Shown: one piece after another, positions 1 through 64,000 of the stretch | How positions within the stretch are numbered: position 1 is the stretch's first letter | Layout: each line of letters opens with the position of its first letter | Source of the DNA: a virus | Reading direction: 5' to 3' (one strand) | Virus record (IMG/VR): IMGVR_UViG_3300035670_000060 | Coordinates: 49,654-113,653 of that record | DNA length: 64,000 nucleotides | Made by a program: the position numbers and the translations under genes | Notes under the pieces: generated by a model | The model's input: only the letters and a program-made list of their open reading frames with translations | Databases searched by the model: none | Told to the model about the DNA's origin: nothing

Positions 1-548
1 GAACGACCTTCACATACGAAATAGTCTCCAACTCTCATTTCAGTGTTTGCTGCTGAACTTGTTCCTACAACTAAAGTGGATGCTGCTGTAGTGGCATAAG
101 TTCCAGAAAGGTCGCTTTGCCAAGCATTTGCTGATGAACATACGGAAACTTTAAGTGAATTGCCTAATGCGCCTGGATACTTAGCAATCCATAATCCATT
201 ATTAAATGATGTCGTATTATTATAATCGTCAATATTTTCAACAAGCGTGGCTGAGCCAGTAGACACTGCATTAAATGCTGTAGTGGTATTCGCTGCTCTA
301 ACTACATAGAGATTTCCAGTATAATTTAGAAAGTTACCGGCACAAAGAAAATCAACGATACAGTTTGAATTTGGCTTACCAAATTTTGTTGCCAATTCAT
401 TTTCACTTGTAATTTGAGTGACTTCGTTCACTGGACCCCAACGGAATTGTCCCGTAAAGGCACCAGCAACAGTACCAGTAGATGGCGCTACGGAAGTAAA
501 GTCTCTTTCAGTAACCTTTACTCCAGGTGAAACTAGACTGATTGCCAT
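1..548 (-). CDS. 18: Tail sheath protein gp18 (N-terminal part, cut by window edge)
   Basis: Contractile tail sheath subunit that wraps the tail tube. Reading the minus strand from an ATG at 548 gives an open frame of about 182 codons running off the left edge. It starts MAISLVSPGVKVTERDF, the typical T4-type sheath opening (SPGV...ER). An AGGAG ribosome site lies 7 bases upstream and an exact T4 late promoter lies 50 bases upstream. It follows the large terminase gene, the T4 order 16-17-18. The C-terminal part, and presumably tube gene 19, lie outside the window. Identity rests on the N-terminal motif and synteny. Confidence 0.88.
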   Translation of the reverse strand, partial: MAISLVSPGVKVTERDFTSVAPSTGTVAGAFTGQFRWGPVNEVTQITSENELATKFGKPNSNCIVDFLCAGNFLNYTGNLYVVRAANTTTAFNAVSTGSATLVENIDDYNNTTSFNNGLWIAKYPGALGNSLKVSVCSSANAWQSDLSGTYATTAASTLVVGTSSAANTEMRVGDYFVCEGR

Positions 549-597
549 TTATATTCTCCTTGTTATAATGATATTCAATCTTGCGATTTGTTTATTT

Positions 598-605
598 TAT
601 TTATA
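598..605 (-). promoter_or_regulatory. T4-type late promoter for gp18
   Basis: The minus strand reads TATAAATA, an exact match to the T4 late -10 consensus, about 50 bases before the gp18 start and just after the terminase stop. No -35 box is expected for sigma-gp55/gp33 transcription. Confidence 0.75.
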
Positions 606-617
606 AAAAACGCAATT

Positions 618-2261
618 TTATAATCTGAAGAAGTCTTTTTCTCGCCTTTCCAAGTCTCTATCTATTTCCCAAAGTTGACCGGAACCATCAACAATTCTAT
701 CTTCATCGTGGCCATCATTAATAATTCCAAATGGAGTGACTTCATCCTCGATTGCTTTCATTCTTTGTTCGTACAATTCTTTTCTTATATTGGTATTTGT
801 TAGTTCTTTAAAATATGGATTGGTTGTAAGCCAAGAAAAGAGCACCAGTGGCATGACTAAATCATCATGATAGCCTTCGTCTGCACTGTAACTATTTTTT
901 CGTTCAATAAATGTTGAAATTTCCGCAATGGTATCCGCATCTTGAATCAGCATTTTCTTGCCTTCAACAAGCGATTTAAAATTCATACAGCCAATCCGTT
1001 TGACTTTTTTATCTGTATTCACGCCCAATTGTGTCTTACCACCACCAAATCCACCCGAAACAACTTGACCCTGTGGTGTTCGATTGACGAATATAATGTT
1101 CTCATATTCATATTCACTATGTAGAATTTCTGCTACTTGCTCTGAAGTGTTGGTTTCAATGAGTACCCAAGCACTGTTATATTCTTTAGCAACTTTATAA
1201 ATCATAGAAGGGTATAATAGTGGACTGATTGTATTGTCTCTGAATTTACCAACTTGACGATAAGGCATTTCAGTTACATCAAGCACTGTAAATGCTGAAT
1301 AGTCTCCACCGACACCTTTTGCAACATCGGCAACCAACACATAAGAATGATCACGTTCTACTTTATCATAAACATCTAAACCATCTTTACTGTAAATTGG
1401 ACTACCTGCTGACATCTGTGCTATAGAATCTGCATCAATTAATGTCAGACTTGATCCTAAGAATGCACAAAGAATCTCTTGGTTAAACTTAAGATTACCC
1501 AACTGTCTACGCTGTTCTTCAGCCCATTTCTCATCACGCCCAGGTATCTTCCAGTATGGTATAAACAATGGTACAAAATCGTTTCTCTTCTTTTCAGCAT
1601 CGTTCCAGAATTTCCAGAAGTGGTTGTATCCAAGAGGTGTAGAAGATAGTAGAATTTTGGTTGTAGAACCAGCAGAAATGGTTGGTGAAACTGCTGTAAA
1701 GAATTCTTCTGCTATATTATTTGGTATAATTGCTGTTTCGTCAACATACAATAAATTAACAGACTTACCACGAATACCCTGGCGACTTGTTGCTGCTGTG
1801 AAAACAATCGATCCATTTTCAAGTGCAATGTCACCTTTGTTCCATGTCTTGACGCCTTGCTGCAACCATTGCGGAAGGTGTTCGTACATAAGTTGATAAC
1901 GTGATAAAACTTCTCTTGCTGCTGTTGCTTTGTTTGCAAGGATTGCTACAGTTTTGCTGCCCTGAAAAAGTGTGTACCAAAGAATATATGCAGCCGAAGT
2001 TGTAGTCTTTCCTTGCTGCCGTGGCTCCATCAGAATGACTTTCCGGTTGTTATGGATTATATCCAGTTTTTCTTTCTGACAATCGTAAAGATTGAACGGC
2101 TGCAAACCATAATCTAATGTTACAATTTTACAATATTTTTCAATAAAGTAAATGTAATCCTCTGAACACTTAATATATTCTTCGATGTTCTCTTTTGTAA
2201 ACGGTACTGAAACACCCGCTGCTTTGAGGAGCGGATTTCCTAAATAAATTTTCTTAGCCAT
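618..2261 (-). CDS. 17: Terminase large subunit gp17 (packaging ATPase and nuclease)
   Basis: Motor that pumps DNA into the prohead and cuts the concatemer. The 547 residues hold an N-terminal ATPase: a Walker A-like PRQQGKTT near residues 80-87, Walker B LLYVDE near 170-175, and the coupling motif LLSST near 204. The C-terminal RNase H-like nuclease follows, with acidic residues in VADVAKGVGGD (D312, D320), IET (about 370) and HDD (466-467). Length is close to other T4-type gp17 proteins. It overlaps gp16 by 8 bases and precedes gp18, the T4 order. Confidence 0.96.
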   Translation of the reverse strand: MAKKIYLGNPLLKAAGVSVPFTKENIEEYIKCSEDYIYFIEKYCKIVTLDYGLQPFNLYDCQKEKLDIIHNNRKVILMEPRQQGKTTTSAAYILWYTLFQGSKTVAILANKATAAREVLSRYQLMYEHLPQWLQQGVKTWNKGDIALENGSIVFTAATSRQGIRGKSVNLLYVDETAIIPNNIAEEFFTAVSPTISAGSTTKILLSSTPLGYNHFWKFWNDAEKKRNDFVPLFIPYWKIPGRDEKWAEEQRRQLGNLKFNQEILCAFLGSSLTLIDADSIAQMSAGSPIYSKDGLDVYDKVERDHSYVLVADVAKGVGGDYSAFTVLDVTEMPYRQVGKFRDNTISPLLYPSMIYKVAKEYNSAWVLIETNTSEQVAEILHSEYEYENIIFVNRTPQGQVVSGGFGGGKTQLGVNTDKKVKRIGCMNFKSLVEGKKMLIQDADTIAEISTFIERKNSYSADEGYHDDLVMPLVLFSWLTTNPYFKELTNTNIRKELYEQRMKAIEDEVTPFGIINDGHDEDRIVDGSGQLWEIDRDLERREKDFFRL

Positions 2262-2661
2262 TACCTTTGAGCAATTTCTGTAACTCTGCTGTACTACCTA
2301 CAAATAAAGCGTTGGTTACATGACTTGGTTGCTTGTCTTCTTCTTTGTGTTTGATTTCTTTGACTTTCTTAGAAAGTTCTAATAAATCTTTATTTGTTTC
2401 TGCTAATGTTTTGATAAGTTGACCGACAACTTCAAATGCTCTTGGAGATTCTACGTCTTTGGCCAAATAAAGAGCATCTTCCATAGCCTCTTTACCACGT
2501 TCAATAAAATGGCGAAGATTGTCCCGAGCATATTCAAAATCATCGTCAATAGAATCATTCTGTTTTTCCATAATAGATGCGACAGGATATTCTTTAGGGC
2601 TATTTTCAATATAAGGTATATCCAATGCATCGCTTAATTTTTTGTCTACGGGAGTTTTCAT
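2254..2661 (-). CDS. 16: Terminase small subunit gp16
   Basis: DNA-recognition and regulator subunit of the packaging terminase. The 135-residue acidic protein has a central helical stretch (SPRAFEVVGQLIKTLAETNK, then DLLELSKKVKEI) with the heptad pattern of the gp16 oligomerisation coiled coil. Its start overlaps the gp15 stop by 4 bases (ATGA) and its end overlaps gp17, indicating translational coupling. It is somewhat shorter than T4 gp16. Motif and synteny both support the call. Confidence 0.88.
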   Translation of the reverse strand: MKTPVDKKLSDALDIPYIENSPKEYPVASIMEKQNDSIDDDFEYARDNLRHFIERGKEAMEDALYLAKDVESPRAFEVVGQLIKTLAETNKDLLELSKKVKEIKHKEEDKQPSHVTNALFVGSTAELQKLLKGNG

Positions 2662-3404
2662 GGTGTTGTCAATGTTGTTGAAAATCCAAAATCGGAGTTT
2701 GAAACTATGGATGTTGTACTTACGAGTGCTGGTTCTGTTACGCTTTTTGAATCATTCTTAATGTTAATTGTAGCATTACCGATATATCTATTTGTTGTAA
2801 CTGGTCCAAATAAGTATCCTTTTACGACAAATGATAAGTCCCAACTAATGATTCTGCGAGAATCAAAATCTCCTTCGTATGTATCTTCGGAAGAAATTGA
2901 TAAAAGTTCTATAGGAATGTCCATATTCAGCGACAGACTTGGCAAAACTTTCATCGTAACAGTGAAATCTGGTGCAAAAAATGGTATAATTTTTTCTATA
3001 ATTTGCGTTCCGTCTTCAGCATTTCTTACCAACGCACTCAGTGTAAAATTCATATCGTAAGGAACTGGAGAATATACGCTTGTAAAGTTTATTGCATCAG
3101 GATTTAAATTCTTTTTTATCTTAAATCCGGTGTTTAATTTTCTTGCTGGAGCATAAGTTATACCGTTCATTTCAAATCCTAATCGTGGAAGTTGTGTGCT
3201 AAATTGTTCTCTTCCGATTTGAGGATCAGTTGTAACTCTACGAATAAATTTTTGTTTTGGTCCATATTCTATAGGAACATTCACGTTTTGTATGACGCTC
3301 CCATTTGAATCATATCGCTCAACTTGAATTTCATTGAAGATATTTCCAAACATTATAATATATCGACGTAGCGTGCCGTGATAGAAATCATGACCGAATA
3401 TCAT
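2658..3404 (-). CDS. 15: Tail sheath stabiliser and completion protein gp15
   Basis: Hexameric terminator at the head-proximal end of the tail that caps tube and sheath and joins the neck. The 248 residues follow the T4 gp15 pattern: an N-terminal FYHGTLRRY...MFGNIFN segment, a middle with IIPFFAPDFTVTMK (compare ILPYFQPHFNTTM in T4), and RRIISWDLSFVVKGYLFGPV (compare RRRIEWSLTFEVNGWMYPPV). The ATG at 3404 has GGAG eight bases upstream inside the end of gp14. It is followed by gp16. Confidence 0.92.
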   Translation of the reverse strand: MIFGHDFYHGTLRRYIIMFGNIFNEIQVERYDSNGSVIQNVNVPIEYGPKQKFIRRVTTDPQIGREQFSTQLPRLGFEMNGITYAPARKLNTGFKIKKNLNPDAINFTSVYSPVPYDMNFTLSALVRNAEDGTQIIEKIIPFFAPDFTVTMKVLPSLSLNMDIPIELLSISSEDTYEGDFDSRRIISWDLSFVVKGYLFGPVTTNRYIGNATINIKNDSKSVTEPALVSTTSIVSNSDFGFSTTLTTP

Positions 3405-4250
3405 TTACCACTCCTTAGTTGAAGCAAATGGATTCGCTTCGCTAAAATCTAAAATGTCATCATCATTAATTTGTGATGTAATGAAATCATTATCTGCTGT
3501 ATTTGCTCTATTTTCAAAGAAATATCCTTCTAGTAGAATACTACTTAAATCTTGATGGACTAATTTATATCCATCTTCCATTAACAATTCATCAAGGACA
3601 TTTGTAGCGAGACTGTAGGAGTCTTCGATTTCGTCAATGTCTGAAACGTCAGTATCAATAACTTCTGCTGAGTAATCAAATCTATCACATCGTAATTCGT
3701 ATGTATATGTTTTACCTAATTGAAAAAAGTATTCATTATCTTCACAAAATTTAATTTCATACATTGATTTTACCAAAGGCAACCAAATTAAGTCACCCTC
3801 TCTTGGTCTGTAGATACCTGAATAATCGTAATCTGAGTTTTTTCTGCCATCTATCTGTGATAGTTCTTCATCTTGAAACAGCAATTCATTACCATCTTCA
3901 AGCAAAAGATTGTAATTATATTCCGTCATGAGGCATGGTTTCATTGCCTGTTGAAATCTTTTTTGCGGCAATGAAAATGTAATTTGTTCATCGACTTGCA
4001 AACCAAACTTTGATATGAAATCCAATTGACCTTGAAAGCCGTCAAATGTTTTAATATACATTTCAAGTTCTATAGCATCATCAAAATACATTGAACCATC
4101 TTCGCCATAAAGTTTGTCAAGATTGACATGTGTTCTTGGTAAATAATAAGCTGGTACACCATAAATCTTTATAGCTTCAATAATCAAATCTTCATAAACA
4201 TTTTGTTCAGTGGATGTTGAATATTGATTGAAGTGCCTATTTCGTGCCAT
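3405..4250 (-). CDS. 14: Neck protein gp14
   Basis: Neck component that, with gp13, closes the filled head and forms the tail docking site. The 281-residue protein starts MARNRHFNQYSTSTEQNVYEDL and has the acidic, LLLEDG-type loops common in gp14 of marine and freshwater T4-like phages. Residues around 213-246 (LATNVLDELLMEDG...EGYFFE) are encoded by a 101-bp segment that recurs exactly, in frame, in the gp7-like gene 24 kb away. It sits between gp13 and gp15, as in T4. Confidence 0.92.
   Translation of the reverse strand: MARNRHFNQYSTSTEQNVYEDLIIEAIKIYGVPAYYLPRTHVNLDKLYGEDGSMYFDDAIELEMYIKTFDGFQGQLDFISKFGLQVDEQITFSLPQKRFQQAMKPCLMTEYNYNLLLEDGNELLFQDEELSQIDGRKNSDYDYSGIYRPREGDLIWLPLVKSMYEIKFCEDNEYFFQLGKTYTYELRCDRFDYSAEVIDTDVSDIDEIEDSYSLATNVLDELLMEDGYKLVHQDLSSILLEGYFFENRANTADNDFITSQINDDDILDFSEANPFASTKEW
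3512..3612. repeat. 101-bp exact direct repeat, copy A (in gp14)
   Basis: The 101 bases here are identical to 27880-27980 (constant offset 24368). The match stops at both ends (3511 t versus g; 3613 c versus g). Both copies are in the same orientation and reading frame and encode the same acidic peptide, about 33 residues long. Confidence 0.95.
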
Positions 4251-4252
4251 GA

Positions 4253-4996
4253 TTATCCAATCATATCAGATACAGGTAATGAATATGAAGATATCATCTC
4301 AGCTTCTAATGCTGTTATTTCATCTGTTGCTTCATCCCAAATTTTTTGACCGTTGAATGTCAGACCACCCGGCATTTGGAGACCTTCAAACTTTTTTAAA
4401 TTTTCGCCCCACTGTTTTTTAATTTGTGCTGTTGCATATCGTTGAAGCCATCTGTCACCCCATACATCTGAGTATGTATCAGGATCCACTTTCTGGTATG
4501 CTTCAATAATAATATATTCGCCAGTCACAACTTTTGCTGACCAATCCATATCGATATAAAGTCTGTTTACATGGCGATTATATCTGAGACTTTGGCGCCC
4601 AACAAAAAGTTCTTCAGCAAGCGCAACATTCTGAAGTGCCATGTAGTATGGTGCGAAAGGTCCATAATTGAATGCAAACAGATCGTTCAGTGCGATTTGA
4701 TATCGAATGTTGAACAGATTGTTTGAAGAATAAGAGTCACCAATATCAAATATATTAATGATACCAATGACTGCTTCTGGAATGGTTATGTATTTGTTTG
4801 TCTTGTCTTCAGCAGTGACTGGATGTGCTAAATAAACTTTCTGTGTACCATCAAAATGATAATCGTGATAATACGCTAATGCTTCGTCAATTCTATCTTC
4901 AACTTGTTCATCCGCTACATTAATTTCAAGTACAGGTTTCCCTAACTTACGTAAGCAATATTCTTTAAATTCATCTCTACTGGTAGGTTTAGCCAT
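4253..4996 (-). CDS. 13: Neck protein gp13
   Basis: Head-completion neck protein that assembles with gp14 on the portal. The 247-residue product begins MAKPTSRDEFKEYCLRKLGKPVLEINVADEQVEDRIDEAL, the conserved opening of T4-type gp13, and has the conserved QYWGEN-like segment as KKQWGENLKKFEG near residue 200. An AAGGA ribosome site lies upstream, with an exact late promoter 27 bases before the ATG. It is the first gene of a late unit 13-14-15-16-17. Confidence 0.93.
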   Translation of the reverse strand: MAKPTSRDEFKEYCLRKLGKPVLEINVADEQVEDRIDEALAYYHDYHFDGTQKVYLAHPVTAEDKTNKYITIPEAVIGIINIFDIGDSYSSNNLFNIRYQIALNDLFAFNYGPFAPYYMALQNVALAEELFVGRQSLRYNRHVNRLYIDMDWSAKVVTGEYIIIEAYQKVDPDTYSDVWGDRWLQRYATAQIKKQWGENLKKFEGLQMPGGLTFNGQKIWDEATDEITALEAEMISSYSLPVSDMIG

Positions 4997-5022
4997 GGCA
5001 TTTTCCTTTAATGCGACATGAC

Positions 5023-5030
5023 TATTTATA
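5023..5030 (-). promoter_or_regulatory. T4-type late promoter for gp13 and downstream head-tail genes
   Basis: TATAAATA on the minus strand, exact consensus, followed at normal distance by AAAGGA and the gp13 ATG at 4996. It separates the glycan accessory module from the neck and terminase genes. Confidence 0.78.
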
Positions 5031-5032
5031 AT

Positions 5033-5245
5033 TTAACAGATTAGTGCTTTGCCATCAATCAATAGTAAATTGCCTTTGCATGCCAGATTCCATTTTTTTA
5101 CACCATGCTCGTAAGTACATTCGTCATACACGGGCACGTTGATTTCTAAACTTTTAGCTAAGACTTCTTCGCCATTTTCAAAAATTCTCCAGAAAAAATC
5201 AGTGTCGCCGTGCTGTGTATTAAATCGAATATGGTATTGCTTCAT
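5033..5245 (-). CDS. Small conserved-type hypothetical protein
   Basis: A 70-residue protein with no domain I recognise. It begins MKQYHIRFNTQHGDTDFFWRIFENGEE, a pattern of short beta strands rich in aromatic residues. Its ATG overlaps the end of the kinase/nucleotidyltransferase gene by 4 bases, so it is probably translated with it as the last gene of the 5-9.6 kb accessory operon. No signal peptide or membrane segment is visible. Confidence 0.7.
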   Translation of the reverse strand: MKQYHIRFNTQHGDTDFFWRIFENGEEVLAKSLEINVPVYDECTYEHGVKKWNLACKGNLLLIDGKALIC

Positions 5246-6078
5246 TCAATTCCCATTTCTTTTCGAATTTTGGTTGCTGAAATAGCATGTATCGTATCAT
5301 CGAAAACTTCTTGTTCAATCTTGTAGCCGACATCTCTACCGTATGTGATGTTTACAATGTTTGGAACAATCAAAATTTCATACTGACCTTGATAGAGTGG
5401 ATCTAAGTCTCTTCGAATATAGTTTTTAACTTCTTCAATTGCAAATGGATTACTTCCATTCCAACCCTGACAATCACGAATCATGATACATACTTGACCA
5501 GTTTTTGCTAACGCTCTTTCAAATAACGCACGATGACCTTTGTGCCATGGTTGCCAACGACCTAACATCTGCACAGTTTCTTTGCGCCAATCAAAAGTTG
5601 GTCTTCTTTTACGACTTAAAATTGCTTCACCTACATACTGCACCCACTTTTCAGCATTCTTTTCGTTGATTCTAAAATCATAGATTTCTGGTGGCACAAA
5701 TGCTTTGTTCGTATCTTCATAACGACCAGCATCAATCGTATCCATCCAGATTGTCCAGTCTGCTTTAAAGTTGTGACGCATTTCAGCAAGTGGTGCTACA
5801 AAATCACAAATGACATATTCGCCAGTGCATCGCATTGCAAATTCTGCCATCCTCAACGACTGCCGAATGCGACCTTCTTTTGAAAAGTCCCAATCATTGA
5901 ATCGCTTTCGAATGTCATCAGCATTGAACCAATCAACTCGTGCGTTCATTCGAGGATATGGAGCGTCACTAAGTGTGTTTAAAGGACGCTCTCCGTGAAT
6001 CTCAAGATAAGTCTTTAATCGTTCTGCAAAATATGTTTTACCTGAGCCAGGCAAACCCATAATCAATATTTTTTCCAT
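5242..6078 (-). CDS. Two-domain APS-kinase-like / HxGH nucleotidyltransferase
   Basis: A 278-residue fusion. N-terminal domain: P-loop GLPGSGKT (residues 8-15), NADDIRKRFNDWDFSKEGR (52-70) and VICDFVAPLAEMR (89-101), the layout of adenylylsulfate kinase (D-x-x-R, FS..GR, F.P...R), though the usual DGDN is NADD. C-terminal domain: GRWQPWHKGH (173-182) and a late ISATKIR, signatures of adenylyl/cytidylyl transferases of the NadM type. The ATG at 6078 is preferred over an upstream TTG because GGAG lies 9 bases before it. It is next to a sulfotransferase, so a role in PAPS supply is attractive. NAD or nucleotide-sugar chemistry is the alternative. Confidence 0.8.
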   Translation of the reverse strand: MEKILIMGLPGSGKTYFAERLKTYLEIHGERPLNTLSDAPYPRMNARVDWFNADDIRKRFNDWDFSKEGRIRQSLRMAEFAMRCTGEYVICDFVAPLAEMRHNFKADWTIWMDTIDAGRYEDTNKAFVPPEIYDFRINEKNAEKWVQYVGEAILSRKRRPTFDWRKETVQMLGRWQPWHKGHRALFERALAKTGQVCIMIRDCQGWNGSNPFAIEEVKNYIRRDLDPLYQGQYEILIVPNIVNITYGRDVGYKIEQEVFDDTIHAISATKIRKEMGIE

Positions 6079-6095
6079 TATATAAAACTCCAAAA

Positions 6096-6341
6096 TTATT
6101 GAGCGATTGCTGCACTTCCCTGAGTGATTGCGTTATGCAAATCAGAAATGTCTTCGCCAGATCCGGACACATCTGGATTTCCAACTACTAGTTTAAGATG
6201 CTCAACATTTCGATCAATGTTTCCACGAAGTTCGTCAGAAAGTGTTGCGCCTGCTGCAATCTTTGCTAAAGAATCTTCAATGACCCAAACGCTATCTCTT
6301 GCTGCTCGAATTGTATATAGAACTTCTGGTGTTGCTGGCAT
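6096..6341 (-). CDS. Small hypothetical protein in the sulfotransferase operon
   Basis: An 81-residue acidic protein, mostly helix-forming, with no motif I recognise. It lies 1 base after the sulfotransferase stop and 17 bases before the kinase/nucleotidyltransferase start, so it is probably co-transcribed. It has no cysteines, signal peptide or membrane segment. Confidence 0.65.
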   Translation of the reverse strand: MPATPEVLYTIRAARDSVWVIEDSLAKIAAGATLSDELRGNIDRNVEHLKLVVGNPDVSGSGEDISDLHNAITQGSAAIAQ

Positions 6342-6342
6342 A

Positions 6343-7293
6343 TTAGCCTCCTATGAGTTTAGTATCTTCGGTTTCTGTTGGTGCATCCGATTCGGATGTT
6401 GGTTCTTCAAAATTTGCGTCAATCTCTTGTAGATTTCTCCAAAATGCTGTATTTTCACATCGCTTTAAAATTTCTTCTGAAAGAACTTCTTTAGGATCGA
6501 CTGACGCTCTATTTATTGTACTACGAACTTCATGCATGTCTGCAAGCCCATAAACTTCAGCATCTTTTTCTTTATGTATGTTTTCAATTTTGCTAAAGTC
6601 ATGTGCGAAATATTCTTCACCAAGAAATTCATAAATCTTTCGCATTGTATCATCTGGATTCTCAAGCAAATCGTTATATTCAATGAAGTGAAGATTTTTC
6701 TGTCTACCTTCCATTAGTGCTTGTTGAATGCCAAAATAGCTTTGGCCAAGAATTCCATTTGGACTAGCTAAGAACGTACATCGATTATCATCGTTTAAAG
6801 GCGTGTTTGTTTTGATAAGCATTTCATCAATGAAATTAATCTTACCTTCACCGCCGTATGGATTTCTGCGTTGCATTGTAATAAATGATGTAAGAATTTC
6901 TTCAATGTCACGAACTGGGCATAAAACTTTTGGTTCAATTCCAAAATATCCAGGAATGTAATGTAGTCGATTCACCCATGACCGATTCTTGTCAATGATG
7001 ACAGGCTTATCTACGTCAGAATAATAATTATCCATGACACTAGAAATAATTTTTGCAGCTTGTGGTAACTTAGGAAAAGCCATAAAAAGTTCATCGTTTG
7101 AAAAAGAATTTTCAAGCGTGAGCATTGTAGGTACCACAGGAGAACTTGGACCAGAATAGACTCTTGGATTTTGATTTAGAATCGATGATAGAAGTGTACT
7201 TCCTGATCTTGGAAGCCCAGACATAAAGTAGTATGTCTTCATTGACGCTCTCATCATTTCTTCTCTTATAATTTCTTTAATCATTTCTTTCAT
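6343..7293 (-). CDS. Sulfotransferase family protein (PAPS-binding type)
   Basis: A 316-residue protein. Just after a helical N-terminus it carries MSGLPRSGSTLLSSILNQNP, the 5'-phosphosulfate-binding loop of PAPS-dependent sulfotransferases. Later VLCPVRDIEEILTSF resembles the 3'-phosphate-binding region (R...S). These enzymes move sulfate from PAPS to hydroxyls on glycans or proteins. It lies directly beside an APS-kinase-like gene and three glycosyltransferases, suggesting sulfated glycan modification of either host surface or virion. The substrate cannot be read from the sequence. An alternative is a P-loop transferase without sulfotransferase activity. Confidence 0.8.
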   Translation of the reverse strand: MKEMIKEIIREEMMRASMKTYYFMSGLPRSGSTLLSSILNQNPRVYSGPSSPVVPTMLTLENSFSNDELFMAFPKLPQAAKIISSVMDNYYSDVDKPVIIDKNRSWVNRLHYIPGYFGIEPKVLCPVRDIEEILTSFITMQRRNPYGGEGKINFIDEMLIKTNTPLNDDNRCTFLASPNGILGQSYFGIQQALMEGRQKNLHFIEYNDLLENPDDTMRKIYEFLGEEYFAHDFSKIENIHKEKDAEVYGLADMHEVRSTINRASVDPKEVLSEEILKRCENTAFWRNLQEIDANFEEPTSESDAPTETEDTKLIGG

Positions 7294-7304
7294 TGTTCAT
7301 CACC

Positions 7305-8207
7305 TCATTGTTGATTGTTTACAGATTCTATAATTTTATTTATATCAAATAATTTAACGTCATCTGTATAAGGATATTCAATTTCATTTCCGTTGAAGTC
7401 AAAGTCAAATAAGTAACTGCCAGGAAGTTTGAAGTTATATGGCACATCGGTACAAATATTATCATGCATATCATAACCAAAAACTTTAGGGCTTGTACCA
7501 TTCCATAAAACAGTGGATTTCTTTCTAAGTGCTGCTGCTGCATGTTGCAACGAAGAGTCTATAAGAATTCTCTTTTTGCTATGTAAAAGAATACTAAAAA
7601 ATTCCATTAGACTGAGTGCTTGTTGCTGCGTAGCAAAAACATGTTCAGCGCCTTCAAGTTTTGGTGAGTTCATCTTGGTAACTTGGTAAATATGATAGTC
7701 TTTTTTGTAATAGTCTATCAATTCTTGTGCTAATTCTGGCGGCATGTCTCTTGTCCATGAATAAGGCTTAGCATCTGTTGTCATTGGACCGCCACTTGTA
7801 TGTATAACCATGATAGGCTTTTTTCTCAACCAAAATTTTCTTGAAAGATCCCATTGAAGTTTATTAAACTTTACCTCTGGGCGCTCATTGTCGAATTTTA
7901 ATTGATGCATTTCGCACCAATTTTCAATCAGTCGTTTCCGTTTATGTATATGATTTGTCGTATAGTATGGTTCGTGATGAAAAATCAGAGAATCTTTATC
8001 TTGAATGTATTCTTGGTAGAAATATTGTGTGCCACCTAACAGAAAAACTCTGTCAACAAAAGAAAGATTAATAAAAATATCAGGATATGCACATACGACA
8101 ATGAGTTTTCTGTCAGGAAAATTGTTTTTAATTGCTTTTGCAACAGCGGTTGCTGCTACGTGTTTTCCAATACCGCCTTGAAGATGAAAAATACTATATT
8201 TCTTCAT
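7305..8207 (-). CDS. GT9-like (heptosyltransferase-type) glycosyltransferase
   Basis: A 300-residue protein of GT-B appearance. The N-terminal KKYSIFHLQGGIGKHVAATAVAKAI corresponds to the acceptor-side loop seen in ADP-heptose:LPS heptosyltransferases. The C-terminal DSSLQHAAAALRKKSTVLWNGTSPKVFGY matches the GT9 donor-site pattern (S..H.A.A....V..G.T.P...G). It probably transfers a sugar in a lipopolysaccharide-like or virion glycan. It sits between the sulfotransferase and two GT-A-type genes in the early-promoter operon. Donor sugar is unknown. Confidence 0.75.
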   Translation of the reverse strand: MKKYSIFHLQGGIGKHVAATAVAKAIKNNFPDRKLIVVCAYPDIFINLSFVDRVFLLGGTQYFYQEYIQDKDSLIFHHEPYYTTNHIHKRKRLIENWCEMHQLKFDNERPEVKFNKLQWDLSRKFWLRKKPIMVIHTSGGPMTTDAKPYSWTRDMPPELAQELIDYYKKDYHIYQVTKMNSPKLEGAEHVFATQQQALSLMEFFSILLHSKKRILIDSSLQHAAAALRKKSTVLWNGTSPKVFGYDMHDNICTDVPYNFKLPGSYLFDFDFNGNEIEYPYTDDVKLFDINKIIESVNNQQ

Positions 8208-8208
8208 A

Positions 8209-8937
8209 TTATAACCTTTCTTTTGTTGCTTTCACGATGTCCCACGTTCTCGCATTTTTGATATGATGAAAATGATATGCATTACTTGCGTCTAAAGCTA
8301 GTCTTTTAGTTATGTCATAATTTTTATGCTCTGAAACAAGCGTTTTTGATATCTCACCTTTGATCCTATTCGTCTTGAATATGTATATATGTTCGTTGTT
8401 CTGCGTCAGATATTCATCACCGAACCAGATTTGATATAGTCTTGGTATCACCTTATACGAAGTTCGCTTTATAAACATACATACACCAAATGCATATCCT
8501 TGACCACCTATAGGTTGAGTTTTATCATGTTTGAGTTTGAACAATTCATCTTCACCTTCATGAACACCAACTGTATAATTATCTGGTGTGTTTTTTAAAT
8601 GAACGCCTACAACATCAATCTCTTTAAAATCTACTGCTGAGAAATCACGAAATACACTCGATTCAACTTCTATGTCATCATTGATAATGGAAAGAACATT
8701 CGCTTTTGATCTATAGTAACCTTCATTCCACGAAGGATTTACGTAGTTGTTTTTACCATAACAAATGATATGCAACTTAGATGAATTCAATTCGTCAACT
8801 CTTTTTGGTCGATTTGCTTTGTCATTGTCAATCAAAAAGATATTTCCAATATACTCGCATTCAATGTAGGTGTCAAGTGCGGATAGAAAATTTTTAGACT
8901 TCCACATTGTAGGAATTACAACGTCAATTGTATTCAT
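8209..8937 (-). CDS. GT2-like glycosyltransferase
   Basis: A 242-residue protein with a GT-A type nucleotide-binding start (NTIDVVIPTMWKSKNFLSALDTYI) and a metal-site-like acidic motif in SIINDDIEVESS near residues 87-98. A later segment, GVCMFIKRTSYKVIPRLYQIWFGDEYL, looks like the catalytic loop with an acidic base. The ATG overlaps the upstream glycosyltransferase stop by 4 bases, so translation is coupled. Sugar and acceptor are not identifiable. Confidence 0.75.
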   Translation of the reverse strand: MNTIDVVIPTMWKSKNFLSALDTYIECEYIGNIFLIDNDKANRPKRVDELNSSKLHIICYGKNNYVNPSWNEGYYRSKANVLSIINDDIEVESSVFRDFSAVDFKEIDVVGVHLKNTPDNYTVGVHEGEDELFKLKHDKTQPIGGQGYAFGVCMFIKRTSYKVIPRLYQIWFGDEYLTQNNEHIYIFKTNRIKGEISKTLVSEHKNYDITKRLALDASNAYHFHHIKNARTWDIVKATKERL

Positions 8938-9596
8938 AAATCTTCTATGTTATAATTTTTCATTGTCGATTCAAAATTACCTTTATACATCTTATTGCCT
9001 AAATGGTAAACTGTATGATTCGGTTTGATCCAGATTTTGTAACCGAGTTCTCGAATCTTATTTGAAAGTGTAATATCTTCACCAACAAAAGCTCCGTTTA
9101 TGTATGTAAATTCACATATGTTTTTTAATTTCTTACTACGAAAATCTAATTCAACATTAGAGATCCATAAATCTTTAATGACTTTTTTGGAAAGTTTTAG
9201 AAAGCCTGTTCCTACACGAGATGCTGTCAGATAACCATCTTTCGGATCTCTCTTGACCACACTGTTAAAATAAACGTTATACTGTATATTTGTATCACCT
9301 TTATTTACAACTGGTATAGCGATGACATCTTTTGGTGAAGAAAGAATTTCAATCAATGCTTTCTCATCCCACATTTCATCATCGTCAATGAATACCATTG
9401 CATCATAATTTTCTTTGTATGCTAAATTAAAGAGTTCATTTCTGGCCATTGGAAGAATACTTTCATTGGCCAGAAACACTACATTGATTGACAAATCGTG
9501 TTTCAATCCTAACTTAATAGATTCACATAAACTATGAACGAAATATGCGTCTACTTTTTGATCTAAACATGGTGTAGCAATTAATATACGTTTCAT
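8934..9596 (-). CDS. GT-A fold glycosyltransferase, first gene of the glycan operon
   Basis: A 220-residue protein starting KRILIATPCLDQKVDAYFVHSL, with a DxD-type motif MVFIDDDEMWDE (about 69-80) for a metal-nucleotide sugar and a late GEDITLSNKIRELGYKIWI followed by a histidine (TVYHLG), typical of GT-A enzymes found in phages. It is preceded by a strong early-type promoter that overlaps the fibre stop codon, making it the first gene of a unit running to about 5.0 kb. Acceptor is unknown: host surface glycan or virion protein. Confidence 0.8.
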   Translation of the reverse strand: MKRILIATPCLDQKVDAYFVHSLCESIKLGLKHDLSINVVFLANESILPMARNELFNLAYKENYDAMVFIDDDEMWDEKALIEILSSPKDVIAIPVVNKGDTNIQYNVYFNSVVKRDPKDGYLTASRVGTGFLKLSKKVIKDLWISNVELDFRSKKLKNICEFTYINGAFVGEDITLSNKIRELGYKIWIKPNHTVYHLGNKMYKGNFESTMKNYNIEDL

Positions 9597-9631
9597 AACA
9601 TACCTTTTCTTTCATCATTGTTCACACAGCC

Positions 9632-9660
9632 ATTGTATATATTGTCACATAAAATGTCAA
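9632..9660 (-). promoter_or_regulatory. Early-type sigma70 promoter for the glycan/sulfate operon
   Basis: Minus strand: TTGACA (9660-9655), 17-base spacer, TACAAT (9637-9632). The -35 box overlaps the stop codon of the upstream fibre gene. It matches the promoters in the small-gene region at 57-60.7 kb and differs from the TATAAATA late promoters of the structural genes. Confidence 0.75.
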
Positions 9661-12600
9661 GTAACTCTTTTCTCTAGTGCTTCAAGTCTACTCTTAAGTG
9701 CATCTATTTCATTCGACATCTCATTAATTGTATTGACAAGAACTGGTATCAAATGATCATTTGTCATTTGAAGTTTTTCCGGCATCTCTTTACTTACGAT
9801 GACAGGATTGTCACCTTCAGCCTCTAGAATGTTTTGTGCGCTGAAACCATATCGTTTTCTGGTATCCGTAATTTCACCAGTGTCTCGATTTTTAAATGAG
9901 AATTCAATTGGTGTAATCTTTCGAAGAAAATCTCTACCGTGTGGAACAGGTCCGAAGATTGTTTTGTCACGAACATCTGAAACAGTAGTCCAACCAATTT
10001 GAATTTGAGCGCAAGTATGTGCATTATTGCCCATGATGATGCGATTTGATTCAGTTGTGATATTAGCTAGACCAATTGTTCCAACAGCAGCATTGCATCC
10101 AAAGAAAAGATTGTTGCTGCCAGTGGTGTTACAGTAACCAGCACATTGACCAGCAAAGATGTTATTATTGCCAGTGGTGTTAGCAGCACCAGCAGCATTA
10201 CCAATGAAATTATTGTTAGAGCCAGTGGTGTTATTTAAACCAGCACTTTGACCAAAGAAATTATTACTACAGCCAGTGGTATTGCCATAACCAGCACTTG
10301 AACCAATGAAATTATTAAAACCGCCAGTGGTATTGTAGCGACCAGCACTTGCACCAAAGAAATTATTACTAGTGCCAGTGGTGTTGTTTAGACCAGCACT
10401 TGCACCAAAGAAATTATTACTAGTGCCAGTGGTGTTACTGCAACCAGCATTCACACCAATGAAATTATTGTAACTGCCAGTGGTGTTCTTGTAACCAGCA
10501 CGATTACCAATGAAATTGTTATGTCCGCCAGTTGTGTTATAGTAACCAGCACGATTACCAAAAAAATTATTTTGGCTGCCAGTGGTATTATAGTAGCCAG
10601 TTTGCCTACCAAAGAAATTATTATAATTGCCTGTGGTATTATAGAAACCTGCTAATGGACCAAAGAAATTGTTACAATTACCTGTTGTGTTACAGTAACC
10701 AGCACATGCACCAAAGAAATTATTAAAAAATCCAGTGGTATTATTGTTACCAGCCACGTAACCCATAAAATTATTATAAGCGCCTGTGGTGGTATTGCGA
10801 CCAGCACATAAACCAGCGAAGAAGTTGTAACAGGCATCGTTACAGTAACCAGCTGCTAAACCAATAAAAATATTACCAATGCCTGTGACGTTAAAGCGAC
10901 CTGCATCTTTTCCAAAGAAAGTATTATTGCTACCAGTTGTATTTTTACAACCAGCAAGATTACCAATGAAAGTGTTATAACTGCCATTAGTATTACAGAG
11001 ACCAGCACATTGACCAATGAAAGTATTGCCACTGCCAGTGGTATTGCCATAACCAGATACAAGACCAAAGAAATTATTATGACATCCAGTGGTGTTGCTG
11101 GAACCAGCTTGATTACCAAAGAAATTATTACAACTGCCAGTGGTATTAGTTATGCCAGCAGCATTACCAAAGAAATTATTATGACAGCCACTGCTATTGC
11201 CGCGACCAGCATATCGACCAAAGAAATTATTAAAACAGCCAGTAGTATTGTAGCGACCAGCACAACAACCAATGAAATTATTATAACTGCCAGTGGTATT
11301 GTAGCGACCAGCACAAAAACCAATAAAATTATTACTAGTGCCAGTGGTGTTAGAGAAACCAGCACATTGACCAAAGAAATTATTATTACAGCCAGTGGTA
11401 TTGGAGCGACCAGCACTTGGACCAAAGAAATTATTATTGCTGCCAGTGGTGTTACAGAAACCAGCCCATCTACCAAAGAAATTATTAAAACAGCCAGTGG
11501 TGTTATTGCGACCAGCACATAGACCAAAGAAATTATTATAGCTGCCTGTTGTGTTAACCAAACCAGCACTATTACCAATGAAATTATTATTGCTACCCGT
11601 CGTGTTACAGTAGCCAGCCGACTCACCAAAGAAATTATTATGACTGCCTGTTGTGTTAAAGCGTCCGGTATAATAACCAAAGAAATTATTATTGCTGCCT
11701 GTTGTGTTCAAACAACCAGCACTTCCACCAAAGAAATTATTCTTCCAGCCTGTTGTGTTACATAAACCAGCACAACGACCAAAGAAATTATTATAGCTGC
11801 CTGCTGTGTTAAAGTAACCAGCACTTAGACCAAAGAAATTATTACAGCCGCCTGTTGTGTTACAGAAACCAGCACTTTGACCAAAGAAATTATTATTACA
11901 GCCAGTGGTGTTACTGTAACCAGCAGCGCAACCAAAGAAATTATTGTGATTGCCAATTGTATTGGAAAAACCAGCACTTTGACCAAAAAAGTTATTCCAA
12001 GCACCACTGATATTACACATACCAGCACAAAGACCAGCAAAGAAGTTACAACCGCCAATGATATTGTAGCGACCAGCATTTAAACCGATAAAAGTATTAT
12101 GACAGCCTGTTGTATTACAGAAACCTGCACATCGATTAATAAAGGTATTATATTTGCCATTGGTATTAAAACGACCAGCATCACGACCAAGGAAAATATT
12201 ATCATTACCATCGATATTAGCGTAACCAGCACATTGACCAGCAAAGAAGTTATAACTGCCAGTGATGTTACAGTAACCAGCAGCGCAACCAAAGAAATTA
12301 TTATTACATCCAGTGGTATTATTAATACCAGCAAAATGACCAAAGAAATTATTAAATCTAGCAGTGGTGGTAGAACGACCTGCTTGATTACCAATGAAAG
12401 TATTACCAAATCCAGTGGTATTAGCGTAACCAGCATAGTAACCAATGAAATTATTAGAACCACCAGTGGTGTTACAGTAACCAGCACATGTACCAGCAAA
12501 GAAGTTATGACAGCCAGTGGTATTACTGTAACCAGCAAGATAACCAAAGAAATTATTCATACTGCCAGTGGTGTTACTGTAACCAGCACATAAACCTGCG

Positions 12601-14186
12601 AAAAAGTTATGACTACCAGTGGTGTTACATAAACCAGCACATGCACCAATAAAAGTATTATGACTGCCAGTGGTGTTAAAGCGACCAGCGCATAAACCTG
12701 CGAAAAAGTTATAGCTACCGTAGTTATTGGCTAAACCAGCACTGTTACCGAAGAAATTATTGTGACTGCCAGCATTCAAATAACCAGCAAAATGACCAAA
12801 GCTATTATTATTACAACCAGTAATGCTAAGAAAACCAGCATAGCGACCAAGGTAATTATTATGACTGCCAGTGGTATTGGAGCGACCAGCTTGATTACCA
12901 AAAAAGTTATTATAACAACCAGTGGTGTTAAGACGACCAGCAGCTAGACCAAAGAAATTATTAAAACTGCCAGTGGTGTTATTGCAACCAGCACTTTGAC
13001 CAAAGAAATTATTACCAGCGCCAGTGGTGTTACGAAAACCACTATTACATCCTAAAAAGTTATTAAAACTGCCAGTGGTGGTGGCAAAACCTGAAGAAAA
13101 ACCTGCGAAGAAGTTATGACATCCAGTGGTGTTACAGAAACCAGCACATTGACCGAAGAAAATATTACCAGCGCCAGTGGTGTTATTGTAACCAGCATAT
13201 TGACCAATGAAAATATTAAAACATCCTGTGGTGTTGTAGCGACCAGCACAGGAACCAGCAAAGAAGTTGTGACTACCAGTGCTATTGGCATAACCAGTAT
13301 AACAACCAAAGAAATTATTATGAGATCCTGTGGTGTTATTGAGACCAGCAGCAAGACCTAAAAAATTATTCCAACTACCTGTAGTGTTATTTCTACCTGA
13401 ATTATTACCAATGTAATTATTATTACAGCCTGTAGTATTGTTACGACCTGTATATTTTCCAATAAAATTATTGTTAGATGCTGTTTCATTATATAATCCA
13501 GCACCTTTACCAAAGAAATTATTGTAAGAACCTGTGCTATTATACTTACCAGCTTCATGACCAAAGAAATTGTTATAACATCCGCTACTATTACATCGTC
13601 CAGCATTTAAACCAAAAATATTATTAAAACATCCTGTAGTGTTAATACAACCAGCATTTTGACCTAAGAAAATGTTCCAACTACCAGCTAAGTTGCATCG
13701 GCCAGCAGATTCACCTAAAAAGATATTACTGACGCCAGTGGTGTTACAAAAACCAGCTCGTGATCCTGCAAAAAAGTTGCTGCTTCCTCCACCAAAATTA
13801 CATGACATGCCACTTATTATATTGCAATTACCTTTAGTTACAAATGCACTTGTAGTTTTTTCTGTATACCATGCACCACCTGATGCAAAAATTCGTGTGC
13901 CTTGTTCTCTATACAATATAATAGATGCTCTACCGTCATCGATAGTTTCAGCACCTTGCGGATCAATAGTTAAATTAAACGCTACGTTATTGAAAATTTT
14001 AAATGACATTCCCTCGGAACTTGCTGCTGGAGGTAAATTGATCGTCCCCGCTGCTGTTCCGTTATAAACAATGATGTCATTATTATCTTCAGGAGATACC
14101 GTATATGCACTCGCAGTGATATTTTTGGTAAGTTCTCTATAAGGAACTTGACTGTTGAGTGCCGATATCTGATAAGGTCTTGCCAT
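9657..14186 (-). CDS. Giant repeat tail fibre with C-terminal S74 chaperone domain
   Basis: A 1509-residue fibre. Residues 1-125 form an N-terminal domain (attachment role inferred). About 128-1385 consist of some 17-residue repeats of the pattern NNFFGxxAGxxNTTGxx, roughly 74 units by length, with cysteine frequent at the variable positions. The last 107 residues are a peptidase S74/endosialidase-type intramolecular chaperone, starting at SDVRDK with GFSAQNI inside and ending in a coiled coil (EIDALKSRLEALEKRV). Such domains trimerise the fibre and then cleave before the serine. It is probably the host-contact fibre. The next gene upstream but one shares the same repeats. Confidence 0.9.
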   Translation of the reverse strand: MARPYQISALNSQVPYRELTKNITASAYTVSPEDNNDIIVYNGTAAGTINLPPAASSEGMSFKIFNNVAFNLTIDPQGAETIDDGRASIILYREQGTRIFASGGAWYTEKTTSAFVTKGNCNIISGMSCNFGGGSSNFFAGSRAGFCNTTGVSNIFLGESAGRCNLAGSWNIFLGQNAGCINTTGCFNNIFGLNAGRCNSSGCYNNFFGHEAGKYNSTGSYNNFFGKGAGLYNETASNNNFIGKYTGRNNTTGCNNNYIGNNSGRNNTTGSWNNFLGLAAGLNNTTGSHNNFFGCYTGYANSTGSHNFFAGSCAGRYNTTGCFNIFIGQYAGYNNTTGAGNIFFGQCAGFCNTTGCHNFFAGFSSGFATTTGSFNNFLGCNSGFRNTTGAGNNFFGQSAGCNNTTGSFNNFFGLAAGRLNTTGCYNNFFGNQAGRSNTTGSHNNYLGRYAGFLSITGCNNNSFGHFAGYLNAGSHNNFFGNSAGLANNYGSYNFFAGLCAGRFNTTGSHNTFIGACAGLCNTTGSHNFFAGLCAGYSNTTGSMNNFFGYLAGYSNTTGCHNFFAGTCAGYCNTTGGSNNFIGYYAGYANTTGFGNTFIGNQAGRSTTTARFNNFFGHFAGINNTTGCNNNFFGCAAGYCNITGSYNFFAGQCAGYANIDGNDNIFLGRDAGRFNTNGKYNTFINRCAGFCNTTGCHNTFIGLNAGRYNIIGGCNFFAGLCAGMCNISGAWNNFFGQSAGFSNTIGNHNNFFGCAAGYSNTTGCNNNFFGQSAGFCNTTGGCNNFFGLSAGYFNTAGSYNNFFGRCAGLCNTTGWKNNFFGGSAGCLNTTGSNNNFFGYYTGRFNTTGSHNNFFGESAGYCNTTGSNNNFIGNSAGLVNTTGSYNNFFGLCAGRNNTTGCFNNFFGRWAGFCNTTGSNNNFFGPSAGRSNTTGCNNNFFGQCAGFSNTTGTSNNFIGFCAGRYNTTGSYNNFIGCCAGRYNTTGCFNNFFGRYAGRGNSSGCHNNFFGNAAGITNTTGSCNNFFGNQAGSSNTTGCHNNFFGLVSGYGNTTGSGNTFIGQCAGLCNTNGSYNTFIGNLAGCKNTTGSNNTFFGKDAGRFNVTGIGNIFIGLAAGYCNDACYNFFAGLCAGRNTTTGAYNNFMGYVAGNNNTTGFFNNFFGACAGYCNTTGNCNNFFGPLAGFYNTTGNYNNFFGRQTGYYNTTGSQNNFFGNRAGYYNTTGGHNNFIGNRAGYKNTTGSYNNFIGVNAGCSNTTGTSNNFFGASAGLNNTTGTSNNFFGASAGRYNTTGGFNNFIGSSAGYGNTTGCSNNFFGQSAGLNNTTGSNNNFIGNAAGAANTTGNNNIFAGQCAGYCNTTGSNNLFFGCNAAVGTIGLANITTESNRIIMGNNAHTCAQIQIGWTTVSDVRDKTIFGPVPHGRDFLRKITPIEFSFKNRDTGEITDTRKRYGFSAQNILEAEGDNPVIVSKEMPEKLQMTNDHLIPVLVNTINEMSNEIDALKSRLEALEKRVT
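10035..13805. repeat. Coding array of 51-nt repeats in fibre 1
   Basis: About 74 imperfect 51-base units, each encoding one NNFFGxxAGxxNTTGxx turn. Framework bases such as ccagtggtgtt and aagaaattatt (plus strand) recur nearly unchanged while the residues between them vary. The array continues in the neighbouring fibre gene. It creates long spurious frames on both strands. Confidence 0.92.
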
Positions 14187-14188
14187 TT

Positions 14189-14671
14189 TTAGTAGTCTCC
14201 GCCTATTGCGTCTATTGCGATTGCGATATTTGTGCCGCCAGCAGCGACAGTAGTTCCCGCATAAATTCTATAAGTTGCAGGTAAATTCAATCCACCTAAT
14301 GGAAGTAACAATGGGTATGTAGTCATTCCTGCTGTCGCTAAAGCTGCAACTGCTGTTGCAGGAATTGTAACTTCACCAAAAAATATATTGTTTCCTGCTG
14401 TCGTATTTGCTGATCCATTATTTATCCAAAATCTTACAACGGTTGCACTTGATGTTCCTGATGCTGTTGCTCCGTTAGTAGATGCTAATCGACAAGTGAT
14501 TTGATCAACTCTCGAACCATTTGCACCAGCAGTATATATAAGTGCCATGGCCGTGCCTGTCGCTTGTGTACCGTCAAATGCTCCAGTGTTTGTCATTGCG
14601 GTTGATAGGCGAACATTTAAGGCACCTACGTTTGGCGTTTGTGCGAAGATTGGTGTTGCTGTTACTGGCAT
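14189..14671 (-). CDS. Hypothetical structural protein between the two fibres
   Basis: A 160-residue protein rich in Ala, Thr and Gly, with alternating hydrophobic residues suggesting an all-beta fold (for example YPLLLPLGGLNLPATYRIYAGTT). It lies 2 bases from each flanking fibre gene and so is part of the late fibre unit. A fibre-associated or baseplate-decorating role is possible. I do not recognise the family, and no signal peptide is present. Confidence 0.7.
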   Translation of the reverse strand: MPVTATPIFAQTPNVGALNVRLSTAMTNTGAFDGTQATGTAMALIYTAGANGSRVDQITCRLASTNGATASGTSSATVVRFWINNGSANTTAGNNIFFGEVTIPATAVAALATAGMTTYPLLLPLGGLNLPATYRIYAGTTVAAGGTNIAIAIDAIGGDY

Positions 14672-14673
14672 GA

Positions 14674-17600
14674 TTAAAATCCTCCAAAATTAGTTGCTAA
14701 GTATAAATTGCTTCCCGGTGAAGATCCTGAAGATCCTATGGGAGATCCATTGACACACATACCTGTGCTGTCCACTCGAATTCGTTCTGTTGATCCTGCT
14801 GCAAGAATGATTGTACCCGACAAAGTTGATGTTCCTGATACACTACCTAAAATAATATTATTATTACCTGTTGTAATTGATGAACCTGCACTTTGACCTA
14901 TAAAAATATTATTGTTTGCTGTAGTATTGCCAGTGCCCGCACCAGATCCAATAAAGGTGTTATAAGATCCAGATGTATTATTCCATCCAGCAATAGATCC
15001 CATAAAGATATTATTGTTTCCGATCGTATTTTGAATGCCAGCACTTGGCCCCATAAAAATATTGTTAACACCTACTGTATTTCTGAAACCTGTTAAATGA
15101 CCAATAAAAGTGTTATAACTGCCAGTAGTATTGCAGCAACCTGCATTACGACCAAAGAAATTATTACTTGCACCTGAAACATTAAAGAAACCAGCACCAC
15201 AACCAAAGAAATTATTATGACTGCCACTGGTGTTACAGTAACCAGCACACAAACCAGCAAAGAAGTTATAACTGCCAGTATTATTATTGTAACCAGCACT
15301 GTTACCAATGAAATTATTATGACAGCCAGTGGTATTGGAGCGACCAGCAGTTAGACCAAAGAAATTATTATGACATCCAGTGGTATTATTTTGACCAGCA
15401 TACGAACCAAAGAAATTATTACAACTGCCAATGGTATTATTACGACCTACTAGATAACCAAAGAAATTATTATTAGAGCCGGTAGTACTAAAAAGACCAG
15501 CACAAAAACCAAAGAAATTATTACAAGTGCCAGTGGTGTTACTGTAACCAGCACATGCACCAATGAAATTATTATTACTGCCAGTGGTGTTACAGAAACC
15601 AGCACTTCGACCGAAGAAATTATTATAACTGCCAGTGGTGTTAGAGAAACCAGCACAGAAACCAAAGAAATTATTCTGACCGCCAGTGGTGTTAGAGCAA
15701 CCAGCATTTCTACCAAAGAAATTATTAGAACTGCCAGTGGTGTTAAAGATACCGGCACGATTACCAAAGAAATTATTCTGACCGCCAGTGGTGTTATATG
15801 AACCAGCAAAAACACCAAAGAAATTATTATAACTGCCAGTGGTGTTAGAGAAACCAGCACGATTACCAATGAAATTGTTATAAGCGCCAGTGGTGTTACA
15901 GCGACCAGCTAATTGACCAAAGAAATTATTAGAACTGCCAGTGGTGTTACTGCAACCAGCAAGATTACCAATGAAAACATTATGGCAGCCAGTGGTATTA
16001 CAGTAACCAGCACAATTACCAGCAAAGAAGTTAAAACAGCCAATGGTATTATAGCGACCAGCACTTGAACCAAAGAAATTATTGTGACTGCCAGTGGTGT
16101 TACAGTAACCGGCACTTGCACCGGCAAAGAAGTTATTTGTTCCTGTTGATGCTTGTGCTGGTGCTCCATAACCAGCATTTTCACCTAAAAATATGTTATT
16201 ACTACCAACGTGTCTGGTTCCAGCAGCCTGTCCTATGACAACATTACATGTTGGACCACCAAGGGCAAAACTGCCTGCTGCATGACCTATATAAACATTT
16301 CCCACTCCTGTAGTCATACATTGACCTACAAGAGTGCCCATTAGAACATTATTACTGCATGTGTTTTTTCGACCTGCGTTCCAACCTAAATATACGTTAT
16401 AAAACGCTTCAGCATTACAATGTCCTGCATAAGCGCCTAAAAATGTGTTCCCGGAACCACAAGTATTGTATCTACCTGTATTAGTTCCAATAAAAGTATT
16501 TAATTTTCCGTATATGCCGTCTGGTTGAATTGTTCTTTCACCAGAAAATCTACCTATAAAAATACTATCTGCGCCAGTAGTATTACAATAACCAGCACAT
16601 TGACCAGCAAAGAAGTTATAACTGCCAGTAGTGTTATTTTGACCGGCACTGTTACCAAAGAAATTATTACCTGCGCCAGTGGTATTGAAGCGACCAGCAT
16701 ACATACCAAAGAAATTATTATAACTTCCAGTGGTATTGCAATAACCAGTGCTTTGACCAATGAAATTATTATGCTTTCCAGTGGTATTGAAGGTACCAGC
16801 ACATGCACCAAAGAAATTATTGTAGGAACCTCCGTTAATTCTATATCCTGCAAATGCGCCAAATAAATTATTATGACTGCCGATGTTTAATTGAGTCGAA
16901 TTGAGACCATAACCAGCACTACAACCAAAGAAATTATTATTAGATCCTATTGAATTACAAAATCCAGCAAAAGATCCTATGTAATTATTATTGGTACCTG
17001 ATGTATTAAATCTACCAGCACATTGACCAGCAAAGAAATTGCGTTCACCGTGACCTAAACCTAAACATCCTCTTGAATTACAGAAGCCCGCTTCAAGACC
17101 AATAAAAGTATTATGACAACCTGTTGTGTTTTTGAAACCAGCACAACGACCAGCAAAGAAGTTATGACTGCCAGTAGTGTTATATGCACCAGCTTGAAAA
17201 CCAAAAAAGCTGTTATGTGCTCCAGTTGTATTACAAAAACCGGTTCCACATCCTATGAAAATATTACAACCGCCAGTTGTATTATAATTACCAGCACTTG
17301 ATCCAGCAAAGAAGTTAAAACTTCCAGTAGTGTTACATGCACCAGCTGCTGATCCTAAAAAAGTGTTATCTGATCCAGATGTGTTTTTATATCCTGCACT
17401 GTCACCTACAAAAATATTTCTTACACCAACTGTATTACAATAACCTGCGTTACATCCTAAAAAAGTATTCCAGCGACCTGATGTATTGCTAAAAGCAGTA
17501 CCACAACCAATGAAAATATTATGATTACCAGTGGTGTTACAGATACCAGCACATTGACCCGCAAAGAAGTTATCCGTTCCAGTGCCGCCAGTTCCGCTCA

Positions 17601-19011
17601 AACAGCTTGTAATATTTCTTGTACCACATACGGAAAATATGGAAGCTGGTATACTGATTCCTGTTAATGATCCACCATCACCAAAAAATTTTGTAGCGGT
17701 TATGTTATTAGCAGTAAAAGAACCTGAAGCATCTCTAGCAACAATTGTTGAAGCACCATTTGCTGACGCTGCTGTTGTTCTTGCGTTATCTAATGTTCCA
17801 GTTGCTACGTTAGATGCGTTTAAAAATGTGAGCCCAGAACCATTACCAGAAATAGATGTTGATGTTATAGCGTTAGCAGTAAAAGAGCCTGAAGCATCTC
17901 TAGCAACGATTGTTGAAGCACCGTTAGCGGATGCTGCTGTTGTTCTTGCGTTATCTAATGTTCCAGTTGCTACGTTAGATGCGTTTAGATTTGTTAAAGT
18001 ATTTCCACTTCCAACAAAATGAAGTGCAGATACGTTTCCTGATACAGATAGACTATCGCCAACTGTGTTTAGTGTAGCATCTCCAAGATATAATGTGGAT
18101 CCAGAAAGATACAAGTCTTTAAATCTGGATGAACTACTTCCTAAATCATACGTGACATCTACTGAAGGTATTACATTTCCTGATACAGTAAGATTTCCAA
18201 GAGATACGTTCGCAATTCTATACTGTGCATTTGATGTATCAATGTTTGTGTTTGTTCCAGGCTCAATAGGATAATTTTCAAAGAATTTCCATACGCCATC
18301 TGTAGCATCTCTGAACAAACCTGTGTGTACGTTAGCACTATCCGAAAGTCTTTGATAATGTCCAATAAAACCAATATCAACTGCATCGGTTACATTATTT
18401 TTTGCTAACTGAATAATATTATCTTCAACGATCAGATTGTTTGCTGTAACGGAAACTACATTACCTGTGAATGATACGTTTCCTGTTACAACAAGGTCCT
18501 GAAAAGTAACTGATGATGCTGTTCCTAAATCTTGGCCAATCGACGCTACATAGGAGCCACCATCTGTTGTTACAATTTGAAAGTTTGCATTACTGCTATG
18601 ATAATTATACGCTGATACTGACGCAACGTCTACGTTTGCTGCTGACGTTACACGACCCTGAGCATCAATAATAAGTTGAGGTATTTTTGTTGTTGATCCG
18701 TATGTTCCTGATGTTACCGTTGTATTATCTAAATTAATGATTAAATTATTAGAACTTGTAGCTATGCTTGTTGAAATTCCATTCGTGCCACCAATTGTAA
18801 AAACTTCTGATGAAATTGCTACATTATCTGTGCCAGTATTCGCTGAAACTTGAAGTATGCCTGCATTGCCAAGAATACTATTTGCCGTAACAACGTCTAC
18901 AACAAGCGTTCCTGTACCATCACTGAGTTTGTTAACTTCAGAAATGATATCATTGGTGCGAATTCTAAATTCATTGAATGTATTTGAAGTGACTACATTT
19001 GCAATTGCCAT
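14674..19011 (-). CDS. Giant repeat tail fibre without S74 domain
   Basis: A 1445-residue fibre. The N-terminal 470 residues are a beta-rich shaft with phage-fibre phrases (DVTYDLGSSSSRFKDLYLSG; a 38-residue segment starting NASNVATGTLDNARTTAAS occurs twice). Residues about 475-1390 are the same NNFFGxxAGxxNTTG repeats as the adjacent fibre, and the end is ERIRVDSTGMCVNGSPIG... with no chaperone. The start TAATG overlaps the stop of the coiled-coil gene. Without its own S74 domain it may need another trimerisation aid or pair with fibre 1. Confidence 0.87.
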   Translation of the reverse strand: MAIANVVTSNTFNEFRIRTNDIISEVNKLSDGTGTLVVDVVTANSILGNAGILQVSANTGTDNVAISSEVFTIGGTNGISTSIATSSNNLIINLDNTTVTSGTYGSTTKIPQLIIDAQGRVTSAANVDVASVSAYNYHSSNANFQIVTTDGGSYVASIGQDLGTASSVTFQDLVVTGNVSFTGNVVSVTANNLIVEDNIIQLAKNNVTDAVDIGFIGHYQRLSDSANVHTGLFRDATDGVWKFFENYPIEPGTNTNIDTSNAQYRIANVSLGNLTVSGNVIPSVDVTYDLGSSSSRFKDLYLSGSTLYLGDATLNTVGDSLSVSGNVSALHFVGSGNTLTNLNASNVATGTLDNARTTAASANGASTIVARDASGSFTANAITSTSISGNGSGLTFLNASNVATGTLDNARTTAASANGASTIVARDASGSFTANNITATKFFGDGGSLTGISIPASIFSVCGTRNITSCLSGTGGTGTDNFFAGQCAGICNTTGNHNIFIGCGTAFSNTSGRWNTFLGCNAGYCNTVGVRNIFVGDSAGYKNTSGSDNTFLGSAAGACNTTGSFNFFAGSSAGNYNTTGGCNIFIGCGTGFCNTTGAHNSFFGFQAGAYNTTGSHNFFAGRCAGFKNTTGCHNTFIGLEAGFCNSRGCLGLGHGERNFFAGQCAGRFNTSGTNNNYIGSFAGFCNSIGSNNNFFGCSAGYGLNSTQLNIGSHNNLFGAFAGYRINGGSYNNFFGACAGTFNTTGKHNNFIGQSTGYCNTTGSYNNFFGMYAGRFNTTGAGNNFFGNSAGQNNTTGSYNFFAGQCAGYCNTTGADSIFIGRFSGERTIQPDGIYGKLNTFIGTNTGRYNTCGSGNTFLGAYAGHCNAEAFYNVYLGWNAGRKNTCSNNVLMGTLVGQCMTTGVGNVYIGHAAGSFALGGPTCNVVIGQAAGTRHVGSNNIFLGENAGYGAPAQASTGTNNFFAGASAGYCNTTGSHNNFFGSSAGRYNTIGCFNFFAGNCAGYCNTTGCHNVFIGNLAGCSNTTGSSNNFFGQLAGRCNTTGAYNNFIGNRAGFSNTTGSYNNFFGVFAGSYNTTGGQNNFFGNRAGIFNTTGSSNNFFGRNAGCSNTTGGQNNFFGFCAGFSNTTGSYNNFFGRSAGFCNTTGSNNNFIGACAGYSNTTGTCNNFFGFCAGLFSTTGSNNNFFGYLVGRNNTIGSCNNFFGSYAGQNNTTGCHNNFFGLTAGRSNTTGCHNNFIGNSAGYNNNTGSYNFFAGLCAGYCNTSGSHNNFFGCGAGFFNVSGASNNFFGRNAGCCNTTGSYNTFIGHLTGFRNTVGVNNIFMGPSAGIQNTIGNNNIFMGSIAGWNNTSGSYNTFIGSGAGTGNTTANNNIFIGQSAGSSITTGNNNIILGSVSGTSTLSGTIILAAGSTERIRVDSTGMCVNGSPIGSSGSSPGSNLYLATNFGGF
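14850..17590. repeat. Coding array of 51-nt repeats in fibre 2
   Basis: Same repeat family as 10035-13805, about 50 units, with several irregular or longer units near 16150-17100. Blocks near 15200-16130 are nearly the same as blocks of fibre 1 at DNA level. Confidence 0.88.
17707..17988. repeat. Tandem 166-bp-period duplication in fibre 2 shaft
   Basis: About 115 bases starting at 17708 recur at 17873 with few changes. They encode the duplicated shaft segment NASNVATGTLDNARTTAAS..., a repeat common in phage fibre shafts. Confidence 0.85.
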
Positions 19012-19256
19012 TATTCTTTACTCTTTGTTATTGTTAGCAACAATTCCTTTATTTCTTGCAACTCAGATTTTAATTGTACAACTTCATTTCGAACTAACTC
19101 AATTTCGTTTCCTTGTTGAGAATTTCTTCTTCGTTGAATTCTGTATTTTAATAACGAATCATAGTCATTATTTAATAATGCTTTGGAATTTACATCACGT
19201 TCACCAAGACCAGAAACAACTTCTTTCATTTTTAATTTATCATGTTCATATCTCAT
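19011..19256 (-). CDS. Small coiled-coil protein
   Basis: An 81-residue protein whose second half (GNEIELVRNEVVQLKSELQEIK, about 49-70) has a heptad pattern, so it likely forms a coiled coil. It overlaps both neighbours: its ATG at 19256 overlaps the end of the DUF4815-like gene and its TAA overlaps the fibre 2 ATG. The position suggests a small tail-fibre connector or chaperone. No closer family is recognised. Confidence 0.65.
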   Translation of the reverse strand: MRYEHDKLKMKEVVSGLGERDVNSKALLNNDYDSLLKYRIQRRRNSQQGNEIELVRNEVVQLKSELQEIKELLLTITKSKE

Positions 19257-22200
19257 GCTAATGCTATCGCCCTTAGATTTCGAATTCTTGGTGCATATGC
19301 TTTGTTATTCGATAAGAATACAACTTTTACAGCATAATATTTAAAGCCCTCAAACACTCTACCATCAGGTGTCTCGTACTGAACTTCATTATTCAAAACT
19401 TTAAAAATATCTTGTGTATTTGCTGTTGTTGTAAATGCACTCTCGACTGTCATGTATGTATTATTTACTACATTCGTCACGACTCGTTGAACTCTAGCTG
19501 TGCCAACTGCAACCGTATCTCCGATTCTTATATCTTCAGTGAATCGTGTAGAGGTGCCTTCTACAATATTGTTTGAAGTTGAAATCAAAACTGAACCATT
19601 GAGCAATCTACTTCCACCAATTTTTATTGTGGTCGGCACAACATATCTTTCTTCACTATATAGTGCTTCATTTTGCGATGTTGTTTTTGTTGTAACTAAA
19701 TCCATTTCTTGATAAAGTTTACTATCGAAAGAGTCAGCGTCGTTTTCATTCAAAATTTTGTAATAAACTTTAATGTCTGTTCCTGATGGTCGATTTACAT
19801 CAACATAAACAACCAAATCAGTGGCTTCAAATCCGTCATTTAGTGCAACTCTACGTGATATGTATCTTGAATCTGAAATGTATGGTCCTTCTGGATTCTC
19901 TTCGTTTTCAATTGATATAGTTTGACTTGCTGCATTATTTTCATTGAACGTTCCAACAATTGTCATGTGTGTAGCATTCACGACATCACCTGCAATTCGA
20001 TAATTGTCACCAAATTTTACATATTGTCCACCTTGTATTTCGCCGATAAAGTTTGTACCTGTTCCTATTACTGTATTACTTCCAGACGTATATGTTACTG
20101 TACCAGAAATGCTTGTGTTTGAAGTTAGATTATTTATTTCAAAATCTTCATAAATTGCATTACCTCTTGTCAGATCAATATACGGTGAAATATATCGACT
20201 TCTTGTTGACATTGTAGCCTTCAGAGACAATGATTTAATTGAATATGTTGTTTCATTTATTGTATTTGAAACTTGCTTTTGTGCAGGCAATTTAATGCGC
20301 TCAAGATTTTTAATTGGTATATAATTATCTAAAGTAAACGACGGTGTAGCAGTTCTAATTTCATAATTGATAGATGTTTGTGAAGGCACCAAGTCTTCCA
20401 TATTAGTCTGTACTGTGCTATATGTAAAGTTTGTACCAACTCCTATATTTTCAAAAGTTGCTAAAGCAGATGTTGTTGTAGAAAATACAGCAATCTTCAT
20501 ATTGAATTTAATATCGAGATTCTGTCTTGGTGTCCATGTAGAATCATTTGAACTTGTAAATAATACACCACCAATCAGTGCGTTGTTTTTATCAATTCGA
20601 GTATTCAAGTTTGCATTTGTGATATCTAATTGACCAAGTTCTGCTGTGAAAATTTCAAAGTCTGTTGAATTACCTTCGGGTTTAGCTACAAAGCAATATT
20701 CATTTCCAGGAAGTAAGAATATTGGATTTAAAAATGTAAACGTTGTAGGTGTTTGAGCAGTTGCATTTACAGTAATTCCACTTGACGGTTTACGTACAAT
20801 TTCACCGCCTATAGTCTTTCTTGTAGGTAATCCATTATCCATTTCACGAATTTCAACTGAAACTTTTAGATTTGGATTTGAAGATTTTTTCTTAAAATAT
20901 AAATCTATTGACGTTACAAAAACACCATCTGGATATGTAATCTCATCAACATAAAAACTTTGAGCAACAGGATCATATACTTGATTAGTTATTACCGTTG
21001 TTGTTGTTGTACTTTCTCTTTGTCTTGCAGTTTCAACCGTTGTTACACTATCAGTTCTTGTTTTTCCTGTCGCAGTTCTATTACCGAACGATATTGTTGA
21101 AGGTCTTGTGTTATATGTAATAGAACTTTTAACTTGTGTTAAACCTGATGCTTGAATTGATGTTCTAGCATAAGTAGTGGTATCTGATAATCTATTTGTT
21201 GGACTATCACTTATTTTAAATTCTCTTGTTCCAACGTAAAATGAATTTGCAGGAACTCTAAAAATTCCATAGATATCGTTTTGTTCAGAAACTATCAATG
21301 ATCCATCTGAAACAATCGTATAATAAACTCCGAGTGCGCTAGAAGGCAACAAACCGTCATTATCACACAAATCGGCTAACTGCTGAATTGTTGTAGATCC
21401 TAATAATCTAATTTGTTTACAGTGTTGTGTGACGAGTTCTTCATTGAAGAATGCGTACATTTTTGTGCCGGCTTTAACTCCTGCTGCATAAAATATAAAA
21501 TCTCTCGATCTCATAACTTGAGAAACCGAAACATCAACAACTCTGTCCACCGTTTGAGATGTTGCTTGACCAACTCTTACGTCTGCCGTATTGATGAATT
21601 CAGACGATCTATTTGTGGTGGTTTGTCTTGTTACTGCATCTACACCTGTTGTTGTTGTTTGAGTAAAATTCCACCATCCACCTCCACCCCATACCCAAGA
21701 CTGATTCGTTGTTCCTAAATTGACGTTTTCTCTTGTTGTTGATGATGTTACTTGAGCGGGTTGTCCAATCCAGTAAGCATTTTGTGGTGCAATTTCTGTG
21801 TTCCATGCATTCGCCAACGCTCTCCAATTATCAGCATCGGCTGAAGTGTCAATGACCAAATCTTGTTCTGGATTTCTTGTTGTTGATAACCATGTGTCTG
21901 ATGGTGGAAATATATCCATATCTCCAACCCAAGTAAATGTCAATTCTTGTGCAAGATTTATGAATGTTGAAGCGTAGGGCTGAGTAATAAAATTTTCAGT
22001 GGTATAGTTTAATATTAATTTTCTTCCTGGTAACAAAGTTAAACCTGAGGAAAGTGTACTATTATAAACAAATTTTGTTTGATTACTGTTTATAGAATAT
22101 GCAGTTGCATATCGGTCAGTTCTTTCTATTGCAGCATGATAATTACTAGATTTTACGTCTGCAACTGCTGATCCTGTGAATGGATCAACTAGAACACCAT

Positions 22201-25200
22201 TCTTAAACCTATCAATGCCAGTATCGTCAATAACAATTTTTTCCGATGCTTGGCGTTCAAGTAGATTAAGTGATGAGTAATATTCAAGTTTATTTACACG
22301 GCTATCTATTTTTCCAACATCAGCCATTGTATATCGTTTATTTTTAAGTAACTTAACAGGTACACCGATAGGTTTTGATGGATACGGAGGCACAAATATT
22401 TCAGCGATCTCCATTGTATCAGGTAATGGCGGAGGAGTTTGTTGAATTGGATATCCAGGCGATCCGTTATTAAACCCAAGTTCACCTCGTGAATTGATAT
22501 AGAGTTTAGCTATACGACCTTTATAGAATATTAAGTCTGCATCGAAGTCTGATCCAGCTAATGGTGTATGCAAACCTCCAGGAGGTATTTGATATACGCC
22601 TGTGTCGACAGGATTTAAAGATGTGTTTGCTGTTTTGATTGGTCTAAAATCTATACAGTTTCTTAAATCGTATACTATAGAAGTTTTTGGACTTATATAA
22701 ACTGGAATGTTTGAAGTTGTAATCGTTGTGTTAGATATAACAGAATCGTTAATAGGATAAGAATCTACTGAAAGATATCCAACACCCTGTGTAACGTCAT
22801 GTGTAAAGTGATCATAAACAACATGTAAACGACCTGTGGGTTTATATCCAACTCGTGGTGTAATTGTCGCATGTTCATAGCTATTGTCACGCTGACCATT
22901 ATCAAAAATGTAATTTGATGTGACTATAGTATTAAAACTTGTATTCGTATTTGCTGCTGTTACAAATGTTGTATCATTAGATTGGTAGATTGCGTGAAGT
23001 TGATAAACATCAGCACGACCAAGACTATATGGTCCAGTAAATAATGTTGAATGTGTATTTGGATTGATATTAGTGTTTGCTTGATAATTTAAAATCTTAC
23101 GCATTTCTTTTGCGTTTGATCTATCCATTGTAGTAAATACTTTTGCACTAAATGTTGTTGCGTGTGCTTCTTGAATATCAATCGTTACAGAGTCTGGTGC
23201 TGTTACATTAACGCTTCTTGTTGTACCACTACCGCCGTATCCTGACAAATCTATAATTGATCCTGTAGGAAGAATTTTTGTAATATTAGAACCAGCTGCT
23301 CCTGTAGAATGCGTAGATGTTAAAATGATATGATTGGCATTAGGTAAACTTGCAATCGTTTTATTTTCACCATTTATTTGAATAATTTCACCAACATTAA
23401 ATCTTGTTCGTGGATCAACTGAGACTCCTGATATGGTGTTTGCACCAATTAATATAGTTCCTGTTGCAATTGTTGATGTTTGTACGTTTGCACCACCGTT
23501 TGTTATTACAACAAAATAGTATTCATCTTTTTGTGCTGAAGAAAGTGCACCAGTTCCTACAAATGTTTCCGATGAGTCTGTTGAAGAAATGACAGCTTGA
23601 CCGCTTGAAAAGTTTACATTGTAAACTTTTCTAAATCTAAAACCGGTCTCAAGTTGACCCTGCTCATCCCTCAAAGTTTTAATTGCAGAATATGGTAAAT
23701 TAAAAATTAATTTACCAAAAGATTGTTCTTGAAGAACTGCATTACCATTTGAGTCTAATACGATATCTGCGATTCTATTTGGTGTGGAATCACTATATAA
23801 TGATCTAACTTGTGAAAATGTATTTCCAGAATTAACGATAACATCTGTTAGATACAAATAGTATGATGCTGTGTTTTGACCAGGATTTCCGCTTACGTAA
23901 TCGATACCTTTAACTCTAGCTGTGCCAATTTTTGTACCTGACAAAACTGACGCTGTGTTTTGACCTAACGTGATAGTTTGTTGAGGTGCGTTATAAAGAT
24001 CAACAGAGGTTGCTTCCATTATATCCCAATCACCCATGACTTCATTGACTTCAACATAATTACCAGAGTTGATTTGAGTTCTAACTTGTTCAACATACTG
24101 AGTAGCAAGACCTTTTTCTAAAGTTACCTCTTGCTTTATAATAAATTCATTTCTAAATCCTGAAACATATGACGTAAATGGATCTACTTCAACCAAAAGA
24201 AGATTCGTATTTCCACCGTCAACTGACTCATATCTACCTCCGTTGTTATTCAAAAGCAAATGTTCACGTATATTTAATTTTGGATCTGATAATGTGTAAT
24301 TGCCAGATTCTTCGAATGTTCTTTTTGCTACAACTTGACCAAGTTTACTTTCAAGTCCAACATCTTTTCTTTTCTTTACAACTCCATTTTCAACTTCAAG
24401 TAAACTTATAAATTCGTTTTCATCAGTAGATGTTCCAAAAGGAACTTTGGTAAGAACTGTATCAATTTTTAATCGGTCTGCACCCGGTGCCTGAAAGTTT
24501 GGTGTGCCCGCTGCATTATCCAATAAACTTGTATCATCCAAATAGTCAACAAAAGATTTTTCAGGAACAAGACCTATTTTATATGAGGGTTCATTTGAAT
24601 ACTTGTCAAGAATTAAAGTTTGTCTGCTATTTTTAATAAAGTGATCTGAAATATAGACAATACCGTCACCAATATTGACTTTTGAACCTCGATTAAAAAT
24701 TCTTTCATTTTCTGTGCCTGGATTTTCAACATATCTTGTTGCATCTGAAGTGGCTGTTAATGCATAAAATCTGGATGTTGCATTTGATGTGAAAATTAAT
24801 TCATTATTTTCAAACTCAATAGAAGTTCTTTTATCTGTAACTAATGTTACATCAACAGTATTTGATGAACCATTATTTAATATTGTGTTCGCTGTTGTTG
24901 CCGTCAAATTGCCAACTGCATCACCAACATGAATATAACTATTTTCTGTAATAGGATCTGTATAAAATGCTCGAATAACCGCTGTGTTTCCTGTAGAAAA
25001 TGTTATTGTATTTCCTATTGTTAGAAGGGTTGATACAGCATTAACGGAAAGAATGTATGCACCCGAAGACGTATAGTTAATAAATAACGTCTTCGGATCA
25101 TTATTTTCAAGATCGCTTACGATGCCAACATATGCTTTTACGCCTGTATTTGCGGAAATAATTTCTTCATGTAAAAAATTTGTAACGTTTGCTTCAGTCT

Positions 25201-25465
25201 CATCGTATTCTTGTTGAAGTTTTACATATGATACTGAATAGTCTAAATTTTGTTCACAGCCATCTAAAATATAACCCGGCTTGAAAAAATAATTTGCAAA
25301 TCTTTCAATTTGTTTTTGCTGAAGTGATTGTGCTTGAGTTAATTCTCTGGCCTGAACAGCACGTCCAGGCACAAAGAGAACCCTTGCAAATTTTTTATCT
25401 TCATCAAAATCATCATAATACGGACTGTTGTTTAAATCCAGTCCGCCAGGATTCGTATTAGCCAT
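19253..25465 (-). CDS. Very large virion structural protein, DUF4815-like (baseplate/fibre platform)
   Basis: A 2070-residue protein, the largest here. Its N-terminus (PYYDDFDEDKKFARVLFVPGRAVQARELTQAQSL, then QQKQIERFANYFF) is the DUF4815 signature found in large tail proteins of T4-like cyanophages and relatives. The middle is beta-rich and Thr/Ser/Asn-rich. A segment near residue 1500 (PVAQSFYVDEITYPDGVFVTSIDLYF, LLPGNEYCFVA) resembles carbohydrate-binding-like beta-sandwich domains of tail proteins. It occupies the slot of T4 genes 9-12 between gp8 and the fibres, so a baseplate periphery and fibre-anchoring role is inferred. Confidence 0.8.
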   Translation of the reverse strand: MANTNPGGLDLNNSPYYDDFDEDKKFARVLFVPGRAVQARELTQAQSLQQKQIERFANYFFKPGYILDGCEQNLDYSVSYVKLQQEYDETEANVTNFLHEEIISANTGVKAYVGIVSDLENNDPKTLFINYTSSGAYILSVNAVSTLLTIGNTITFSTGNTAVIRAFYTDPITENSYIHVGDAVGNLTATTANTILNNGSSNTVDVTLVTDKRTSIEFENNELIFTSNATSRFYALTATSDATRYVENPGTENERIFNRGSKVNIGDGIVYISDHFIKNSRQTLILDKYSNEPSYKIGLVPEKSFVDYLDDTSLLDNAAGTPNFQAPGADRLKIDTVLTKVPFGTSTDENEFISLLEVENGVVKKRKDVGLESKLGQVVAKRTFEESGNYTLSDPKLNIREHLLLNNNGGRYESVDGGNTNLLLVEVDPFTSYVSGFRNEFIIKQEVTLEKGLATQYVEQVRTQINSGNYVEVNEVMGDWDIMEATSVDLYNAPQQTITLGQNTASVLSGTKIGTARVKGIDYVSGNPGQNTASYYLYLTDVIVNSGNTFSQVRSLYSDSTPNRIADIVLDSNGNAVLQEQSFGKLIFNLPYSAIKTLRDEQGQLETGFRFRKVYNVNFSSGQAVISSTDSSETFVGTGALSSAQKDEYYFVVITNGGANVQTSTIATGTILIGANTISGVSVDPRTRFNVGEIIQINGENKTIASLPNANHIILTSTHSTGAAGSNITKILPTGSIIDLSGYGGSGTTRSVNVTAPDSVTIDIQEAHATTFSAKVFTTMDRSNAKEMRKILNYQANTNINPNTHSTLFTGPYSLGRADVYQLHAIYQSNDTTFVTAANTNTSFNTIVTSNYIFDNGQRDNSYEHATITPRVGYKPTGRLHVVYDHFTHDVTQGVGYLSVDSYPINDSVISNTTITTSNIPVYISPKTSIVYDLRNCIDFRPIKTANTSLNPVDTGVYQIPPGGLHTPLAGSDFDADLIFYKGRIAKLYINSRGELGFNNGSPGYPIQQTPPPLPDTMEIAEIFVPPYPSKPIGVPVKLLKNKRYTMADVGKIDSRVNKLEYYSSLNLLERQASEKIVIDDTGIDRFKNGVLVDPFTGSAVADVKSSNYHAAIERTDRYATAYSINSNQTKFVYNSTLSSGLTLLPGRKLILNYTTENFITQPYASTFINLAQELTFTWVGDMDIFPPSDTWLSTTRNPEQDLVIDTSADADNWRALANAWNTEIAPQNAYWIGQPAQVTSSTTRENVNLGTTNQSWVWGGGGWWNFTQTTTTGVDAVTRQTTTNRSSEFINTADVRVGQATSQTVDRVVDVSVSQVMRSRDFIFYAAGVKAGTKMYAFFNEELVTQHCKQIRLLGSTTIQQLADLCDNDGLLPSSALGVYYTIVSDGSLIVSEQNDIYGIFRVPANSFYVGTREFKISDSPTNRLSDTTTYARTSIQASGLTQVKSSITYNTRPSTISFGNRTATGKTRTDSVTTVETARQRESTTTTTVITNQVYDPVAQSFYVDEITYPDGVFVTSIDLYFKKKSSNPNLKVSVEIREMDNGLPTRKTIGGEIVRKPSSGITVNATAQTPTTFTFLNPIFLLPGNEYCFVAKPEGNSTDFEIFTAELGQLDITNANLNTRIDKNNALIGGVLFTSSNDSTWTPRQNLDIKFNMKIAVFSTTTSALATFENIGVGTNFTYSTVQTNMEDLVPSQTSINYEIRTATPSFTLDNYIPIKNLERIKLPAQKQVSNTINETTYSIKSLSLKATMSTRSRYISPYIDLTRGNAIYEDFEINNLTSNTSISGTVTYTSGSNTVIGTGTNFIGEIQGGQYVKFGDNYRIAGDVVNATHMTIVGTFNENNAASQTISIENEENPEGPYISDSRYISRRVALNDGFEATDLVVYVDVNRPSGTDIKVYYKILNENDADSFDSKLYQEMDLVTTKTTSQNEALYSEERYVVPTTIKIGGSRLLNGSVLISTSNNIVEGTSTRFTEDIRIGDTVAVGTARVQRVVTNVVNNTYMTVESAFTTTANTQDIFKVLNNEVQYETPDGRVFEGFKYYAVKVVFLSNNKAYAPRIRNLRAIALA

Positions 25466-25485
25466 GTTTTATTATTCCGATTGAA

Positions 25486-26814
25486 TTAGAACTCAACAAT
25501 TAACTTTACATCCTCAATCTGATCATCTGCTCTAGAAATTGGACTTCTATATTCAGTATACAATACATCACCGCTATAAGGCTGTAGACCTGGTGTATTG
25601 TTTGCACTAATGTTACCAGAACCACCAGATGAAGTTGTAAATGATGTATTCAAAAAGTTCATTGGATATGGTTTTGTTGTGTAAACATAGCTGTTAACAG
25701 TATCAACTTCAACAACTTTTGCTGTGTTAGAACCAACAGTCATTGTAGAATCAACTGTAATATCTGTTGTACTGCTTACAGTGTATCTAAATGTTTGACG
25801 ATAATTTGTTGCAAGTGCTCTTGTTGTTGTACCGTATGTATATGGATCACGAATCAATCCCACTTTTCTAAAGTCGTTTGCAGTAGAAATTGTACCACCT
25901 TCGGTACCATCTAAACGAACATTAACCATAGCATATTTGCCACCAAGTTCTTCTACTGGATCTGCACCATGTCCACCTTTTGGACTAATTACTGCTGTCG
26001 CTGCACCACTAGATCCTGTGCCACCAATCGAAACAGTTGCATTATTATAACCAGTGCCTTTGTTTGTAACCGTAATACTTCTAATAATACCAGAAGTAAC
26101 GTTAGCCGTTGCAGTTGCGCCTGATCCATCACCAGTAATTGTAACTATAGCTTGTGCACCACCGTCTGTATAGCCTGATCCACCATTAGTTACCTTGATA
26201 ACATAAATTCCACCATCTTCCGATGCAGCCGCACTTTGAACATCCCATTGATCAGAGCCGTCATCACTTGTTAGAAGTTTTACTGGAATGTAATCATTAG
26301 TTAGAAACTTCAGTGCGTCTGAAGTTGTAACTTTATACATAAACTTCCACACATAGTTATCAGCCGTTTCAAAAATATCAGTTGAAACACCTGTTGGTTT
26401 TACTGATGAAGGAACCGCTGTAACGCCATTTGCAGAATTACGAAGACACTTATACACATTGTATTCATCTGTCATAACATAAAAATCATCACTCTCAATT
26501 AAGTTAGTGTCAACATCATCGTACATTTTATATGTTGTGCCTGATGTCCAATTGTATCGTGGAATCGCTAATGAAACGTCCGCTGCTGTAGCACGTTTTG
26601 CAGCAACCATATCATTCCATGGTAGATATTCGACGTTAGCTGTTGATGTTGTTGGTGTAGGTGGACTAGAATCAGATCCACCATCATTTGATGCGCCAAA
26701 TGCTGATGGTCCGCCTATGTAAAGATACACAACGGTATTTGCTGCTTCACTGAAACCTTCAGCGAATTGTTGTGCGTTATGAATTCTAAATTTGTGACTT
26801 ACTGTTGCAGGCAT
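25486..26814 (-). CDS. 8: Baseplate wedge protein gp8
   Basis: Wedge subunit that joins gp6, gp7 and gp10 in the baseplate. The 442-residue protein shows the T4 gp8 pattern: AIPRYNW (T4 AVIPRRDW), DNYVWKFMYKV (T4 DGYVWEYLFEI), NDYIPVK, and the C-terminal GDVLYTEYRSPISRADDQIEDVKLIVEF (T4 GEMIYMENRPPI...DQTEEINILFTF). It is longer than T4 gp8 because of a glycine-rich insert near 210-290. RBS AAGGAG and an exact late promoter lie upstream. It follows the gp7-like gene. Confidence 0.93.
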   Translation of the reverse strand: MPATVSHKFRIHNAQQFAEGFSEAANTVVYLYIGGPSAFGASNDGGSDSSPPTPTTSTANVEYLPWNDMVAAKRATAADVSLAIPRYNWTSGTTYKMYDDVDTNLIESDDFYVMTDEYNVYKCLRNSANGVTAVPSSVKPTGVSTDIFETADNYVWKFMYKVTTSDALKFLTNDYIPVKLLTSDDGSDQWDVQSAAASEDGGIYVIKVTNGGSGYTDGGAQAIVTITGDGSGATATANVTSGIIRSITVTNKGTGYNNATVSIGGTGSSGAATAVISPKGGHGADPVEELGGKYAMVNVRLDGTEGGTISTANDFRKVGLIRDPYTYGTTTRALATNYRQTFRYTVSSTTDITVDSTMTVGSNTAKVVEVDTVNSYVYTTKPYPMNFLNTSFTTSSGGSGNISANNTPGLQPYSGDVLYTEYRSPISRADDQIEDVKLIVEF

Positions 26815-26838
26815 AATAATCTCCTTAAATAACTAGTT

Positions 26839-26846
26839 TATTTATA
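26839..26846 (-). promoter_or_regulatory. T4-type late promoter for gp8 and the fibre unit
   Basis: Exact TATAAATA on the minus strand in the 40-base gap between the gp7-like stop and the gp8 start, with AAGGAG just before the ATG at 26814. It probably serves gp8, the DUF4815-like gene and the fibres. Confidence 0.75.
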
Positions 26847-26854
26847 TGTTTTGT

Positions 26855-29800
26855 TTAACGGTATGCATAAACATCCGTATAACTGCTTTGAGATGGAACA
26901 TTTAGTTCCATGTATACATTATTGGCAACGCTTTTAACTACAAATTTTTCTGTGTTGTCAATAACAATTGGTGTATCTTCTATAAAATCTGACAAGAATG
27001 TTGTACCAGTTCCAAAAACAACATTTGAACTTACATTGACTGTGCCTGTTATTTTTGACCACACATCGACTGTTGTTAAATATTCGGTGTCAAATGTTAT
27101 ATCTTGTAATGATGAGATTGGTGATAGCGCAAAAACTATAATTTGCTGCTCACCGTATGTAGAAGTGATTGGTCCAGCTGGTGCACCAACGGCTGCATTT
27201 GCACCATCTAATTCTTGTTGTACTATATATTCTGTTATATTATCAGGTACAACATCAACTAATAGATGATATTCTTTTTCTATACTTTCAGATATACCAA
27301 CTGAATTGTCGAATTTCGTTCCAATAGATGGTATTTCTTTTTCAATCTTTTGTGGATCAGAATTAATAGCTGTATTTGCTTCAGTCTGATAATATATCAA
27401 ATACTCTTTATTTGATGTGATATGAACATCAATTGGTAATTCATATTCTTTTTCGACCTTTTGACTATGTGGTGCTAAATCACCAGCAAAACCCTCAATA
27501 GCAAATTTAATAATGTATTCTTTATCGTTTAATGTGCTTACGTCAACATCTCTTTCTAAGATGATTTCATATTCTTTATTTGATGTAATATGCACATCAA
27601 TTGGTAATTCATATTCTTTTTCAATCTTTTGACTATGTTCATCACCAGTTAAATCAATATGTTTTTCAATGATAACTACAGGATCTATATTGGTATCGTT
27701 TGTTAATGGTGCTGGATTTAATGCCTCAAGAGGTATTTCTTTTTCAATTTTTTGTGGATCAGAATCAATGTGTATATCAATAGGTCTTTCTATGTTTACG
27801 ATATATTCCGTATGTTCATCACCAGTTAAATCAATAGGTTTTTCAATGATAACTACAGGATCTATATTGGTATTATTAGTTTCAAAGAAATATCCTTCTA
27901 GTAGAATACTACTTAAATCTTGATGGACTAATTTATATCCATCTTCCATTAACAATTCATCAAGGACATTTGTAGCGAGAGGTATTTCTTTTTCAATTTT
28001 TTGTGGATCAGAATCGATATGAACGTCAGCAAGTGAACGGATGTATATGAAGTAATTTTGAATTGCGCCAACAACATCAACAATACCGGTAAATGTTGGT
28101 GTAACATTGATTTCGTTGTAAATAAGAATTTCGCCGAAGAATACGGTACCGGCTGGATGTAAAATTTCTTTTACGATACTCGCATATCTTTCAATAACAA
28201 GACCGCTTCGTATAACGTATGAAAAATCTTGCCAATACTCAGAATCTTGAATAACTTTATAATCTATTTTTCCGTCATCATTTTTCCAAAAACCTCTAGA
28301 CGTTCCAGATCCAACAATAATTGGTATTAAATTAGCATTGCCGTCACCTGATCCTGTCATGTCAACAGTTGCAGTTGAGTAATCTAATCCAAAATCAATA
28401 ATTTCAACGTCTCGTATAGAACCTACACCATATCTTGACTCTACGTTCGCTGTATCAACTTCTATGTCAGCACTTCTACCTTGAATACCTGTAACCGTAA
28501 GTGATGCATCAGCACCACCAGAACTTGTAATCGTAACTGTTGGAAGATTTAGATAGTCATATCCTCTACCATAATCAGTTAATTCTATTCTTAAAATTGC
28601 ACCAGTCGATAAAGTTCCTTCTTCTTTTAATATATCTTGTTCATTTTCATAAAAAATTAACGTTTCATTTTCTATACTTTCAAAACCATAAAGAATTCTA
28701 TCTAGTGCATTGTCGAATATAATATTTGTAGCATCTTCTAAAAGAATATTATTTGAGCCGGCTACAGATGCTACACTGCCAATAGCCGTTGCAGTATTAG
28801 ATCCAATAAAATTTAATCCGTCACCGATAGAATAACCACTACCGCCATCATCAATTACAATTAATCTTTGATGTAACATTCCTAGTGGTTCTATGATGGG
28901 ATCAATAAGAGTGATTACAGGTTTCTTTGCGTAATTTCTACCTCTGTTTAAAATTGAAATTTTATCAATCTGACCTACTTCATAGTATGTTCCAGCAGGC
29001 TCTTCAATAACATATGTGTTCGCTATAGATTCTACAGCAACAATCAAACCATCTCCACCAGTTCCTGTATTGTTTATTGATGCGAATAAGTTATTTCTGT
29101 ATCCATAACCTATGTCATTAATTTTAAGTTTATAAATCGGAGATTTTCTTATGCTAGAAACTTTTGCCGATGCTGCTGAACCATCTCCAGTTAAAACTAT
29201 ATTATCACCAACATCATATCCAGATCCGCCATCATGAATTGTAAATCCACTAATTATACCATATAAATTTGCTGACAATGATGAGTCGGCAACATCGTAA
29301 ATTTGTTCTCCAGCTGCAAATGTACCTACGACAAGACCAAGTTCCATTTGTGCAACTTCTGTTTCTGATATAATAATTTTACGTATTTCTACGACTGTAC
29401 CTAATGCTCCGCTTGTTGCACCAGCTATAGTTTTGTTTAAAAACGAAAATATATTTTCAGTTACTTCTACTCTAAGAGTATTTGTTTGTTCAAATTTACC
29501 ATCAGAAATTCGTAAAAGATCTTCACCAGGATACTTAAGTTCAATCTCCTCTCCAAATAACATTCTAAAGAGAAACCTATACGACTCGTCATTACCTTTT
29601 GATTTATAAAAGTCTCTAAGTCTTCTTGCTATAGTTCTTTCGTCGGCAACTGAACCTTTAGGAAAAGTATCATAAAGTTCTTGTTTCAAAAAATTTACAT
29701 ATTTGTCAATGGTCTTTTCAGGATCACGATATTCTAAAAGTCTACCAGACTTTCTTATAACATTATCGGAAATGTCTTTAATAATGCCACGTTTTGTAGT

Positions 29801-30370
29801 GACATCAACGATACTCGAAACATTGACGTATGGTCCAAGTTTTACGATGTGTGCAGTTCTCGCTCCAGCTACATGATCACTTTCTATAATGATGGCTGTA
29901 GAATTTATATTGTCTACAATATGATTTTCACCACCAATTCTAATTTCATCGCCAATGCTTATTGAACTTATAACGGTATTAGCATATATTTCAGAATAGC
30001 TGATAACGTTACTTGAAGCAGTTATATCAAATCGAACTTCTGGTATAGATTGTGCAAAAATTTCTTCATTATTAAATTGCTTATTGGTCAACATTGTAAC
30101 AATAAGCTGATTATTTGCCGTATCTAATTGATCAATTTTGGCTTGCGCTAATGTAGAAGTTCCTACAATAATTTCATCTTTATTAAAAGTTTTTTCAGTT
30201 ACATTTGAAGGAAAACTTTCATTTTGAAATTCATAAGTTATATTTGTTGTCTGTAACCATTCATAATATGCAGTTAAAAATTGAAGGAAATTCTGCGAAT
30301 CCTCTCTCAAGTCCTCACTTAAGAGTTCTTCAATTATAATTGAAGGTTTAAAATATCCTAAATTTGACAT
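26855..30370 (-). CDS. 7: Baseplate wedge protein, gp7 position
   Basis: An 1171-residue protein in the T4 gene 7 slot (between gp6 and gp8). Its N-terminal third contains RRLRDFYKSKGNDESYRFLFRMLFGEEIELKYPGEDLLRISDG (about 245-288), characteristic of the large wedge protein of T4-like marine phages. The middle has glycine-rich beta repeats (GGSGYDVGD, GGSGYSIGD). The segment from about 790 to 1060 is a patchwork of repeats such as SDPQKIEKEIP, IDPVVIIEK, LTGDEH and KIEKEYELPIDVHITSNKEY, and includes the 33-residue block identical to gp14. The start TAATG overlaps the gp6 stop. Confidence 0.82.
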   Translation of the reverse strand: MSNLGYFKPSIIIEELLSEDLREDSQNFLQFLTAYYEWLQTTNITYEFQNESFPSNVTEKTFNKDEIIVGTSTLAQAKIDQLDTANNQLIVTMLTNKQFNNEEIFAQSIPEVRFDITASSNVISYSEIYANTVISSISIGDEIRIGGENHIVDNINSTAIIIESDHVAGARTAHIVKLGPYVNVSSIVDVTTKRGIIKDISDNVIRKSGRLLEYRDPEKTIDKYVNFLKQELYDTFPKGSVADERTIARRLRDFYKSKGNDESYRFLFRMLFGEEIELKYPGEDLLRISDGKFEQTNTLRVEVTENIFSFLNKTIAGATSGALGTVVEIRKIIISETEVAQMELGLVVGTFAAGEQIYDVADSSLSANLYGIISGFTIHDGGSGYDVGDNIVLTGDGSAASAKVSSIRKSPIYKLKINDIGYGYRNNLFASINNTGTGGDGLIVAVESIANTYVIEEPAGTYYEVGQIDKISILNRGRNYAKKPVITLIDPIIEPLGMLHQRLIVIDDGGSGYSIGDGLNFIGSNTATAIGSVASVAGSNNILLEDATNIIFDNALDRILYGFESIENETLIFYENEQDILKEEGTLSTGAILRIELTDYGRGYDYLNLPTVTITSSGGADASLTVTGIQGRSADIEVDTANVESRYGVGSIRDVEIIDFGLDYSTATVDMTGSGDGNANLIPIIVGSGTSRGFWKNDDGKIDYKVIQDSEYWQDFSYVIRSGLVIERYASIVKEILHPAGTVFFGEILIYNEINVTPTFTGIVDVVGAIQNYFIYIRSLADVHIDSDPQKIEKEIPLATNVLDELLMEDGYKLVHQDLSSILLEGYFFETNNTNIDPVVIIEKPIDLTGDEHTEYIVNIERPIDIHIDSDPQKIEKEIPLEALNPAPLTNDTNIDPVVIIEKHIDLTGDEHSQKIEKEYELPIDVHITSNKEYEIILERDVDVSTLNDKEYIIKFAIEGFAGDLAPHSQKVEKEYELPIDVHITSNKEYLIYYQTEANTAINSDPQKIEKEIPSIGTKFDNSVGISESIEKEYHLLVDVVPDNITEYIVQQELDGANAAVGAPAGPITSTYGEQQIIVFALSPISSLQDITFDTEYLTTVDVWSKITGTVNVSSNVVFGTGTTFLSDFIEDTPIVIDNTEKFVVKSVANNVYMELNVPSQSSYTDVYAYR
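27330..28015. repeat. Internal repeat patchwork in the gp7-like gene
   Basis: A stretch starting ggtatttctttttcaat and running through ttttgtggatcagaat occurs near 27331, 27731 and 27981. A block containing caatgataactacaggatct occurs near 27668 and 27842. A block around tcaattggtaattcatattc occurs near 27432 and 27599. All copies are in the same frame and orientation. Confidence 0.88.
27880..27980. repeat. 101-bp exact direct repeat, copy B (in gp7-like gene)
   Basis: Identical to 3512-3612 in gp14. It sits inside the repeat patchwork, flanked by copies of the SDPQKIEKEIP and IDPVVIIEK blocks. The encoded peptide has the LLMEDG motif at home in gp14 family proteins, so copy B looks like the derived one. 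Confidence 0.95.
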
Positions 30371-32187
30371 TATCGATTAACTAAACTAATTGTTCTATCA
30401 TCCACAACTTCAACATTAATATCAGCATCACGAATAGAAACTATTTGATTTCTTAAAGGCAAAATGTCCAAAGAACTAGGATTAGCAGTAAGTTTCAAAG
30501 TTACACCGCCATCAGAAAATGCTGTAGGAAGAAAACTGTTTAGTGTAATTTTTCCTGTATTGTAGTCAATTGTTCCTGTATTATTATTAACACCGACTTT
30601 ACTTGATCCTGAAATTCTATACACACGTATAATGCCATTATTATCTTCTAGATAACACTGATTAAATCCTGCATAACTAAATTCATTTGATGTAAGTTGA
30701 TTTCCTGCACCGTAAGGGTGAGATGATGGTCTGCCCTCTGTAGTCTTATTAATTGGATTTGAGAAAGATACATCATATTTTTTTGATTGTCCAACTTGAA
30801 CTTCAAATTCTTTTCGTAATGAAATTGTGGTTGTATTGTTTATAATTGATCTATCCGAAATATCAATTAATCTGGAAAGTTTTGAAAATCTGAAGTATTT
30901 TGAAAATTCATTAATATCATCATCGTTGTATTTTTTAATCGTTTCAATAATTTTTGATGTTAAAGAACTTTCAGTAATTAATAAATTTCTAGAATCATAT
31001 TTTACAATACAATTTATAATAACATAAATGTATTCAGGATCAACGATTGTGTTTCTAACTGTTAAAATTTTCTTAGCTTTTAATACGTTATTAGTTAAAG
31101 TGTCTTTTTCAGAAGACGTTAAAAATTCACCGGTAATTGGTTTAACTGCAATATAAACTGTGCCGTATGTGGGTGGATCATTATCTTCACCGCCCCAAAT
31201 TGAAACACTCTGAACATTAGGCTGTCTTAATACAATTGATTTATAGTCTTCAACGGTAACGGCTCTGTTTTGAGCCTCATAAGATTTTGGTGCATTAAAT
31301 TTAATTTTGTTTGTCGTTTCAGCTTCAGCACCGCCGTTTGAGCCAATATTTTCTATAAAATTGATATCTGTAACATTAGTAACTGAACCGGTGTAATCAA
31401 GTTCCTTTACATCATTTCCATCTGGGCCACTTGAAACCAAATAATCAGCAATAATCACATTGCCGTCATCCAAAGAAACTCCAAAAGTTCCGTCACCGAA
31501 AATTATTTCATAATATCCATCCTCAACTTCTTCAATAAAAAAGATTTGAGAGTCTTCTTTAACTTCTACTAGATTGTCTGGCTTTGTAAAAATTCTTGTT
31601 GTAGCGTCAACCGAAGAATTTTGCACACGAATAGATAGTGTTGTTGTGTCTAAATTTTTGTTAGAAATTATAAATCTTTGATCTGGATCAGATTTGTTTA
31701 CGGTAATTCTTTCGTTTCTATATCTACCCTCAGTCAATGTAATTTCTTTAGAATATACACCAGAAATCGGAACTACAGTTATCGATTCGGTTGTATTAAA
31801 TGTATATACTGTACCATCAACTTCGCCATCAAATGATGTATAAGCCGGCAATGTTACGAATGATGGGCTTCCGACTACTGATAAAACGGCAAGACCTGTG
31901 ATCTTGGCCGAAGATATTGATCTTGGAGTATAATTTAAGGATCTTGCAAGATTAATTACAGAATTTCTTTTTTGAGCGGTGGCAAGAAACGCTTCATTAG
32001 CTATCATATTAAGATAAAAAGAATTGTAATATGTGTTATAAGCAAGTAAATCAAGGAGAACTTGCAGACCTGAAGCATCAAAATTATAGTCTCTAAATTG
32101 ATCTTGACTTTTCAAATAATTAATAAAATTAGATTTAATCGCTTCAAAATCTAAACCATCTACTCGTAAATCCTTGACTAGTGCCAT
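30370..32187 (-). CDS. 6: Baseplate wedge protein gp6
   Basis: Core wedge protein whose dimers form the inner baseplate ring. The 605 residues carry the gp6 signature: N-terminal ALVKDLRVDGLDFEAIKSNFINYL, SGLQVLLDLLAYNTYYNSFYLNMIANEAFL, and the J-like core QNRAVTVEDYKSIVLRQPNVQSVSIWGGEDNDPP. Length is close to T4 gp6 (660). It overlaps gp25 upstream and gp7 downstream through TAATG junctions, so the three are translationally coupled. Confidence 0.95.
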   Translation of the reverse strand: MALVKDLRVDGLDFEAIKSNFINYLKSQDQFRDYNFDASGLQVLLDLLAYNTYYNSFYLNMIANEAFLATAQKRNSVINLARSLNYTPRSISSAKITGLAVLSVVGSPSFVTLPAYTSFDGEVDGTVYTFNTTESITVVPISGVYSKEITLTEGRYRNERITVNKSDPDQRFIISNKNLDTTTLSIRVQNSSVDATTRIFTKPDNLVEVKEDSQIFFIEEVEDGYYEIIFGDGTFGVSLDDGNVIIADYLVSSGPDGNDVKELDYTGSVTNVTDINFIENIGSNGGAEAETTNKIKFNAPKSYEAQNRAVTVEDYKSIVLRQPNVQSVSIWGGEDNDPPTYGTVYIAVKPITGEFLTSSEKDTLTNNVLKAKKILTVRNTIVDPEYIYVIINCIVKYDSRNLLITESSLTSKIIETIKKYNDDDINEFSKYFRFSKLSRLIDISDRSIINNTTTISLRKEFEVQVGQSKKYDVSFSNPINKTTEGRPSSHPYGAGNQLTSNEFSYAGFNQCYLEDNNGIIRVYRISGSSKVGVNNNTGTIDYNTGKITLNSFLPTAFSDGGVTLKLTANPSSLDILPLRNQIVSIRDADINVEVVDDRTISLVNR

Positions 32188-32567
32188 TATGAGGCCCTTC
32201 TTATAGTTGTTTGTATATTTCCTGGAAAATTAATATTTTTTATAATATAGTCAATTTTTATATCAATTCCATTACCGTCAATTTTAGAATTTATTTCTGT
32301 AACAGCCACCCTAGGTTCATTTTTAATGATCGTATCATATAAACTTCTATTCAATTCATCCTCTGCAAAAACACCTGAGTCAAACAAATAGTTATAAATG
32401 TTTGAGCCATAATCAGGTCTAAACGGTCTTGTGCCTTTTCTTGTTTTGATTAGATTTGACAATGATCTTCTAATGGCAGTTTCGTCCGTAATAGGCCTAA
32501 TATCACCGGATATTGGATGTGGTGTAAAATCTAACGGTAAATCTTTATAAAAAATTGTTTTAGCCAT
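32187..32567 (-). CDS. 25: Baseplate wedge protein gp25
   Basis: A 126-residue protein of the gp25/GpW family (lysozyme-like fold without its own enzymatic role) that starts sheath assembly with gp53 and gp6. Visible motifs: TDETAIRRSLSNLIKTRKGTRPFRPDYGSNIYNYLFD, the conserved R(S)L.NL..T..GER.F.P..G.....L pattern with GTRPF here. Length is close to T4 gp25 (132). It directly precedes gp6. Confidence 0.95.
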   Translation of the reverse strand: MAKTIFYKDLPLDFTPHPISGDIRPITDETAIRRSLSNLIKTRKGTRPFRPDYGSNIYNYLFDSGVFAEDELNRSLYDTIIKNEPRVAVTEINSKIDGNGIDIKIDYIIKNINFPGNIQTTIRRAS

Positions 32568-32574
32568 ATACTAT

Positions 32575-32754
32575 TTATGATGCTGTTTTGGTATCCTGAA
32601 TCTCTTTTCTACGTTCTTTAATAACTTTTGATATTTCTGATAACGCTTTTCTTGCCCTGGTTCCAGCAGATTTGTTACCTTTTTCTTCAAATTTTGCATT
32701 TTCTGCAATATATGTGTCAAAAAGATTTACTAAATTTTCATGGTGTGTCATCAT
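32575..32754 (-). CDS. Small lysine-rich, histone-like phage protein
   Basis: About 59 residues from tandem ATGs at 32754/32751. The second start has the better spacing to GGGAG (6 bases). The sequence includes NLFDTYIAENAKFEEKGNKS and then AGTRARKALSEISKVIKERRKEIQ, a pattern I know from short proteins of T4-like cyanophages annotated as histone-like or H1-like. It lies between PAAR and gp25 in the baseplate operon. A DNA-binding or small assembly role is possible but unproven. Upstream frame extension would run into the PAAR gene and is not used. Confidence 0.72.
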   Translation of the reverse strand: MMTHHENLVNLFDTYIAENAKFEEKGNKSAGTRARKALSEISKVIKERRKEIQDTKTAS

Positions 32755-32764
32755 ATTCTCCCTA

Positions 32765-33076
32765 TTATGAACAAAAAACTGTAGTTGCTCCAGATGATAT
32801 AGCACCAAAATCAACAGGATCTCCAATTCTACCTATTGGTATGCCATTTGCTCGAACAGTTGCAGATCCACCGCTGTACACGACGGGATGATATGCTCCA
32901 CAAGGATTTTTGCCTGCTGGACCAAATGGATGTGCTCCTGAAATTGTCGCACCGCTCAAAAGAACTGGTGTGCCCTGAACAAAAACAGTTGTGACTGTTG
33001 TATTAATCAATGAATCAACTGGTGTACACGGATGACCAGTTGTAAATGTTGAACCATTGAGTGCTACAAGTGCCAT
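32765..33076 (-). CDS. PAAR-repeat tail-spike tip protein
   Basis: A 103-residue cone-shaped tip protein that sharpens the central spike and is thought to help pierce the outer membrane. PAAR features: HPCTPVDSL near 15-23, repeated G-x-P turns (GTPVLLSG, GIPIGRIGDP), histidines at 15, 49 and 63 and cysteines at 17, 59 and 102, which may bind a metal. It lies immediately downstream of the gp5 spike gene, the expected partner. Confidence 0.88.
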   Translation of the reverse strand: MALVALNGSTFTTGHPCTPVDSLINTTVTTVFVQGTPVLLSGATISGAHPFGPAGKNPCGAYHPVVYSGGSATVRANGIPIGRIGDPVDFGAISSGATTVFCS

Positions 33077-33085
33077 ATTTTTCTC

Positions 33086-34228
33086 CTAATTTAGATTGAT
33101 CAATGCGCCATTAATATTAACAAGTGCAGTTGCATTAATACCAACATTTCCACCTAAAGAATTAACGTTTACTCCTACGCCACCATTGACATTAACATTT
33201 CCAGCAGAATTCAAATTAATACCGCCTAAGAGTGTAGAGATTGTAGTTGTTCCGCCCGATGTAATTGTTGTAATTCCACCTGATGTGATGCTTGTTAAAC
33301 CACCTGCGGACATTGTTGTTGCGCCAATCGATGTTACAGAAAGTGCTGCACCTGATGTAATGCTTGTTAGTCCGAGTGATGTTAATTTTGTAATAGTGGA
33401 ATCTATGTTTACGGTATTTCCAGAAATATTTATTTCGTTGCCTGAAAGATTTAAATCTTTTCCTTCGGCTGGAGATATGGTAATATTTCCATCCTTATCA
33501 ATTTCTATAACTGCACCGGTTTTGTGCTCAACGGAAGTTGTTCCTAATGTATCATTAATAGTAAGTGATGTGCCATCTGAACTTGATACTTTGATAAAGT
33601 TATCATTTTTTACATCACTCAGTGTTATTGTATGATTATTTGATGAAGTTACAAAAAATTTTTCATTGTTTTTAGAATCAATCATTCGAATCATATGATT
33701 GTTCGACGAAGATAAGAAAAGTTGTTCATTATCTTTTTCATCATAGAACATTAAGAAATGGCCATGGTTGTTTTGTGACTTAATGTCTGACTTAGATTCC
33801 CATATAATAGTGTTTGCTAACTTAAAATTAGGATCTAAATTTTCAACATAGTTTACAATAGATGAAAAAGATCGTACAAGTTTTTTTGAATCTATGAATC
33901 TTCTTGGTTCTGCACCAAAGTATTCAGTCGATTCTGTTGGTATACCTGGTATAATGCCCATGATAGCCGGTTCTTGTGCATTTTCAGCATCTAAAAAGAA
34001 TCCAAATACCCAATCACCAATTTCAGGTGCACTATACATGCCCCACGTATTAGGCGAATGAATAACTAAAGCCCATGGTAAATCTGTCGTCTTAACAGCA
34101 GTATCTTTAATTGGTGGATGATATCCGAAACATCTAACACGGCATCGACCAAGTTTCAACGGATCGTCATTGTCTTCGACAATTCCTAACCACCAAATAA
34201 ATCCGTCTTGACCTAAAAAGTTTTTCAT
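33086..34228 (-). CDS. 5: Central spike gp5-like (OB fold plus triple beta-helix, no lysozyme)
   Basis: A 380-residue tail spike. The N-terminal OB fold (about 1-130) contains GIVEDNDDPLKLGRCRVRCFGYHPP, DLPWALVIHSP and PEIGDWVFGFFLDAENAQEPAIMGIIPG, all typical of gp5/VgrG proteins. The C-terminal part is repetitive (SSNNHMIRMID, LTSITSGG, GNVNVNGGVGVNVNSLGG), expected for an intertwined beta-helix needle. The central lysozyme domain of T4 gp5 is absent, so cell-wall digestion must come from elsewhere, possibly the M23 protein at 41850. Confidence 0.9.
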   Translation of the reverse strand: MKNFLGQDGFIWWLGIVEDNDDPLKLGRCRVRCFGYHPPIKDTAVKTTDLPWALVIHSPNTWGMYSAPEIGDWVFGFFLDAENAQEPAIMGIIPGIPTESTEYFGAEPRRFIDSKKLVRSFSSIVNYVENLDPNFKLANTIIWESKSDIKSQNNHGHFLMFYDEKDNEQLFLSSSNNHMIRMIDSKNNEKFFVTSSNNHTITLSDVKNDNFIKVSSSDGTSLTINDTLGTTSVEHKTGAVIEIDKDGNITISPAEGKDLNLSGNEINISGNTVNIDSTITKLTSLGLTSITSGAALSVTSIGATTMSAGGLTSITSGGITTITSGGTTTISTLLGGINLNSAGNVNVNGGVGVNVNSLGGNVGINATALVNINGALINLN

Positions 34229-34458
34229 TTCATATGTTTAAAAAATTGAATTCTGCGTTCTTGTTTTGCTACCCATTCGTCAGATGGTTTACCTTCTCCA
34301 TCATAATACGCTAAAGGTTTGCCAGTTTTCTTTGATACTAATGCCCATTTACCATCCACTTGTTTGAGCACCTCTGAAATTTCTACACCAAATACTGCTT
34401 CTTCCCACTCTTCTTGAGATAATGGTGCAGCATGAATATAATCTTTAAACCGTTTCAT
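34225..34458 (-). CDS. Small hypothetical protein in hub operon
   Basis: A 77-residue charged protein (MKRFKDYIHAAPLSQEEWEE...KTGKPLAYYDGEGKPSDEWVAKQERRIQFFKHMK). The ATG overlaps the kinase-like gene stop (ATGA) and its own stop overlaps the gp5 start, so it is translationally embedded. The KKTGKPLAYYDGEGKPSDEWVAKQERRI segment is a pattern I have seen in short phage proteins, but I know no function. Confidence 0.68.
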   Translation of the reverse strand: MKRFKDYIHAAPLSQEEWEEAVFGVEISEVLKQVDGKWALVSKKTGKPLAYYDGEGKPSDEWVAKQERRIQFFKHMK

Positions 34459-35414
34459 AGTTTGTCTAATTCTGAGGTGTCTAATGAATTTGGTGGAACA
34501 TTGTCTTTAATCCATGCAAACAACTCTTTCTTTACATTTACATCTGGTTCCATCGTTTTGCCTGGTCTCTTTAATGTAATATACTTAAAATCTTTTACAA
34601 TCAAATCATTCTTCTCATACTTACCCATGCTCTTATATGGCTTGTTTGTTTTTGGATCAAGCCATATAACAGTGTTCTCACGATTGTTTAGGACTACATA
34701 GAAACCACCATCAATTTCCTTTGGCAATCCAGTCTTAACTAACTCAAATACTGTTCTTGCTGCACCTTGATGTGTCTGAAGGAGAATGTCAGCAGGAACA
34801 ACTCGTGATCTTTCTGAATTGTTTTTAATTGCTACTTGATAATTTGTAAGCACCCAAGTGATATGTATACTCTTTGGATCATAGCCCATCCGCATAAGTT
34901 TTGGCACGTATGTATTCAAATCATCCATATCTTTGAATGTTGTATCAAATATAATGTTAGGCAGTTTACCTTCTTTAGCACCATTCAACATCAAATCAAT
35001 GAGTTTATCTTTTGCACCAGTTGCTCTGACTAATACATGAAGTGCAAAGACATGCTCAGGCGTTCTTAAATTTAGATTCTTCATGCTATAATCACGATCC
35101 AGGACTTGTTTCTGAACAATTTCCATTTCATGTGGCTTAATCTTGCTGCCATATTTGTCTAGCAGTTGCTTCATGGTAAACTTATTGAGATAGTCCAATT
35201 TCTGGAATGCCATCTTTAATTCGTCAACGTCAATGACTTTGAACTTAGGACCTTCCATAAAGTTGCTGATAGCAAATCCTTTACCGCTACCAGCACCACC
35301 TGCTAAGAAAACAACTTGACCATATGCTTTACCACCGTTATAGACAATTTGTTTTTCATGTAGATGTTCTAAGTATTCATATTCTTTTTTATGAAAAAAC
35401 TCTGTAAATTTCAT
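34455..35414 (-). CDS. P-loop kinase-like protein inside the baseplate operon
   Basis: A 319-residue protein with Walker A VVFLAGGAGSGKGFA (about 34-48), a following VIDVDELK, a NIIFDTTFKDMDDL segment (Walker B-like) and an NSERSRVVP loop. The fold resembles zeta-toxin or polynucleotide-kinase-like P-loop kinases. The substrate is unknown. It lies between the hub (gp27-like) and spike (gp5) genes with 4-base overlaps on both sides, so it is made late with structural proteins. It might modify virion or host molecules, or be packaged. Confidence 0.75.
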   Translation of the reverse strand: MKFTEFFHKKEYEYLEHLHEKQIVYNGGKAYGQVVFLAGGAGSGKGFAISNFMEGPKFKVIDVDELKMAFQKLDYLNKFTMKQLLDKYGSKIKPHEMEIVQKQVLDRDYSMKNLNLRTPEHVFALHVLVRATGAKDKLIDLMLNGAKEGKLPNIIFDTTFKDMDDLNTYVPKLMRMGYDPKSIHITWVLTNYQVAIKNNSERSRVVPADILLQTHQGAARTVFELVKTGLPKEIDGGFYVVLNNRENTVIWLDPKTNKPYKSMGKYEKNDLIVKDFKYITLKRPGKTMEPDVNVKKELFAWIKDNVPPNSLDTSELDKL

Positions 35415-37141
35415 AGGTTTTCCTGTATCTTGGATCTAATTATTGCTGCGTCTGTACCAGACAATCTTCTAATGTTTCCTGGATATGTTACATATATCGC
35501 ATCATTTAAGTTAACAAACTCACCATTTTTAATCGCTTGAGCTAAAACTTTGTATGATCGCTCGGTCAATAAGCTGCCAGACAATTCAATTCCTAATGCA
35601 TTTACAATTGCGATTGAATTAGAGTTTAAAACACCATCAGCATTTCTCGTAATACTAACAGGTGTTTGTGAAATTTTAACATCAACTGTTCTATTTAATA
35701 AATTTGAAAATCTTCTTCTTGAAAAAATTGTAAATGGTTTTATAATTCTATTTACAGCCGTAACTATAGTTTTTGATGATTTTTTGGCAAGAGTGGTTGC
35801 TCCTAAATTCACTGGTGATGAACCTCTACTTAATTCTAGAGTTTTGATATAATTTTCGAGAGTGATTTCATGTTTTACAGCAGTTACAAGATATTTTCCT
35901 GAATAAAATATATCATTGGTAATTTGAGGATTTTCAGGATTCGCTAATTTTCCGTAGTGTGAAGGCACGTTTAAATTTATTACTGTGCCAGTTCCTATAT
36001 TATTTGTTCCACCTTCTATGATAGTTTCAACTTTAAATATGTTTTTACTTAAATATCCATACATGTAGTTTGTAAGCCATTTGTTTTTAGAATACTTTGC
36101 TGATTTTGTTGTTGTAAGAAGTCTTTCTCCTGGAAATTCATACTTTGTATCATCATATTTCGAAAATAAAACACTTCCTGCTATGACTGGATTTGAGTAG
36201 AAATCTCCAATCACATTTTTTGTTATATAAGAGTTTTTAACAATGTCCCATGTTTTTTGAATAGGATCAATCGTGGTGACTTTACTATTGTATGCACCAC
36301 TTAACATTGCTTCTATGTGATTAAAGTTTGCAAGCCTAGAAAACGATGACGTTCTAATTATATTTGATCCTAAATCTGGTTCAATTAGACCAGTAGTTTT
36401 TTCACGATATGTAATAGTATACACATCATTTCCTGGAGATCCAATCAAATTTTCTACACTACCAAAATAATGCGATGCAGCATCTCTAACATTGTCGGCG
36501 CCATTAAATGTAAATGGTGATGCACGTTCAAAAAATACATAAAATTTATTTTTAGAACATGACATCTTAGCCATGTAATCAATGGCTGAGTGTGGATTTA
36601 ATCCTGGACAAACGTAAGGTTCATCAAAACTTAATCCAGGATTATCAATTAGTATACCATTTGGACTAGTTTCTGAATATAAATTTTGTATTGCATTATA
36701 AAATGTGATATTTTTAAATGATTTAAAAACTCTTTTTTTAGATGCGTTGATAAATGCTTTTGTTGTAAAGTATATAATAAAAGAAGAACTCAAATCATCT
36801 TTCATCGTAGCTTTTGAAATTTTGTGGACAATTAAATCTTTTCTCCATAATATAAGTTGGTTTGTTTTAGGCTTTAAAATTTTAAATTCAATTTCTTCGC
36901 CGCCAGAAAACAGATGCTTTTCAAGCATACCAGACTTATCTAAAATTGAAATTGTACCATATATTGAAGATGAAAACATGTTTTCAAAAATTAATAACTC
37001 CCTAAATGATCCTAGTAAAGTTACAATTTCACCATAAACAGTTTTGATATCTAAAATGTCAATCTTGACTTTACCGCCGACATGTGCACCAATGTTAGCA
37101 TCGATATTTTCACCTACAACTGGACCGACTGTGACTGACAT
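35411..37141 (-). CDS. 27: Baseplate hub protein, gp27-like
   Basis: A 576-residue hub that forms the ring holding the gp5 spike. Features fitting gp27: an N-terminal beta domain (YGEIVTLLGSFRELLIFENMFSSSIYGTISILDKSGMLEK), GEEIEFKIL, and a later YSGKYLVTAVKHEITLENYIKTLELSR characteristic of hub/GpD-type C-termini. It is about 185 residues longer than T4 gp27. The extra C-terminal part (after about 450) ends in a compact charged domain. It lies between gp53 and the kinase/gp5 genes. Confidence 0.82.
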   Translation of the reverse strand: MSVTVGPVVGENIDANIGAHVGGKVKIDILDIKTVYGEIVTLLGSFRELLIFENMFSSSIYGTISILDKSGMLEKHLFSGGEEIEFKILKPKTNQLILWRKDLIVHKISKATMKDDLSSSFIIYFTTKAFINASKKRVFKSFKNITFYNAIQNLYSETSPNGILIDNPGLSFDEPYVCPGLNPHSAIDYMAKMSCSKNKFYVFFERASPFTFNGADNVRDAASHYFGSVENLIGSPGNDVYTITYREKTTGLIEPDLGSNIIRTSSFSRLANFNHIEAMLSGAYNSKVTTIDPIQKTWDIVKNSYITKNVIGDFYSNPVIAGSVLFSKYDDTKYEFPGERLLTTTKSAKYSKNKWLTNYMYGYLSKNIFKVETIIEGGTNNIGTGTVINLNVPSHYGKLANPENPQITNDIFYSGKYLVTAVKHEITLENYIKTLELSRGSSPVNLGATTLAKKSSKTIVTAVNRIIKPFTIFSRRRFSNLLNRTVDVKISQTPVSITRNADGVLNSNSIAIVNALGIELSGSLLTERSYKVLAQAIKNGEFVNLNDAIYVTYPGNIRRLSGTDAAIIRSKIQENL

Positions 37142-37142
37142 T

Positions 37143-37679
37143 TTATTCTATTGCAAGTTGAATCGTTGAACTCAAATCAGATTCAATCCTTTTAACTGCA
37201 TCTGAACGTATTAACTTTATTTTTGATTTGTTGATATTCATTCTTAGTTCAAATTCATATGCATTTTCAATCTTTGATAGATTTTTTTCATGTTGAGAGA
37301 GAAGATTGTATTCATAAAAAGCAATCGAATCACCGTATTTATTATAATAATTTACAATGCTTTCAGCTTTAGCAATGCTACCATATTTACGAATAATGTA
37401 TTGTTCTAAAGATTTTGAACTTTTTGGCCAGTCATCGTAAATGCTATACATATCATTCGTCATTAGTATAATCCAATCATAATATGGATTTCCATAAAAT
37501 ACAGTTGAAACTTGATCTGGTCTTTCACCATCAGAAACTACATAAGGTACAAAAGCTATACTAGTATAACTTTTAATTGCCGATTTAATACGGACCGACG
37601 TTGATATATCAATTGAACGAATTGTGCTATAATCTGAAATAGCATAGTCTATTTTTGGATAAAAATTAAATATTGACAT
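37143..37679 (-). CDS. 53: Baseplate wedge protein gp53
   Basis: Wedge-joining protein with a LysM-like role around gp25 and gp6 in T4. The 178 residues show the family pattern: FNFYPKIDYAISDY start, YVVSDGERPDQVSTVFYGNPYYDWIILMTNDMYSIYDDWP (T4: IKGSPRPEELANAIYGNPQLYWVLLMCNDNYDPYYGW), then a helical C-terminus. Length is close to T4 gp53 (196). It is 3 bases from the gp48-like gene and 1 base from the hub. Confidence 0.93.
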   Translation of the reverse strand: MSIFNFYPKIDYAISDYSTIRSIDISTSVRIKSAIKSYTSIAFVPYVVSDGERPDQVSTVFYGNPYYDWIILMTNDMYSIYDDWPKSSKSLEQYIIRKYGSIAKAESIVNYYNKYGDSIAFYEYNLLSQHEKNLSKIENAYEFELRMNINKSKIKLIRSDAVKRIESDLSSTIQLAIE

Positions 37680-37682
37680 TTT

Positions 37683-38690
37683 TTATACGATTGTATGTTC
37701 GGCTTTTTGATAATCTTGAAAGGCATCACTGTGTGTATGATATACAGTTTCTTTAAGAGTAATTTGGAGATTCACATCGCTTGGATAATAATTTACTCCT
37801 CCAACATTATCAAAAAATGTAAGTTTATTTTGAGATCCATATGTAACATTCACACCTTCTATAACACATAACTTAGATTCAAATAATACTTGAAGTTCTG
37901 CACCATAATAAAGTAAAACTCTAAAACTACATGTATTTGGATAACCGAATGTAAAATTTGTTTCATTTGACAGTGCGTTTGTCAAATCTACTCTTAAAGA
38001 ATTTCCTCCCTGCAATACCTCATATCCTTGTTGACCATTACCAATGTCTCCTATTTTATTCGCATCAACTACTTTCAATTCTGCTCCGTTGGAATCTTTT
38101 AATGCGCTGTTTAAAATACTAGAATAAGGACTAGATAATCCGGCTCTCGCACTTGAAGCCATTTTAAATGTGCTTATGATATCTCTCATGGATTTTGCTT
38201 CCGATCCGCTTGTCGGTCTCATAGTAAAAGGAAGTTGATACGATCTGAATTGTGGTCCTCTATATATTAACTGCTGAAAGGTATTCATTACATTTCTAGT
38301 CAAAAATTCAAGTTGACTTTTTCCGGATGCTCCAGCTGAAGCTAAAAATCCTGCTGCTGCACCACTTGCATTAATCGCTTGTCTTGTTAATGCTTCAAGT
38401 CCACTAGATCCTAATGCGCCAAGAGCACCCGTAATAGTTTTTATATCTCCTCCGGGTTGACCAAAAATTCCGTCAGTTTCTTGAAAGGGACTTCTTGTTG
38501 ACGTTTCGAAGGAGCTGGTCATTCGAATATATATATTCTGAGACGGATTATCTCCTTTAGCATCATAGAAAGTAAACGCTATGACAGGCATAACATATTC
38601 CGAGTGAGCATCCTTTGTGCCGAATTCAAGTCTTTGAAATCCTGTAGAGTCTAATGAACCTGATGAAAAATTTGGTCTAAATGATGCCAT
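37683..38690 (-). CDS. 48: Baseplate tail-tube cap/initiator, gp48/gp54 type
   Basis: A 335-residue protein completing the baseplate and starting tube growth. The C-terminal half has the tube-cap pattern NFTFGYPNTCSFRVLLYY, LCVIEGVNVTYG, YPSDVNLQITLKETVYHT, shared by T4 gp48 and gp54. The N-terminal half has Ala/Gly/Ser-rich loops (GALGALGSSGLEAL, ASGAAAGFLASAGASG). Length matches T4 gp48 (364) best. It is the first gene of the long minus-strand baseplate unit and has its own late promoter. Confidence 0.82.
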   Translation of the reverse strand: MASFRPNFSSGSLDSTGFQRLEFGTKDAHSEYVMPVIAFTFYDAKGDNPSQNIYIRMTSSFETSTRSPFQETDGIFGQPGGDIKTITGALGALGSSGLEALTRQAINASGAAAGFLASAGASGKSQLEFLTRNVMNTFQQLIYRGPQFRSYQLPFTMRPTSGSEAKSMRDIISTFKMASSARAGLSSPYSSILNSALKDSNGAELKVVDANKIGDIGNGQQGYEVLQGGNSLRVDLTNALSNETNFTFGYPNTCSFRVLLYYGAELQVLFESKLCVIEGVNVTYGSQNKLTFFDNVGGVNYYPSDVNLQITLKETVYHTHSDAFQDYQKAEHTIV

Positions 38691-38716
38691 CTCTATTCCT
38701 ATAACTTAATGTGAAT

Positions 38717-38724
38717 TATTTATA
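38717..38724 (-). promoter_or_regulatory. T4-type late promoter for the gp48-gp53-hub unit
   Basis: Exact TATAAATA on the minus strand, 27 bases before the gp48-like ATG. Its first base overlaps the A of the divergent gp4 ATG (38724), so the two start regions are interleaved. Confidence 0.75.
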
Positions 38725-39167
38725 TGTCTTATAAAGGTCGATTTGTACCAAAAAACTATAAAAAATATAAGGGAGATCCTACAAATGTGATCTTTCGAAG
38801 TTTGCTTGAACGTAAGTTTATGATTTACTGTGATACGAACGATTACATTCTGCAATGGAGTTCAGAAGAAATCATTGTACCTTATTATTCTCCAGTGGAT
38901 AAAAAGTGGCATCGATATTTTCCAGATTTTTATATTAAATATCGTGATAAATCTGGACAAATTTGTGAAAGTTTAATAGAAATTAAACCTAAAATACAGA
39001 CTTCAGCACCACAAGTAAAAACAACACCAAAGGGGCGTCCAACATCTCGATTTCTTCGTGAAGCTATTACATGGGAAGTCAATCAAGCAAAATGGAAAGC
39101 AGCACAAGAATATTGTCTAGATCGAAAATGGGAATTTAAAATCATTACCGAGAAAGAATTGAGATAA
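38724..39167 (+). CDS. 4: Head completion protein gp4 (nuclease-like fold)
   Basis: A 147-residue head completion protein with a TnsA/endonuclease-like core. It starts SYKGRFVPKNYKKYKGDPTNVIFRSLLERKFM and has the motif HRYFPDFYIKY...ESLIEIKP (D and E-x-K residues of PD-(D/E)XK type) and a C-terminal NQAKWKAAQEYCLDRKWEFKIITE, all close to T4 gp4 in length and order. No Shine-Dalgarno site is obvious before the ATG. It opens the plus-strand block. Confidence 0.95.
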   Translation: MSYKGRFVPKNYKKYKGDPTNVIFRSLLERKFMIYCDTNDYILQWSSEEIIVPYYSPVDKKWHRYFPDFYIKYRDKSGQICESLIEIKPKIQTSAPQVKTTPKGRPTSRFLREAITWEVNQAKWKAAQEYCLDRKWEFKIITEKELR

Positions 39168-39174
39168 ATAGAGT

Positions 39175-39765
39175 ATGGCTATATTCGATAACGTACTTCA
39201 ACAAGGCATTAGGCAAGGCATAGTTCCTGCGAGAACCAAATTCGCTCGGGAATGGTATCGTTCAGCCGCTGAAAATTTGTACAGTAGAAAAGTTACATCT
39301 GCAACGCTTTTAAAAGATGAAACAAGACTTGTAGATAACATTACATACGGATATATGTATGGATTTGTTTACGATCCAAAATGGAAAAAAGAGTTGCCAT
39401 ATTACGATAGATTTCCACTTATCTTTCCTGTTGAATTTGATAAGGATGGATTTTTAGGAATTAACTTTCATTATTTGCCACACATTCTTAGGGCTAAATT
39501 AATGGACGCTTTGTATACAACTGTAAATAACAGAATATATGACGCTACAACTAAAGTTAGAATTTCTTATGATCTTTTAAAAGGTGTATCAAAATTTAAA
39601 GCATTTAAGCCAACACTTAAAAAATACTTACGCAATCACATACAATCTAATTTTCTTCAAATCTCATCTAAAGAATGGGACATTGCTTTATTTCTACCAA
39701 CAGAAAATTTCAAGAAAGCAAGTGTAGATCAAGTATGGTCAGACTCAAGAAAAAGGATAAAATGA
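39175..39765 (+). CDS. Conserved myovirus protein next to gp4 (gp2-type position)
   Basis: A 196-residue protein conserved in T4-like cyanophages and relatives, with a striking core: YGYMYGFVYDPKWKKELPYYDRFPLIFPVE, FHYLPHILRAKLMDALY, and SKEWDIALFLPTENFKKAS. In such genomes it is sometimes labelled DNA end protector (gp2), which in T4 lies beside gene 4 and guards DNA ends from RecBCD. I see no independent proof of that function. It starts 7 bases after gp4. Confidence 0.6.
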   Translation: MAIFDNVLQQGIRQGIVPARTKFAREWYRSAAENLYSRKVTSATLLKDETRLVDNITYGYMYGFVYDPKWKKELPYYDRFPLIFPVEFDKDGFLGINFHYLPHILRAKLMDALYTTVNNRIYDATTKVRISYDLLKGVSKFKAFKPTLKKYLRNHIQSNFLQISSKEWDIALFLPTENFKKASVDQVWSDSRKRIK

Positions 39766-39768
39766 TCT

Positions 39769-40314
39769 ATGGTCTTTAAAATTTCAGAATTTAGATCGGC
39801 ATTCCCTGAAGGGCTTGCAAGACCAAATTTATGGTATGCAGAAATATATGTTACACCATCTGTATCATCAGAAACTATTGCAAATTTTAAATTTAGATGT
39901 GAAAAAGCAGATTTGCCTGGAAGATCAGTTGCAACAGTTGATGATGTTGGTTCAGGACCTGCATTAAAAATTCCTTACGACATAAATTATAATGATGCTG
40001 AAATCACGATTATATGTGGAAACGATTTTTCAGAAAGAAAATATTTTGAAGATTGGATAAACAAAATTGTCACTCCAGCAGGAGATCGAGGTGCCAAAAA
40101 CTCAGGTCTTATAAATTATTACAGTAACTACGCTAAAGGAAATACGTTAGCATTACGTCAAATTAATGATGAAGGCAAAACGACAATACAATACACACTT
40201 CATGATATATATCCAATTTCAATTAGTCCAATGAATTTATCATGGGAAGAATCAAACACCTATCAACGATTTAGTGTAACATTTAATTACAGACACTACA
40301 GTTTGAATAAGTAA
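39769..40314 (+). CDS. Tail-tube-fold protein (gp19 family; possible gp54 role)
   Basis: A 181-residue protein with the tube signature: ARPNLWYAEIYVTP, FKFRCEKADLPGRSVATVDD, a central EITIICGNDFSERKYFEDWI and a terminal ISPMNLSWEESNTYQRFSVTFNYRHY, in the same order as T4 gp19. True gene 19 is expected next to gp18, outside the left edge. This copy, beside baseplate genes, may be a tube initiator equivalent to gp54 or a second tube protein. Start chosen at 39769, 3 bases after the preceding stop. Confidence 0.8.
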   Translation: MVFKISEFRSAFPEGLARPNLWYAEIYVTPSVSSETIANFKFRCEKADLPGRSVATVDDVGSGPALKIPYDINYNDAEITIICGNDFSERKYFEDWINKIVTPAGDRGAKNSGLINYYSNYAKGNTLALRQINDEGKTTIQYTLHDIYPISISPMNLSWEESNTYQRFSVTFNYRHYSLNK

Positions 40315-40349
40315 GTATACAACATAAGTTTTATTTTTGGAGAATTATT

Positions 40350-41084
40350 ATGCCTTTACCTAAAATTAATGCACCTATTTTTGAATTGATTTTGCCATCT
40401 ACAGGTAAACCTGTCAAATATAGGCCCTTCCTAGTCAAAGAACAAAAGATTTTAATGATGGCCCTTGAGGGTGAAGACAATAAAGATATGACTACTGCAA
40501 TGAAACAAGTTATCAATAACTGTGCAGTAGACGATGTTGACGTTGAAAAAATGCCAACTTTCGATTTGGAATACTTTTTTACTCGGTTACGAGCAAAGTC
40601 CATAGGTGAAAACGTAGAACTCATCATGAGACATGAAGGTACTAAAAATAAATCTGGTCAAGAATGTGATGGCGAAACTAAAGTTAATGTTAATCTTATG
40701 GACATTGAAGTAATAAAATCCGAAGATCATACAGATAAAATTATATTGGATGACGTAACAGGTATTGGAATTAAAATGCGTTATCCAACCATGAATTCTT
40801 TCGATACTTCAGAAGCAAAAACAGATTTAGACCTCGCTGCAATATCAATATTAAATAGTATAGATTATATTTTTGATAAAGAAGAAATCTATAAAAAAGA
40901 AGATCAGACTAAAGAAGACTTGTCGGAATTTATTGACAGTCTTTCACAAGATCAATTTGAAAAACTTGCAAAGTTTTTTGAAACTATGCCGAAACTAAAA
41001 CATACAATTAAATGGACTTGTAGCAAATGTGGTGAAAAAGACTCGATTGATTTGGAGGGAATGTCAAATTTTTTCGCCTTCTGA
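40350..41084 (+). CDS. 26: Baseplate hub/assembly protein gp26-like
   Basis: A 244-residue protein. N-terminal PKINAPIFELILPSTGKPVKYRPFLVKEQKILMMALEG is the conserved opening of T4-type gp26 baseplate proteins. The end has KWTCSKCGEKDSIDLEGMSNFFAF, a CxxC knuckle followed by the conserved L.G...FF tail. GGAG lies 8 bases before the ATG. The stop TGATG overlaps gp51, the usual partner, so the two are coupled. The role in hub assembly follows the T4 family. Confidence 0.85.
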   Translation: MPLPKINAPIFELILPSTGKPVKYRPFLVKEQKILMMALEGEDNKDMTTAMKQVINNCAVDDVDVEKMPTFDLEYFFTRLRAKSIGENVELIMRHEGTKNKSGQECDGETKVNVNLMDIEVIKSEDHTDKIILDDVTGIGIKMRYPTMNSFDTSEAKTDLDLAAISILNSIDYIFDKEEIYKKEDQTKEDLSEFIDSLSQDQFEKLAKFFETMPKLKHTIKWTCSKCGEKDSIDLEGMSNFFAF

Positions 41085-41290
41085 TGGGGCATGAGAAGTT
41101 AGTCAATTATTATAAAACTAATTTCTCCTTAATGCAACATCATAAATATAGCATACACGAATTGGAAGATATGATACCATTTGAACGTGATGTTTATATC
41201 ATGCTACTTTCTCAATTCATACAAGAAGAAAATAAAAGAATAGAGCAAGATCAACAAGCATTTAAACAACAAATGAGGAGTAGGCGATAA
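41084..41290 (+). CDS. 51: Baseplate hub assembly protein gp51-like
   Basis: A 68-residue protein: NYYKTNFSLMQHHKYSIHEL, then EDMIPFERDVYIMLL and a charged helical tail. The LMQHHK..I.ELE.MIPFERD..+ pattern follows gp26 in many T4-like phages and is annotated as gp51. The ATG overlaps the gp26 TGA by one base, and its own TAA overlaps the next gene. It is shorter than T4 gp51, so functional equivalence is inferred. Confidence 0.78.
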   Translation: MGHEKLVNYYKTNFSLMQHHKYSIHELEDMIPFERDVYIMLLSQFIQEENKRIEQDQQAFKQQMRSRR

Positions 41291-41844
41291 TGGCATTTCA
41301 ATTCGGCACAAAAAAAGAAGAGTCTAAAAAAGAAGAAGAATCAAAAGATTCTTCACCAGAAACTGCAAGTAAAGAAGATTGGATGACAAAGAAGTGGCGT
41401 CCAATGATGGCAATTATGTACATGATTTGCTGTCTTGCAGATTTCGCTATATTTCCTATTATGTTTACCATCGTTCAGTTTTGGGAAACTCAAGCAGCCA
41501 ATGACGCATTTCGTCAGTGGGTGCCTATTACACTTCAGGGTGGTGGTCTATTTCATGTAGCAATGGGCGCAGTCTTAGGTGTAACGGCATTTGGTCGTAC
41601 ACAAGAAAAAATTGCTGGTGCTACCAGTGGCACACCGACACCAACGCTAAGTTCTACGCCACCTTCGATGGCAAATCAACCTCAAATGAGTGGATATGCT
41701 CCACAGCCATCGACAATGCAGAGAAGTGTGCCATCATATAATTCTGATCCCTATGTAAGTAATGCAAATCCATCACCGACTGGCGCACCAAACTTAGCAA
41801 GAATTCGCCAACTTGATCCAGACAATGTATTTGAACGTGGATAA
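41290..41844 (+). CDS. Two-TM membrane protein resembling 3TM-type holins
   Basis: A 184-residue protein: acidic/lysine N-terminus, a conserved-looking WMTKKWRPMMAIMYMICC opening, TM1 about 39-63, TM2 about 84-101 (GGGLFHVAMGAVLGVTAFG), then a Pro/Ser/Asn-rich soluble tail. The TKKWRP...Q..GG...AMGA arrangement is like the 3TM holin family used in gene-transfer-agent and phage release. It could be the holin serving the SleB-type lysin at 48253, or an inner-membrane partner of the tail protein that follows 5 bases downstream. Confidence 0.66.
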   Translation: MAFQFGTKKEESKKEEESKDSSPETASKEDWMTKKWRPMMAIMYMICCLADFAIFPIMFTIVQFWETQAANDAFRQWVPITLQGGGLFHVAMGAVLGVTAFGRTQEKIAGATSGTPTPTLSSTPPSMANQPQMSGYAPQPSTMQRSVPSYNSDPYVSNANPSPTGAPNLARIRQLDPDNVFERG

Positions 41845-41849
41845 ATTGA

Positions 41850-44800
41850 ATGGCTAACTATGCAGCAGCATTAGGTAAAATGGCGGCCGAAAAATCGGTA
41901 GAAACTGTCAAGGGATTTGTTAGAGGTGTTAAAGGTGCTGCTATGGCAGAAATGCCTGCGTTTGCAGCCGCATCAGGATTTGCTTCGTCGATAAGAAAGT
42001 ATGCAAATCAAAAAGAATCACAAACTCAAAATCAATCTGAAGTTGTAAAAGAGCAGCGAGCGAATAATGTAATAAGTCTTGAAATGGTCAGACAACTACG
42101 ATCAATGAATGCTGCTATCACAGTACAAACAAGACTTGCAGCAAATGCAGATAAACGTGCAACTGCGGCAGCACAATTTGCGGAAGAAGTTGAAAGAGAA
42201 AAAGCACTTCGTGATAAAGAGTTGGTCGATGCAATTAAGAAAATTAATGCTGGAAATGGAATCGTTGAAAAAGGTGAAAGAGGATCTGGATTTTCTTTTG
42301 ATGGTTTAAAAGATATACTTAAAGATGCATTTAAAAAATTTCTTTATGGATATATGGGTAAGCAAGTTTTAGATAAAATACCACTTCCTGGATCTATGGG
42401 TGGATCTGGCGGTGGTCGACAACCACCGCCAGCTGGTGGTGGTCAACAACCACCAAGAACACCTCCAGGAGGTGGACCACTTCCTGAATCTACGGGTGGA
42501 TCTGGAGGTGGTCGACAACCACCAAGAACACCTCCAGGAGGTGGCGTAGCCGGAGCATTCGCTAACATTGGAAGATATGTTTTACAAGCATTAAGAGCCG
42601 TTATGGCTGCTATTACAAGCCCCGCTGGTTTAGCAATTATAGCGGGTTCTGCGATTGCATACGGCATAGCAAAAATATTGGGCAAACTTGGTGGCGGTGG
42701 TCCAGAAACAGGTCCAGAAAAAGGTGGTCCATATGACTATGGATCGGAAGGCAATGATCCCAATCAACCAACTCGACCTGCACCAAATGCTGCTGGAGGA
42801 GCTGGTTCAGGATCAAACTCAACAGGTCAATCAAGCAGCAGTCAAGGTGGAACGCCAGGTACGAGAGCCACCTCAAGCGAATTGAAATGGACAGTTCCTA
42901 TAACAGGTAAATTTGTTGTAACAAGCCCCTTTGGAGTACAAAGAAATACAGGTACACATAAAGGCGTCGATTTAGCACCGGCTGTTAAAGGTACAGCATC
43001 AATGGCCCTTGCAGCCGCTAATGGAACTATCACCGAAGTTCGTTCAAGTGGTTCTTATGGTAATTATGTACAGATTTCTCATGGTGACGGAGTTACATCG
43101 GTTTACGCCCATTTAAACGATTTCACAAGAGGAGTTTATAAGGGCCGTAGAGTTACCGCAGGATTTCCATTAGGTAGGGTTGGAAATACTGGCAGGTCAA
43201 GAGGCATACATCTTCACTTTGAAATTGCTGTAAAAGGCAATCAACAAGATCCAGCAAATTACATACCATCACTTCGTGCAGGAAAAGAAAACGAACCAGC
43301 CATAACTGGTGCAAGTGGTGACGTTCCTGCTCCTGGTGCTAAAGCTGGTGGCGGTGGTCCAAGTGTGGGTGTTGCGCCAAACACAGCTGGAGGTACAACG
43401 CCAGCAGTCATAACACCGTCCGTATCAGCAGCAGCACAGGCTGCACAGGGTGATCCTAATCTTGAAAGAAAACAAGATCAATTATTGAAAGATAGGGATC
43501 TGATTCGTGCAGCAGAAAATAAAATGTCGTATGGTACAGAAATAAAAGCAAAAGAATCAACTGTACCAAAAGATATAGAAGGAATAAGAAAAAATACTGG
43601 TACCACAAATACAGTTCTGAATCAAATAAAAAAAGATCAGAAGTTTTCTGCGCTTAAATTAGATGGAATTGATAAAAATTTAAAACCTATTCCTGGTTCT
43701 GGAATGGGCACTGGAATGGGCAGTCAAGCGAGAGGTCAAATAGATCCTGTCCAGAGATATTATGAAGATAAAATGAGATCTTTGAGTCAACAGTTTGAAC
43801 AAACTACGAATAGACTCATTAATACGACATTGACAAAAGCATTATTCCCTGATGGTAAAATTACGGGAGTTTCGAGAGAGCAAGCAAGTCGCCCAGGATA
43901 CATCGGCGATATGGTTCTAAGCAACGTAAATCTACAAAAGAAACTGACGCCGGCAATGAATAGAGTTTTCGGCAAACAATTTGGTGGGCAGTATGCATCA
44001 ATGTTATCTCAAGCAGGTGGATTATTAGCAGACAAAGCAATAAATGCACTTGGTAGTTCTTTACCTTTCCAAAATGATGCTTTCTCATATCAGCAAATTG
44101 CAGGAAATCTTTTGACAAAAGGTAAAGAAGGTAAAGCAGCAAGAAAAACTGGCCGTGAACAACTCATTTATGCAATGACTGGAATTCCTACTGGTGCACA
44201 ATCTGGATTAGCAGCAATGCAGAGTTTTTTTTCCCAAGCCTTTTTTGGTGGTCAAACTGGTCCGATGACACCACAAAAACAAATTGGTTCTATAACAGAT
44301 ACTATTATGGGCAAATTTGGACTTAAAGCTGGATCTAATATGATGAGCAGTAATAGTCTTCTTGGTGGTATGATGAATATGATTCCTGGTAGAAAAGTTC
44401 CGCAGTCCCGTGACGGTTCAATTCCTGTAAAAGTTACAAATTTAACAGGCAGTGGCAGTTGGTCTGAAAAATTAGATGAAACACTTGGTGACGGATTTGG
44501 TGATTTTTCTAAAAAAGCTGAAGAGACTGTTGGCGGATTCTCAGGAATTGCTAAAACAGGCCTTGAAGGAATGTTTAACGGTATTAAAACTTTTGGTAGT
44601 GCAGTAGGTTCGACTATGCAGAATCTCTTCGGCGGCGTAGGAAAAACAATGTCGGGACTTTTTGATGGAATGGAAACAAAAAATGATGGTTTCATTGGAT
44701 CATTGGTTAAATCTACGGGCAATTTTATGTCAGGTCTTGGATCATTATTCAGTACAGGTTTGAGTGCATTGTTAAAAGGTTTGATAAGTATATTAAGTGG

Positions 44801-45917
44801 TTTAGGTGGTGGCAGAGGTGGTGGTGGTGGATTCTTTGATAATATCATGAACATGTTTACAGGAGGAAACACCGGCAGTGGCGGTATCTTTGAAACTGTC
44901 GTTAATATGTTTCGTGGCAATAGCCCGGGTGCTGGTGGTAGTGTAGCTGGCAGTATACTAAGTACGGGTTTAAATGCTATAACTGGAGGTGGATTTGGTG
45001 CCCATGCGGGTGCTTTGGCTGGAGGTCTTGATTTTCCTGTACCTGGAATGGATATGGCAGGCGCACTGGCACCAGGTGGATTTGGTGGTGTCGTGTCAAG
45101 TTTAGGATCTTATTTAACATCAAGTGGTATGTCAACACTGGGCAGTCTAGCATCTAGTCTTGGTGGTGGCATAAGTGCAGTATCGGGTGCAATCAGTGGT
45201 GCTATGAGTGGTGTCGGTAGCGCACTTGCAAGTGCATTTCCTGGAATTGCAAGTGCAGTGGGTCCGCTAGCGGCTATACCTGGCATTGGTCCTATTCTTG
45301 CAATCGCAGCATCATTTGCTAAACCACATACTGTCGTAGGTAAAATTGTTGGCGGTATTGGTAAAGCTGTTAGTAAAGTTACTAGTGGTGTTAAAAAAGT
45401 ATTTAAAAAAATATTTTCCGACGAACGTCTAAAAAAGAATATAAAACCTATAGCTGAACTTCCTAATGGTCTTACACTTTATGAATACGAATGGAAAGAT
45501 AGTATACAATCCGTATTGGGTGATGCAAAACAAACAGGATTTATAGCGCAAGAGGTTCAAAAAGTTTTTCCTGATGTGGTTTCGCAATCGAAAAGCGGAT
45601 TTAAGATGATTGATATTGAGAAGTTGCATAACAATATGGTTTCAACTACACCGACATTAGATATAACACCTAATGCGTCTTCAACTTCATCTGTATATGG
45701 TCAAGTTCAAAGTCAGGCAAATGCACTGCGAGGCACAACAGTTAGCAGTAGCATGATGAGTTCGCAATCTGGTGCACAACCAAATGCTACAGTAGTTACA
45801 AATAGTGGAAATGATAACAGTTCACAAACAACAGTTGTAAATCAAGTTGTTGATAACGACTTTGTTCGATATGGCGCATTTAGAACTTCAGAAATGGGTA
45901 GACTTTCTTTTGGATAA
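41850..45917 (+). CDS. Large tail protein with M23 endopeptidase and S74 domains (tape measure-like)
   Basis: A 1355-residue protein in the T4 gene 29 neighbourhood. Order of parts: a helical N-terminus with a likely coiled coil (about 85-145), Pro/Gly-rich linkers, a peptidase M23 (LytM) domain at about 345-475 with THKGVD (zinc His/Asp near 370-374) and HLHFE (near 453), a long helical/glycine-rich part with hydrophobic stretches (SAVSGAISGAMSGVGSAL, PLAAIPGIGPILAIAASF), and an S74-type domain starting SDERLKKNIKPI near 1190 with GFIAQEVQKVFPDVV. It could be tape measure plus virion lysin, or a trimeric penetration device. Confidence 0.8.
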   Translation: MANYAAALGKMAAEKSVETVKGFVRGVKGAAMAEMPAFAAASGFASSIRKYANQKESQTQNQSEVVKEQRANNVISLEMVRQLRSMNAAITVQTRLAANADKRATAAAQFAEEVEREKALRDKELVDAIKKINAGNGIVEKGERGSGFSFDGLKDILKDAFKKFLYGYMGKQVLDKIPLPGSMGGSGGGRQPPPAGGGQQPPRTPPGGGPLPESTGGSGGGRQPPRTPPGGGVAGAFANIGRYVLQALRAVMAAITSPAGLAIIAGSAIAYGIAKILGKLGGGGPETGPEKGGPYDYGSEGNDPNQPTRPAPNAAGGAGSGSNSTGQSSSSQGGTPGTRATSSELKWTVPITGKFVVTSPFGVQRNTGTHKGVDLAPAVKGTASMALAAANGTITEVRSSGSYGNYVQISHGDGVTSVYAHLNDFTRGVYKGRRVTAGFPLGRVGNTGRSRGIHLHFEIAVKGNQQDPANYIPSLRAGKENEPAITGASGDVPAPGAKAGGGGPSVGVAPNTAGGTTPAVITPSVSAAAQAAQGDPNLERKQDQLLKDRDLIRAAENKMSYGTEIKAKESTVPKDIEGIRKNTGTTNTVLNQIKKDQKFSALKLDGIDKNLKPIPGSGMGTGMGSQARGQIDPVQRYYEDKMRSLSQQFEQTTNRLINTTLTKALFPDGKITGVSREQASRPGYIGDMVLSNVNLQKKLTPAMNRVFGKQFGGQYASMLSQAGGLLADKAINALGSSLPFQNDAFSYQQIAGNLLTKGKEGKAARKTGREQLIYAMTGIPTGAQSGLAAMQSFFSQAFFGGQTGPMTPQKQIGSITDTIMGKFGLKAGSNMMSSNSLLGGMMNMIPGRKVPQSRDGSIPVKVTNLTGSGSWSEKLDETLGDGFGDFSKKAEETVGGFSGIAKTGLEGMFNGIKTFGSAVGSTMQNLFGGVGKTMSGLFDGMETKNDGFIGSLVKSTGNFMSGLGSLFSTGLSALLKGLISILSGLGGGRGGGGGFFDNIMNMFTGGNTGSGGIFETVVNMFRGNSPGAGGSVAGSILSTGLNAITGGGFGAHAGALAGGLDFPVPGMDMAGALAPGGFGGVVSSLGSYLTSSGMSTLGSLASSLGGGISAVSGAISGAMSGVGSALASAFPGIASAVGPLAAIPGIGPILAIAASFAKPHTVVGKIVGGIGKAVSKVTSGVKKVFKKIFSDERLKKNIKPIAELPNGLTLYEYEWKDSIQSVLGDAKQTGFIAQEVQKVFPDVVSQSKSGFKMIDIEKLHNNMVSTTPTLDITPNASSTSSVYGQVQSQANALRGTTVSSSMMSSQSGAQPNATVVTNSGNDNSSQTTVVNQVVDNDFVRYGAFRTSEMGRLSFG

Positions 45918-45941
45918 AAAAAGGTGGCATTTCTGCCACCT
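45915..45941 (-). terminator. Rho-independent terminator after gp32
   Basis: A perfect 8-bp stem (AGGTGGCA 45922-45929 with TGCCACCT 45934-45941) and 4-base loop. Read on the minus strand it is followed by seven Ts, ending the gp32 transcript. It overlaps the stop codon of the convergent 1355-residue gene. Confidence 0.85.
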
Positions 45942-45982
45942 AAAAATCAACCAAGGAGAAACTAAATCAAATCAACCATCAA

Positions 45983-46879
45983 TCAATCCTCTTCTGCTAA
46001 CTTTTCAAAATAACTCAAGTCTTCATCATCACCATCGTCAGCAGCAGTCTTTGTAACAGGTGCAACCTTTTGTTGTGCAACTCTTTCAACAGCTGGAGAT
46101 CCACCAGTAATTGCACCAACAGCACTAGCAATTCCTAGAACAACATTCAAACGCTCTTTAATTTGGTCATAAGACTTAAAGTTAGTCTTATCCAAGAATT
46201 CTGCAAGTTTATATTCAGACTTCCAAATACGTTCTAAATCATCGTCATCTTTAGACAATGGGCTTGGCTTATCAAATTCTGATTTGTCATAGTTTTGATA
46301 ACCTTCAACTTTGCGAATCTTCAGTTTGAAGTTAGCACCTTCCCACAAATCAAATGGATTGACAGGTGACTCATCTTCAAATTCAGGATTCATCAAATCA
46401 TTTAGTTTGTCAAAGATTTTCTTACCAAACTTGAATAGACGGACTGTACCATCATTCTCAGGATTAGCAGGATCTTTAACGATATAAATGTTTGCGATGT
46501 ACTGAAGTTTACGCTTTTGTTTACGTACTACTTCTTTGTTTGCTTCAATGCCAGAGTTCCATAGAACAGTGTTATGTTCACACACTGGGCACTTTTGATT
46601 GATGGTTGTCAAACAATTATCAATCAACCATTGACCAGTAGGACCTTGGATTGAATGTGAAAAGATTTGAACCCAGGGCATGTCTTCACCTTCGGGTGAA
46701 GGTAGAAAGCGAATTGTTGCCATACCGTTGCCTGCTTTGTCAACCGTAGGTTTCCAGAAGCGGTCATCTTCGTATGACTTTTTGCCTTCTTCTTTATTGC
46801 TGAGTTTTGAGAGTTCGCCCGTTAGTTTTTCTAGGGCTTGGGAACGTGACTTCTTTAGATCGGCGAATGAATTTGCCAT
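45983..46879 (-). CDS. 32: Single-stranded DNA-binding protein gp32
   Basis: Cooperative ssDNA-binding protein that organises replication, recombination and repair. The 298 residues show a basic N-terminal cooperativity region (LKKSRSQALEKL), the zinc-binding set H75, C89, C97 and C100 (NCLTTINQKCPVC), OB-fold core segments (RLFKFGKKIFDKLN, FDLWEGANFKLKIRK), and an acidic tail (DDGDDEDLSYFEKLAEED) used for protein contacts. GAGG lies 8 bases before the ATG. It is followed by a strong terminator and preceded by gp59, as in T4-like phages. Confidence 0.96.
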   Translation of the reverse strand: MANSFADLKKSRSQALEKLTGELSKLSNKEEGKKSYEDDRFWKPTVDKAGNGMATIRFLPSPEGEDMPWVQIFSHSIQGPTGQWLIDNCLTTINQKCPVCEHNTVLWNSGIEANKEVVRKQKRKLQYIANIYIVKDPANPENDGTVRLFKFGKKIFDKLNDLMNPEFEDESPVNPFDLWEGANFKLKIRKVEGYQNYDKSEFDKPSPLSKDDDDLERIWKSEYKLAEFLDKTNFKSYDQIKERLNVVLGIASAVGAITGGSPAVERVAQQKVAPVTKTAADDGDDEDLSYFEKLAEED

Positions 46880-47018
46880 ATGTATTACCTCGTATTAAAA
46901 ATTGTATTAGTCGTATAAAACTCTTGTCCACATATATCATTATCACCTACATGAGTATATATGCGTTTTTGTTCTTTAGGAATCAATAAAGCACAAATTT
47001 TTCTTTTAACCTCCTTTC
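46880..47018 (-). other. gp59-gp32 intergenic leader
   Basis: 139 bases between gp59 and gp32. On the minus strand an AGGAGG site follows the gp59 stop by 5 bases, but no ATG, GTG or TTG opens a sizeable frame behind it. An AT-rich stretch (TATACGACTAATACAAT) lies nearer gp32. T4 gp32 represses its own translation by binding an upstream leader, and this space could hold such an operator. No clear pseudoknot could be assigned by eye. Confidence 0.4.
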
Positions 47019-47615
47019 TTATTTCAACACCAATCGCTTTAGGGCTGACTTCATTTTCATTTCGTCGAACCTTAAGAATGGCCGGTATTTCTTGCATAAC
47101 TTACTCACCTCACGGTATATTGGATCATTGATTGATTTGTCTGATTTTAGCATAAACTTTAGTATGGTGTCAAGTATCACTAAAGTTTCAAGACTAATTT
47201 CTTTTCTGAAGTACATTCGAATAATCTTAGGGTGATTGCCATGTACTGAGTAAAATAACTCATTGAACTCATTTACTGACAATTCACTTACAAAATTTAC
47301 ATCGTTTGTAAAATGATACGTTAAAGATTCTTGTCTTCGTTTCCAGTCTCTATATCTTTCTTCGCATTCGTCAGATAATAATTCACCAATCCATGTGTTC
47401 GTTTGGTGAATGAAATTAGCGACAAGAAAATCTTCAAGGTAATCTTTTTTTCGATTACCAAGTTTAGCAAAAAATATTTTATCTTTTCGTTTCAAAAAAC
47501 TGTCATAAGATATGTTAGTTTTTTTATTGTACTTGAAATAATCGTATGTGTCAAGTGTGAAATGATTTTTTAATGCAACATAAATTTTATATGCATCAAT
47601 CGCTTCCATTTTCAA
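47019..47615 (-). CDS. 59: Replicative helicase loader gp59
   Basis: Loads the gp41-type helicase on gp32-coated forks. The 198 residues fit T4 gp59 (217): IDAYKIYVALKNHFTLDTYDYFKYN, SFLKRKDKIFFAKLGNRKK, the Y/FLVANF....TWIGEL segment (T4 FISNLVANQDAWIGDI), and the helical C-terminus with SLETLVILDTILKFM (T4 SFETFILLDSFLNII). It directly precedes gp32, and its start overlaps the upstream gene by 20 bases. Confidence 0.92.
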   Translation of the reverse strand: MKMEAIDAYKIYVALKNHFTLDTYDYFKYNKKTNISYDSFLKRKDKIFFAKLGNRKKDYLEDFLVANFIHQTNTWIGELLSDECEERYRDWKRRQESLTYHFTNDVNFVSELSVNEFNELFYSVHGNHPKIIRMYFRKEISLETLVILDTILKFMLKSDKSINDPIYREVSKLCKKYRPFLRFDEMKMKSALKRLVLK

Positions 47616-48009
47616 TTTCTTCTATGATTAATGGACCAGTAAGAATTGTATCTGAGTACGTACAAACCCAACCATTACCTTCTAAATCATACATACTGCT
47701 ACCTTCCAGAAATTCAAGCATCGCTTTGATTTCATTCTCATCCATACCATAAAATTCATAATCATTATACCAACCATCCCATTCACTAAAGTCATGGACT
47801 TCAAATTCACTATGAACATCCAGACCCTCATCTTCGTCATAACTTTCTAACCATTCTTCAATGGTAGTATTTTCTGGTGCTTCAACGAAATACTCACCCC
47901 ATCGCCAACATAATGTATGAGTTACCTTTTGACCAGTCTCCAAATTTTTCCAATATTCTGTTTGTTCAACTGATTTTTTATGTTCAGTTGTAATTTTCCA
48001 TGTAGTCAT
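47596..48009 (-). CDS. Acidic hypothetical protein between gp33 and gp59
   Basis: A 137-residue very acidic protein (WKITTEHKKSVEQTEYWKNL...DEDEGLDVHSEFEVHDFSEWDGWYNDYEFYGMDENEIK) rich in Trp, Tyr, Glu and Asp. The composition suggests a DNA-mimic-like or protein-binding surface, but no family is recognised. ATGA overlap with gp33 upstream and overlap with gp59 downstream place it in the regulation/replication operon. Confidence 0.7.
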   Translation of the reverse strand: MTTWKITTEHKKSVEQTEYWKNLETGQKVTHTLCWRWGEYFVEAPENTTIEEWLESYDEDEGLDVHSEFEVHDFSEWDGWYNDYEFYGMDENEIKAMLEFLEGSSMYDLEGNGWVCTYSDTILTGPLIIEEIENGSD

Positions 48010-48281
48010 AGTTCATCATCCTCTAATGGCAGTCTCGCTTTTTTGGTAATCATGTTTGAGTCCATTGCTTCAGTTTCAATTCGACTTTTCATTCGTGGTG
48101 AAACTAATGCAGCAGCAGTTTCAATTTCTATATTCTTTTCTTCACAATATAGAACAATTGCATCTATCATCGTGATTGGTTGCTTCTCACGCATAATGCT
48201 AGTTATGTGACGCTCAAATTCTTTACTTGTTAATATATTCAAATTCATATCTTTAGATTCGCATTTTTGTTTTTTGGACAT
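48006..48281 (-). CDS. 33: Late promoter co-activator gp33-like
   Basis: Small protein that in T4 bridges RNA polymerase and the sliding clamp for late transcription. The 91 residues have the pattern seen in T4-like cyanophage gp33: ILTSKEFERHITSIMREKQPITMIDAIVLYCEEKNIEIETAAALVSPRMKSRIETEAM..N.I.K...LPLEDDEL, with a hydrophobic/acidic C-terminus suited to clamp binding. It lies near gp59-gp32 as expected and fits the exact TATAAATA promoters in this window. Confidence 0.78.
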   Translation of the reverse strand: MSKKQKCESKDMNLNILTSKEFERHITSIMREKQPITMIDAIVLYCEEKNIEIETAAALVSPRMKSRIETEAMDSNMITKKARLPLEDDEL

Positions 48282-48777
48282 CCTTTCCCCAACGATAGAA
48301 AATGTGATCGCCGATTTGTACGACTTTCGTCGCAGTCTTTGCCCAAGATGGTTTCACGTAAGTTGCATGAAAGTGCGTAGCACCTTCTACAACATCTATC
48401 ATAATGCCTTTTTTGTATCCAGTCAAGAGAAATTCTGCAACTTTATAAGATTGTTTCCAGATGTTCATGTCTCTAGGTTTATGATCCTTTACGATACAAT
48501 ACCAAGAGAATTGGCAATCTTGTGTTACAATATCTTTAATTGTCTTAGGAAACCGATTCTGTTTATCGGCTAAACGATTGAGTACAACCATACCAACTGC
48601 TATCTTACCAATTGAAGGCTGATTGCCTGCTTCATGGTAGATGTTAAGTGCCATCCAGTACAAGTCAATTTTGCTTGTATCTTTGCTCTTCAGTAATGAT
48701 TGTGGATCTAATGAGTATGCTACAGATGCAAAAAGCAAAGAAAAGAGTAACACTACAACCTTTGAAAAGGTTTTCAT
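48253..48777 (-). CDS. SleB-type cell-wall hydrolase with signal peptide (endolysin)
   Basis: A 174-residue secreted wall hydrolase. Start at 48777 is chosen because AAGGAG lies 6 bases before it and it begins a signal sequence (MKTFSKVVVLLFSLLFASVAYS). Mature domain motifs: ALNIYHEAGNQPSIGKIAVGMVVLNRL with the predicted catalytic Glu at 49, DIVTQDCQFSWYC, and GATHFHATYVKPSWAKTATKVVQIGDHIFYRW, typical of Hydrolase_2/SleB lytic enzymes. The Sec signal suggests export without a pore-forming holin, or a signal-anchor-release mode. An exact late promoter lies upstream. Confidence 0.86.
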   Translation of the reverse strand: MKTFSKVVVLLFSLLFASVAYSLDPQSLLKSKDTSKIDLYWMALNIYHEAGNQPSIGKIAVGMVVLNRLADKQNRFPKTIKDIVTQDCQFSWYCIVKDHKPRDMNIWKQSYKVAEFLLTGYKKGIMIDVVEGATHFHATYVKPSWAKTATKVVQIGDHIFYRWGKDVQKTKMRI

Positions 48778-48814
48778 ATCTGCTCCTTGTGAAATGCGGA
48801 AACAATTCCCTATA

Positions 48815-48822
48815 TATTTATA
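48815..48822 (-). promoter_or_regulatory. T4-type late promoter for the lysin
   Basis: Exact TATAAATA on the minus strand overlapping the stop codon of the FkbM-like gene, 38 bases before the lysin ATG. It gives the lysis gene late timing and also supports the shorter start choice. Confidence 0.78.
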
Positions 48823-49495
48823 AAAGAAAAATTTCTTTTGGTACCTGTATGTTTCTTTCTTTAATGTCATTTGCGACATTTTGATCGACCAGATTCATAT
48901 CAACCCACCAATCTTCAAATGGTCCTTCACCACCTGGACCAGGAGAAATCACATCACCAACAATAAGTGTATATCCTAAATCATTAAGAATACTTCTACT
49001 TTCTTTTTGTGACGCTTGGTTGCCTAAGTATACATCTGTTTCATATGTTATGATACCAAATCTATATTTGTCCATTGGCAACCTTTTAAGTGCTTTTAGA
49101 GTTACTTCGCTTGGATCTATATCAAGCTGAAGATAGTCTATGATACGATTTTCACCATATCTTTCTTGCATGATTTTATCATAATCTACAGTCAAAGCAT
49201 TACAGCACAAAAAGTAATCATCAGGTCTAAGCGTAGACCATGCATATGCTAAATCTGGTAACATATCAATACTTAAACCGCTCCAATTATATTTTTGAGA
49301 TATTAGATATGTATTATTGGTATAATCAGGAACATTACAACCAATTTCGAGATATGTACCATTTCTTTTACCTTTCGTTAAAGATAAAATGAACAAGTCT
49401 TGCATTGCTTGAGAGTAGCTAAAGTGAATTTTTTCGCTACCATCAAATTCATATCTTAATTTTTTGTCGCTATTCCATTTAGTGTGATATCTCAT
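48818..49495 (-). CDS. FkbM-like SAM-dependent methyltransferase
   Basis: A 225-residue protein with FSYSQAMQDLFILSLTKGKRNGTYLEIGCN (about 26-54), the SAM-binding motif of FkbM family methyltransferases, NNTYLISQKYNWSGLSIDM and YLQLDIDPSEVTLKALKRL. These enzymes often O-methylate sugars in surface glycans. It overlaps the upstream glycosyltransferase by 17 bases and ends the 48.8-53.4 kb glycan operon. Confidence 0.84.
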   Translation of the reverse strand: MRYHTKWNSDKKLRYEFDGSEKIHFSYSQAMQDLFILSLTKGKRNGTYLEIGCNVPDYTNNTYLISQKYNWSGLSIDMLPDLAYAWSTLRPDDYFLCCNALTVDYDKIMQERYGENRIIDYLQLDIDPSEVTLKALKRLPMDKYRFGIITYETDVYLGNQASQKESRSILNDLGYTLIVGDVISPGPGGEGPFEDWWVDMNLVDQNVANDIKERNIQVPKEIFLL

Positions 49496-50426
49496 TTCCG
49501 TTTACCAATCCGTCGTATTGTTTTAAAAGTGTGTTTATATTCCACATTGTATAATATTTTTCAATAGGTGTCAAGCCTTTTGCTACGATTTCTTTTATTG
49601 GTGTTTTTTCAATATTAATGTCATCACTAATAATATGCCTAAAAAAATTTGATGTGTTTACACCGATAGGTTTTCTTGCTGACAAGGCTCTATCTGTTGA
49701 TCCACTGACACCAACGGCGTCAAAATGCTCATAAAAGTAAATGTTTATATCGTTACCATTTAACCACTTGATTAAATCATACTCAGAAAATTTTTCAATT
49801 GTGTATATAATTTCGACGTTTTTTTTCGCTAACTTTTTACACTGTTCTATAAGATTGATGATACCTTGATCCTTAAGAGGAGTATAAAATCCTGGAGAAA
49901 AATGGACATTTAATTTCACATATTCGTCAAATTGTTGGTTTATAATTTTTATAATTGTTGGTAAATTTTTATTATGTTGTCCGATACCGCTTGTTCCTAT
50001 CGTCAATATATCACTCGGAGGAAAATATTGAATGTCGTCATATATAACAACTGGTCTAACTCCTGGATGAACTTTTTCGGTGTCTGGTGCAGTCACATCA
50101 ATCGTTATATAATGTTCTAGATTATAAAAATGTCGAGTTTCAAATCTACCTTCGTGTCCAATAATCATAAACTGTCTAATCGAAGTGTTATCAATTGTTG
50201 ATTGAGTTAACCATCGCATAGTTGATGGATGCCAATTGTAAATGACTAAATCAAGATTGTATTCTTGAATCAGTTTTTTCATTTCGATTTCGCTATCACA
50301 TGTAAGTAATATGTATCGATTTTGGTTCGACTGTTTCAACATATTATGCAAATTTCTTGCATAATAATATATGCCACAATCTTGCTTTGATCCTGTAAGT
50401 ATGCCAACAATTTTCATTTTTTCCAT
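49479..50426 (-). CDS. GT-B glycosyltransferase (GT4-like)
   Basis: A 315-residue protein. N-terminal Rossmann-like KMKIVGILTGSKQDCGIYYYARNLHNML is the acceptor domain opening of GT4 enzymes. DILTIGTSGIGQHNKNLPTIIKII starts the donor domain. A late DINIYFYEHFDAVGVSGSTDRALSARKPIGV matches the EX7E region with one acidic residue kept. Overlap with the GT-A gene upstream by 13 bases indicates coupling. The donor sugar is unknown but may come from the GDP-mannose pathway encoded upstream. Confidence 0.78.
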   Translation of the reverse strand: MEKMKIVGILTGSKQDCGIYYYARNLHNMLKQSNQNRYILLTCDSEIEMKKLIQEYNLDLVIYNWHPSTMRWLTQSTIDNTSIRQFMIIGHEGRFETRHFYNLEHYITIDVTAPDTEKVHPGVRPVVIYDDIQYFPPSDILTIGTSGIGQHNKNLPTIIKIINQQFDEYVKLNVHFSPGFYTPLKDQGIINLIEQCKKLAKKNVEIIYTIEKFSEYDLIKWLNGNDINIYFYEHFDAVGVSGSTDRALSARKPIGVNTSNFFRHIISDDINIEKTPIKEIVAKGLTPIEKYYTMWNINTLLKQYDGLVNGNEISH

Positions 50427-51049
50427 CTACCTGGTTCTAAGTAATTAAACAATACAAATAATTGTGGTACGTAAGTTGTAGGATATCTATTCACGATATC
50501 AGATATCATCATACCATCACCATAGATATGAATGGGCAGTCTATTTTCAGATAAAACTTTACCAGAAATAAAAATCTGTTCAACGCCAACACCACCAACA
50601 TGCATTGATCTCGGATGTGCAATTAATGTATACGTAGGATGTCTTCTCTCTGGAGTTAAACCATCTGGTATGGCATGACCTCTTTCCATAGAGCATATAA
50701 TAACTTCAGATGGTTGATCGGTTCTTTTACACTCTTCAACAACATAGTACATTCTTTTAAAGAACTGAGGATAATATCCATCATCATCGTTCATAAAACA
50801 GTACATATCGTCAGGAATAATCTCAGTGTTTTCTATGAACCAATTTATAGAATAGTTACATCTTTTCCAGAATTCCATTCCACTATTAGGACAAACATGA
50901 TGCATTATCCATGGATGAGTCGGAGTAAAAGTTTCTTTTGAATCATCGTCAGTAATTACATGCCATACAACATTTTGATTCTCTAACATCGATATGATAT
51001 CTGGTACATTACCATATCTTGCTAAAGGTGTAATCACATGAAATTTCAT
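50414..51049 (-). CDS. GT-A glycosyltransferase (GT2-like)
   Basis: A 211-residue protein beginning KFHVITPLARYGNVPDIISML with a metal-binding-like MYCFMNDDDGYYPQFFKRM (about 82-100) and a late IHIYGDGMMISDIV. Such small GT2-like proteins are common in phage glycan modules. It overlaps the methyltransferase gene by 4 bases (ATGA). Acceptor and sugar cannot be inferred. Confidence 0.75.
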   Translation of the reverse strand: MKFHVITPLARYGNVPDIISMLENQNVVWHVITDDDSKETFTPTHPWIMHHVCPNSGMEFWKRCNYSINWFIENTEIIPDDMYCFMNDDDGYYPQFFKRMYYVVEECKRTDQPSEVIICSMERGHAIPDGLTPERRHPTYTLIAHPRSMHVGGVGVEQIFISGKVLSENRLPIHIYGDGMMISDIVNRYPTTYVPQLFVLFNYLEPGRWKK

Positions 51050-52374
51050 GCTGAATAAATTTTCACATTAGGGCAAGGCACAATCATTTTACCACCAGCT
51101 TTCAGATAGTCTCGCTCACGCAACAAAAACTCATCAATAAAATGCCAAGGTAAAATAAGAAGATAGTCAGGCTTTGCTGCTCGCATTTCTTCCTCACTTA
51201 CAATAGGAATATGTGTACCGATTGTCTGTAAACCAAACTTGTATGGACTTCGTTCAGCAATTGCGGTAATATGACTTGCATTCAAACCAAAATATTGTAA
51301 CAATGTATTACCCTTTGTACTTGCACCATAACCATAGATTGTTTTGCCCTCTGCTTTCACACTATGAATAATATCTAATAAATCTTTCTTCATTTTTTTC
51401 AGCCGAAGTTCAAAATTATCCCATGTGCTAAACTTTCGAATGTTGACAACGTTCTGTTCGTATGCAAGAATGCTTGCAACTCTAACTTCGCATACATCAC
51501 GAAGAGGTGCTGATCCAAACTTTGCAGGATTTGCATCACGCTTTCTGAAATAGATTCTAAAACTACCGCCATTGGTATCATTCAAAGAACAGTCTACGCA
51601 ATTAAATCCAATGCGAGAAAAGAGTCCTATTAATGATGTTAAATCATAATAATAAACATGCTCGTGGCAAATATTATCAAATGCCATTTGTTTAATCATG
51701 AGTGGTGTATAACTCATTTGAAGAACAACAACACCGTCATCATCAAGAATATCATACATGCTCTGTACAAATGGCCGTGGATCATCTAAATCATAGAACA
51801 TTGCAATACATGTAATGACTTTTACTTTTTTGTTGGCTACGGTTGTTTTGTTCCATGCATCTTTAGAGAAATAATCTTGAATGATTTCACCGTGCTTGGA
51901 TGATTCTGCTAAGTAAGTGTTATCGCAAGGATCAATACCAACACGATGCATATAAGGCGGCACATAACTCAATAATGTTCCATCATTACATGCAATATCT
52001 AACCAGATATCGTCTTTTTCTGGTTGAACTCTTGGTAAAATTTCACCAACAATTCTATTCAACTCAGCCCTCATGCTTGTATTAATACCACTTCGATACC
52101 AATACTGACCCCACATCGTATCGGATGGCGCTAGACCATGAAGTCTTGCAGCACCCAATTCATCATCTGACCATACATCTAAACTATACTTTTTACGATT
52201 CAATGTTTCATGTTCACCCTTTACAAAATCACTTACATAGTGATCACCTAAACTCACAAGTTTCATGTTGCTTCTCCGCTCGTTAATTTGAATTCTTTTC
52301 GTTTCACCAAAATTTCTCTTGTATACAGTTTTACCGCCATCTGGAGATTCGAAAATATATGTCATGGTACTCAT
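51046..52374 (-). CDS. Sugar C-methyltransferase-like SAM enzyme
   Basis: A 442-residue protein with the domain order of NDP-hexose C-methyltransferases: YWYRSGINTSMRAELNRIV, SAM motif IWLDIACNDGTLLSYVPP (about 142-159), GIDPCDN, FDNICHEHVYYYDL, and the C-terminal GYGASTKGNTLLQYFGL plus LILPWHFIDEFLLRE. The usual cysteine-rich N-terminal zinc site is missing. Instead there is an FESPDGGKTVYKRN segment. It may methylate a sugar nucleotide or carry another carbon-transfer step in the glycan made by the neighbouring genes. Confidence 0.82.
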   Translation of the reverse strand: MSTMTYIFESPDGGKTVYKRNFGETKRIQINERRSNMKLVSLGDHYVSDFVKGEHETLNRKKYSLDVWSDDELGAARLHGLAPSDTMWGQYWYRSGINTSMRAELNRIVGEILPRVQPEKDDIWLDIACNDGTLLSYVPPYMHRVGIDPCDNTYLAESSKHGEIIQDYFSKDAWNKTTVANKKVKVITCIAMFYDLDDPRPFVQSMYDILDDDGVVVLQMSYTPLMIKQMAFDNICHEHVYYYDLTSLIGLFSRIGFNCVDCSLNDTNGGSFRIYFRKRDANPAKFGSAPLRDVCEVRVASILAYEQNVVNIRKFSTWDNFELRLKKMKKDLLDIIHSVKAEGKTIYGYGASTKGNTLLQYFGLNASHITAIAERSPYKFGLQTIGTHIPIVSEEEMRAAKPDYLLILPWHFIDEFLLRERDYLKAGGKMIVPCPNVKIYSA

Positions 52375-53390
52375 TTTAATTTCTCCATTTCAATTTTACA
52401 CATTTCGTGAACTAAATCTTTAAATGTATACTCTGGCTTCCAGCCTAACTTCTTTCTTGCTTTTCTGCAATCACCAAAGATAGTAGGTACTTCAGCGGGC
52501 CTATAAAATTTTTCATTTACACGAATGATTGTTTTATCTGTTGACTTATTTACACCAATTTCGTTAAGCCCCGTACCAATCCATTCAATCTCAAAGTTTA
52601 AGTATTCTGCTACACGCTCACAAAAATCACGAACCGAATGTTCTTCACCGCTTGATACAACATAGTCATCGGGTTTGTCTTGTTGAAGCATAAGCCACAT
52701 AGCATTTACATAATCCTTAGCATGACCCCAATCTCGCCTTGCGTCTAAATTACCTAATTCGAGAATCTCTTGATTACCTAAGAAAACATTAATAAGCCCT
52801 TGTACAATCTTTCTCGTCACAAATTCAGGACCTCTTCGTGGACTTTCATGATTGAAAAGTATACCATTGCATGTATACAAACCATAACTTTCACGATAGT
52901 TCACTGTGATCCAATAGCCGTAGAGTTTTGCTACGGCATATGGACTTCTTGGATAGAATGGAGTGGTTTCTGTTTGAGGTGTTTCTCTGACTTTACCGTA
53001 TAGTTCGCTTGTAGACGCTTGATAAAATCTAACGTTTTTTTCTTTTGATAGAAGGCGAGTAGCTTCAAGTAATTTGAGAACACCGATACCATTTACATCA
53101 CCAGTGTATGTGGGAGTTTCAAAACTTACACTCACATGGCTTTGTGCTGCTAAGTTATAAATTTCATCGGGCTTAATTTTCATTATAATATTACGAACAT
53201 TTGCACAGTCCGTTAAATCACTATAATGAAAATGAATTTGATTTTTGATTGATTCAATATTTGAAAAATTTAAACCCGTACTTGCTCTTCGTACAAGTCC
53301 ATGAACTTCATAATTTTTTTCGATTAGAAGTTCTGCTAAGTAACTTCCATCTTGTCCAGTAATACCAGTAATCAATGCTATTTTTTTCAT
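52371..53390 (-). CDS. gmd: GDP-mannose 4,6-dehydratase
   Basis: Makes GDP-4-keto-6-deoxy-mannose, the precursor of fucose, rhamnose, perosamine and similar sugars. The 339-residue protein (start at 53390, with AAGGTGA upstream; an upstream extension to 53435 lacks a site) has NAD(P) motif GITGQDG (9-15), ASTSELYG (125-132), catalytic YAVAK (151-155), and the GMD phrases FNHESPRRGPEFVTRKI and LGNLDARRDWGHAKDYV. It is the first gene of the glycan operon, so its product probably feeds the following enzymes. Confidence 0.95.
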   Translation of the reverse strand: MKKIALITGITGQDGSYLAELLIEKNYEVHGLVRRASTGLNFSNIESIKNQIHFHYSDLTDCANVRNIIMKIKPDEIYNLAAQSHVSVSFETPTYTGDVNGIGVLKLLEATRLLSKEKNVRFYQASTSELYGKVRETPQTETTPFYPRSPYAVAKLYGYWITVNYRESYGLYTCNGILFNHESPRRGPEFVTRKIVQGLINVFLGNQEILELGNLDARRDWGHAKDYVNAMWLMLQQDKPDDYVVSSGEEHSVRDFCERVAEYLNFEIEWIGTGLNEIGVNKSTDKTIIRVNEKFYRPAEVPTIFGDCRKARKKLGWKPEYTFKDLVHEMCKIEMEKLK

Positions 53391-53417
53391 AATACATATC
53401 ACCTTGAAATAATAGTA

Positions 53418-53439
53418 CCAGTTGATGAAGTTCAACTGG
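53418..53439. terminator. Inverted repeat between outer membrane protein and gmd
   Basis: A perfect 8-bp stem (CCAGTTGA 53418-53425 with TCAACTGG 53432-53439) and 6-base loop. On the minus strand it is followed by TACTATTATTT, only moderately T-rich, so it is a weak terminator or attenuator after the outer membrane protein gene. Confidence 0.45.
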
Positions 53440-53454
53440 CAAAACTATATAGCA

Positions 53455-54000
53455 TCAATATGCTAAACGTGCACCTACACCAAAAGCCTTTTCTTCAATG
53501 TCTTGAAATGATCGACTGGCCGAAACACTTACACTTAGTGCTTTTGTAACTGGCATACTTATACCAAGAAATGTTACAGTCTGTTTAGGATTACTGTCAT
53601 CCCAATTGATACGTGTTTTAGCACCTGCAAATCCCCATGCAGGTCCTAATGGCATTCCTGTAGATAGACCGACAAGCCCGTAAGTAAAGTTTCCATCCAC
53701 TTTACCATTGAATCCGTTATCGTAACCGACTCCAAAATATGTATTGACTCCTTTGATCAAGTCCTTACCCACAGTTCCTTCTACACTGTTCAACATACCA
53801 CCTTTATCAAATACAGCAGTGCGAACCTGTAGACCTAGATTCAAACCAGCCATATCTTTACCAGCCCTAAAATATTGTGCAGTGCTTTCTGCTTTGTTCC
53901 GAGTATCTTTAACTTGGTCAACGTCGAAACTTACAAAGTTTGCTGCTTTTGCGGAACCAAATGCTAAAGCCAAACATGCTGCAATTAGAGTTTTCTTCAT
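53455..54000 (-). CDS. Phage-encoded outer membrane beta-barrel protein
   Basis: A 181-residue protein with a clear signal peptide (MKKTLIAACLALAFGSAKA, cleavage after AKA at 19). The mature part consists of alternating-residue strands (NTYFGVGYDNGF, NFTYGLVGLSTGM, ALSVSVSASRSF) and ends GVGARLAY with a terminal aromatic residue, the usual insertion signal of outer membrane barrels. About 160 mature residues would suit a barrel of around eight strands. Start ATG at 54000 has AGGAG 7 bases upstream. It lies just behind the tmRNA terminator. Superinfection exclusion or altered outer membrane is a guess. Confidence 0.78.
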   Translation of the reverse strand: MKKTLIAACLALAFGSAKAANFVSFDVDQVKDTRNKAESTAQYFRAGKDMAGLNLGLQVRTAVFDKGGMLNSVEGTVGKDLIKGVNTYFGVGYDNGFNGKVDGNFTYGLVGLSTGMPLGPAWGFAGAKTRINWDDSNPKQTVTFLGISMPVTKALSVSVSASRSFQDIEEKAFGVGARLAY

Positions 54001-54016
54001 ATCATCTCCTATGTTA

Positions 54017-54054
54017 ATAAAAGTCGGTTGATTCTGTTGCTAAGTTCAACCGAC
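54017..54054 (-). terminator. Terminator after the tmRNA
   Basis: A perfect 9-bp stem on the minus strand (GTCGGTTGA 54054-54046 with TCAACCGAC 54031-54023) followed by TTTTATT. It closes the tmRNA transcription unit just before the outer membrane protein gene. Confidence 0.8.
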
Positions 54055-54059
54055 AAAAC

Positions 54060-54194
54060 TCCGCACTAGAGTTTAGGCTGCTAGTGCAAAACGCTCATCA
54101 TTTGCTGCGTTTATTTTGGTGCTTGATTTACGGTCATCGCCTACCGAATTGTCCACTCTCATACTCTTTGCCCCGTCGAAACCTGTACAGGCCC
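54060..54194 (-). ncRNA. ssrA: Permuted tmRNA, coding piece (5' domain and tag)
   Basis: Minus strand from 54194: acceptor 5' strand GGGCCTG, then the hallmark CAGGTTTCGACGGGG of tmRNA 5' domains, a PK1-like region, and the tag codons GCA GCA AAT GAT GAG CGT TTT GCA CTA GCA GCC TAA (54108-54073), giving AANDERFALAA. A 7-bp stem (GCACTAG/CTAGTGC, 54063-54069 with 54081-54087) puts the stop codon in its loop, as in known tmRNAs. GGGCCTG pairs with CAGGTCC of the acceptor piece, with G3-U wobble. The 3' end near 54060 is estimated. Confidence 0.93.
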
Positions 54195-54362
54195 TTCAGA
54201 AAGAATCTTTTTCCTATTTTTCTTATACTCACTAAATGTCATTCTATATTGAGCATTAGGATGCTTTAAATATTCTTCATACAGTCTTCCAGATTTTAAA
54301 GCGTTAATTAACCCAGCCTTCTTTCTTTTACTGGTAAACTCTTTTGAAGTTTCGTTGTGCAT
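54159..54362 (-). CDS. Possible 67-residue protein inside the tmRNA intervening segment
   Basis: A frame from ATG 54362, with AAGGA 7 bases upstream, encoding a lysine-rich protein: MHNETSKEFTSKRKKAGLIN, then ALKSGRLYEEYLKHPNAQYR and MTFSEYKKNRKKILSEGPVQ. The first 56 codons lie between the acceptor and coding pieces of the permuted tmRNA, and the last 11 run into the coding piece. The sequence looks protein-like and has a good start site, but overlap with the mature RNA makes expression conditional on the precursor not being processed first. No family recognised. Confidence 0.5.
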   Translation of the reverse strand: MHNETSKEFTSKRKKAGLINALKSGRLYEEYLKHPNAQYRMTFSEYKKNRKKILSEGPVQVSTGQRV

Positions 54363-54375
54363 TTAAAATCCTTTT

Positions 54376-54436
54376 TGGTGGACCTGGGCGGAATCGAACC
54401 GCCGTCCGAAACATGTTTCTGTTCGCTTCATACAAT
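54376..54436 (-). ncRNA. ssrA: Permuted tmRNA, acceptor piece (T arm and CCA end)
   Basis: Minus strand: T arm GGCGG-TTCGATT-CCGCC (54403-54387), acceptor 3' strand CAGGTCC (54386-54380), discriminator A and encoded CCA (54378-54376), preceded by TTTCGGAC as in bacterial tmRNA 3' domains. It is transcribed before the coding piece, so the gene is circularly permuted and the mature RNA is two-piece. The 5' end near 54436 is estimated from the -10 box at 54443-54448. Confidence 0.92.
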
Positions 54437-54442
54437 CATAGG

Positions 54443-54448
54443 ATTATA
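54443..54448 (-). promoter_or_regulatory. -10 box of the tmRNA promoter
   Basis: TATAAT on the minus strand about 7 bases before the predicted RNA start. No good TTGACA lies at 16-18 bases, but AATTTG is 16 bases upstream. The upstream half lies in the end of the MazG-like gene. Confidence 0.5.
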
Positions 54449-54453
54449 TAGTA

Positions 54454-54804
54454 TCACACTTCCACAAATTGTTCAAGTGCTGGTGCTTTCCAATTCTTAG
54501 GTTTCATCACTTTGCCATCAGCATTCTTTAGAACGTATCCTGTGTCAGGATCAATCTTATCCAAATTGCTTCTTGCAACTTCTTCCCATGCTCGTTCTAT
54601 ATTCCAACCTTTCATATGGCAATAACCAATAATTACCCAAATCATATCCATGCAAGCGTCCAATTTCTCAGCATCATTTTTTGCGTCTATGTACTCACCG
54701 AACTCCTCATGAATTAATTTATCATACAATGAAATATTTGATGGTGAGCGGACTTGCTCACACGCTTGAATAAACCTAACTACATCGTGCACCATTTTAC
54801 TCAT
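54454..54804 (-). CDS. MazG-like nucleotide pyrophosphohydrolase
   Basis: A 116-residue all-alpha NTP-PPase-like protein. Motifs: LIHEEFGEYIDAKND (EExxE) and LDACMDMIWVIIGYC (ExxD-like metal site), followed by WEEVARSNLDKID and GKVMKPKNWKAPAL, which phage MazG/HisE-like proteins share. It would hydrolyse (d)NTPs or alarmone-like nucleotides. The ATG overlaps the exonuclease stop by 4 bases. Confidence 0.84.
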   Translation of the reverse strand: MSKMVHDVVRFIQACEQVRSPSNISLYDKLIHEEFGEYIDAKNDAEKLDACMDMIWVIIGYCHMKGWNIERAWEEVARSNLDKIDPDTGYVLKNADGKVMKPKNWKAPALEQFVEV

Positions 54805-55475
54805 GCATTCTCCCTATCGAATTGCCTACGGTATTCACGGAATAATTCTATGTAATCGTTCCGCTTCTTAATAAAGACTTGTGGCATGTCATCCTCTACT
54901 GCAATGACAATAGCAAGTCTTGAAACTGGTATTCTTGTGCGTTCTTCATACATTACAGCGTATGCAGCACATTGCATAAAGTAGTTGGTAATCCATTCTT
55001 CTTGCTTCGGTTTACTTGATGTTTTAAAATCTATAATTGATAACTTTCCGTCAAATTCTCCAATGCAGTCTACACGACCTGCAACTCGGAGATGGTGTGA
55101 GTAGAGTGGTATCTCAATTGCATGGATGTTATTAATGCGTTCATCAAGAATTGGTTGGACAGTCTTGAACATTGCTACCGAAGTTGGCATATGCCCTTCA
55201 GCCCAATTCACTTGATTGTTTAGATAGTTCTCACAAAGCGTATGGATTCTCGTACCACGCCTTGCTGCTTTCGTTGAAATGCGGTTTGCTTCTTCTTCAC
55301 CAACACGCCTACGCCATTCAAGAATACCTTCTTTACCATGCATTCCTGTAATGGTTGTAACCGACGGATACGCTTCTCCGTCTGGTGTCAGATAGAATCG
55401 TTTACCATTGATTGTTTTAGTTTGTAGATCATAATCAATATCAACGCCTACATGATTAAAGGTAACTTGTCTCAT
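54801..55475 (-). CDS. PD-(D/E)XK exonuclease (RecB/Cas4-like)
   Basis: A 224-residue nuclease: RRGTRIHTLCENYLNN (helix with catalytic-side His), GRVDCIGEFDGKLSIIDFKTSSK with the D...D-x-K active site (about 134-156), and the following YFMQCAAYAVMYEE (Q motif). It starts with a short beta domain carrying TPDGEAYPSVTTITG. It is probably used in phage recombination, repair or host DNA breakdown. TAATG overlap with the previous small gene. Confidence 0.88.
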   Translation of the reverse strand: MRQVTFNHVGVDIDYDLQTKTINGKRFYLTPDGEAYPSVTTITGMHGKEGILEWRRRVGEEEANRISTKAARRGTRIHTLCENYLNNQVNWAEGHMPTSVAMFKTVQPILDERINNIHAIEIPLYSHHLRVAGRVDCIGEFDGKLSIIDFKTSSKPKQEEWITNYFMQCAAYAVMYEERTRIPVSRLAIVIAVEDDMPQVFIKKRNDYIELFREYRRQFDRENA

Positions 55476-55714
55476 TAGAAGGTGTTGATGTTACCTCTTG
55501 GATGTGCAGCCTTTGCTTTCTGTAAGACTTCACGAAAGCCTGCGTCTGGCTTCCTCAACCCTAGGCGAACTGGATCGCCTAGAGTCATACCCAAGTGTGT
55601 GATTTCATAATCAGGATTAGCGTCAAGCCATTCCTTCTGTTCGGAGATTTTCATCATTCGTTCGATGGTCTCTCCCGTGGTTTTGTTCCGAAAGTTGTAT
55701 GTTGGCATTCTCAT
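55475..55714 (-). CDS. Small FmdB-like conserved phage protein
   Basis: A 79-residue protein (or 77 from the second ATG at 55708): MPTYNFRNKTTGETIERMMKISEQKEWLDANPDYE. The start resembles FmdB-type zinc ribbons but lacks cysteines, a form common in T4-like phages. An AGGG site precedes 55714. The first 92 bases overlap the end of the upstream gene in another frame. Function unknown. Confidence 0.74.
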   Translation of the reverse strand: MRMPTYNFRNKTTGETIERMMKISEQKEWLDANPDYEITHLGMTLGDPVRLGLRKPDAGFREVLQKAKAAHPRGNINTF

Positions 55715-56303
55715 ATAGCCCTAATGATTCATTGATCTCAACCATTCGCTGGAGACAACCTTCAGTAAACCATGAAGGAATCTGTCGTTTTGTCCATCTA
55801 GCAAATCGCACCTTATGTTCTATATAGTAGCGCCGATAGGAATCAATTGTCTGGCCAGAAATTTTACAATCATCAGGCATTGCAAGTGGTGGCTCCGAGA
55901 ATTCCACGTTCTTCGGTATGTTCATAGGATTAAAAAATAACGCATCTTTCAATCCCGAAGACTCAATCAAGTGTATTTTTTCATAACGAAATGTATACTC
56001 ATCAAGAGTGCAACTAAGCAAATCATGTAACCAACGATAATTCCATACAGATTTCCGAACCCAAACCGCTGAAGGATGATTGATATGTGATGCTTTATAG
56101 AGCATAGATTCTCTATCATCATTTAACCTCCATCGTTTTATTTTACGGTTGTTGCTGGTAACATCTATATATTCGTGCCCGTCTAGCATCCGATGTGCTG
56201 TCGATAACAATTGTGCATACTCAATAACCATTTTTACAACATGTTTATCGCAATGCTGCCTTGCACACGATTCTGGATTTGATGATAGAAAAAAGATGTT
56301 CAT
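55623..56303 (-). CDS. Conserved phage protein with CDKHVVKM motif (Pyr_excise-like)
   Basis: A 226-residue protein starting MNIFFLSSNPESCARQHCDKHVVKM, then EYAQLLSTAHRMLDG. This opening occurs in many phages and resembles the pyrimidine-dimer glycosylase (Pyr_excise) annotation, but I do not see a proven catalytic site. Conserved-looking NHPSAVWVRKSVWNYRWLHDLL and RRYYIEHKVRFARWTKRQIPSWF follow. Its last 30 residues overlap the next gene. The ATG overlaps the upstream stop. Confidence 0.72.
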   Translation of the reverse strand: MNIFFLSSNPESCARQHCDKHVVKMVIEYAQLLSTAHRMLDGHEYIDVTSNNRKIKRWRLNDDRESMLYKASHINHPSAVWVRKSVWNYRWLHDLLSCTLDEYTFRYEKIHLIESSGLKDALFFNPMNIPKNVEFSEPPLAMPDDCKISGQTIDSYRRYYIEHKVRFARWTKRQIPSWFTEGCLQRMVEINESLGLYENANIQLSEQNHGRDHRTNDENLRTEGMA

Positions 56304-56614
56304 GCTGTCGCTTTTTGGATCTCATTTACAGTATGATTCCATGGTGTTATCAGTTTACCAGCTTGTGATGCTTTCGATTCTTCTTCGTGAGATTCTTCTC
56401 GAATTGCATCAAACAAATCATAAAATTGGTCTTTAATTTCTTCGGTGTTTGTTCGCATCAATTCTACCAGTCGCCATAGACTCAAGCCGAGCGGTGTTTG
56501 TGATATATCAAACTCGTTCATATGTGCTTCCATGACGGAATCAAATAGTGCAAAGTTCTCACGAAGATGGTGCACCTGTGTTTCTAATTCGTTCAGTCTA
56601 GTATAATGTTTCAT
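56300..56614 (-). CDS. Hypothetical helical protein
   Basis: A 104-residue protein, mostly predicted helix (RLNELETQVHHLRENFALFD...LWRLVELMRTNTEEIKDQFYDLFDAI). The first 30 residues have a heptad-like pattern. It overlaps the tiny gene upstream (ATGA) and the CDKHVVKM gene downstream. No family recognised. Confidence 0.68.
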   Translation of the reverse strand: MKHYTRLNELETQVHHLRENFALFDSVMEAHMNEFDISQTPLGLSLWRLVELMRTNTEEIKDQFYDLFDAIREESHEEESKASQAGKLITPWNHTVNEIQKATA

Positions 56615-56778
56615 TCGGACATTTCCTTAATTAGGTTGCGGACTGTTCTTTCAATTTCAGCCCTGGTTAGAGTGCTACAAAAGCCGGACCGGGCGCAAAC
56701 GTAATTAATTACGCTGTCGCCAGTCAATCCTAAACCCCATGCCTCTAGAATCAGTGGTGTAAGGGTTGAAGTATCCAT
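56611..56778 (-). CDS. Tiny hypothetical protein (55 residues)
   Basis: ATG at 56778 opens MDTSTLTPLILEAWGLGLTG, followed by DSVINYVCARSGFCSTLTRA and EIERTVRNLIKEMSE. Its TGA overlaps the next ATG (ATGA), the arrangement of its neighbours, which supports it as real. AAAGG lies 12 bases upstream. The pattern looks like a small helix-turn-helix-like fold (SVINYVCARSGFCSTLTRAEIERTV), but this is a guess. Confidence 0.62.
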   Translation of the reverse strand: MDTSTLTPLILEAWGLGLTGDSVINYVCARSGFCSTLTRAEIERTVRNLIKEMSE

Positions 56779-56782
56779 GATG

Positions 56783-57307
56783 TCACAAAGCCTTTACATA
56801 ACTTTCGGCAAACGACTTGTCTTCATAAGTCACTAAGTCGGTGTCAATTTCATCCAGGATGTCCACTGGCTTGCTGGAAACCGTCGGAATGGAGTCGAAT
56901 TCCACCGCTACCGGCTTCACAGCCTTGACTCGCAAAGGCTTAGTCTTGATTGCCTTCGGCGTTGCCGGTGCAGGCGTTGGTGCCGCCGCTGGTGCAGCAA
57001 CCGGAACCAGGCCAGCTTTAGCATTTTTCTTAGCCTTAGGTGTCTTCACGGCACCAGTATTGAAGCTGGCCAATGCAGCCAACATCTCTGGTCCGTTCAC
57101 CAATTCGTATCCAAGCACGGTCCGACCGTTCTTGTGTGGTACAATGTCAGCACCAAATTGCTTTGCTCTCCAGAGGTCTGGTGCAATCACATAGGTGTAG
57201 GTGTAGTTTAGACCAGCGGTAATTTCTGGTAGTGTTTTCATGCCAGGATTGTCGGCCAGAAAACGGACCAGACGGTGAAACATGCGAGTGGAAGCGGTAC
57301 GTGCCAT
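56783..57307 (-). CDS. Hypothetical protein with Ala/Pro-rich linker
   Basis: A 174-residue protein: a basic N-terminal domain (RMFHRLVRFLADNPGMKTLPEITAGLNYTYTYVIAPDLWRAKQFGADIV) that could be a winged helix, then a long Ala/Pro/Lys-rich linker (110-140) and an acidic end. The DNA is clearly more GC-rich than most of the window. RBS AGGAG and a TTGACA-N17-TATACT promoter precede it. Function unknown; a DNA-binding regulator is possible. Confidence 0.7.
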   Translation of the reverse strand: MARTASTRMFHRLVRFLADNPGMKTLPEITAGLNYTYTYVIAPDLWRAKQFGADIVPHKNGRTVLGYELVNGPEMLAALASFNTGAVKTPKAKKNAKAGLVPVAAPAAAPTPAPATPKAIKTKPLRVKAVKPVAVEFDSIPTVSSKPVDILDEIDTDLVTYEDKSFAESYVKAL

Positions 57308-57330
57308 ATGTATCTCCTATTCAAAATTAA

Positions 57331-57359
57331 AGTATATCATCACCAAATCATGCTGTCAA
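57331..57359 (-). promoter_or_regulatory. Early sigma70 promoter
   Basis: TTGACA (57359-57354), 17 bases, TATACT (57336-57331), ahead of the gene at 57307. The -35 lies in the last codons of the gene upstream. No stem-loop like that of the other cassettes. Confidence 0.75.
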
Positions 57360-57776
57360 CATGTACGGCTTATCCCACTTGCCGATGTTAATGTCAACAT
57401 AGTAAGCCGTATCAAAGTAATCAACCTGAACGTCCGAACGGTCATACCAACCAGCGCCTTTGAGGGCTTTCATAGCGTCAGTAAGGAAAGCCTTTGCTTT
57501 GCCAGTGAAATGCTCATGGTACCAGTAAGGATTGACATCCAGGTGTTTCTGCTTCAGAATCGTTCCTATTTGATACTCGGAAAGATGGCGACCATGAGGC
57601 TGGTTTGCATCAGTCTGGAGGTAGTTTTCAATGAAGTCAATTTTACCAGCCTTCACCGTCAGGACGATGGTGGAATGGTTGCGAACCGAAAGCGTACCTT
57701 TGATACCATATTTTTTGAGAATTGGTGCAAGGCGCTTGTTGATTTCCGCTTTTTTCTCTTGGTTCATATAAGCCAT
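57348..57776 (-). CDS. Conserved phage hypothetical protein
   Basis: A 142-residue protein starting MAYMNQEKKAEINKRLAPIL, then KKYGIKGTLSVRNHSTIVLTVKAGKIDF, a sequence pattern I have seen in many unrelated phages without assigned function. The rest (WYHEHFTGKAKAFLTDAMKALKGAGWYDRSDVQVDYFDTAYYVDINIGKWDKPY) is compact alpha/beta with many aromatics. TAATG overlap with the preceding gene. Cytosolic, no signal. Confidence 0.76.
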   Translation of the reverse strand: MAYMNQEKKAEINKRLAPILKKYGIKGTLSVRNHSTIVLTVKAGKIDFIENYLQTDANQPHGRHLSEYQIGTILKQKHLDVNPYWYHEHFTGKAKAFLTDAMKALKGAGWYDRSDVQVDYFDTAYYVDINIGKWDKPYMLTA

Positions 57777-57946
57777 TATACATTCTCCATTTCAAGTTCA
57801 ATTGCGTCGGCCTCTGCTGCTGTCAAGGCCCATTCATTAATCAGATCCATGCCCTCGTCGGTCTCTCTCAGCCAGTGCTGGTAGAGGAAATCACCAGCCT
57901 CATTCCACCGATCATATTCATCCAACATCAAGTCATAGTCATCCAT
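57776..57946 (-). CDS. Tiny acidic hypothetical protein
   Basis: 56 residues from ATG 57946 (GGAAA 8 bases upstream): MDDYDLMLDEYDRWNEAGDF, then LYQHWLRETDEGMDLINEWAL and an acidic end. A longer frame back to 58027 would start before the promoter and is rejected. Strongly acidic and helical; function unknown. Confidence 0.65.
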   Translation of the reverse strand: MDDYDLMLDEYDRWNEAGDFLYQHWLRETDEGMDLINEWALTAAEADAIELEMENV

Positions 57947-57977
57947 GATTATTTCCTTTTCTGTCACCACAGAATCT

Positions 57978-58026
57978 ATTGTATCAGAAGGCGGACCATT
58001 GTCAATCATGTTGTTTTTATGCAACA
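57978..58026 (-). promoter_or_regulatory. Stem-loop plus early promoter cassette
   Basis: Minus strand: TGTTG/CAACA hairpin (58026-58009) spanning the upstream stop codon, then TTGACA (58005-58000), 16 bases, TACAAT (57983-57978). Same design as the cassettes at 59.4-60.7 kb. Confidence 0.78.
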
Positions 58027-58220
58027 CGTTGAAGTTTACCGACCAGCTCCCAGTCCGATTTTCCTCGGAATGTTACCAGCTTGCCGTTCTGCCTGGCTCG
58101 CCGGTAGTCCCGTTCCATCGTCTGGCCAGTCATGGATTCCAGATACGTAATGGCTTCCTGTTCAGTCTCAAAGGTCCGAGCGTTGGTGTCGTTTAGTGCG
58201 TTTGGTCTAGCCTTCCACAT
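58017..58220 (-). CDS. Small basic hypothetical protein
   Basis: 67 residues: MWKARPNALNDTNARTFETE, then QEAITYLESMTGQTMERDYRRARQNGKLVTFRGKSDWELVGKL and an end of RVA-stop. GGAGATATATA precedes the ATG. The last codons GTT GCA TAA form one arm of the following cassette hairpin. Function unknown. Confidence 0.68.
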   Translation of the reverse strand: MWKARPNALNDTNARTFETEQEAITYLESMTGQTMERDYRRARQNGKLVTFRGKSDWELVGKLQRVA

Positions 58221-58503
58221 TATATATCTCCAGAAAATTGTAAAAGTTGATCACCCGGTCCACACTGTTAGCCCACCGGTCAAATTCAGCCTTGGAGCAA
58301 CTAATGTCTACAAAAAAGTCTGGCCAACCCCACCAGCGAAACCGGTAGAGTCGGTTACCCTTTTCTGCTATGCAGCCATACTTAAAAAAGTCTCGGCTCA
58401 CCTTGAAGCCACGGCGCTTTAGGAGCGTCTTGAATTGACTAGGGCTCATGCCCCAAAGCCGATCCCGGCTTGGCTTAGAGCCACGATACTTAAACCTGCT
58501 CAT
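58207..58503 (-). CDS. Small basic aromatic hypothetical protein
   Basis: 98 residues from ATG 58503 (GGAG 6-7 bases upstream): MSRFKYRGSKPSRDRLWGMS, then PSQFKTLLKRRGFKVSRDFFKYGCIAEKGNRLYRFRWWGWPDFFVD. Basic and rich in Trp/Phe. A longer frame to 58605 is rejected because it has no ribosome site. Overlaps both neighbours by 14 bases. No family known. Confidence 0.66.
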   Translation of the reverse strand: MSRFKYRGSKPSRDRLWGMSPSQFKTLLKRRGFKVSRDFFKYGCIAEKGNRLYRFRWWGWPDFFVDISCSKAEFDRWANSVDRVINFYNFLEIYNVEG

Positions 58504-58798
58504 ATAAATCTCCGTAATCGATGGTTGGTTCTGGGAACGTAATGGCACCATCAAATTCAAGCTGGCTCCGCTCAAAGGATGACATCCAATCGTCGGATTC
58601 CACATGCCATGTGATTACGTATTCCTCCGCAAAGGAATTACTATAGGCGACACCGGATGCTTCCACCACAGCATTGAAGTCCACATTGAGTGGCACATTG
58701 GTAACTTTGTAGGAAGTACCACCCTTAGCCTTCCAGTGAGGCTTATCCTCGGTACCGTAGTTTTCAAGGTATTGTGTTTCAATAACGAGGATTGCCAT
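58490..58798 (-). CDS. Conserved phage hypothetical protein
   Basis: 102 residues starting MAILVIETQYLENYGTEDKP, then HWKAKGGTSYKVTNVPLNV. The N-terminal pattern (ETQYxENYG...PxWKxKGG.x..V) is one I know from short phage proteins of unknown function. The end is acidic (EFDGAITFPEPTIDYGDLYEQV). AAGGAG lies 6 bases before the ATG. Confidence 0.72.
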   Translation of the reverse strand: MAILVIETQYLENYGTEDKPHWKAKGGTSYKVTNVPLNVDFNAVVEASGVAYSNSFAEEYVITWHVESDDWMSSFERSQLEFDGAITFPEPTIDYGDLYEQV

Positions 58799-58808
58799 AA
58801 CTTACTCC

Positions 58809-58976
58809 TTAGTATGGTTTAACAGTCCGGACCATTTCGGAATCTTTGCCGGGCACATTCACGAAGATTGCACACTCAAAGCCAAGGTCCATTGCGTGGG
58901 CTACCGCAGCATCAAGGTTGTCAAAAGTACCCTTGTAGATACCGAAATTAATCATCAGGACGGAGTAGGTTGTCAT
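58809..58976 (-). CDS. Tiny hypothetical protein
   Basis: 55 residues from ATG 58976: MTTYSVLMINFGIYKGTFDN, then LDAAVAHAMDLGFECAIFVN. The start at 59003 is rejected because it coincides with the predicted transcription start of the strong promoter at 59010-59037. AAGGA lies 9 bases upstream of 58976. An alpha/beta ACT-like pattern is possible but not certain. Confidence 0.65.
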   Translation of the reverse strand: MTTYSVLMINFGIYKGTFDNLDAAVAHAMDLGFECAIFVNVPGKDSEMVRTVKPY

Positions 58977-59009
58977 GCTCAAAGTTCCTTTCAAAATCAC
59001 CATAACTCT

Positions 59010-59058
59010 ATTATACGCTCACGGCTGAGAATGTCAACCGTGTTGCGAAATTACAACA
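59010..59058 (-). promoter_or_regulatory. Consensus sigma70 promoter with stem-loop
   Basis: Perfect consensus TTGACA (59037-59032), 16 bases, TATAAT (59015-59010), preceded by a TGTTG/CAACA hairpin (59058-59041) across the upstream stop. Probably the strongest early promoter of the window. Confidence 0.85.
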
Positions 59059-59329
59059 GGTCAACCTGAACATCAATTTCCATCCGCTTGTTGTCAGGAC
59101 CGTATACAGTCTGGCGACCAGCCAGCCCAGTAGGAATCGGCGTACCACGAGCCGTCGCACCACGGATCGAGACTGCTAAGCCAGTCAGGATGCCAGTCAC
59201 GGCAATGCGCTGGTGAGTGTATACCATATCAAAAACACCAGCGACGGTAGTCACGAAGCCAACGCCATCGCAAATTACACGGACTTTCTGAGTATTTTTG
59301 AGACCGGTTACAAAGTTCTTGGTACGCAT
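59051..59329 (-). CDS. Small conserved-type hypothetical protein
   Basis: 92 residues: MRTKNFVTGLKNTQKVRVIC, then DGVGFVTTVAGVFDMVYTHQRIAVTGIL and GRQTVYGPDNKRMEIDVQVDLL. Mostly beta; no motif recognised. AAAGGAAAT lies 8 bases before the ATG, in a leader almost identical to that of the next gene (59643). Confidence 0.68.
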   Translation of the reverse strand: MRTKNFVTGLKNTQKVRVICDGVGFVTTVAGVFDMVYTHQRIAVTGILTGLAVSIRGATARGTPIPTGLAGRQTVYGPDNKRMEIDVQVDLL

Positions 59330-59364
59330 TTCAAATTTCCTTTAAGAATCAATCAACAAAATCT

Positions 59365-59412
59365 ATTGTACTCGGATCCTGGTATATGTCAACCATGTTG
59401 TTTTTAGGCAAC
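59365..59412 (-). promoter_or_regulatory. Stem-loop plus early promoter cassette
   Basis: Hairpin TGTTG...CAAC (59412-59396), TTGACA (59392-59387), 16 bases, TACAAT (59370-59365), then a leader with GATTGATTCTTAAAGG. Confidence 0.8.
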
Positions 59413-59643
59413 GGTCTCAGTCCACACCAGCATACCTTTTCCTTTTTTGCGAGTGATAAGTCTAATTCCACGGGCTAAAAGGGCTTTTCTCGGCAAGTCA
59501 CAGCGGCCTTTTGGAAACAATATAGGATAATCAGGACCAAGAGTATAATGGTGGAGCATCAAATCAATTGCAAGTGGACCCATATTACCTGCAATTTCAG
59601 CAGGAAGTTTAGTGAATTCTGGTTTAATGTAGAATCGAGCCAT
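59404..59643 (-). CDS. Small basic hypothetical protein
   Basis: 79 residues: MARFYIKPEFTKLPAEIAGN, then MGPLAIDLMLHHYTLGPDYPILFPKGRCDLPRKALLARGIRLITRKKGKG and an end ETVA-stop (GTT GCC TAA within the next hairpin). Basic C-terminal half, possibly nucleic-acid binding. AAAGGAAAT precedes the ATG. No family recognised. Confidence 0.68.
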   Translation of the reverse strand: MARFYIKPEFTKLPAEIAGNMGPLAIDLMLHHYTLGPDYPILFPKGRCDLPRKALLARGIRLITRKKGKGMLVWTETVA

Positions 59644-59678
59644 TTCAAATTTCCTTTAAGAATCAATCAACAAAATCT

Positions 59679-59727
59679 ATTGTACTCGGATACTGGTAAA
59701 TGTCAATCATGTTGTTTTTAGGCAACA
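59679..59727 (-). promoter_or_regulatory. Stem-loop plus early promoter cassette
   Basis: Hairpin TGTTG/CAACA (59727-59710), TTGACA (59706-59701), 16 bases, TACAAT (59684-59679). Leader nearly identical to the cassette at 59365-59412. Confidence 0.82.
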
Positions 59728-59948
59728 ATTTCCTTACAAAACCAACCTTCACGCTCAATCTTGCGTTTAGCGTTAAGCATGGTTTGGCGAAGTTTCAAAA
59801 CTTCTTTAGTATGTGGAGCATTTATACCACCAAAATCTTTCAAGGCAAGTAATGCGCCATCACGCTTTTTATAAGTTTTTACAGCATCGGTTGGGATCAA
59901 GAATACTTTGTTAAAGATTGGGCTAGTGTAAAGAACTTTTTCCATCAT
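59718..59948 (-). CDS. Small basic hypothetical protein
   Basis: 76 residues from tandem ATGs at 59948/59945 (GGAG upstream favours 59945). An upstream TTG start is rejected because it lies before the ribosome site. Sequence MMEKVLYTSPIFNKVFLIPT, then KRDGALLALKDFGGINAPHT, ending KEIVA-stop. Lysine-rich and alpha/beta-like, of unknown role. Confidence 0.67.
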   Translation of the reverse strand: MMEKVLYTSPIFNKVFLIPTDAVKTYKKRDGALLALKDFGGINAPHTKEVLKLRQTMLNAKRKIEREGWFCKEIVA

Positions 59949-59975
59949 TTGCTCCGTTATCAATCAACAAAATCT

Positions 59976-60024
59976 ATTGTACTCGGATTCTGGTATATGT
60001 CAACCATGTTGTTTTTATGCAACA
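59976..60024 (-). promoter_or_regulatory. Stem-loop plus early promoter cassette
   Basis: Hairpin TGTTG/CAACA (60024-60007), TTGACA (60003-59998), 16 bases, TACAAT (59981-59976). Confidence 0.82.
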
Positions 60025-60185
60025 AGGTACTCCAATTCTTTCCTTGCTTCATCTTCGGTGTCAAAGCCACTGGCATCATAACTGCCATCATAGAGTTTAA
60101 CATAGTAGCCGCCAACTCCTGGGCTGTGATCCACGTCCAAGCCATACTCACCAACACCTTCTATAACGTAGATTGCTTGATCCAT
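60015..60185 (-). CDS. Tiny acidic hypothetical protein (56 residues)
   Basis: ATG at 60185 with AAGGAG 8 bases upstream: MDQAIYVIEGVGEYGLDVDH, then SPGVGGYYVKLYDGSYDASG and FDTEDEARKELEYLVA-stop. Clear ribosome site, own promoter and hairpin-embedded stop support it despite its short length. The acidic beta-then-helix layout resembles small phage proteins of unknown function. Confidence 0.72.
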   Translation of the reverse strand: MDQAIYVIEGVGEYGLDVDHSPGVGGYYVKLYDGSYDASGFDTEDEARKELEYLVA

Positions 60186-60215
60186 TTAGTGCTCCTTGTT
60201 ATCTACCATAACTAC

Positions 60216-60244
60216 ATGGTATCACCAAACCAATACCGAGTCAA
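60216..60244 (-). promoter_or_regulatory. Early promoter for the 56-residue gene
   Basis: TTGACT (60244-60239), 17 bases, TACCAT (60221-60216). The hairpin upstream is weaker (TGTTA...GCAACA), overlapping the stop of the gene at 60250. Confidence 0.65.
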
Positions 60245-60249
60245 CCATG

Positions 60250-60642
60250 TTACGCTAAAGCAACAGCTTCATCAATCATACGGATCTTTTTGGCAATGCC
60301 AGCCAGTTCATCAGCATGGTCCGAGTTGGTTTCATCAAGGGAATCGTAGATTTCGGTGAGGACCATACGCTCCTCCATCATGTTGCCAACATCAGCACCA
60401 ATGTAAGGATTGTCTGGTTTTGCTTTGGGTGCAAAGGAAGCGGCTGGCTTCCATGTGATTTTGTTGAAGAACCAATCAGGGACCGTCACCTTTACTTTGT
60501 AGTCGGTGCCGATAAACTTAACTGAAGCAACCGAGAGTGGGATCCACGCCATACGGTCGGTAGTGGTTTCATGGAGAAGGACTGCCTTTGCAGTCTTGGC
60601 CTTGGAGACACCGAAGATATTGTAGAGGGCTACTGTACGCAT
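60250..60642 (-). CDS. Hypothetical protein, early region
   Basis: 130 residues: MRTVALYNIFGVSKAKTAKA, then VLLHETTTDRMAWIPLSVASVKFIGTDYKVKVTVPDWFFNKITW in a beta-rich front half, a Pro/Lys linker and an acidic helical end (MMEERMVLTEIYDSLDETNSDHADELAGIAKKIRMID). AGGAATT precedes the ATG and its own promoter cassette lies upstream. No family recognised. More GC-rich than the flanking array. Confidence 0.68.
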   Translation of the reverse strand: MRTVALYNIFGVSKAKTAKAVLLHETTTDRMAWIPLSVASVKFIGTDYKVKVTVPDWFFNKITWKPAASFAPKAKPDNPYIGADVGNMMEERMVLTEIYDSLDETNSDHADELAGIAKKIRMIDEAVALA

Positions 60643-60673
60643 TTCGAATTCCTTTCATCAATCAACAAAAGTA

Positions 60674-60722
60674 ATTCTACTCTGATCCTGGTAAATGTCA
60701 ACGATGTTGCAAAAAAACAACA
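60674..60722 (-). promoter_or_regulatory. Stem-loop plus early promoter cassette
   Basis: Hairpin TGTTG/CAACA (60722-60705) with a run of Ts in the loop, TTGACA (60701-60696), 16 bases, TAGAAT (60679-60674). It lies right after the last gene of the overlapping small-gene chain and may both end that transcript and start the next. Confidence 0.78.
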
Positions 60723-60728
60723 GCAGGT

Positions 60729-60932
60729 TTATTCGCTCTTGTAATTTACCAATACTTGTAGGCACTCCCACTGACCCCAAGTGTATGATACAACTCGGTT
60801 GTCTACTGTAACATCAAATCCTTCACCGTTGTGCCATTCGCAAACTTCCATAAAGTCATCTTCCTTGGCAAAGTGGTCATATGGTTTTAGTGTAGCAAAT
60901 CGGGATTTACGGTTATAAGTTTCAATAGTCAT
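60729..60932 (-). CDS. MTIETY small protein, copy 1
   Basis: 67 residues from ATG 60932 (GGAG 6 bases upstream): MTIETYNRKSRFATLKPYDH, then MEVCEWHNGEGFDVTVDNRV and YTWGQWECLQVLVNYKSE. A close paralog is at 62969-63169, with the same MNNRI-type gene in front. Compact beta-rich protein with conserved Trp. Function unknown. It overlaps the upstream gene by 11 bases. Confidence 0.72.
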   Translation of the reverse strand: MTIETYNRKSRFATLKPYDHFAKEDDFMEVCEWHNGEGFDVTVDNRVVSYTWGQWECLQVLVNYKSE

Positions 60933-61155
60933 TATATTCTCCAAAATGTTCTTTTATTTTAGTCTGAAGCAGATGCACCGAATCTTCACAGCATGGTTGG
61001 TCAAGGTAATGGAGACTGATTAGTTCATCACCAAAAAGATTCATTACATCTTGTAGAATAAGGCCAGCAAACTTTTCAATTTTTATATTGATCCCATCTG
61101 ATTTGTATCTCATCAAATCAGCCTGTAGGGCTAGTTCTAGTATTCGATTGTTCAT
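60922..61155 (-). CDS. MNERI-family small protein (CCED subtype), copy 1
   Basis: 77 residues from ATG 61155: MNNRILELALQADLMRYKSD, then KIEKFAGLILQDVMNLFGDE and LDQPCCEDSVHLLQTKIKEHFGEYNDY. It belongs to the array family (N-terminal MN-R---LA, central EKFA-LI-, C-terminal K-HFG) and is closest to 63159-63401 (shared ISLHYL-QPCCED). A longer start at 61179 is rejected. The HFGE codons provide GGAG for the next gene. Confidence 0.75.
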   Translation of the reverse strand: MNNRILELALQADLMRYKSDGINIKIEKFAGLILQDVMNLFGDELISLHYLDQPCCEDSVHLLQTKIKEHFGEYNDY

Positions 61156-61316
61156 GGACGATACTCCAATTTGATACACTTCCAGCCATTACGTTTACAC
61201 CACCATAGATTATATAACGCCTTAAGTAAACTCTCGCCTCGGTAAATCTCCAACCAGTAAAAGTGGTCACTGCCCACTGCTGATTCCCATACTTTAACTT
61301 CGTAGGTATTTCCCAT
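61152..61316 (-). CDS. Tiny hypothetical protein (54 residues)
   Basis: ATG 61316 (TAATG overlap with the upstream stop) to TGA 61152 (ATGA overlap with the next gene). MGNTYEVKVWESAVGSDHFY, then WLEIYRGESLLKALYNLWWC and KRNGWKCIKLEYRP. Trp/Tyr-rich; this KVWES..G..HFYWLEIYRGESL.KAL pattern resembles short phage proteins I cannot name. Coupled translation supports it. Confidence 0.66.
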   Translation of the reverse strand: MGNTYEVKVWESAVGSDHFYWLEIYRGESLLKALYNLWWCKRNGWKCIKLEYRP

Positions 61317-61528
61317 TACCAGTCCCTGTGGTCAGTTATGGTGACAACAAAATCACCATCGGTGTCTTTGTGAGTGATTTGGAAGGTGGCTCTAAGTTCA
61401 TAACCAATACCTGAGTCTTCATCATGTTGAGTAAGAGTAACAAATCCTACATCACCGGTTTGATGTATGGTATCAAAGAGTTCTTTAATTCTCTCTATTT
61501 CTCGCTTACATAATCTAATGATGTTCAT
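61316..61528 (-). CDS. Small hypothetical protein, DW-ending family, copy 1
   Basis: 70 residues: MNIIRLCKREIERIKELFDT, then IGYELRATFQITHKDTDGDF and VVTITDHRDW. It aligns loosely with 62773-62964 (GIGSIITMTIHTQIEGTQGKFTIDINSVEDW): helix first, then an amphipathic beta sheet ending DW. The ATG overlaps the upstream TGA. Function unknown. Confidence 0.66.
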   Translation of the reverse strand: MNIIRLCKREIERIKELFDTIHQTGDVGFVTLTQHDEDSGIGYELRATFQITHKDTDGDFVVTITDHRDW

Positions 61529-61692
61529 GGTTTAAATCCAAAAAATCTTCGCACTTTGTAAATCCAAGAATTGTTTTTTCGTTCTTGTTGCAATTTCATT
61601 TGATAATCTATAACCTCAATCGCTTCGCTAAAGTCAATAGGTACACCCATGCGAACCTTATCACTTAGCATTTCTAAGCGTTCATCTTTCAT
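61525..61692 (-). CDS. Tiny hypothetical protein (55 residues)
   Basis: ATG 61692 overlaps the previous stop, and TGA 61525-61527 overlaps the next ATG. MKDERLEMLSDKVRMGVPID, then FSEAIEVIDYQMKLQQERKN and a basic end. The GGAG comes from the HFGVE codons of the upstream gene. Helical and basic at the end, unknown role. Confidence 0.64.
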   Translation of the reverse strand: MKDERLEMLSDKVRMGVPIDFSEAIEVIDYQMKLQQERKNNSWIYKVRRFFGFKP

Positions 61693-61919
61693 TCTTCAAC
61701 TCCGAAATGTTGTTTAATCTTCTCGCTGGCATTGTGTAAAACCCAAACAAATAGGTCGCTATCTTCTTCAGGGTCGGCCATGTCATCCACAACTTGGATA
61801 CTTTCCCTAACAATCAACTCGGCGAACTTTTCTGTATCAAAATATGTAAATCGTTCCAAGCCCATTATTCCTGGAGTGAACCCAGCCTCTTTAGCAAGTT
61901 CTCTAATTCGTTCGTTCAT
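61689..61919 (-). CDS. MNERI-family small protein
   Basis: 76 residues: MNERIRELAKEAGFTPGIMG, then TEKFAELIVRESIQVVDDMA and SEKIKQHFGVEE. Typical member with an N-terminal helix, a central EKFAELIVRE helix and the HFGVE end. I have seen this pattern in phages, always as hypothetical. ATGA overlaps at both ends. Confidence 0.76.
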   Translation of the reverse strand: MNERIRELAKEAGFTPGIMGLERFTYFDTEKFAELIVRESIQVVDDMADPEEDSDLFVWVLHNASEKIKQHFGVEE

Positions 61920-62062
61920 CGATGATATACTCCCTTCAATAGATCAGGTCTGTATTCCCATTGCCAAAAATCGGCTAGGCCACACATATGGTTGGTAGGA
62001 AAGTACCAGACTTTTCTATATCCAATATGCTGCATAAACTTATCCCAGTACCACCTAATCAT
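61916..62062 (-). CDS. Tiny hypothetical protein (48 residues)
   Basis: ATG 62062 overlaps the previous TGA, and its TGA overlaps the next ATG. MIRWYWDKFMQHIGYRKVWY, then FPTNHMCGLADFWQWEYRPD and LLKGVYHR. Very rich in Trp and Tyr, basic. GGAG from the upstream HFGVE codons. Not recognised. Confidence 0.6.
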   Translation of the reverse strand: MIRWYWDKFMQHIGYRKVWYFPTNHMCGLADFWQWEYRPDLLKGVYHR

Positions 62063-62247
62063 CCTTCAACTCCGAAATGTTTTAGTAAATCATCAGAATG
62101 TTCGCCCTGTCTTGATTCCCAATAGTCTATTCTGTTAGCACATTCCCGAACAATCAACAGGGCGAACTTTTCAAATACCCATTCACAATCTTTGAAGTCA
62201 CCATGTGGATTAGATTGAATCATAAGTTCTCTAATTCGTTCGTTCAT
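62059..62247 (-). CDS. MNERI-family small protein
   Basis: 62 residues: MNERIRELMIQSNPHGDFKD, then VFEKFALLIVRECANRIDYW and DDLLKHFGVEG. Same architecture as its neighbours with a short variable middle. ATGA overlaps at both ends. Function unknown. Confidence 0.75.
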   Translation of the reverse strand: MNERIRELMIQSNPHGDFKDCEWVFEKFALLIVRECANRIDYWESRQGEHSDDLLKHFGVEG

Positions 62248-62462
62248 TCTCCAACTCCGAAATGTTGTTGGATTCCTCTGGCAATCTGCTCTTGGCTAGG
62301 AGGCACAACCCATCTTGTTTCTTTAGCCACATCAGCACATTCCCGAATAATCAACTCGGCGAACTTTTCTAGGTGCTTTTCATCCTCGCCAACGCCTTCG
62401 TTGATCTCATAGTATTCCCAAGTGCCAGACTGCTTGGCAAGTTCTCGAATTCGTTCGTTCAT
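62244..62462 (-). CDS. MNERI-family small protein
   Basis: 72 residues: MNERIRELAKQSGTWEYYEI, then LEKFAELIIRECADVAKETR and IARGIQQHFGVGE. An acidic loop (NEGVGEDEKH) precedes the conserved helix. ATGA overlap with the 45-residue gene upstream, whose end supplies AAGGA. Confidence 0.76.
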   Translation of the reverse strand: MNERIRELAKQSGTWEYYEINEGVGEDEKHLEKFAELIIRECADVAKETRWVVPPSQEQIARGIQQHFGVGE

Positions 62463-62596
62463 TCCTTGTCCCCATATAGAGCACTATGTAATCTTTCCAT
62501 TCTTTCAGCAGCCATAATCAATAACATCTTCAATGCTATATTATCTTGGCTTTCACTAGCCTTACGTAGGGTATTAATTAGTTCTTGATTGGTCAT
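62459..62596 (-). CDS. Tiny helical hypothetical protein (45 residues)
   Basis: Starts at the second of two tandem ATGs (62599/62596) because GGAG is then 6 bases away: MTNQELINTLRKASESQDNI, then ALKMLLIMAAERMERLHSAL. The TGA overlaps the next ATG. The start overlaps the end of the upstream gene by about 23 bases. All helix, no known family. Confidence 0.6.
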   Translation of the reverse strand: MTNQELINTLRKASESQDNIALKMLLIMAAERMERLHSALYGDKE

Positions 62597-62771
62597 CATC
62601 AACTCCGAAATGTTTTAAGATACCCAAGCCAATCTCTGGTTGTCCGAGTTCTGCTGATCGCTTGGCACATTGCCGAACAATCAACTCAGCGAACATCTCT
62701 TTATCAAAATGAAGCCCGTCTAATCGTTGATCCACGCACTGTTCAGCGAGGTCTTTCCATCGGTTATTCAT
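62574..62771 (-). CDS. MNERI-family small protein, divergent
   Basis: 65 residues: MNNRWKDLAEQCVDQRLDGL, then DKEMFAELIVRQCAKRSAEL and GILKHFGVDDDQSRTN. It keeps the MFAELIVR.C helix and HFGV, but the end is extended past the usual stop, so it overlaps the next tiny gene. Function unknown. Confidence 0.73.
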   Translation of the reverse strand: MNNRWKDLAEQCVDQRLDGLHFDKEMFAELIVRQCAKRSAELGQPEIGLGILKHFGVDDDQSRTN

Positions 62772-62772
62772 G

Positions 62773-62964
62773 TTACCAATCCTCTACACTATTAATATCA
62801 ATAGTAAATTTCCCTTGTGTTCCTTCAATTTGTGTATGTATTGTCATAGTAATGATACTACCAATACCAGTCTGTTCACTTTCATGAATTTCAAAAAATA
62901 GAATGTCAGGAAATTTATCTAACACTTCTTGTATCTTAGCAATATCTTTTCTTCGGAAAATCAT
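62773..62964 (-). CDS. Small hypothetical protein, DW-ending family, copy 2
   Basis: 63 residues: MIFRRKDIAKIQEVLDKFPD, then ILFFEIHESEQTGIGSIITM and TIHTQIEGTQGKFTIDINSVEDW. Loosely paralogous with 61316-61528. AAGGA precedes the ATG, 4 bases after the MTIETY gene stop. Unknown role. Confidence 0.65.
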   Translation of the reverse strand: MIFRRKDIAKIQEVLDKFPDILFFEIHESEQTGIGSIITMTIHTQIEGTQGKFTIDINSVEDW

Positions 62965-62968
62965 CTGT

Positions 62969-63169
62969 CTAATCCTTATAATTTACCAATACTTGTAGGC
63001 ATTCCCATTGACCCCAAGTAAAACTGAAATGTCGGTTGTCTATTGTCACATCAAATCCTTCACCATTTTTCCACTCACATACTTCCATATAACTATTCTT
63101 ATCACCAAATGGATCGTACGGTTTGAGTTCCGAGAATTTAGCCTTTCGGTCATAAGTTTCAATTGTCAT
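62969..63169 (-). CDS. MTIETY small protein, copy 2
   Basis: 66 residues from ATG 63169 (GGAG 6 bases upstream, inside HFGV codons of the previous gene): MTIETYDRKAKFSELKPYDP, then YMEVCEWKNGEGFDVTIDNR and FTWGQWECLQVLVNYKD. About two thirds of residues match copy 1 at 60729. Unknown role. Confidence 0.74.
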   Translation of the reverse strand: MTIETYDRKAKFSELKPYDPFGDKNSYMEVCEWKNGEGFDVTIDNRHFSFTWGQWECLQVLVNYKD

Positions 63170-63401
63170 TTTTAACTCCAAAATGGTCCATAATTTTAGA
63201 TTGAAGGAGGGTCACTGCGTCCTCGCAGCATGGTTGTTCAAGATAATGTAGACTAATTCGTTCGTCGCCAAATAGGTTTAATACATCCTGCACAATTAGG
63301 TTGGCAAATTTTTCTAATTCTGCTCCATCCGACACTACATACATCTTATCAAATTTTGGAAAACCAGCCTCTAATATCAGGTATTTTATTCGGTCGTTCA
63401 T
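63159..63401 (-). CDS. MNERI-family small protein (CCED subtype), copy 2
   Basis: 80 residues: MNDRIKYLILEAGFPKFDKM, then ELEKFANLIVQDVLNLFGDE and LEQPCCEDAVTLLQSKIMDHFGVKNDN. Nearest paralog is 60922-61155; both are followed by an MTIETY gene, so the pair was duplicated together. ATGA overlap with the CxxC gene upstream. Confidence 0.76.
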   Translation of the reverse strand: MNDRIKYLILEAGFPKFDKMYVVSDGAELEKFANLIVQDVLNLFGDERISLHYLEQPCCEDAVTLLQSKIMDHFGVKNDN

Positions 63402-63562
63402 TTTCTATACACCAAACTTTTTGTAGGTTGGTTAGTAATGGGGCAAGTGTAATACATAACATCACGCCCTTGTATATCTTCCTCAACGTTAAGAAATTCT
63501 ACCTCAGTGGTCGAATGGTTCTCGCCACATTCAGTACAAATTACAATAAATCGTTCGTTCAT
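63398..63562 (-). CDS. Small CxxC protein with MNER start
   Basis: 54 residues from ATG 63562 (a tandem ATG lies at 63565): MNERFIVICTECGENHSTTE, then VEFLNVEEDIQGRDVMYYTC and PITNQPTKSLVYRK. CTEC plus a later Cys may form a partial zinc knuckle. Shares only the first residues with the MNERI family. AGGA lies upstream, and the TGA overlaps the next ATG. Confidence 0.66.
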   Translation of the reverse strand: MNERFIVICTECGENHSTTEVEFLNVEEDIQGRDVMYYTCPITNQPTKSLVYRK

Positions 63563-63657
63563 CATACTTTCCTATTAAGTATAAATCCAACAAAATATAT
63601 AAAGAAAGCCTTTCCAACCCTCTTCATTTCCTTGTAATAATATTTACGGTATGTCAT
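63562..63657 (-). CDS. Very small possible membrane peptide (31 residues)
   Basis: ATG 63657 overlaps the upstream TGA (ATGA), and its TGA overlaps the next ATG. MTYRKYYYKEMKRVGKAFFI then YFVGFILNRKV: a basic front and a short hydrophobic stretch. Small size lowers confidence, but the two coupled junctions favour it. Confidence 0.48.
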   Translation of the reverse strand: MTYRKYYYKEMKRVGKAFFIYFVGFILNRKV

Positions 63658-63890
63658 GTCACTTCAAAATGTTCTTTTATTTCCATGGCTACTTCGACCA
63701 TGCCATCATTTTCTAACTTCTGACAACATTCTCTCACAATCAACTCGGCGAACTTTTGTAAATCAATCGCCGCATACAATTTATCACCAAGTTGCGGATA
63801 AACATTATCTTTCCATTCAACTCTACCCCAATTACCGATTGTTGCAATAGGACCTAATTTATTAGCAAGTTTCTGAATTCGTTCGTTCAT
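63654..63890 (-). CDS. MNERI-family small protein
   Basis: 78 residues: MNERIQKLANKLGPIATIGN, a longer middle, DLQKFAELIVRECCQKLEND and AMEIKEHFEVT. The usual HFGVE end is HFEVT, and the GGAG is lost accordingly (GAAGTGAC), in front of the 31-residue peptide. ATGA overlap with the partial paralog at the edge. Confidence 0.75.
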   Translation of the reverse strand: MNERIQKLANKLGPIATIGNWGRVEWKDNVYPQLGDKLYAAIDLQKFAELIVRECCQKLENDGMVEVAMEIKEHFEVT

Positions 63891-64000
63891 TCTTCAACTC
63901 CGAAATGTGATTCTAAATCATATACAAGGAGATCAAATGCCTGCGTGACATTTTGCTGATCTTCCCCAGCAAACTGCTGCCGTGATCTTACTCGGTAAAT
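63887..64000 (-). CDS. MNERI-family small protein, C-terminal part (window edge)
   Basis: An open frame from the right edge to TGA 63889-63887 encodes a tail ending NVTQAFDLLVYDLESHFGVE-E, the family C-terminus. The N-terminal part lies outside. The TGA overlaps the ATG at 63890. Confidence 0.72.
   Translation of the reverse strand: MYRVRSRQQFAGEDQQNVTQAFDLLVYDLESHFGVEE

Follow-up and report, generated by a model that had tools for sequence, protein, structure and literature searches.

A small protein gene nested in the intervening sequence of a T4-like phage's permuted tmRNA

Introduction

Two-piece tmRNAs have been described in phages, among them that of phage Melnitz, with 53 two-piece forms among 133 unique phage tmRNA structures (PMC9004378). 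The covariance model of the permuted form, RF04321, derives from a second study, which lists 79 bacteriophage tmRNAs of any form in its database (PMC11915505). That study also reports two situations in which additional sequence lies within a tmRNA gene: a group I intron tmRNA that encodes a homing endonuclease, and single intervening sequences (IVSs) that hold a tRNA-Ala gene or a repeat.

Here we analyze a permuted tmRNA in a 64,000-nt stretch of viral DNA (hereafter the window; positions 49,654 to 113,653 of IMG/VR record IMGVR_UViG_3300035670_000060). The locus shares with RF04321 and the betaproteobacterial family RF01850 its gene order, acceptor, T arm, CCA, resume motif, tag and 3' hairpin. 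However, the bacterial members that we surveyed have short IVSs, with a coding one unseen, whereas the window IVS is a protein gene. Like the window, Melnitz (PMC9004378) and Pelagibacter phage Mosig combine a permuted tmRNA with a T4-like genome, and the tmRNA of Mosig has, as here, a homolog of the window's exonuclease just ahead of it. Unlike the window, Mosig has a short, non-coding IVS, and the report on Melnitz (PMC9004378) describes a riboswitch but no IVS gene. The intron form likewise places a protein gene inside a tmRNA, from which it is removed in the mature RNA (PMC11915505). That form, however, is self-splicing, sits in the T loop and encodes an endonuclease, whereas the window type has no intron, is predicted to undergo tRNA-type processing and belongs to a group of phage IVSs with diverse cargo that is not endonuclease-like. 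The IVSs with a tRNA-Ala gene or repeat also bring foreign sequence into a permuted IVS, but they are isolated cases and not protein genes (PMC11915505). We found no report of a protein-coding IVS in open-licence full text, and as far as checked, nested protein genes are new for permuted tmRNA.

Results

The window encodes a permuted two-piece tmRNA of betaproteobacterial type

A first-pass annotation had proposed a circularly permuted two-piece tmRNA of a T4-like phage at this locus and had suggested a covariance model and a tmRNA finder allowing permuted forms as the check. Run on the window, these tools agree with the proposal: RF04321 (tmRNA_permuted) matches 54437-54073 on the minus strand with 118.7 bits (gathering cutoff 47, E 1.5e-22), RF01850 (beta_tmRNA) matches 54490-54038 on the same strand with 103 bits (gathering cutoff 84), and ARAGORN calls a permuted tmRNA. 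Both covariance models, being over cutoff, confirm the gene order from T arm and CCA to 5' domain. The 113.6-kb record is indeed T4-like by its proteins, which include a gp32-type SSB (E 7e-114), a baseplate wedge protein, a tail tube cap protein and terminase.

All features of the gene lie on the minus strand. According to the RF04321 alignment and the sequence, the tRNA-like 3' piece (54376-54437) consists of a linking stem, the T arm, the acceptor 3' strand (54386-54380) and an encoded ACCA (54379-54376). Between the CCA and the acceptor 5' strand lies the IVS (54195-54375), which the mature tmRNA is predicted to lack, with an RNase P cut expected just 5' of the acceptor 5' strand GGGCCTG (54188-54194). 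The two acceptor strands, GGGCCTG and CAGGTCC, form 7/7 pairs including the G3-U, and the positions given at first pass for the CCA end (54376), the start of the 5' domain (54194) and the 181-nt gap between them were right. The second piece, delimited by RF04321 (54073-54194), carries the tRNA-like 5' domain and the mRNA-like part, ending in the tag AANDERFALAA* (54108-54073), which is read from the resume motif AAATAAAC-GCA. The tag reported by ARAGORN, DDRKSSTKIN..., was rejected, as per the resume motif it starts too early; the two frames agree from AANDERFALAA onward. A group I intron tmRNA was likewise rejected, the T loop being uninterrupted and the intron families having no match in the window at Rfam cutoffs.

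The flanking signals proposed earlier held in part. Upstream, a -10-like TATAAT (54443-54448) aligns with the UAuAAU of the RF01850 consensus, but no promoter with an acceptable -35 and no full sigma-70 match was called there. Downstream, at the end of the RF01850 match, the 9-bp hairpin (54023-54054; 54054-54046 paired with 54031-54023) exists, but it was not called as a terminator and its 14-nt loop contains an AACAGAA that recurs in relatives. Since the ACAGAA motif is found downstream in 87 of 168 relatives and the hairpin drew no terminator call, it looks like a structural element of the family and more than a terminator alone. The next gene downstream (53455-54000, minus strand) has a product whose start resembles a signal peptide (MKKTLIAACLALAFGSAKA) and which may be an envelope protein.

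No SmpB match was found in the 113.6-kb record, and host SmpB is therefore presumed. Judged from its sequence, the tag fits a Burkholderiales host, without proving it. The role first put forward for this RNA, phage-supplied ribosome rescue or tagging, is a reasonable hypothesis. It could instead be a decoy that disables host trans-translation, with the IVS gene a passenger, and there is a precedent in phage DS6A, whose tag-less tmRNA inhibits the endogenous tmRNA in E. coli (PMC11915505). We consider this very unlikely: the window tmRNA retains the G3-U acceptor, the encoded CCA and the resume motif, its tag ends in LAA, and ANDERFALAA is a common tag in Burkholderiales, encoded by 29 of 200 genomes.

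Permuted tmRNAs are frequent in phages

The novelty implied at first pass for a permuted tmRNA in a phage was overestimated, as such RNAs are published (PMC9004378) and common among contigs sharing the window's T arm. In IMG/VR, 115 stretches carry its exact 25-nt T-arm/acceptor sequence, and of 116 loci scanned, the window's own among them and nearly all of them viral contigs with this T-arm sequence, 105 were given a tmRNA by ARAGORN. Permuted tmRNAs also occur in phages of Pseudomonas, Xanthomonas, Stenotrophomonas, Alcaligenes, Pelagibacter and Synechococcus, and most of the records fetched for these phages lack a tmRNA annotation. Eight cultured phages carry such unannotated permuted tmRNAs, with structured, apparently non-coding IVSs (L392-L394 and L396-L400; OQ383211, AP018399, KU245542, PQ569993, OQ427096, KU682439, OK149171 and ON331942). 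At eleven phage loci, ARAGORN reports unusually long tags of 28-30 aa that share a VKVSMGRGFRFG-like stretch; this may be a conserved tag of that length or come from the program reading the wrong frame (L014, L021, L034, L040, L041, L054, L056, L069, L076, L077 and L097).

We further surveyed bacteria, where permuted tmRNAs over cutoff were found in 94 of 299 Pseudomonadota and 13 of 250 Burkholderiales genomes. Their model spans are mostly 190-260 nt, versus 365 in the window, under strict search filters that very long IVSs could escape. Three of the longest, G313, G397 and G522, were fetched, and among the bacterial IVSs that were read no coding one was seen; G522 was read by ARAGORN, and G313 holds a structured non-coding alphaproteobacterial IVS. 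In Cupriavidus pinatubonensis HN-2 (G001, locus L261), five strong matches spread over two chromosomes and another replicon suggest mobile extra copies.

The window IVS is a conserved protein gene

The 181-nt gap, treated at first pass as an empty spacer, turned out to be a conserved gene. A Shine-Dalgarno (SD) sequence AAGGA (54369-54373, minus strand) lies 6 nt before the ATG of a 67-aa open frame (54159-54362, minus strand), a layout found in at least 95 phage IVSs. The frame runs for 56 codons inside the IVS and then for 11 codons into the tmRNA 5' domain; 29 of 95 such IVSs, the window's included, have an ORF that runs on like this, so the end of the protein is uncertain in this class.

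Homologs of the protein are found within other IVSs (L118, L015/L119 and L120) and as free-standing genes (L121-L125 and L419-L423). Compared with L118, the window ORF shows 0.38 synonymous (pS) and 0.06 non-synonymous (pN) changes per site, a dN/dS of 0.11; compared with L015, 64% of residues are retained despite saturation at synonymous sites. On these sequence comparisons, the ORF is under purifying selection at the protein level. Between the window and L118, nucleotide identity is 88% in the ORF and 73% in the mature tmRNA, the opposite of how a spacer behaves. That the IVS is a neutral spacer in an ordinary phage permuted tmRNA, its ORF a chance open frame, is in our view extremely improbable. 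Phage and bacterial IVSs are mostly short and non-coding, and long spacers are tolerated, as G313 illustrates, but such a spacer would not combine this dN/dS and saturated synonymous change with an ORF conserved above the tmRNA itself, with free-standing homologs, and with a thioredoxin in the same slot elsewhere.

In three contigs (L419-L421), the free-standing homolog sits between homologs of window 55623-56303 and 55475-55714. As this is a neighboring gene interval, the gene may have reached its place in the window tmRNA by a move of about 1.3 kb, its direction being inferred.

Searches of Pfam, PHROGs and PDB sequences with the window protein gave no significant match, phage records gave insignificant matches only, and AlphaFold, run on eight sequences, returned a low-confidence model (pLDDT 59). 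A likeness to ArfA, suspected by eye, found no support, as Pfam gave no match even with E allowed to reach 5, a search that weak similarity could escape.

Coding IVSs are widespread and diverse

Across phages, we found at least 95 non-redundant permuted tmRNAs in which an ORF with SD and ATG fills the IVS, representing at least 42 protein families. These counts are lower bounds on a set selected for SD and ATG, as the search patterns demanded both after the CCA. Among 66 non-redundant permuted tmRNAs picked solely for their T-arm sequence, an ORF spans each of the eight IVSs that reach 125 nt, a count that takes in L015 and L039, whose SDs are weak. Among the cargo are a thioredoxin (L226, Pfam E 4e-21), a PGDYG protein above the Pfam cutoff (L173) and a 124-aa protein (L038/L089), the most common kind being hydrophobic microproteins of 22-25 aa. 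Three IVSs (L377, L378 and L334) hold two consecutive ORFs, that is, a small operon within the tmRNA gene. An apparent 2.1-kb IVS (L115) was discarded as the product of spurious pairing.

Selection is also apparent beyond the window family: the L338 and L351 ORFs share 69% of nucleotides versus 88% of residues. For a few family pairs a signal of selection is absent; some pairs, L131/L390, L050/L039 and L356/L370, are too similar to tell. Most IVSs longer than 150 nt have a higher ORF coverage than their dinucleotide-shuffled versions; for ORFs below about 30 codons, shuffling on its own gives no significance. No coding IVS was found in cultured phages, the IVSs examined there being non-coding, nor by tblastn of two non-window IVS proteins against phage records.

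The 3' ends of the listed coding IVSs follow a common pattern. A UGAU-type leader is present as TGAT in 89 of 95, and 45 of 95 ORFs terminate at the UGA of the UGAU that directly precedes the mature 5' end. The ORF stops within the IVS in 66 cases and runs on in the 29 mentioned above, most of which, the window with its exactly 56 codons before the cut site included, have an IVS that ends on a codon boundary. Such run-on ORFs raise the idea that IVS proteins are tied to trans-translation: a cut inside the ORF would leave a non-stop mRNA, and the tmRNA from the same precursor would tag its product, in a feedback loop like that of ArfA. Regulation of ArfA by tmRNA through a non-stop mRNA is established (PMC10107115). 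We regard this account of the IVS proteins as unlikely, since 66 of the 95 ORFs end before the cut, the cargo ranges in function from thioredoxin and PGDYG to membrane microproteins and the window protein matches no Pfam family, ArfA included.

The IVS behaves as an exchangeable cassette

L089 and L104 carry different IVSs at the same slot, a 398-nt coding one and a 119-nt structured one, respectively. Alignment of these closely related phages gives 91% for one flank and 98.5% for the other and breaks off no more than a few bases from the IVS borders. A similarly clean replacement separates another closely related pair, L015, of the window family, and L106. The slot is probably favored in that anything between the CCA and the UGAU leader is tolerated, because that sequence is removed from the tmRNA.

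Many phages share the 119-nt structured IVS with hardly any change (GAAAACTCTTTGAGTAGCTACAC...; L104 6791-6909, L018, L048, L049, L106 and others), and it is this allele that has given way to coding IVSs in L089 and L015. In L104 it matched no Rfam family of its own.

A conserved helix joins the IVS ends and is predicted to bury the SD

In the predicted fold of the window, the two ends of the IVS form a 10-bp helix that adjoins the acceptor stem. Its 5' arm (54365-54374, minus strand) contains the SD and its 3' arm (54200-54209, minus strand) would act as anti-SD; arms and register are conserved in relatives. Over the 95 listed coding IVSs, 93% of cells are paired, versus 80% (maximum 82%) with shuffled partners, and the helix columns covary, showing several pair types. 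The predicted unpaired fraction of the SD in coding IVSs is 0.04 in the precursor, 0.57 in the nascent RNA before the IVS 3' end is made and 0.13 in the excised IVS; the corresponding values for the window are 0.02, 0.35 and 0.08. The helix is also present in non-coding IVSs, where it is even stronger, so it may serve processing, SD burial being a mere side effect.

Discussion

Altogether, we think it probable that this T4-like phage carries a permuted two-piece tmRNA of betaproteobacterial type whose IVS now serves as an exchangeable cassette that houses a small protein gene. This reading draws on the tmRNA anatomy, the selection on the ORF, the SD-burying helix and the clean IVS swaps, all of them features of sequence.

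The arrangement of the locus outlines how one transcript could serve two ends. The precursor would run from T arm, acceptor and CCA, through an IVS with SD and ORF, to the mRNA-like piece with the tag. While the IVS is transcribed the SD would be free, so ribosomes could load on the nascent RNA. Once the IVS 3' end and the acceptor 5' strand emerge, the helix and the acceptor stem would close, shutting off initiation and presenting tRNA-type processing sites. Processing would then release the two-piece tmRNA, which would use host SmpB, together with the IVS RNA. With an ORF nested in a transcript that is also processed, both a ribosome-rescue RNA and a small protein would be obtained.

More tentatively, the precursor may be strictly dual in function, acting as mRNA for a swappable small protein and then, through closure of the SD-burying helix and tRNA-type processing, as rescue RNA, so that translation and tmRNA maturation are mutually exclusive. 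We hold this for possible but doubtful in its full form, which adds for the run-on class that the cut turns the message into a substrate of its own tmRNA. It is speculation that the non-stop message left by such a cut could be rescued by that same tmRNA.

Placed inside an RNA gene, IVS genes are easily missed. The link between translation and tRNA-type processing on a single RNA becomes directly testable with these loci. The segment discarded in making a permuted tmRNA can itself be a gene, in dozens of unrelated versions across phages, and this suggests one reason why phages keep permuted tmRNAs: they offer a tolerated cargo slot on an expressed transcript.
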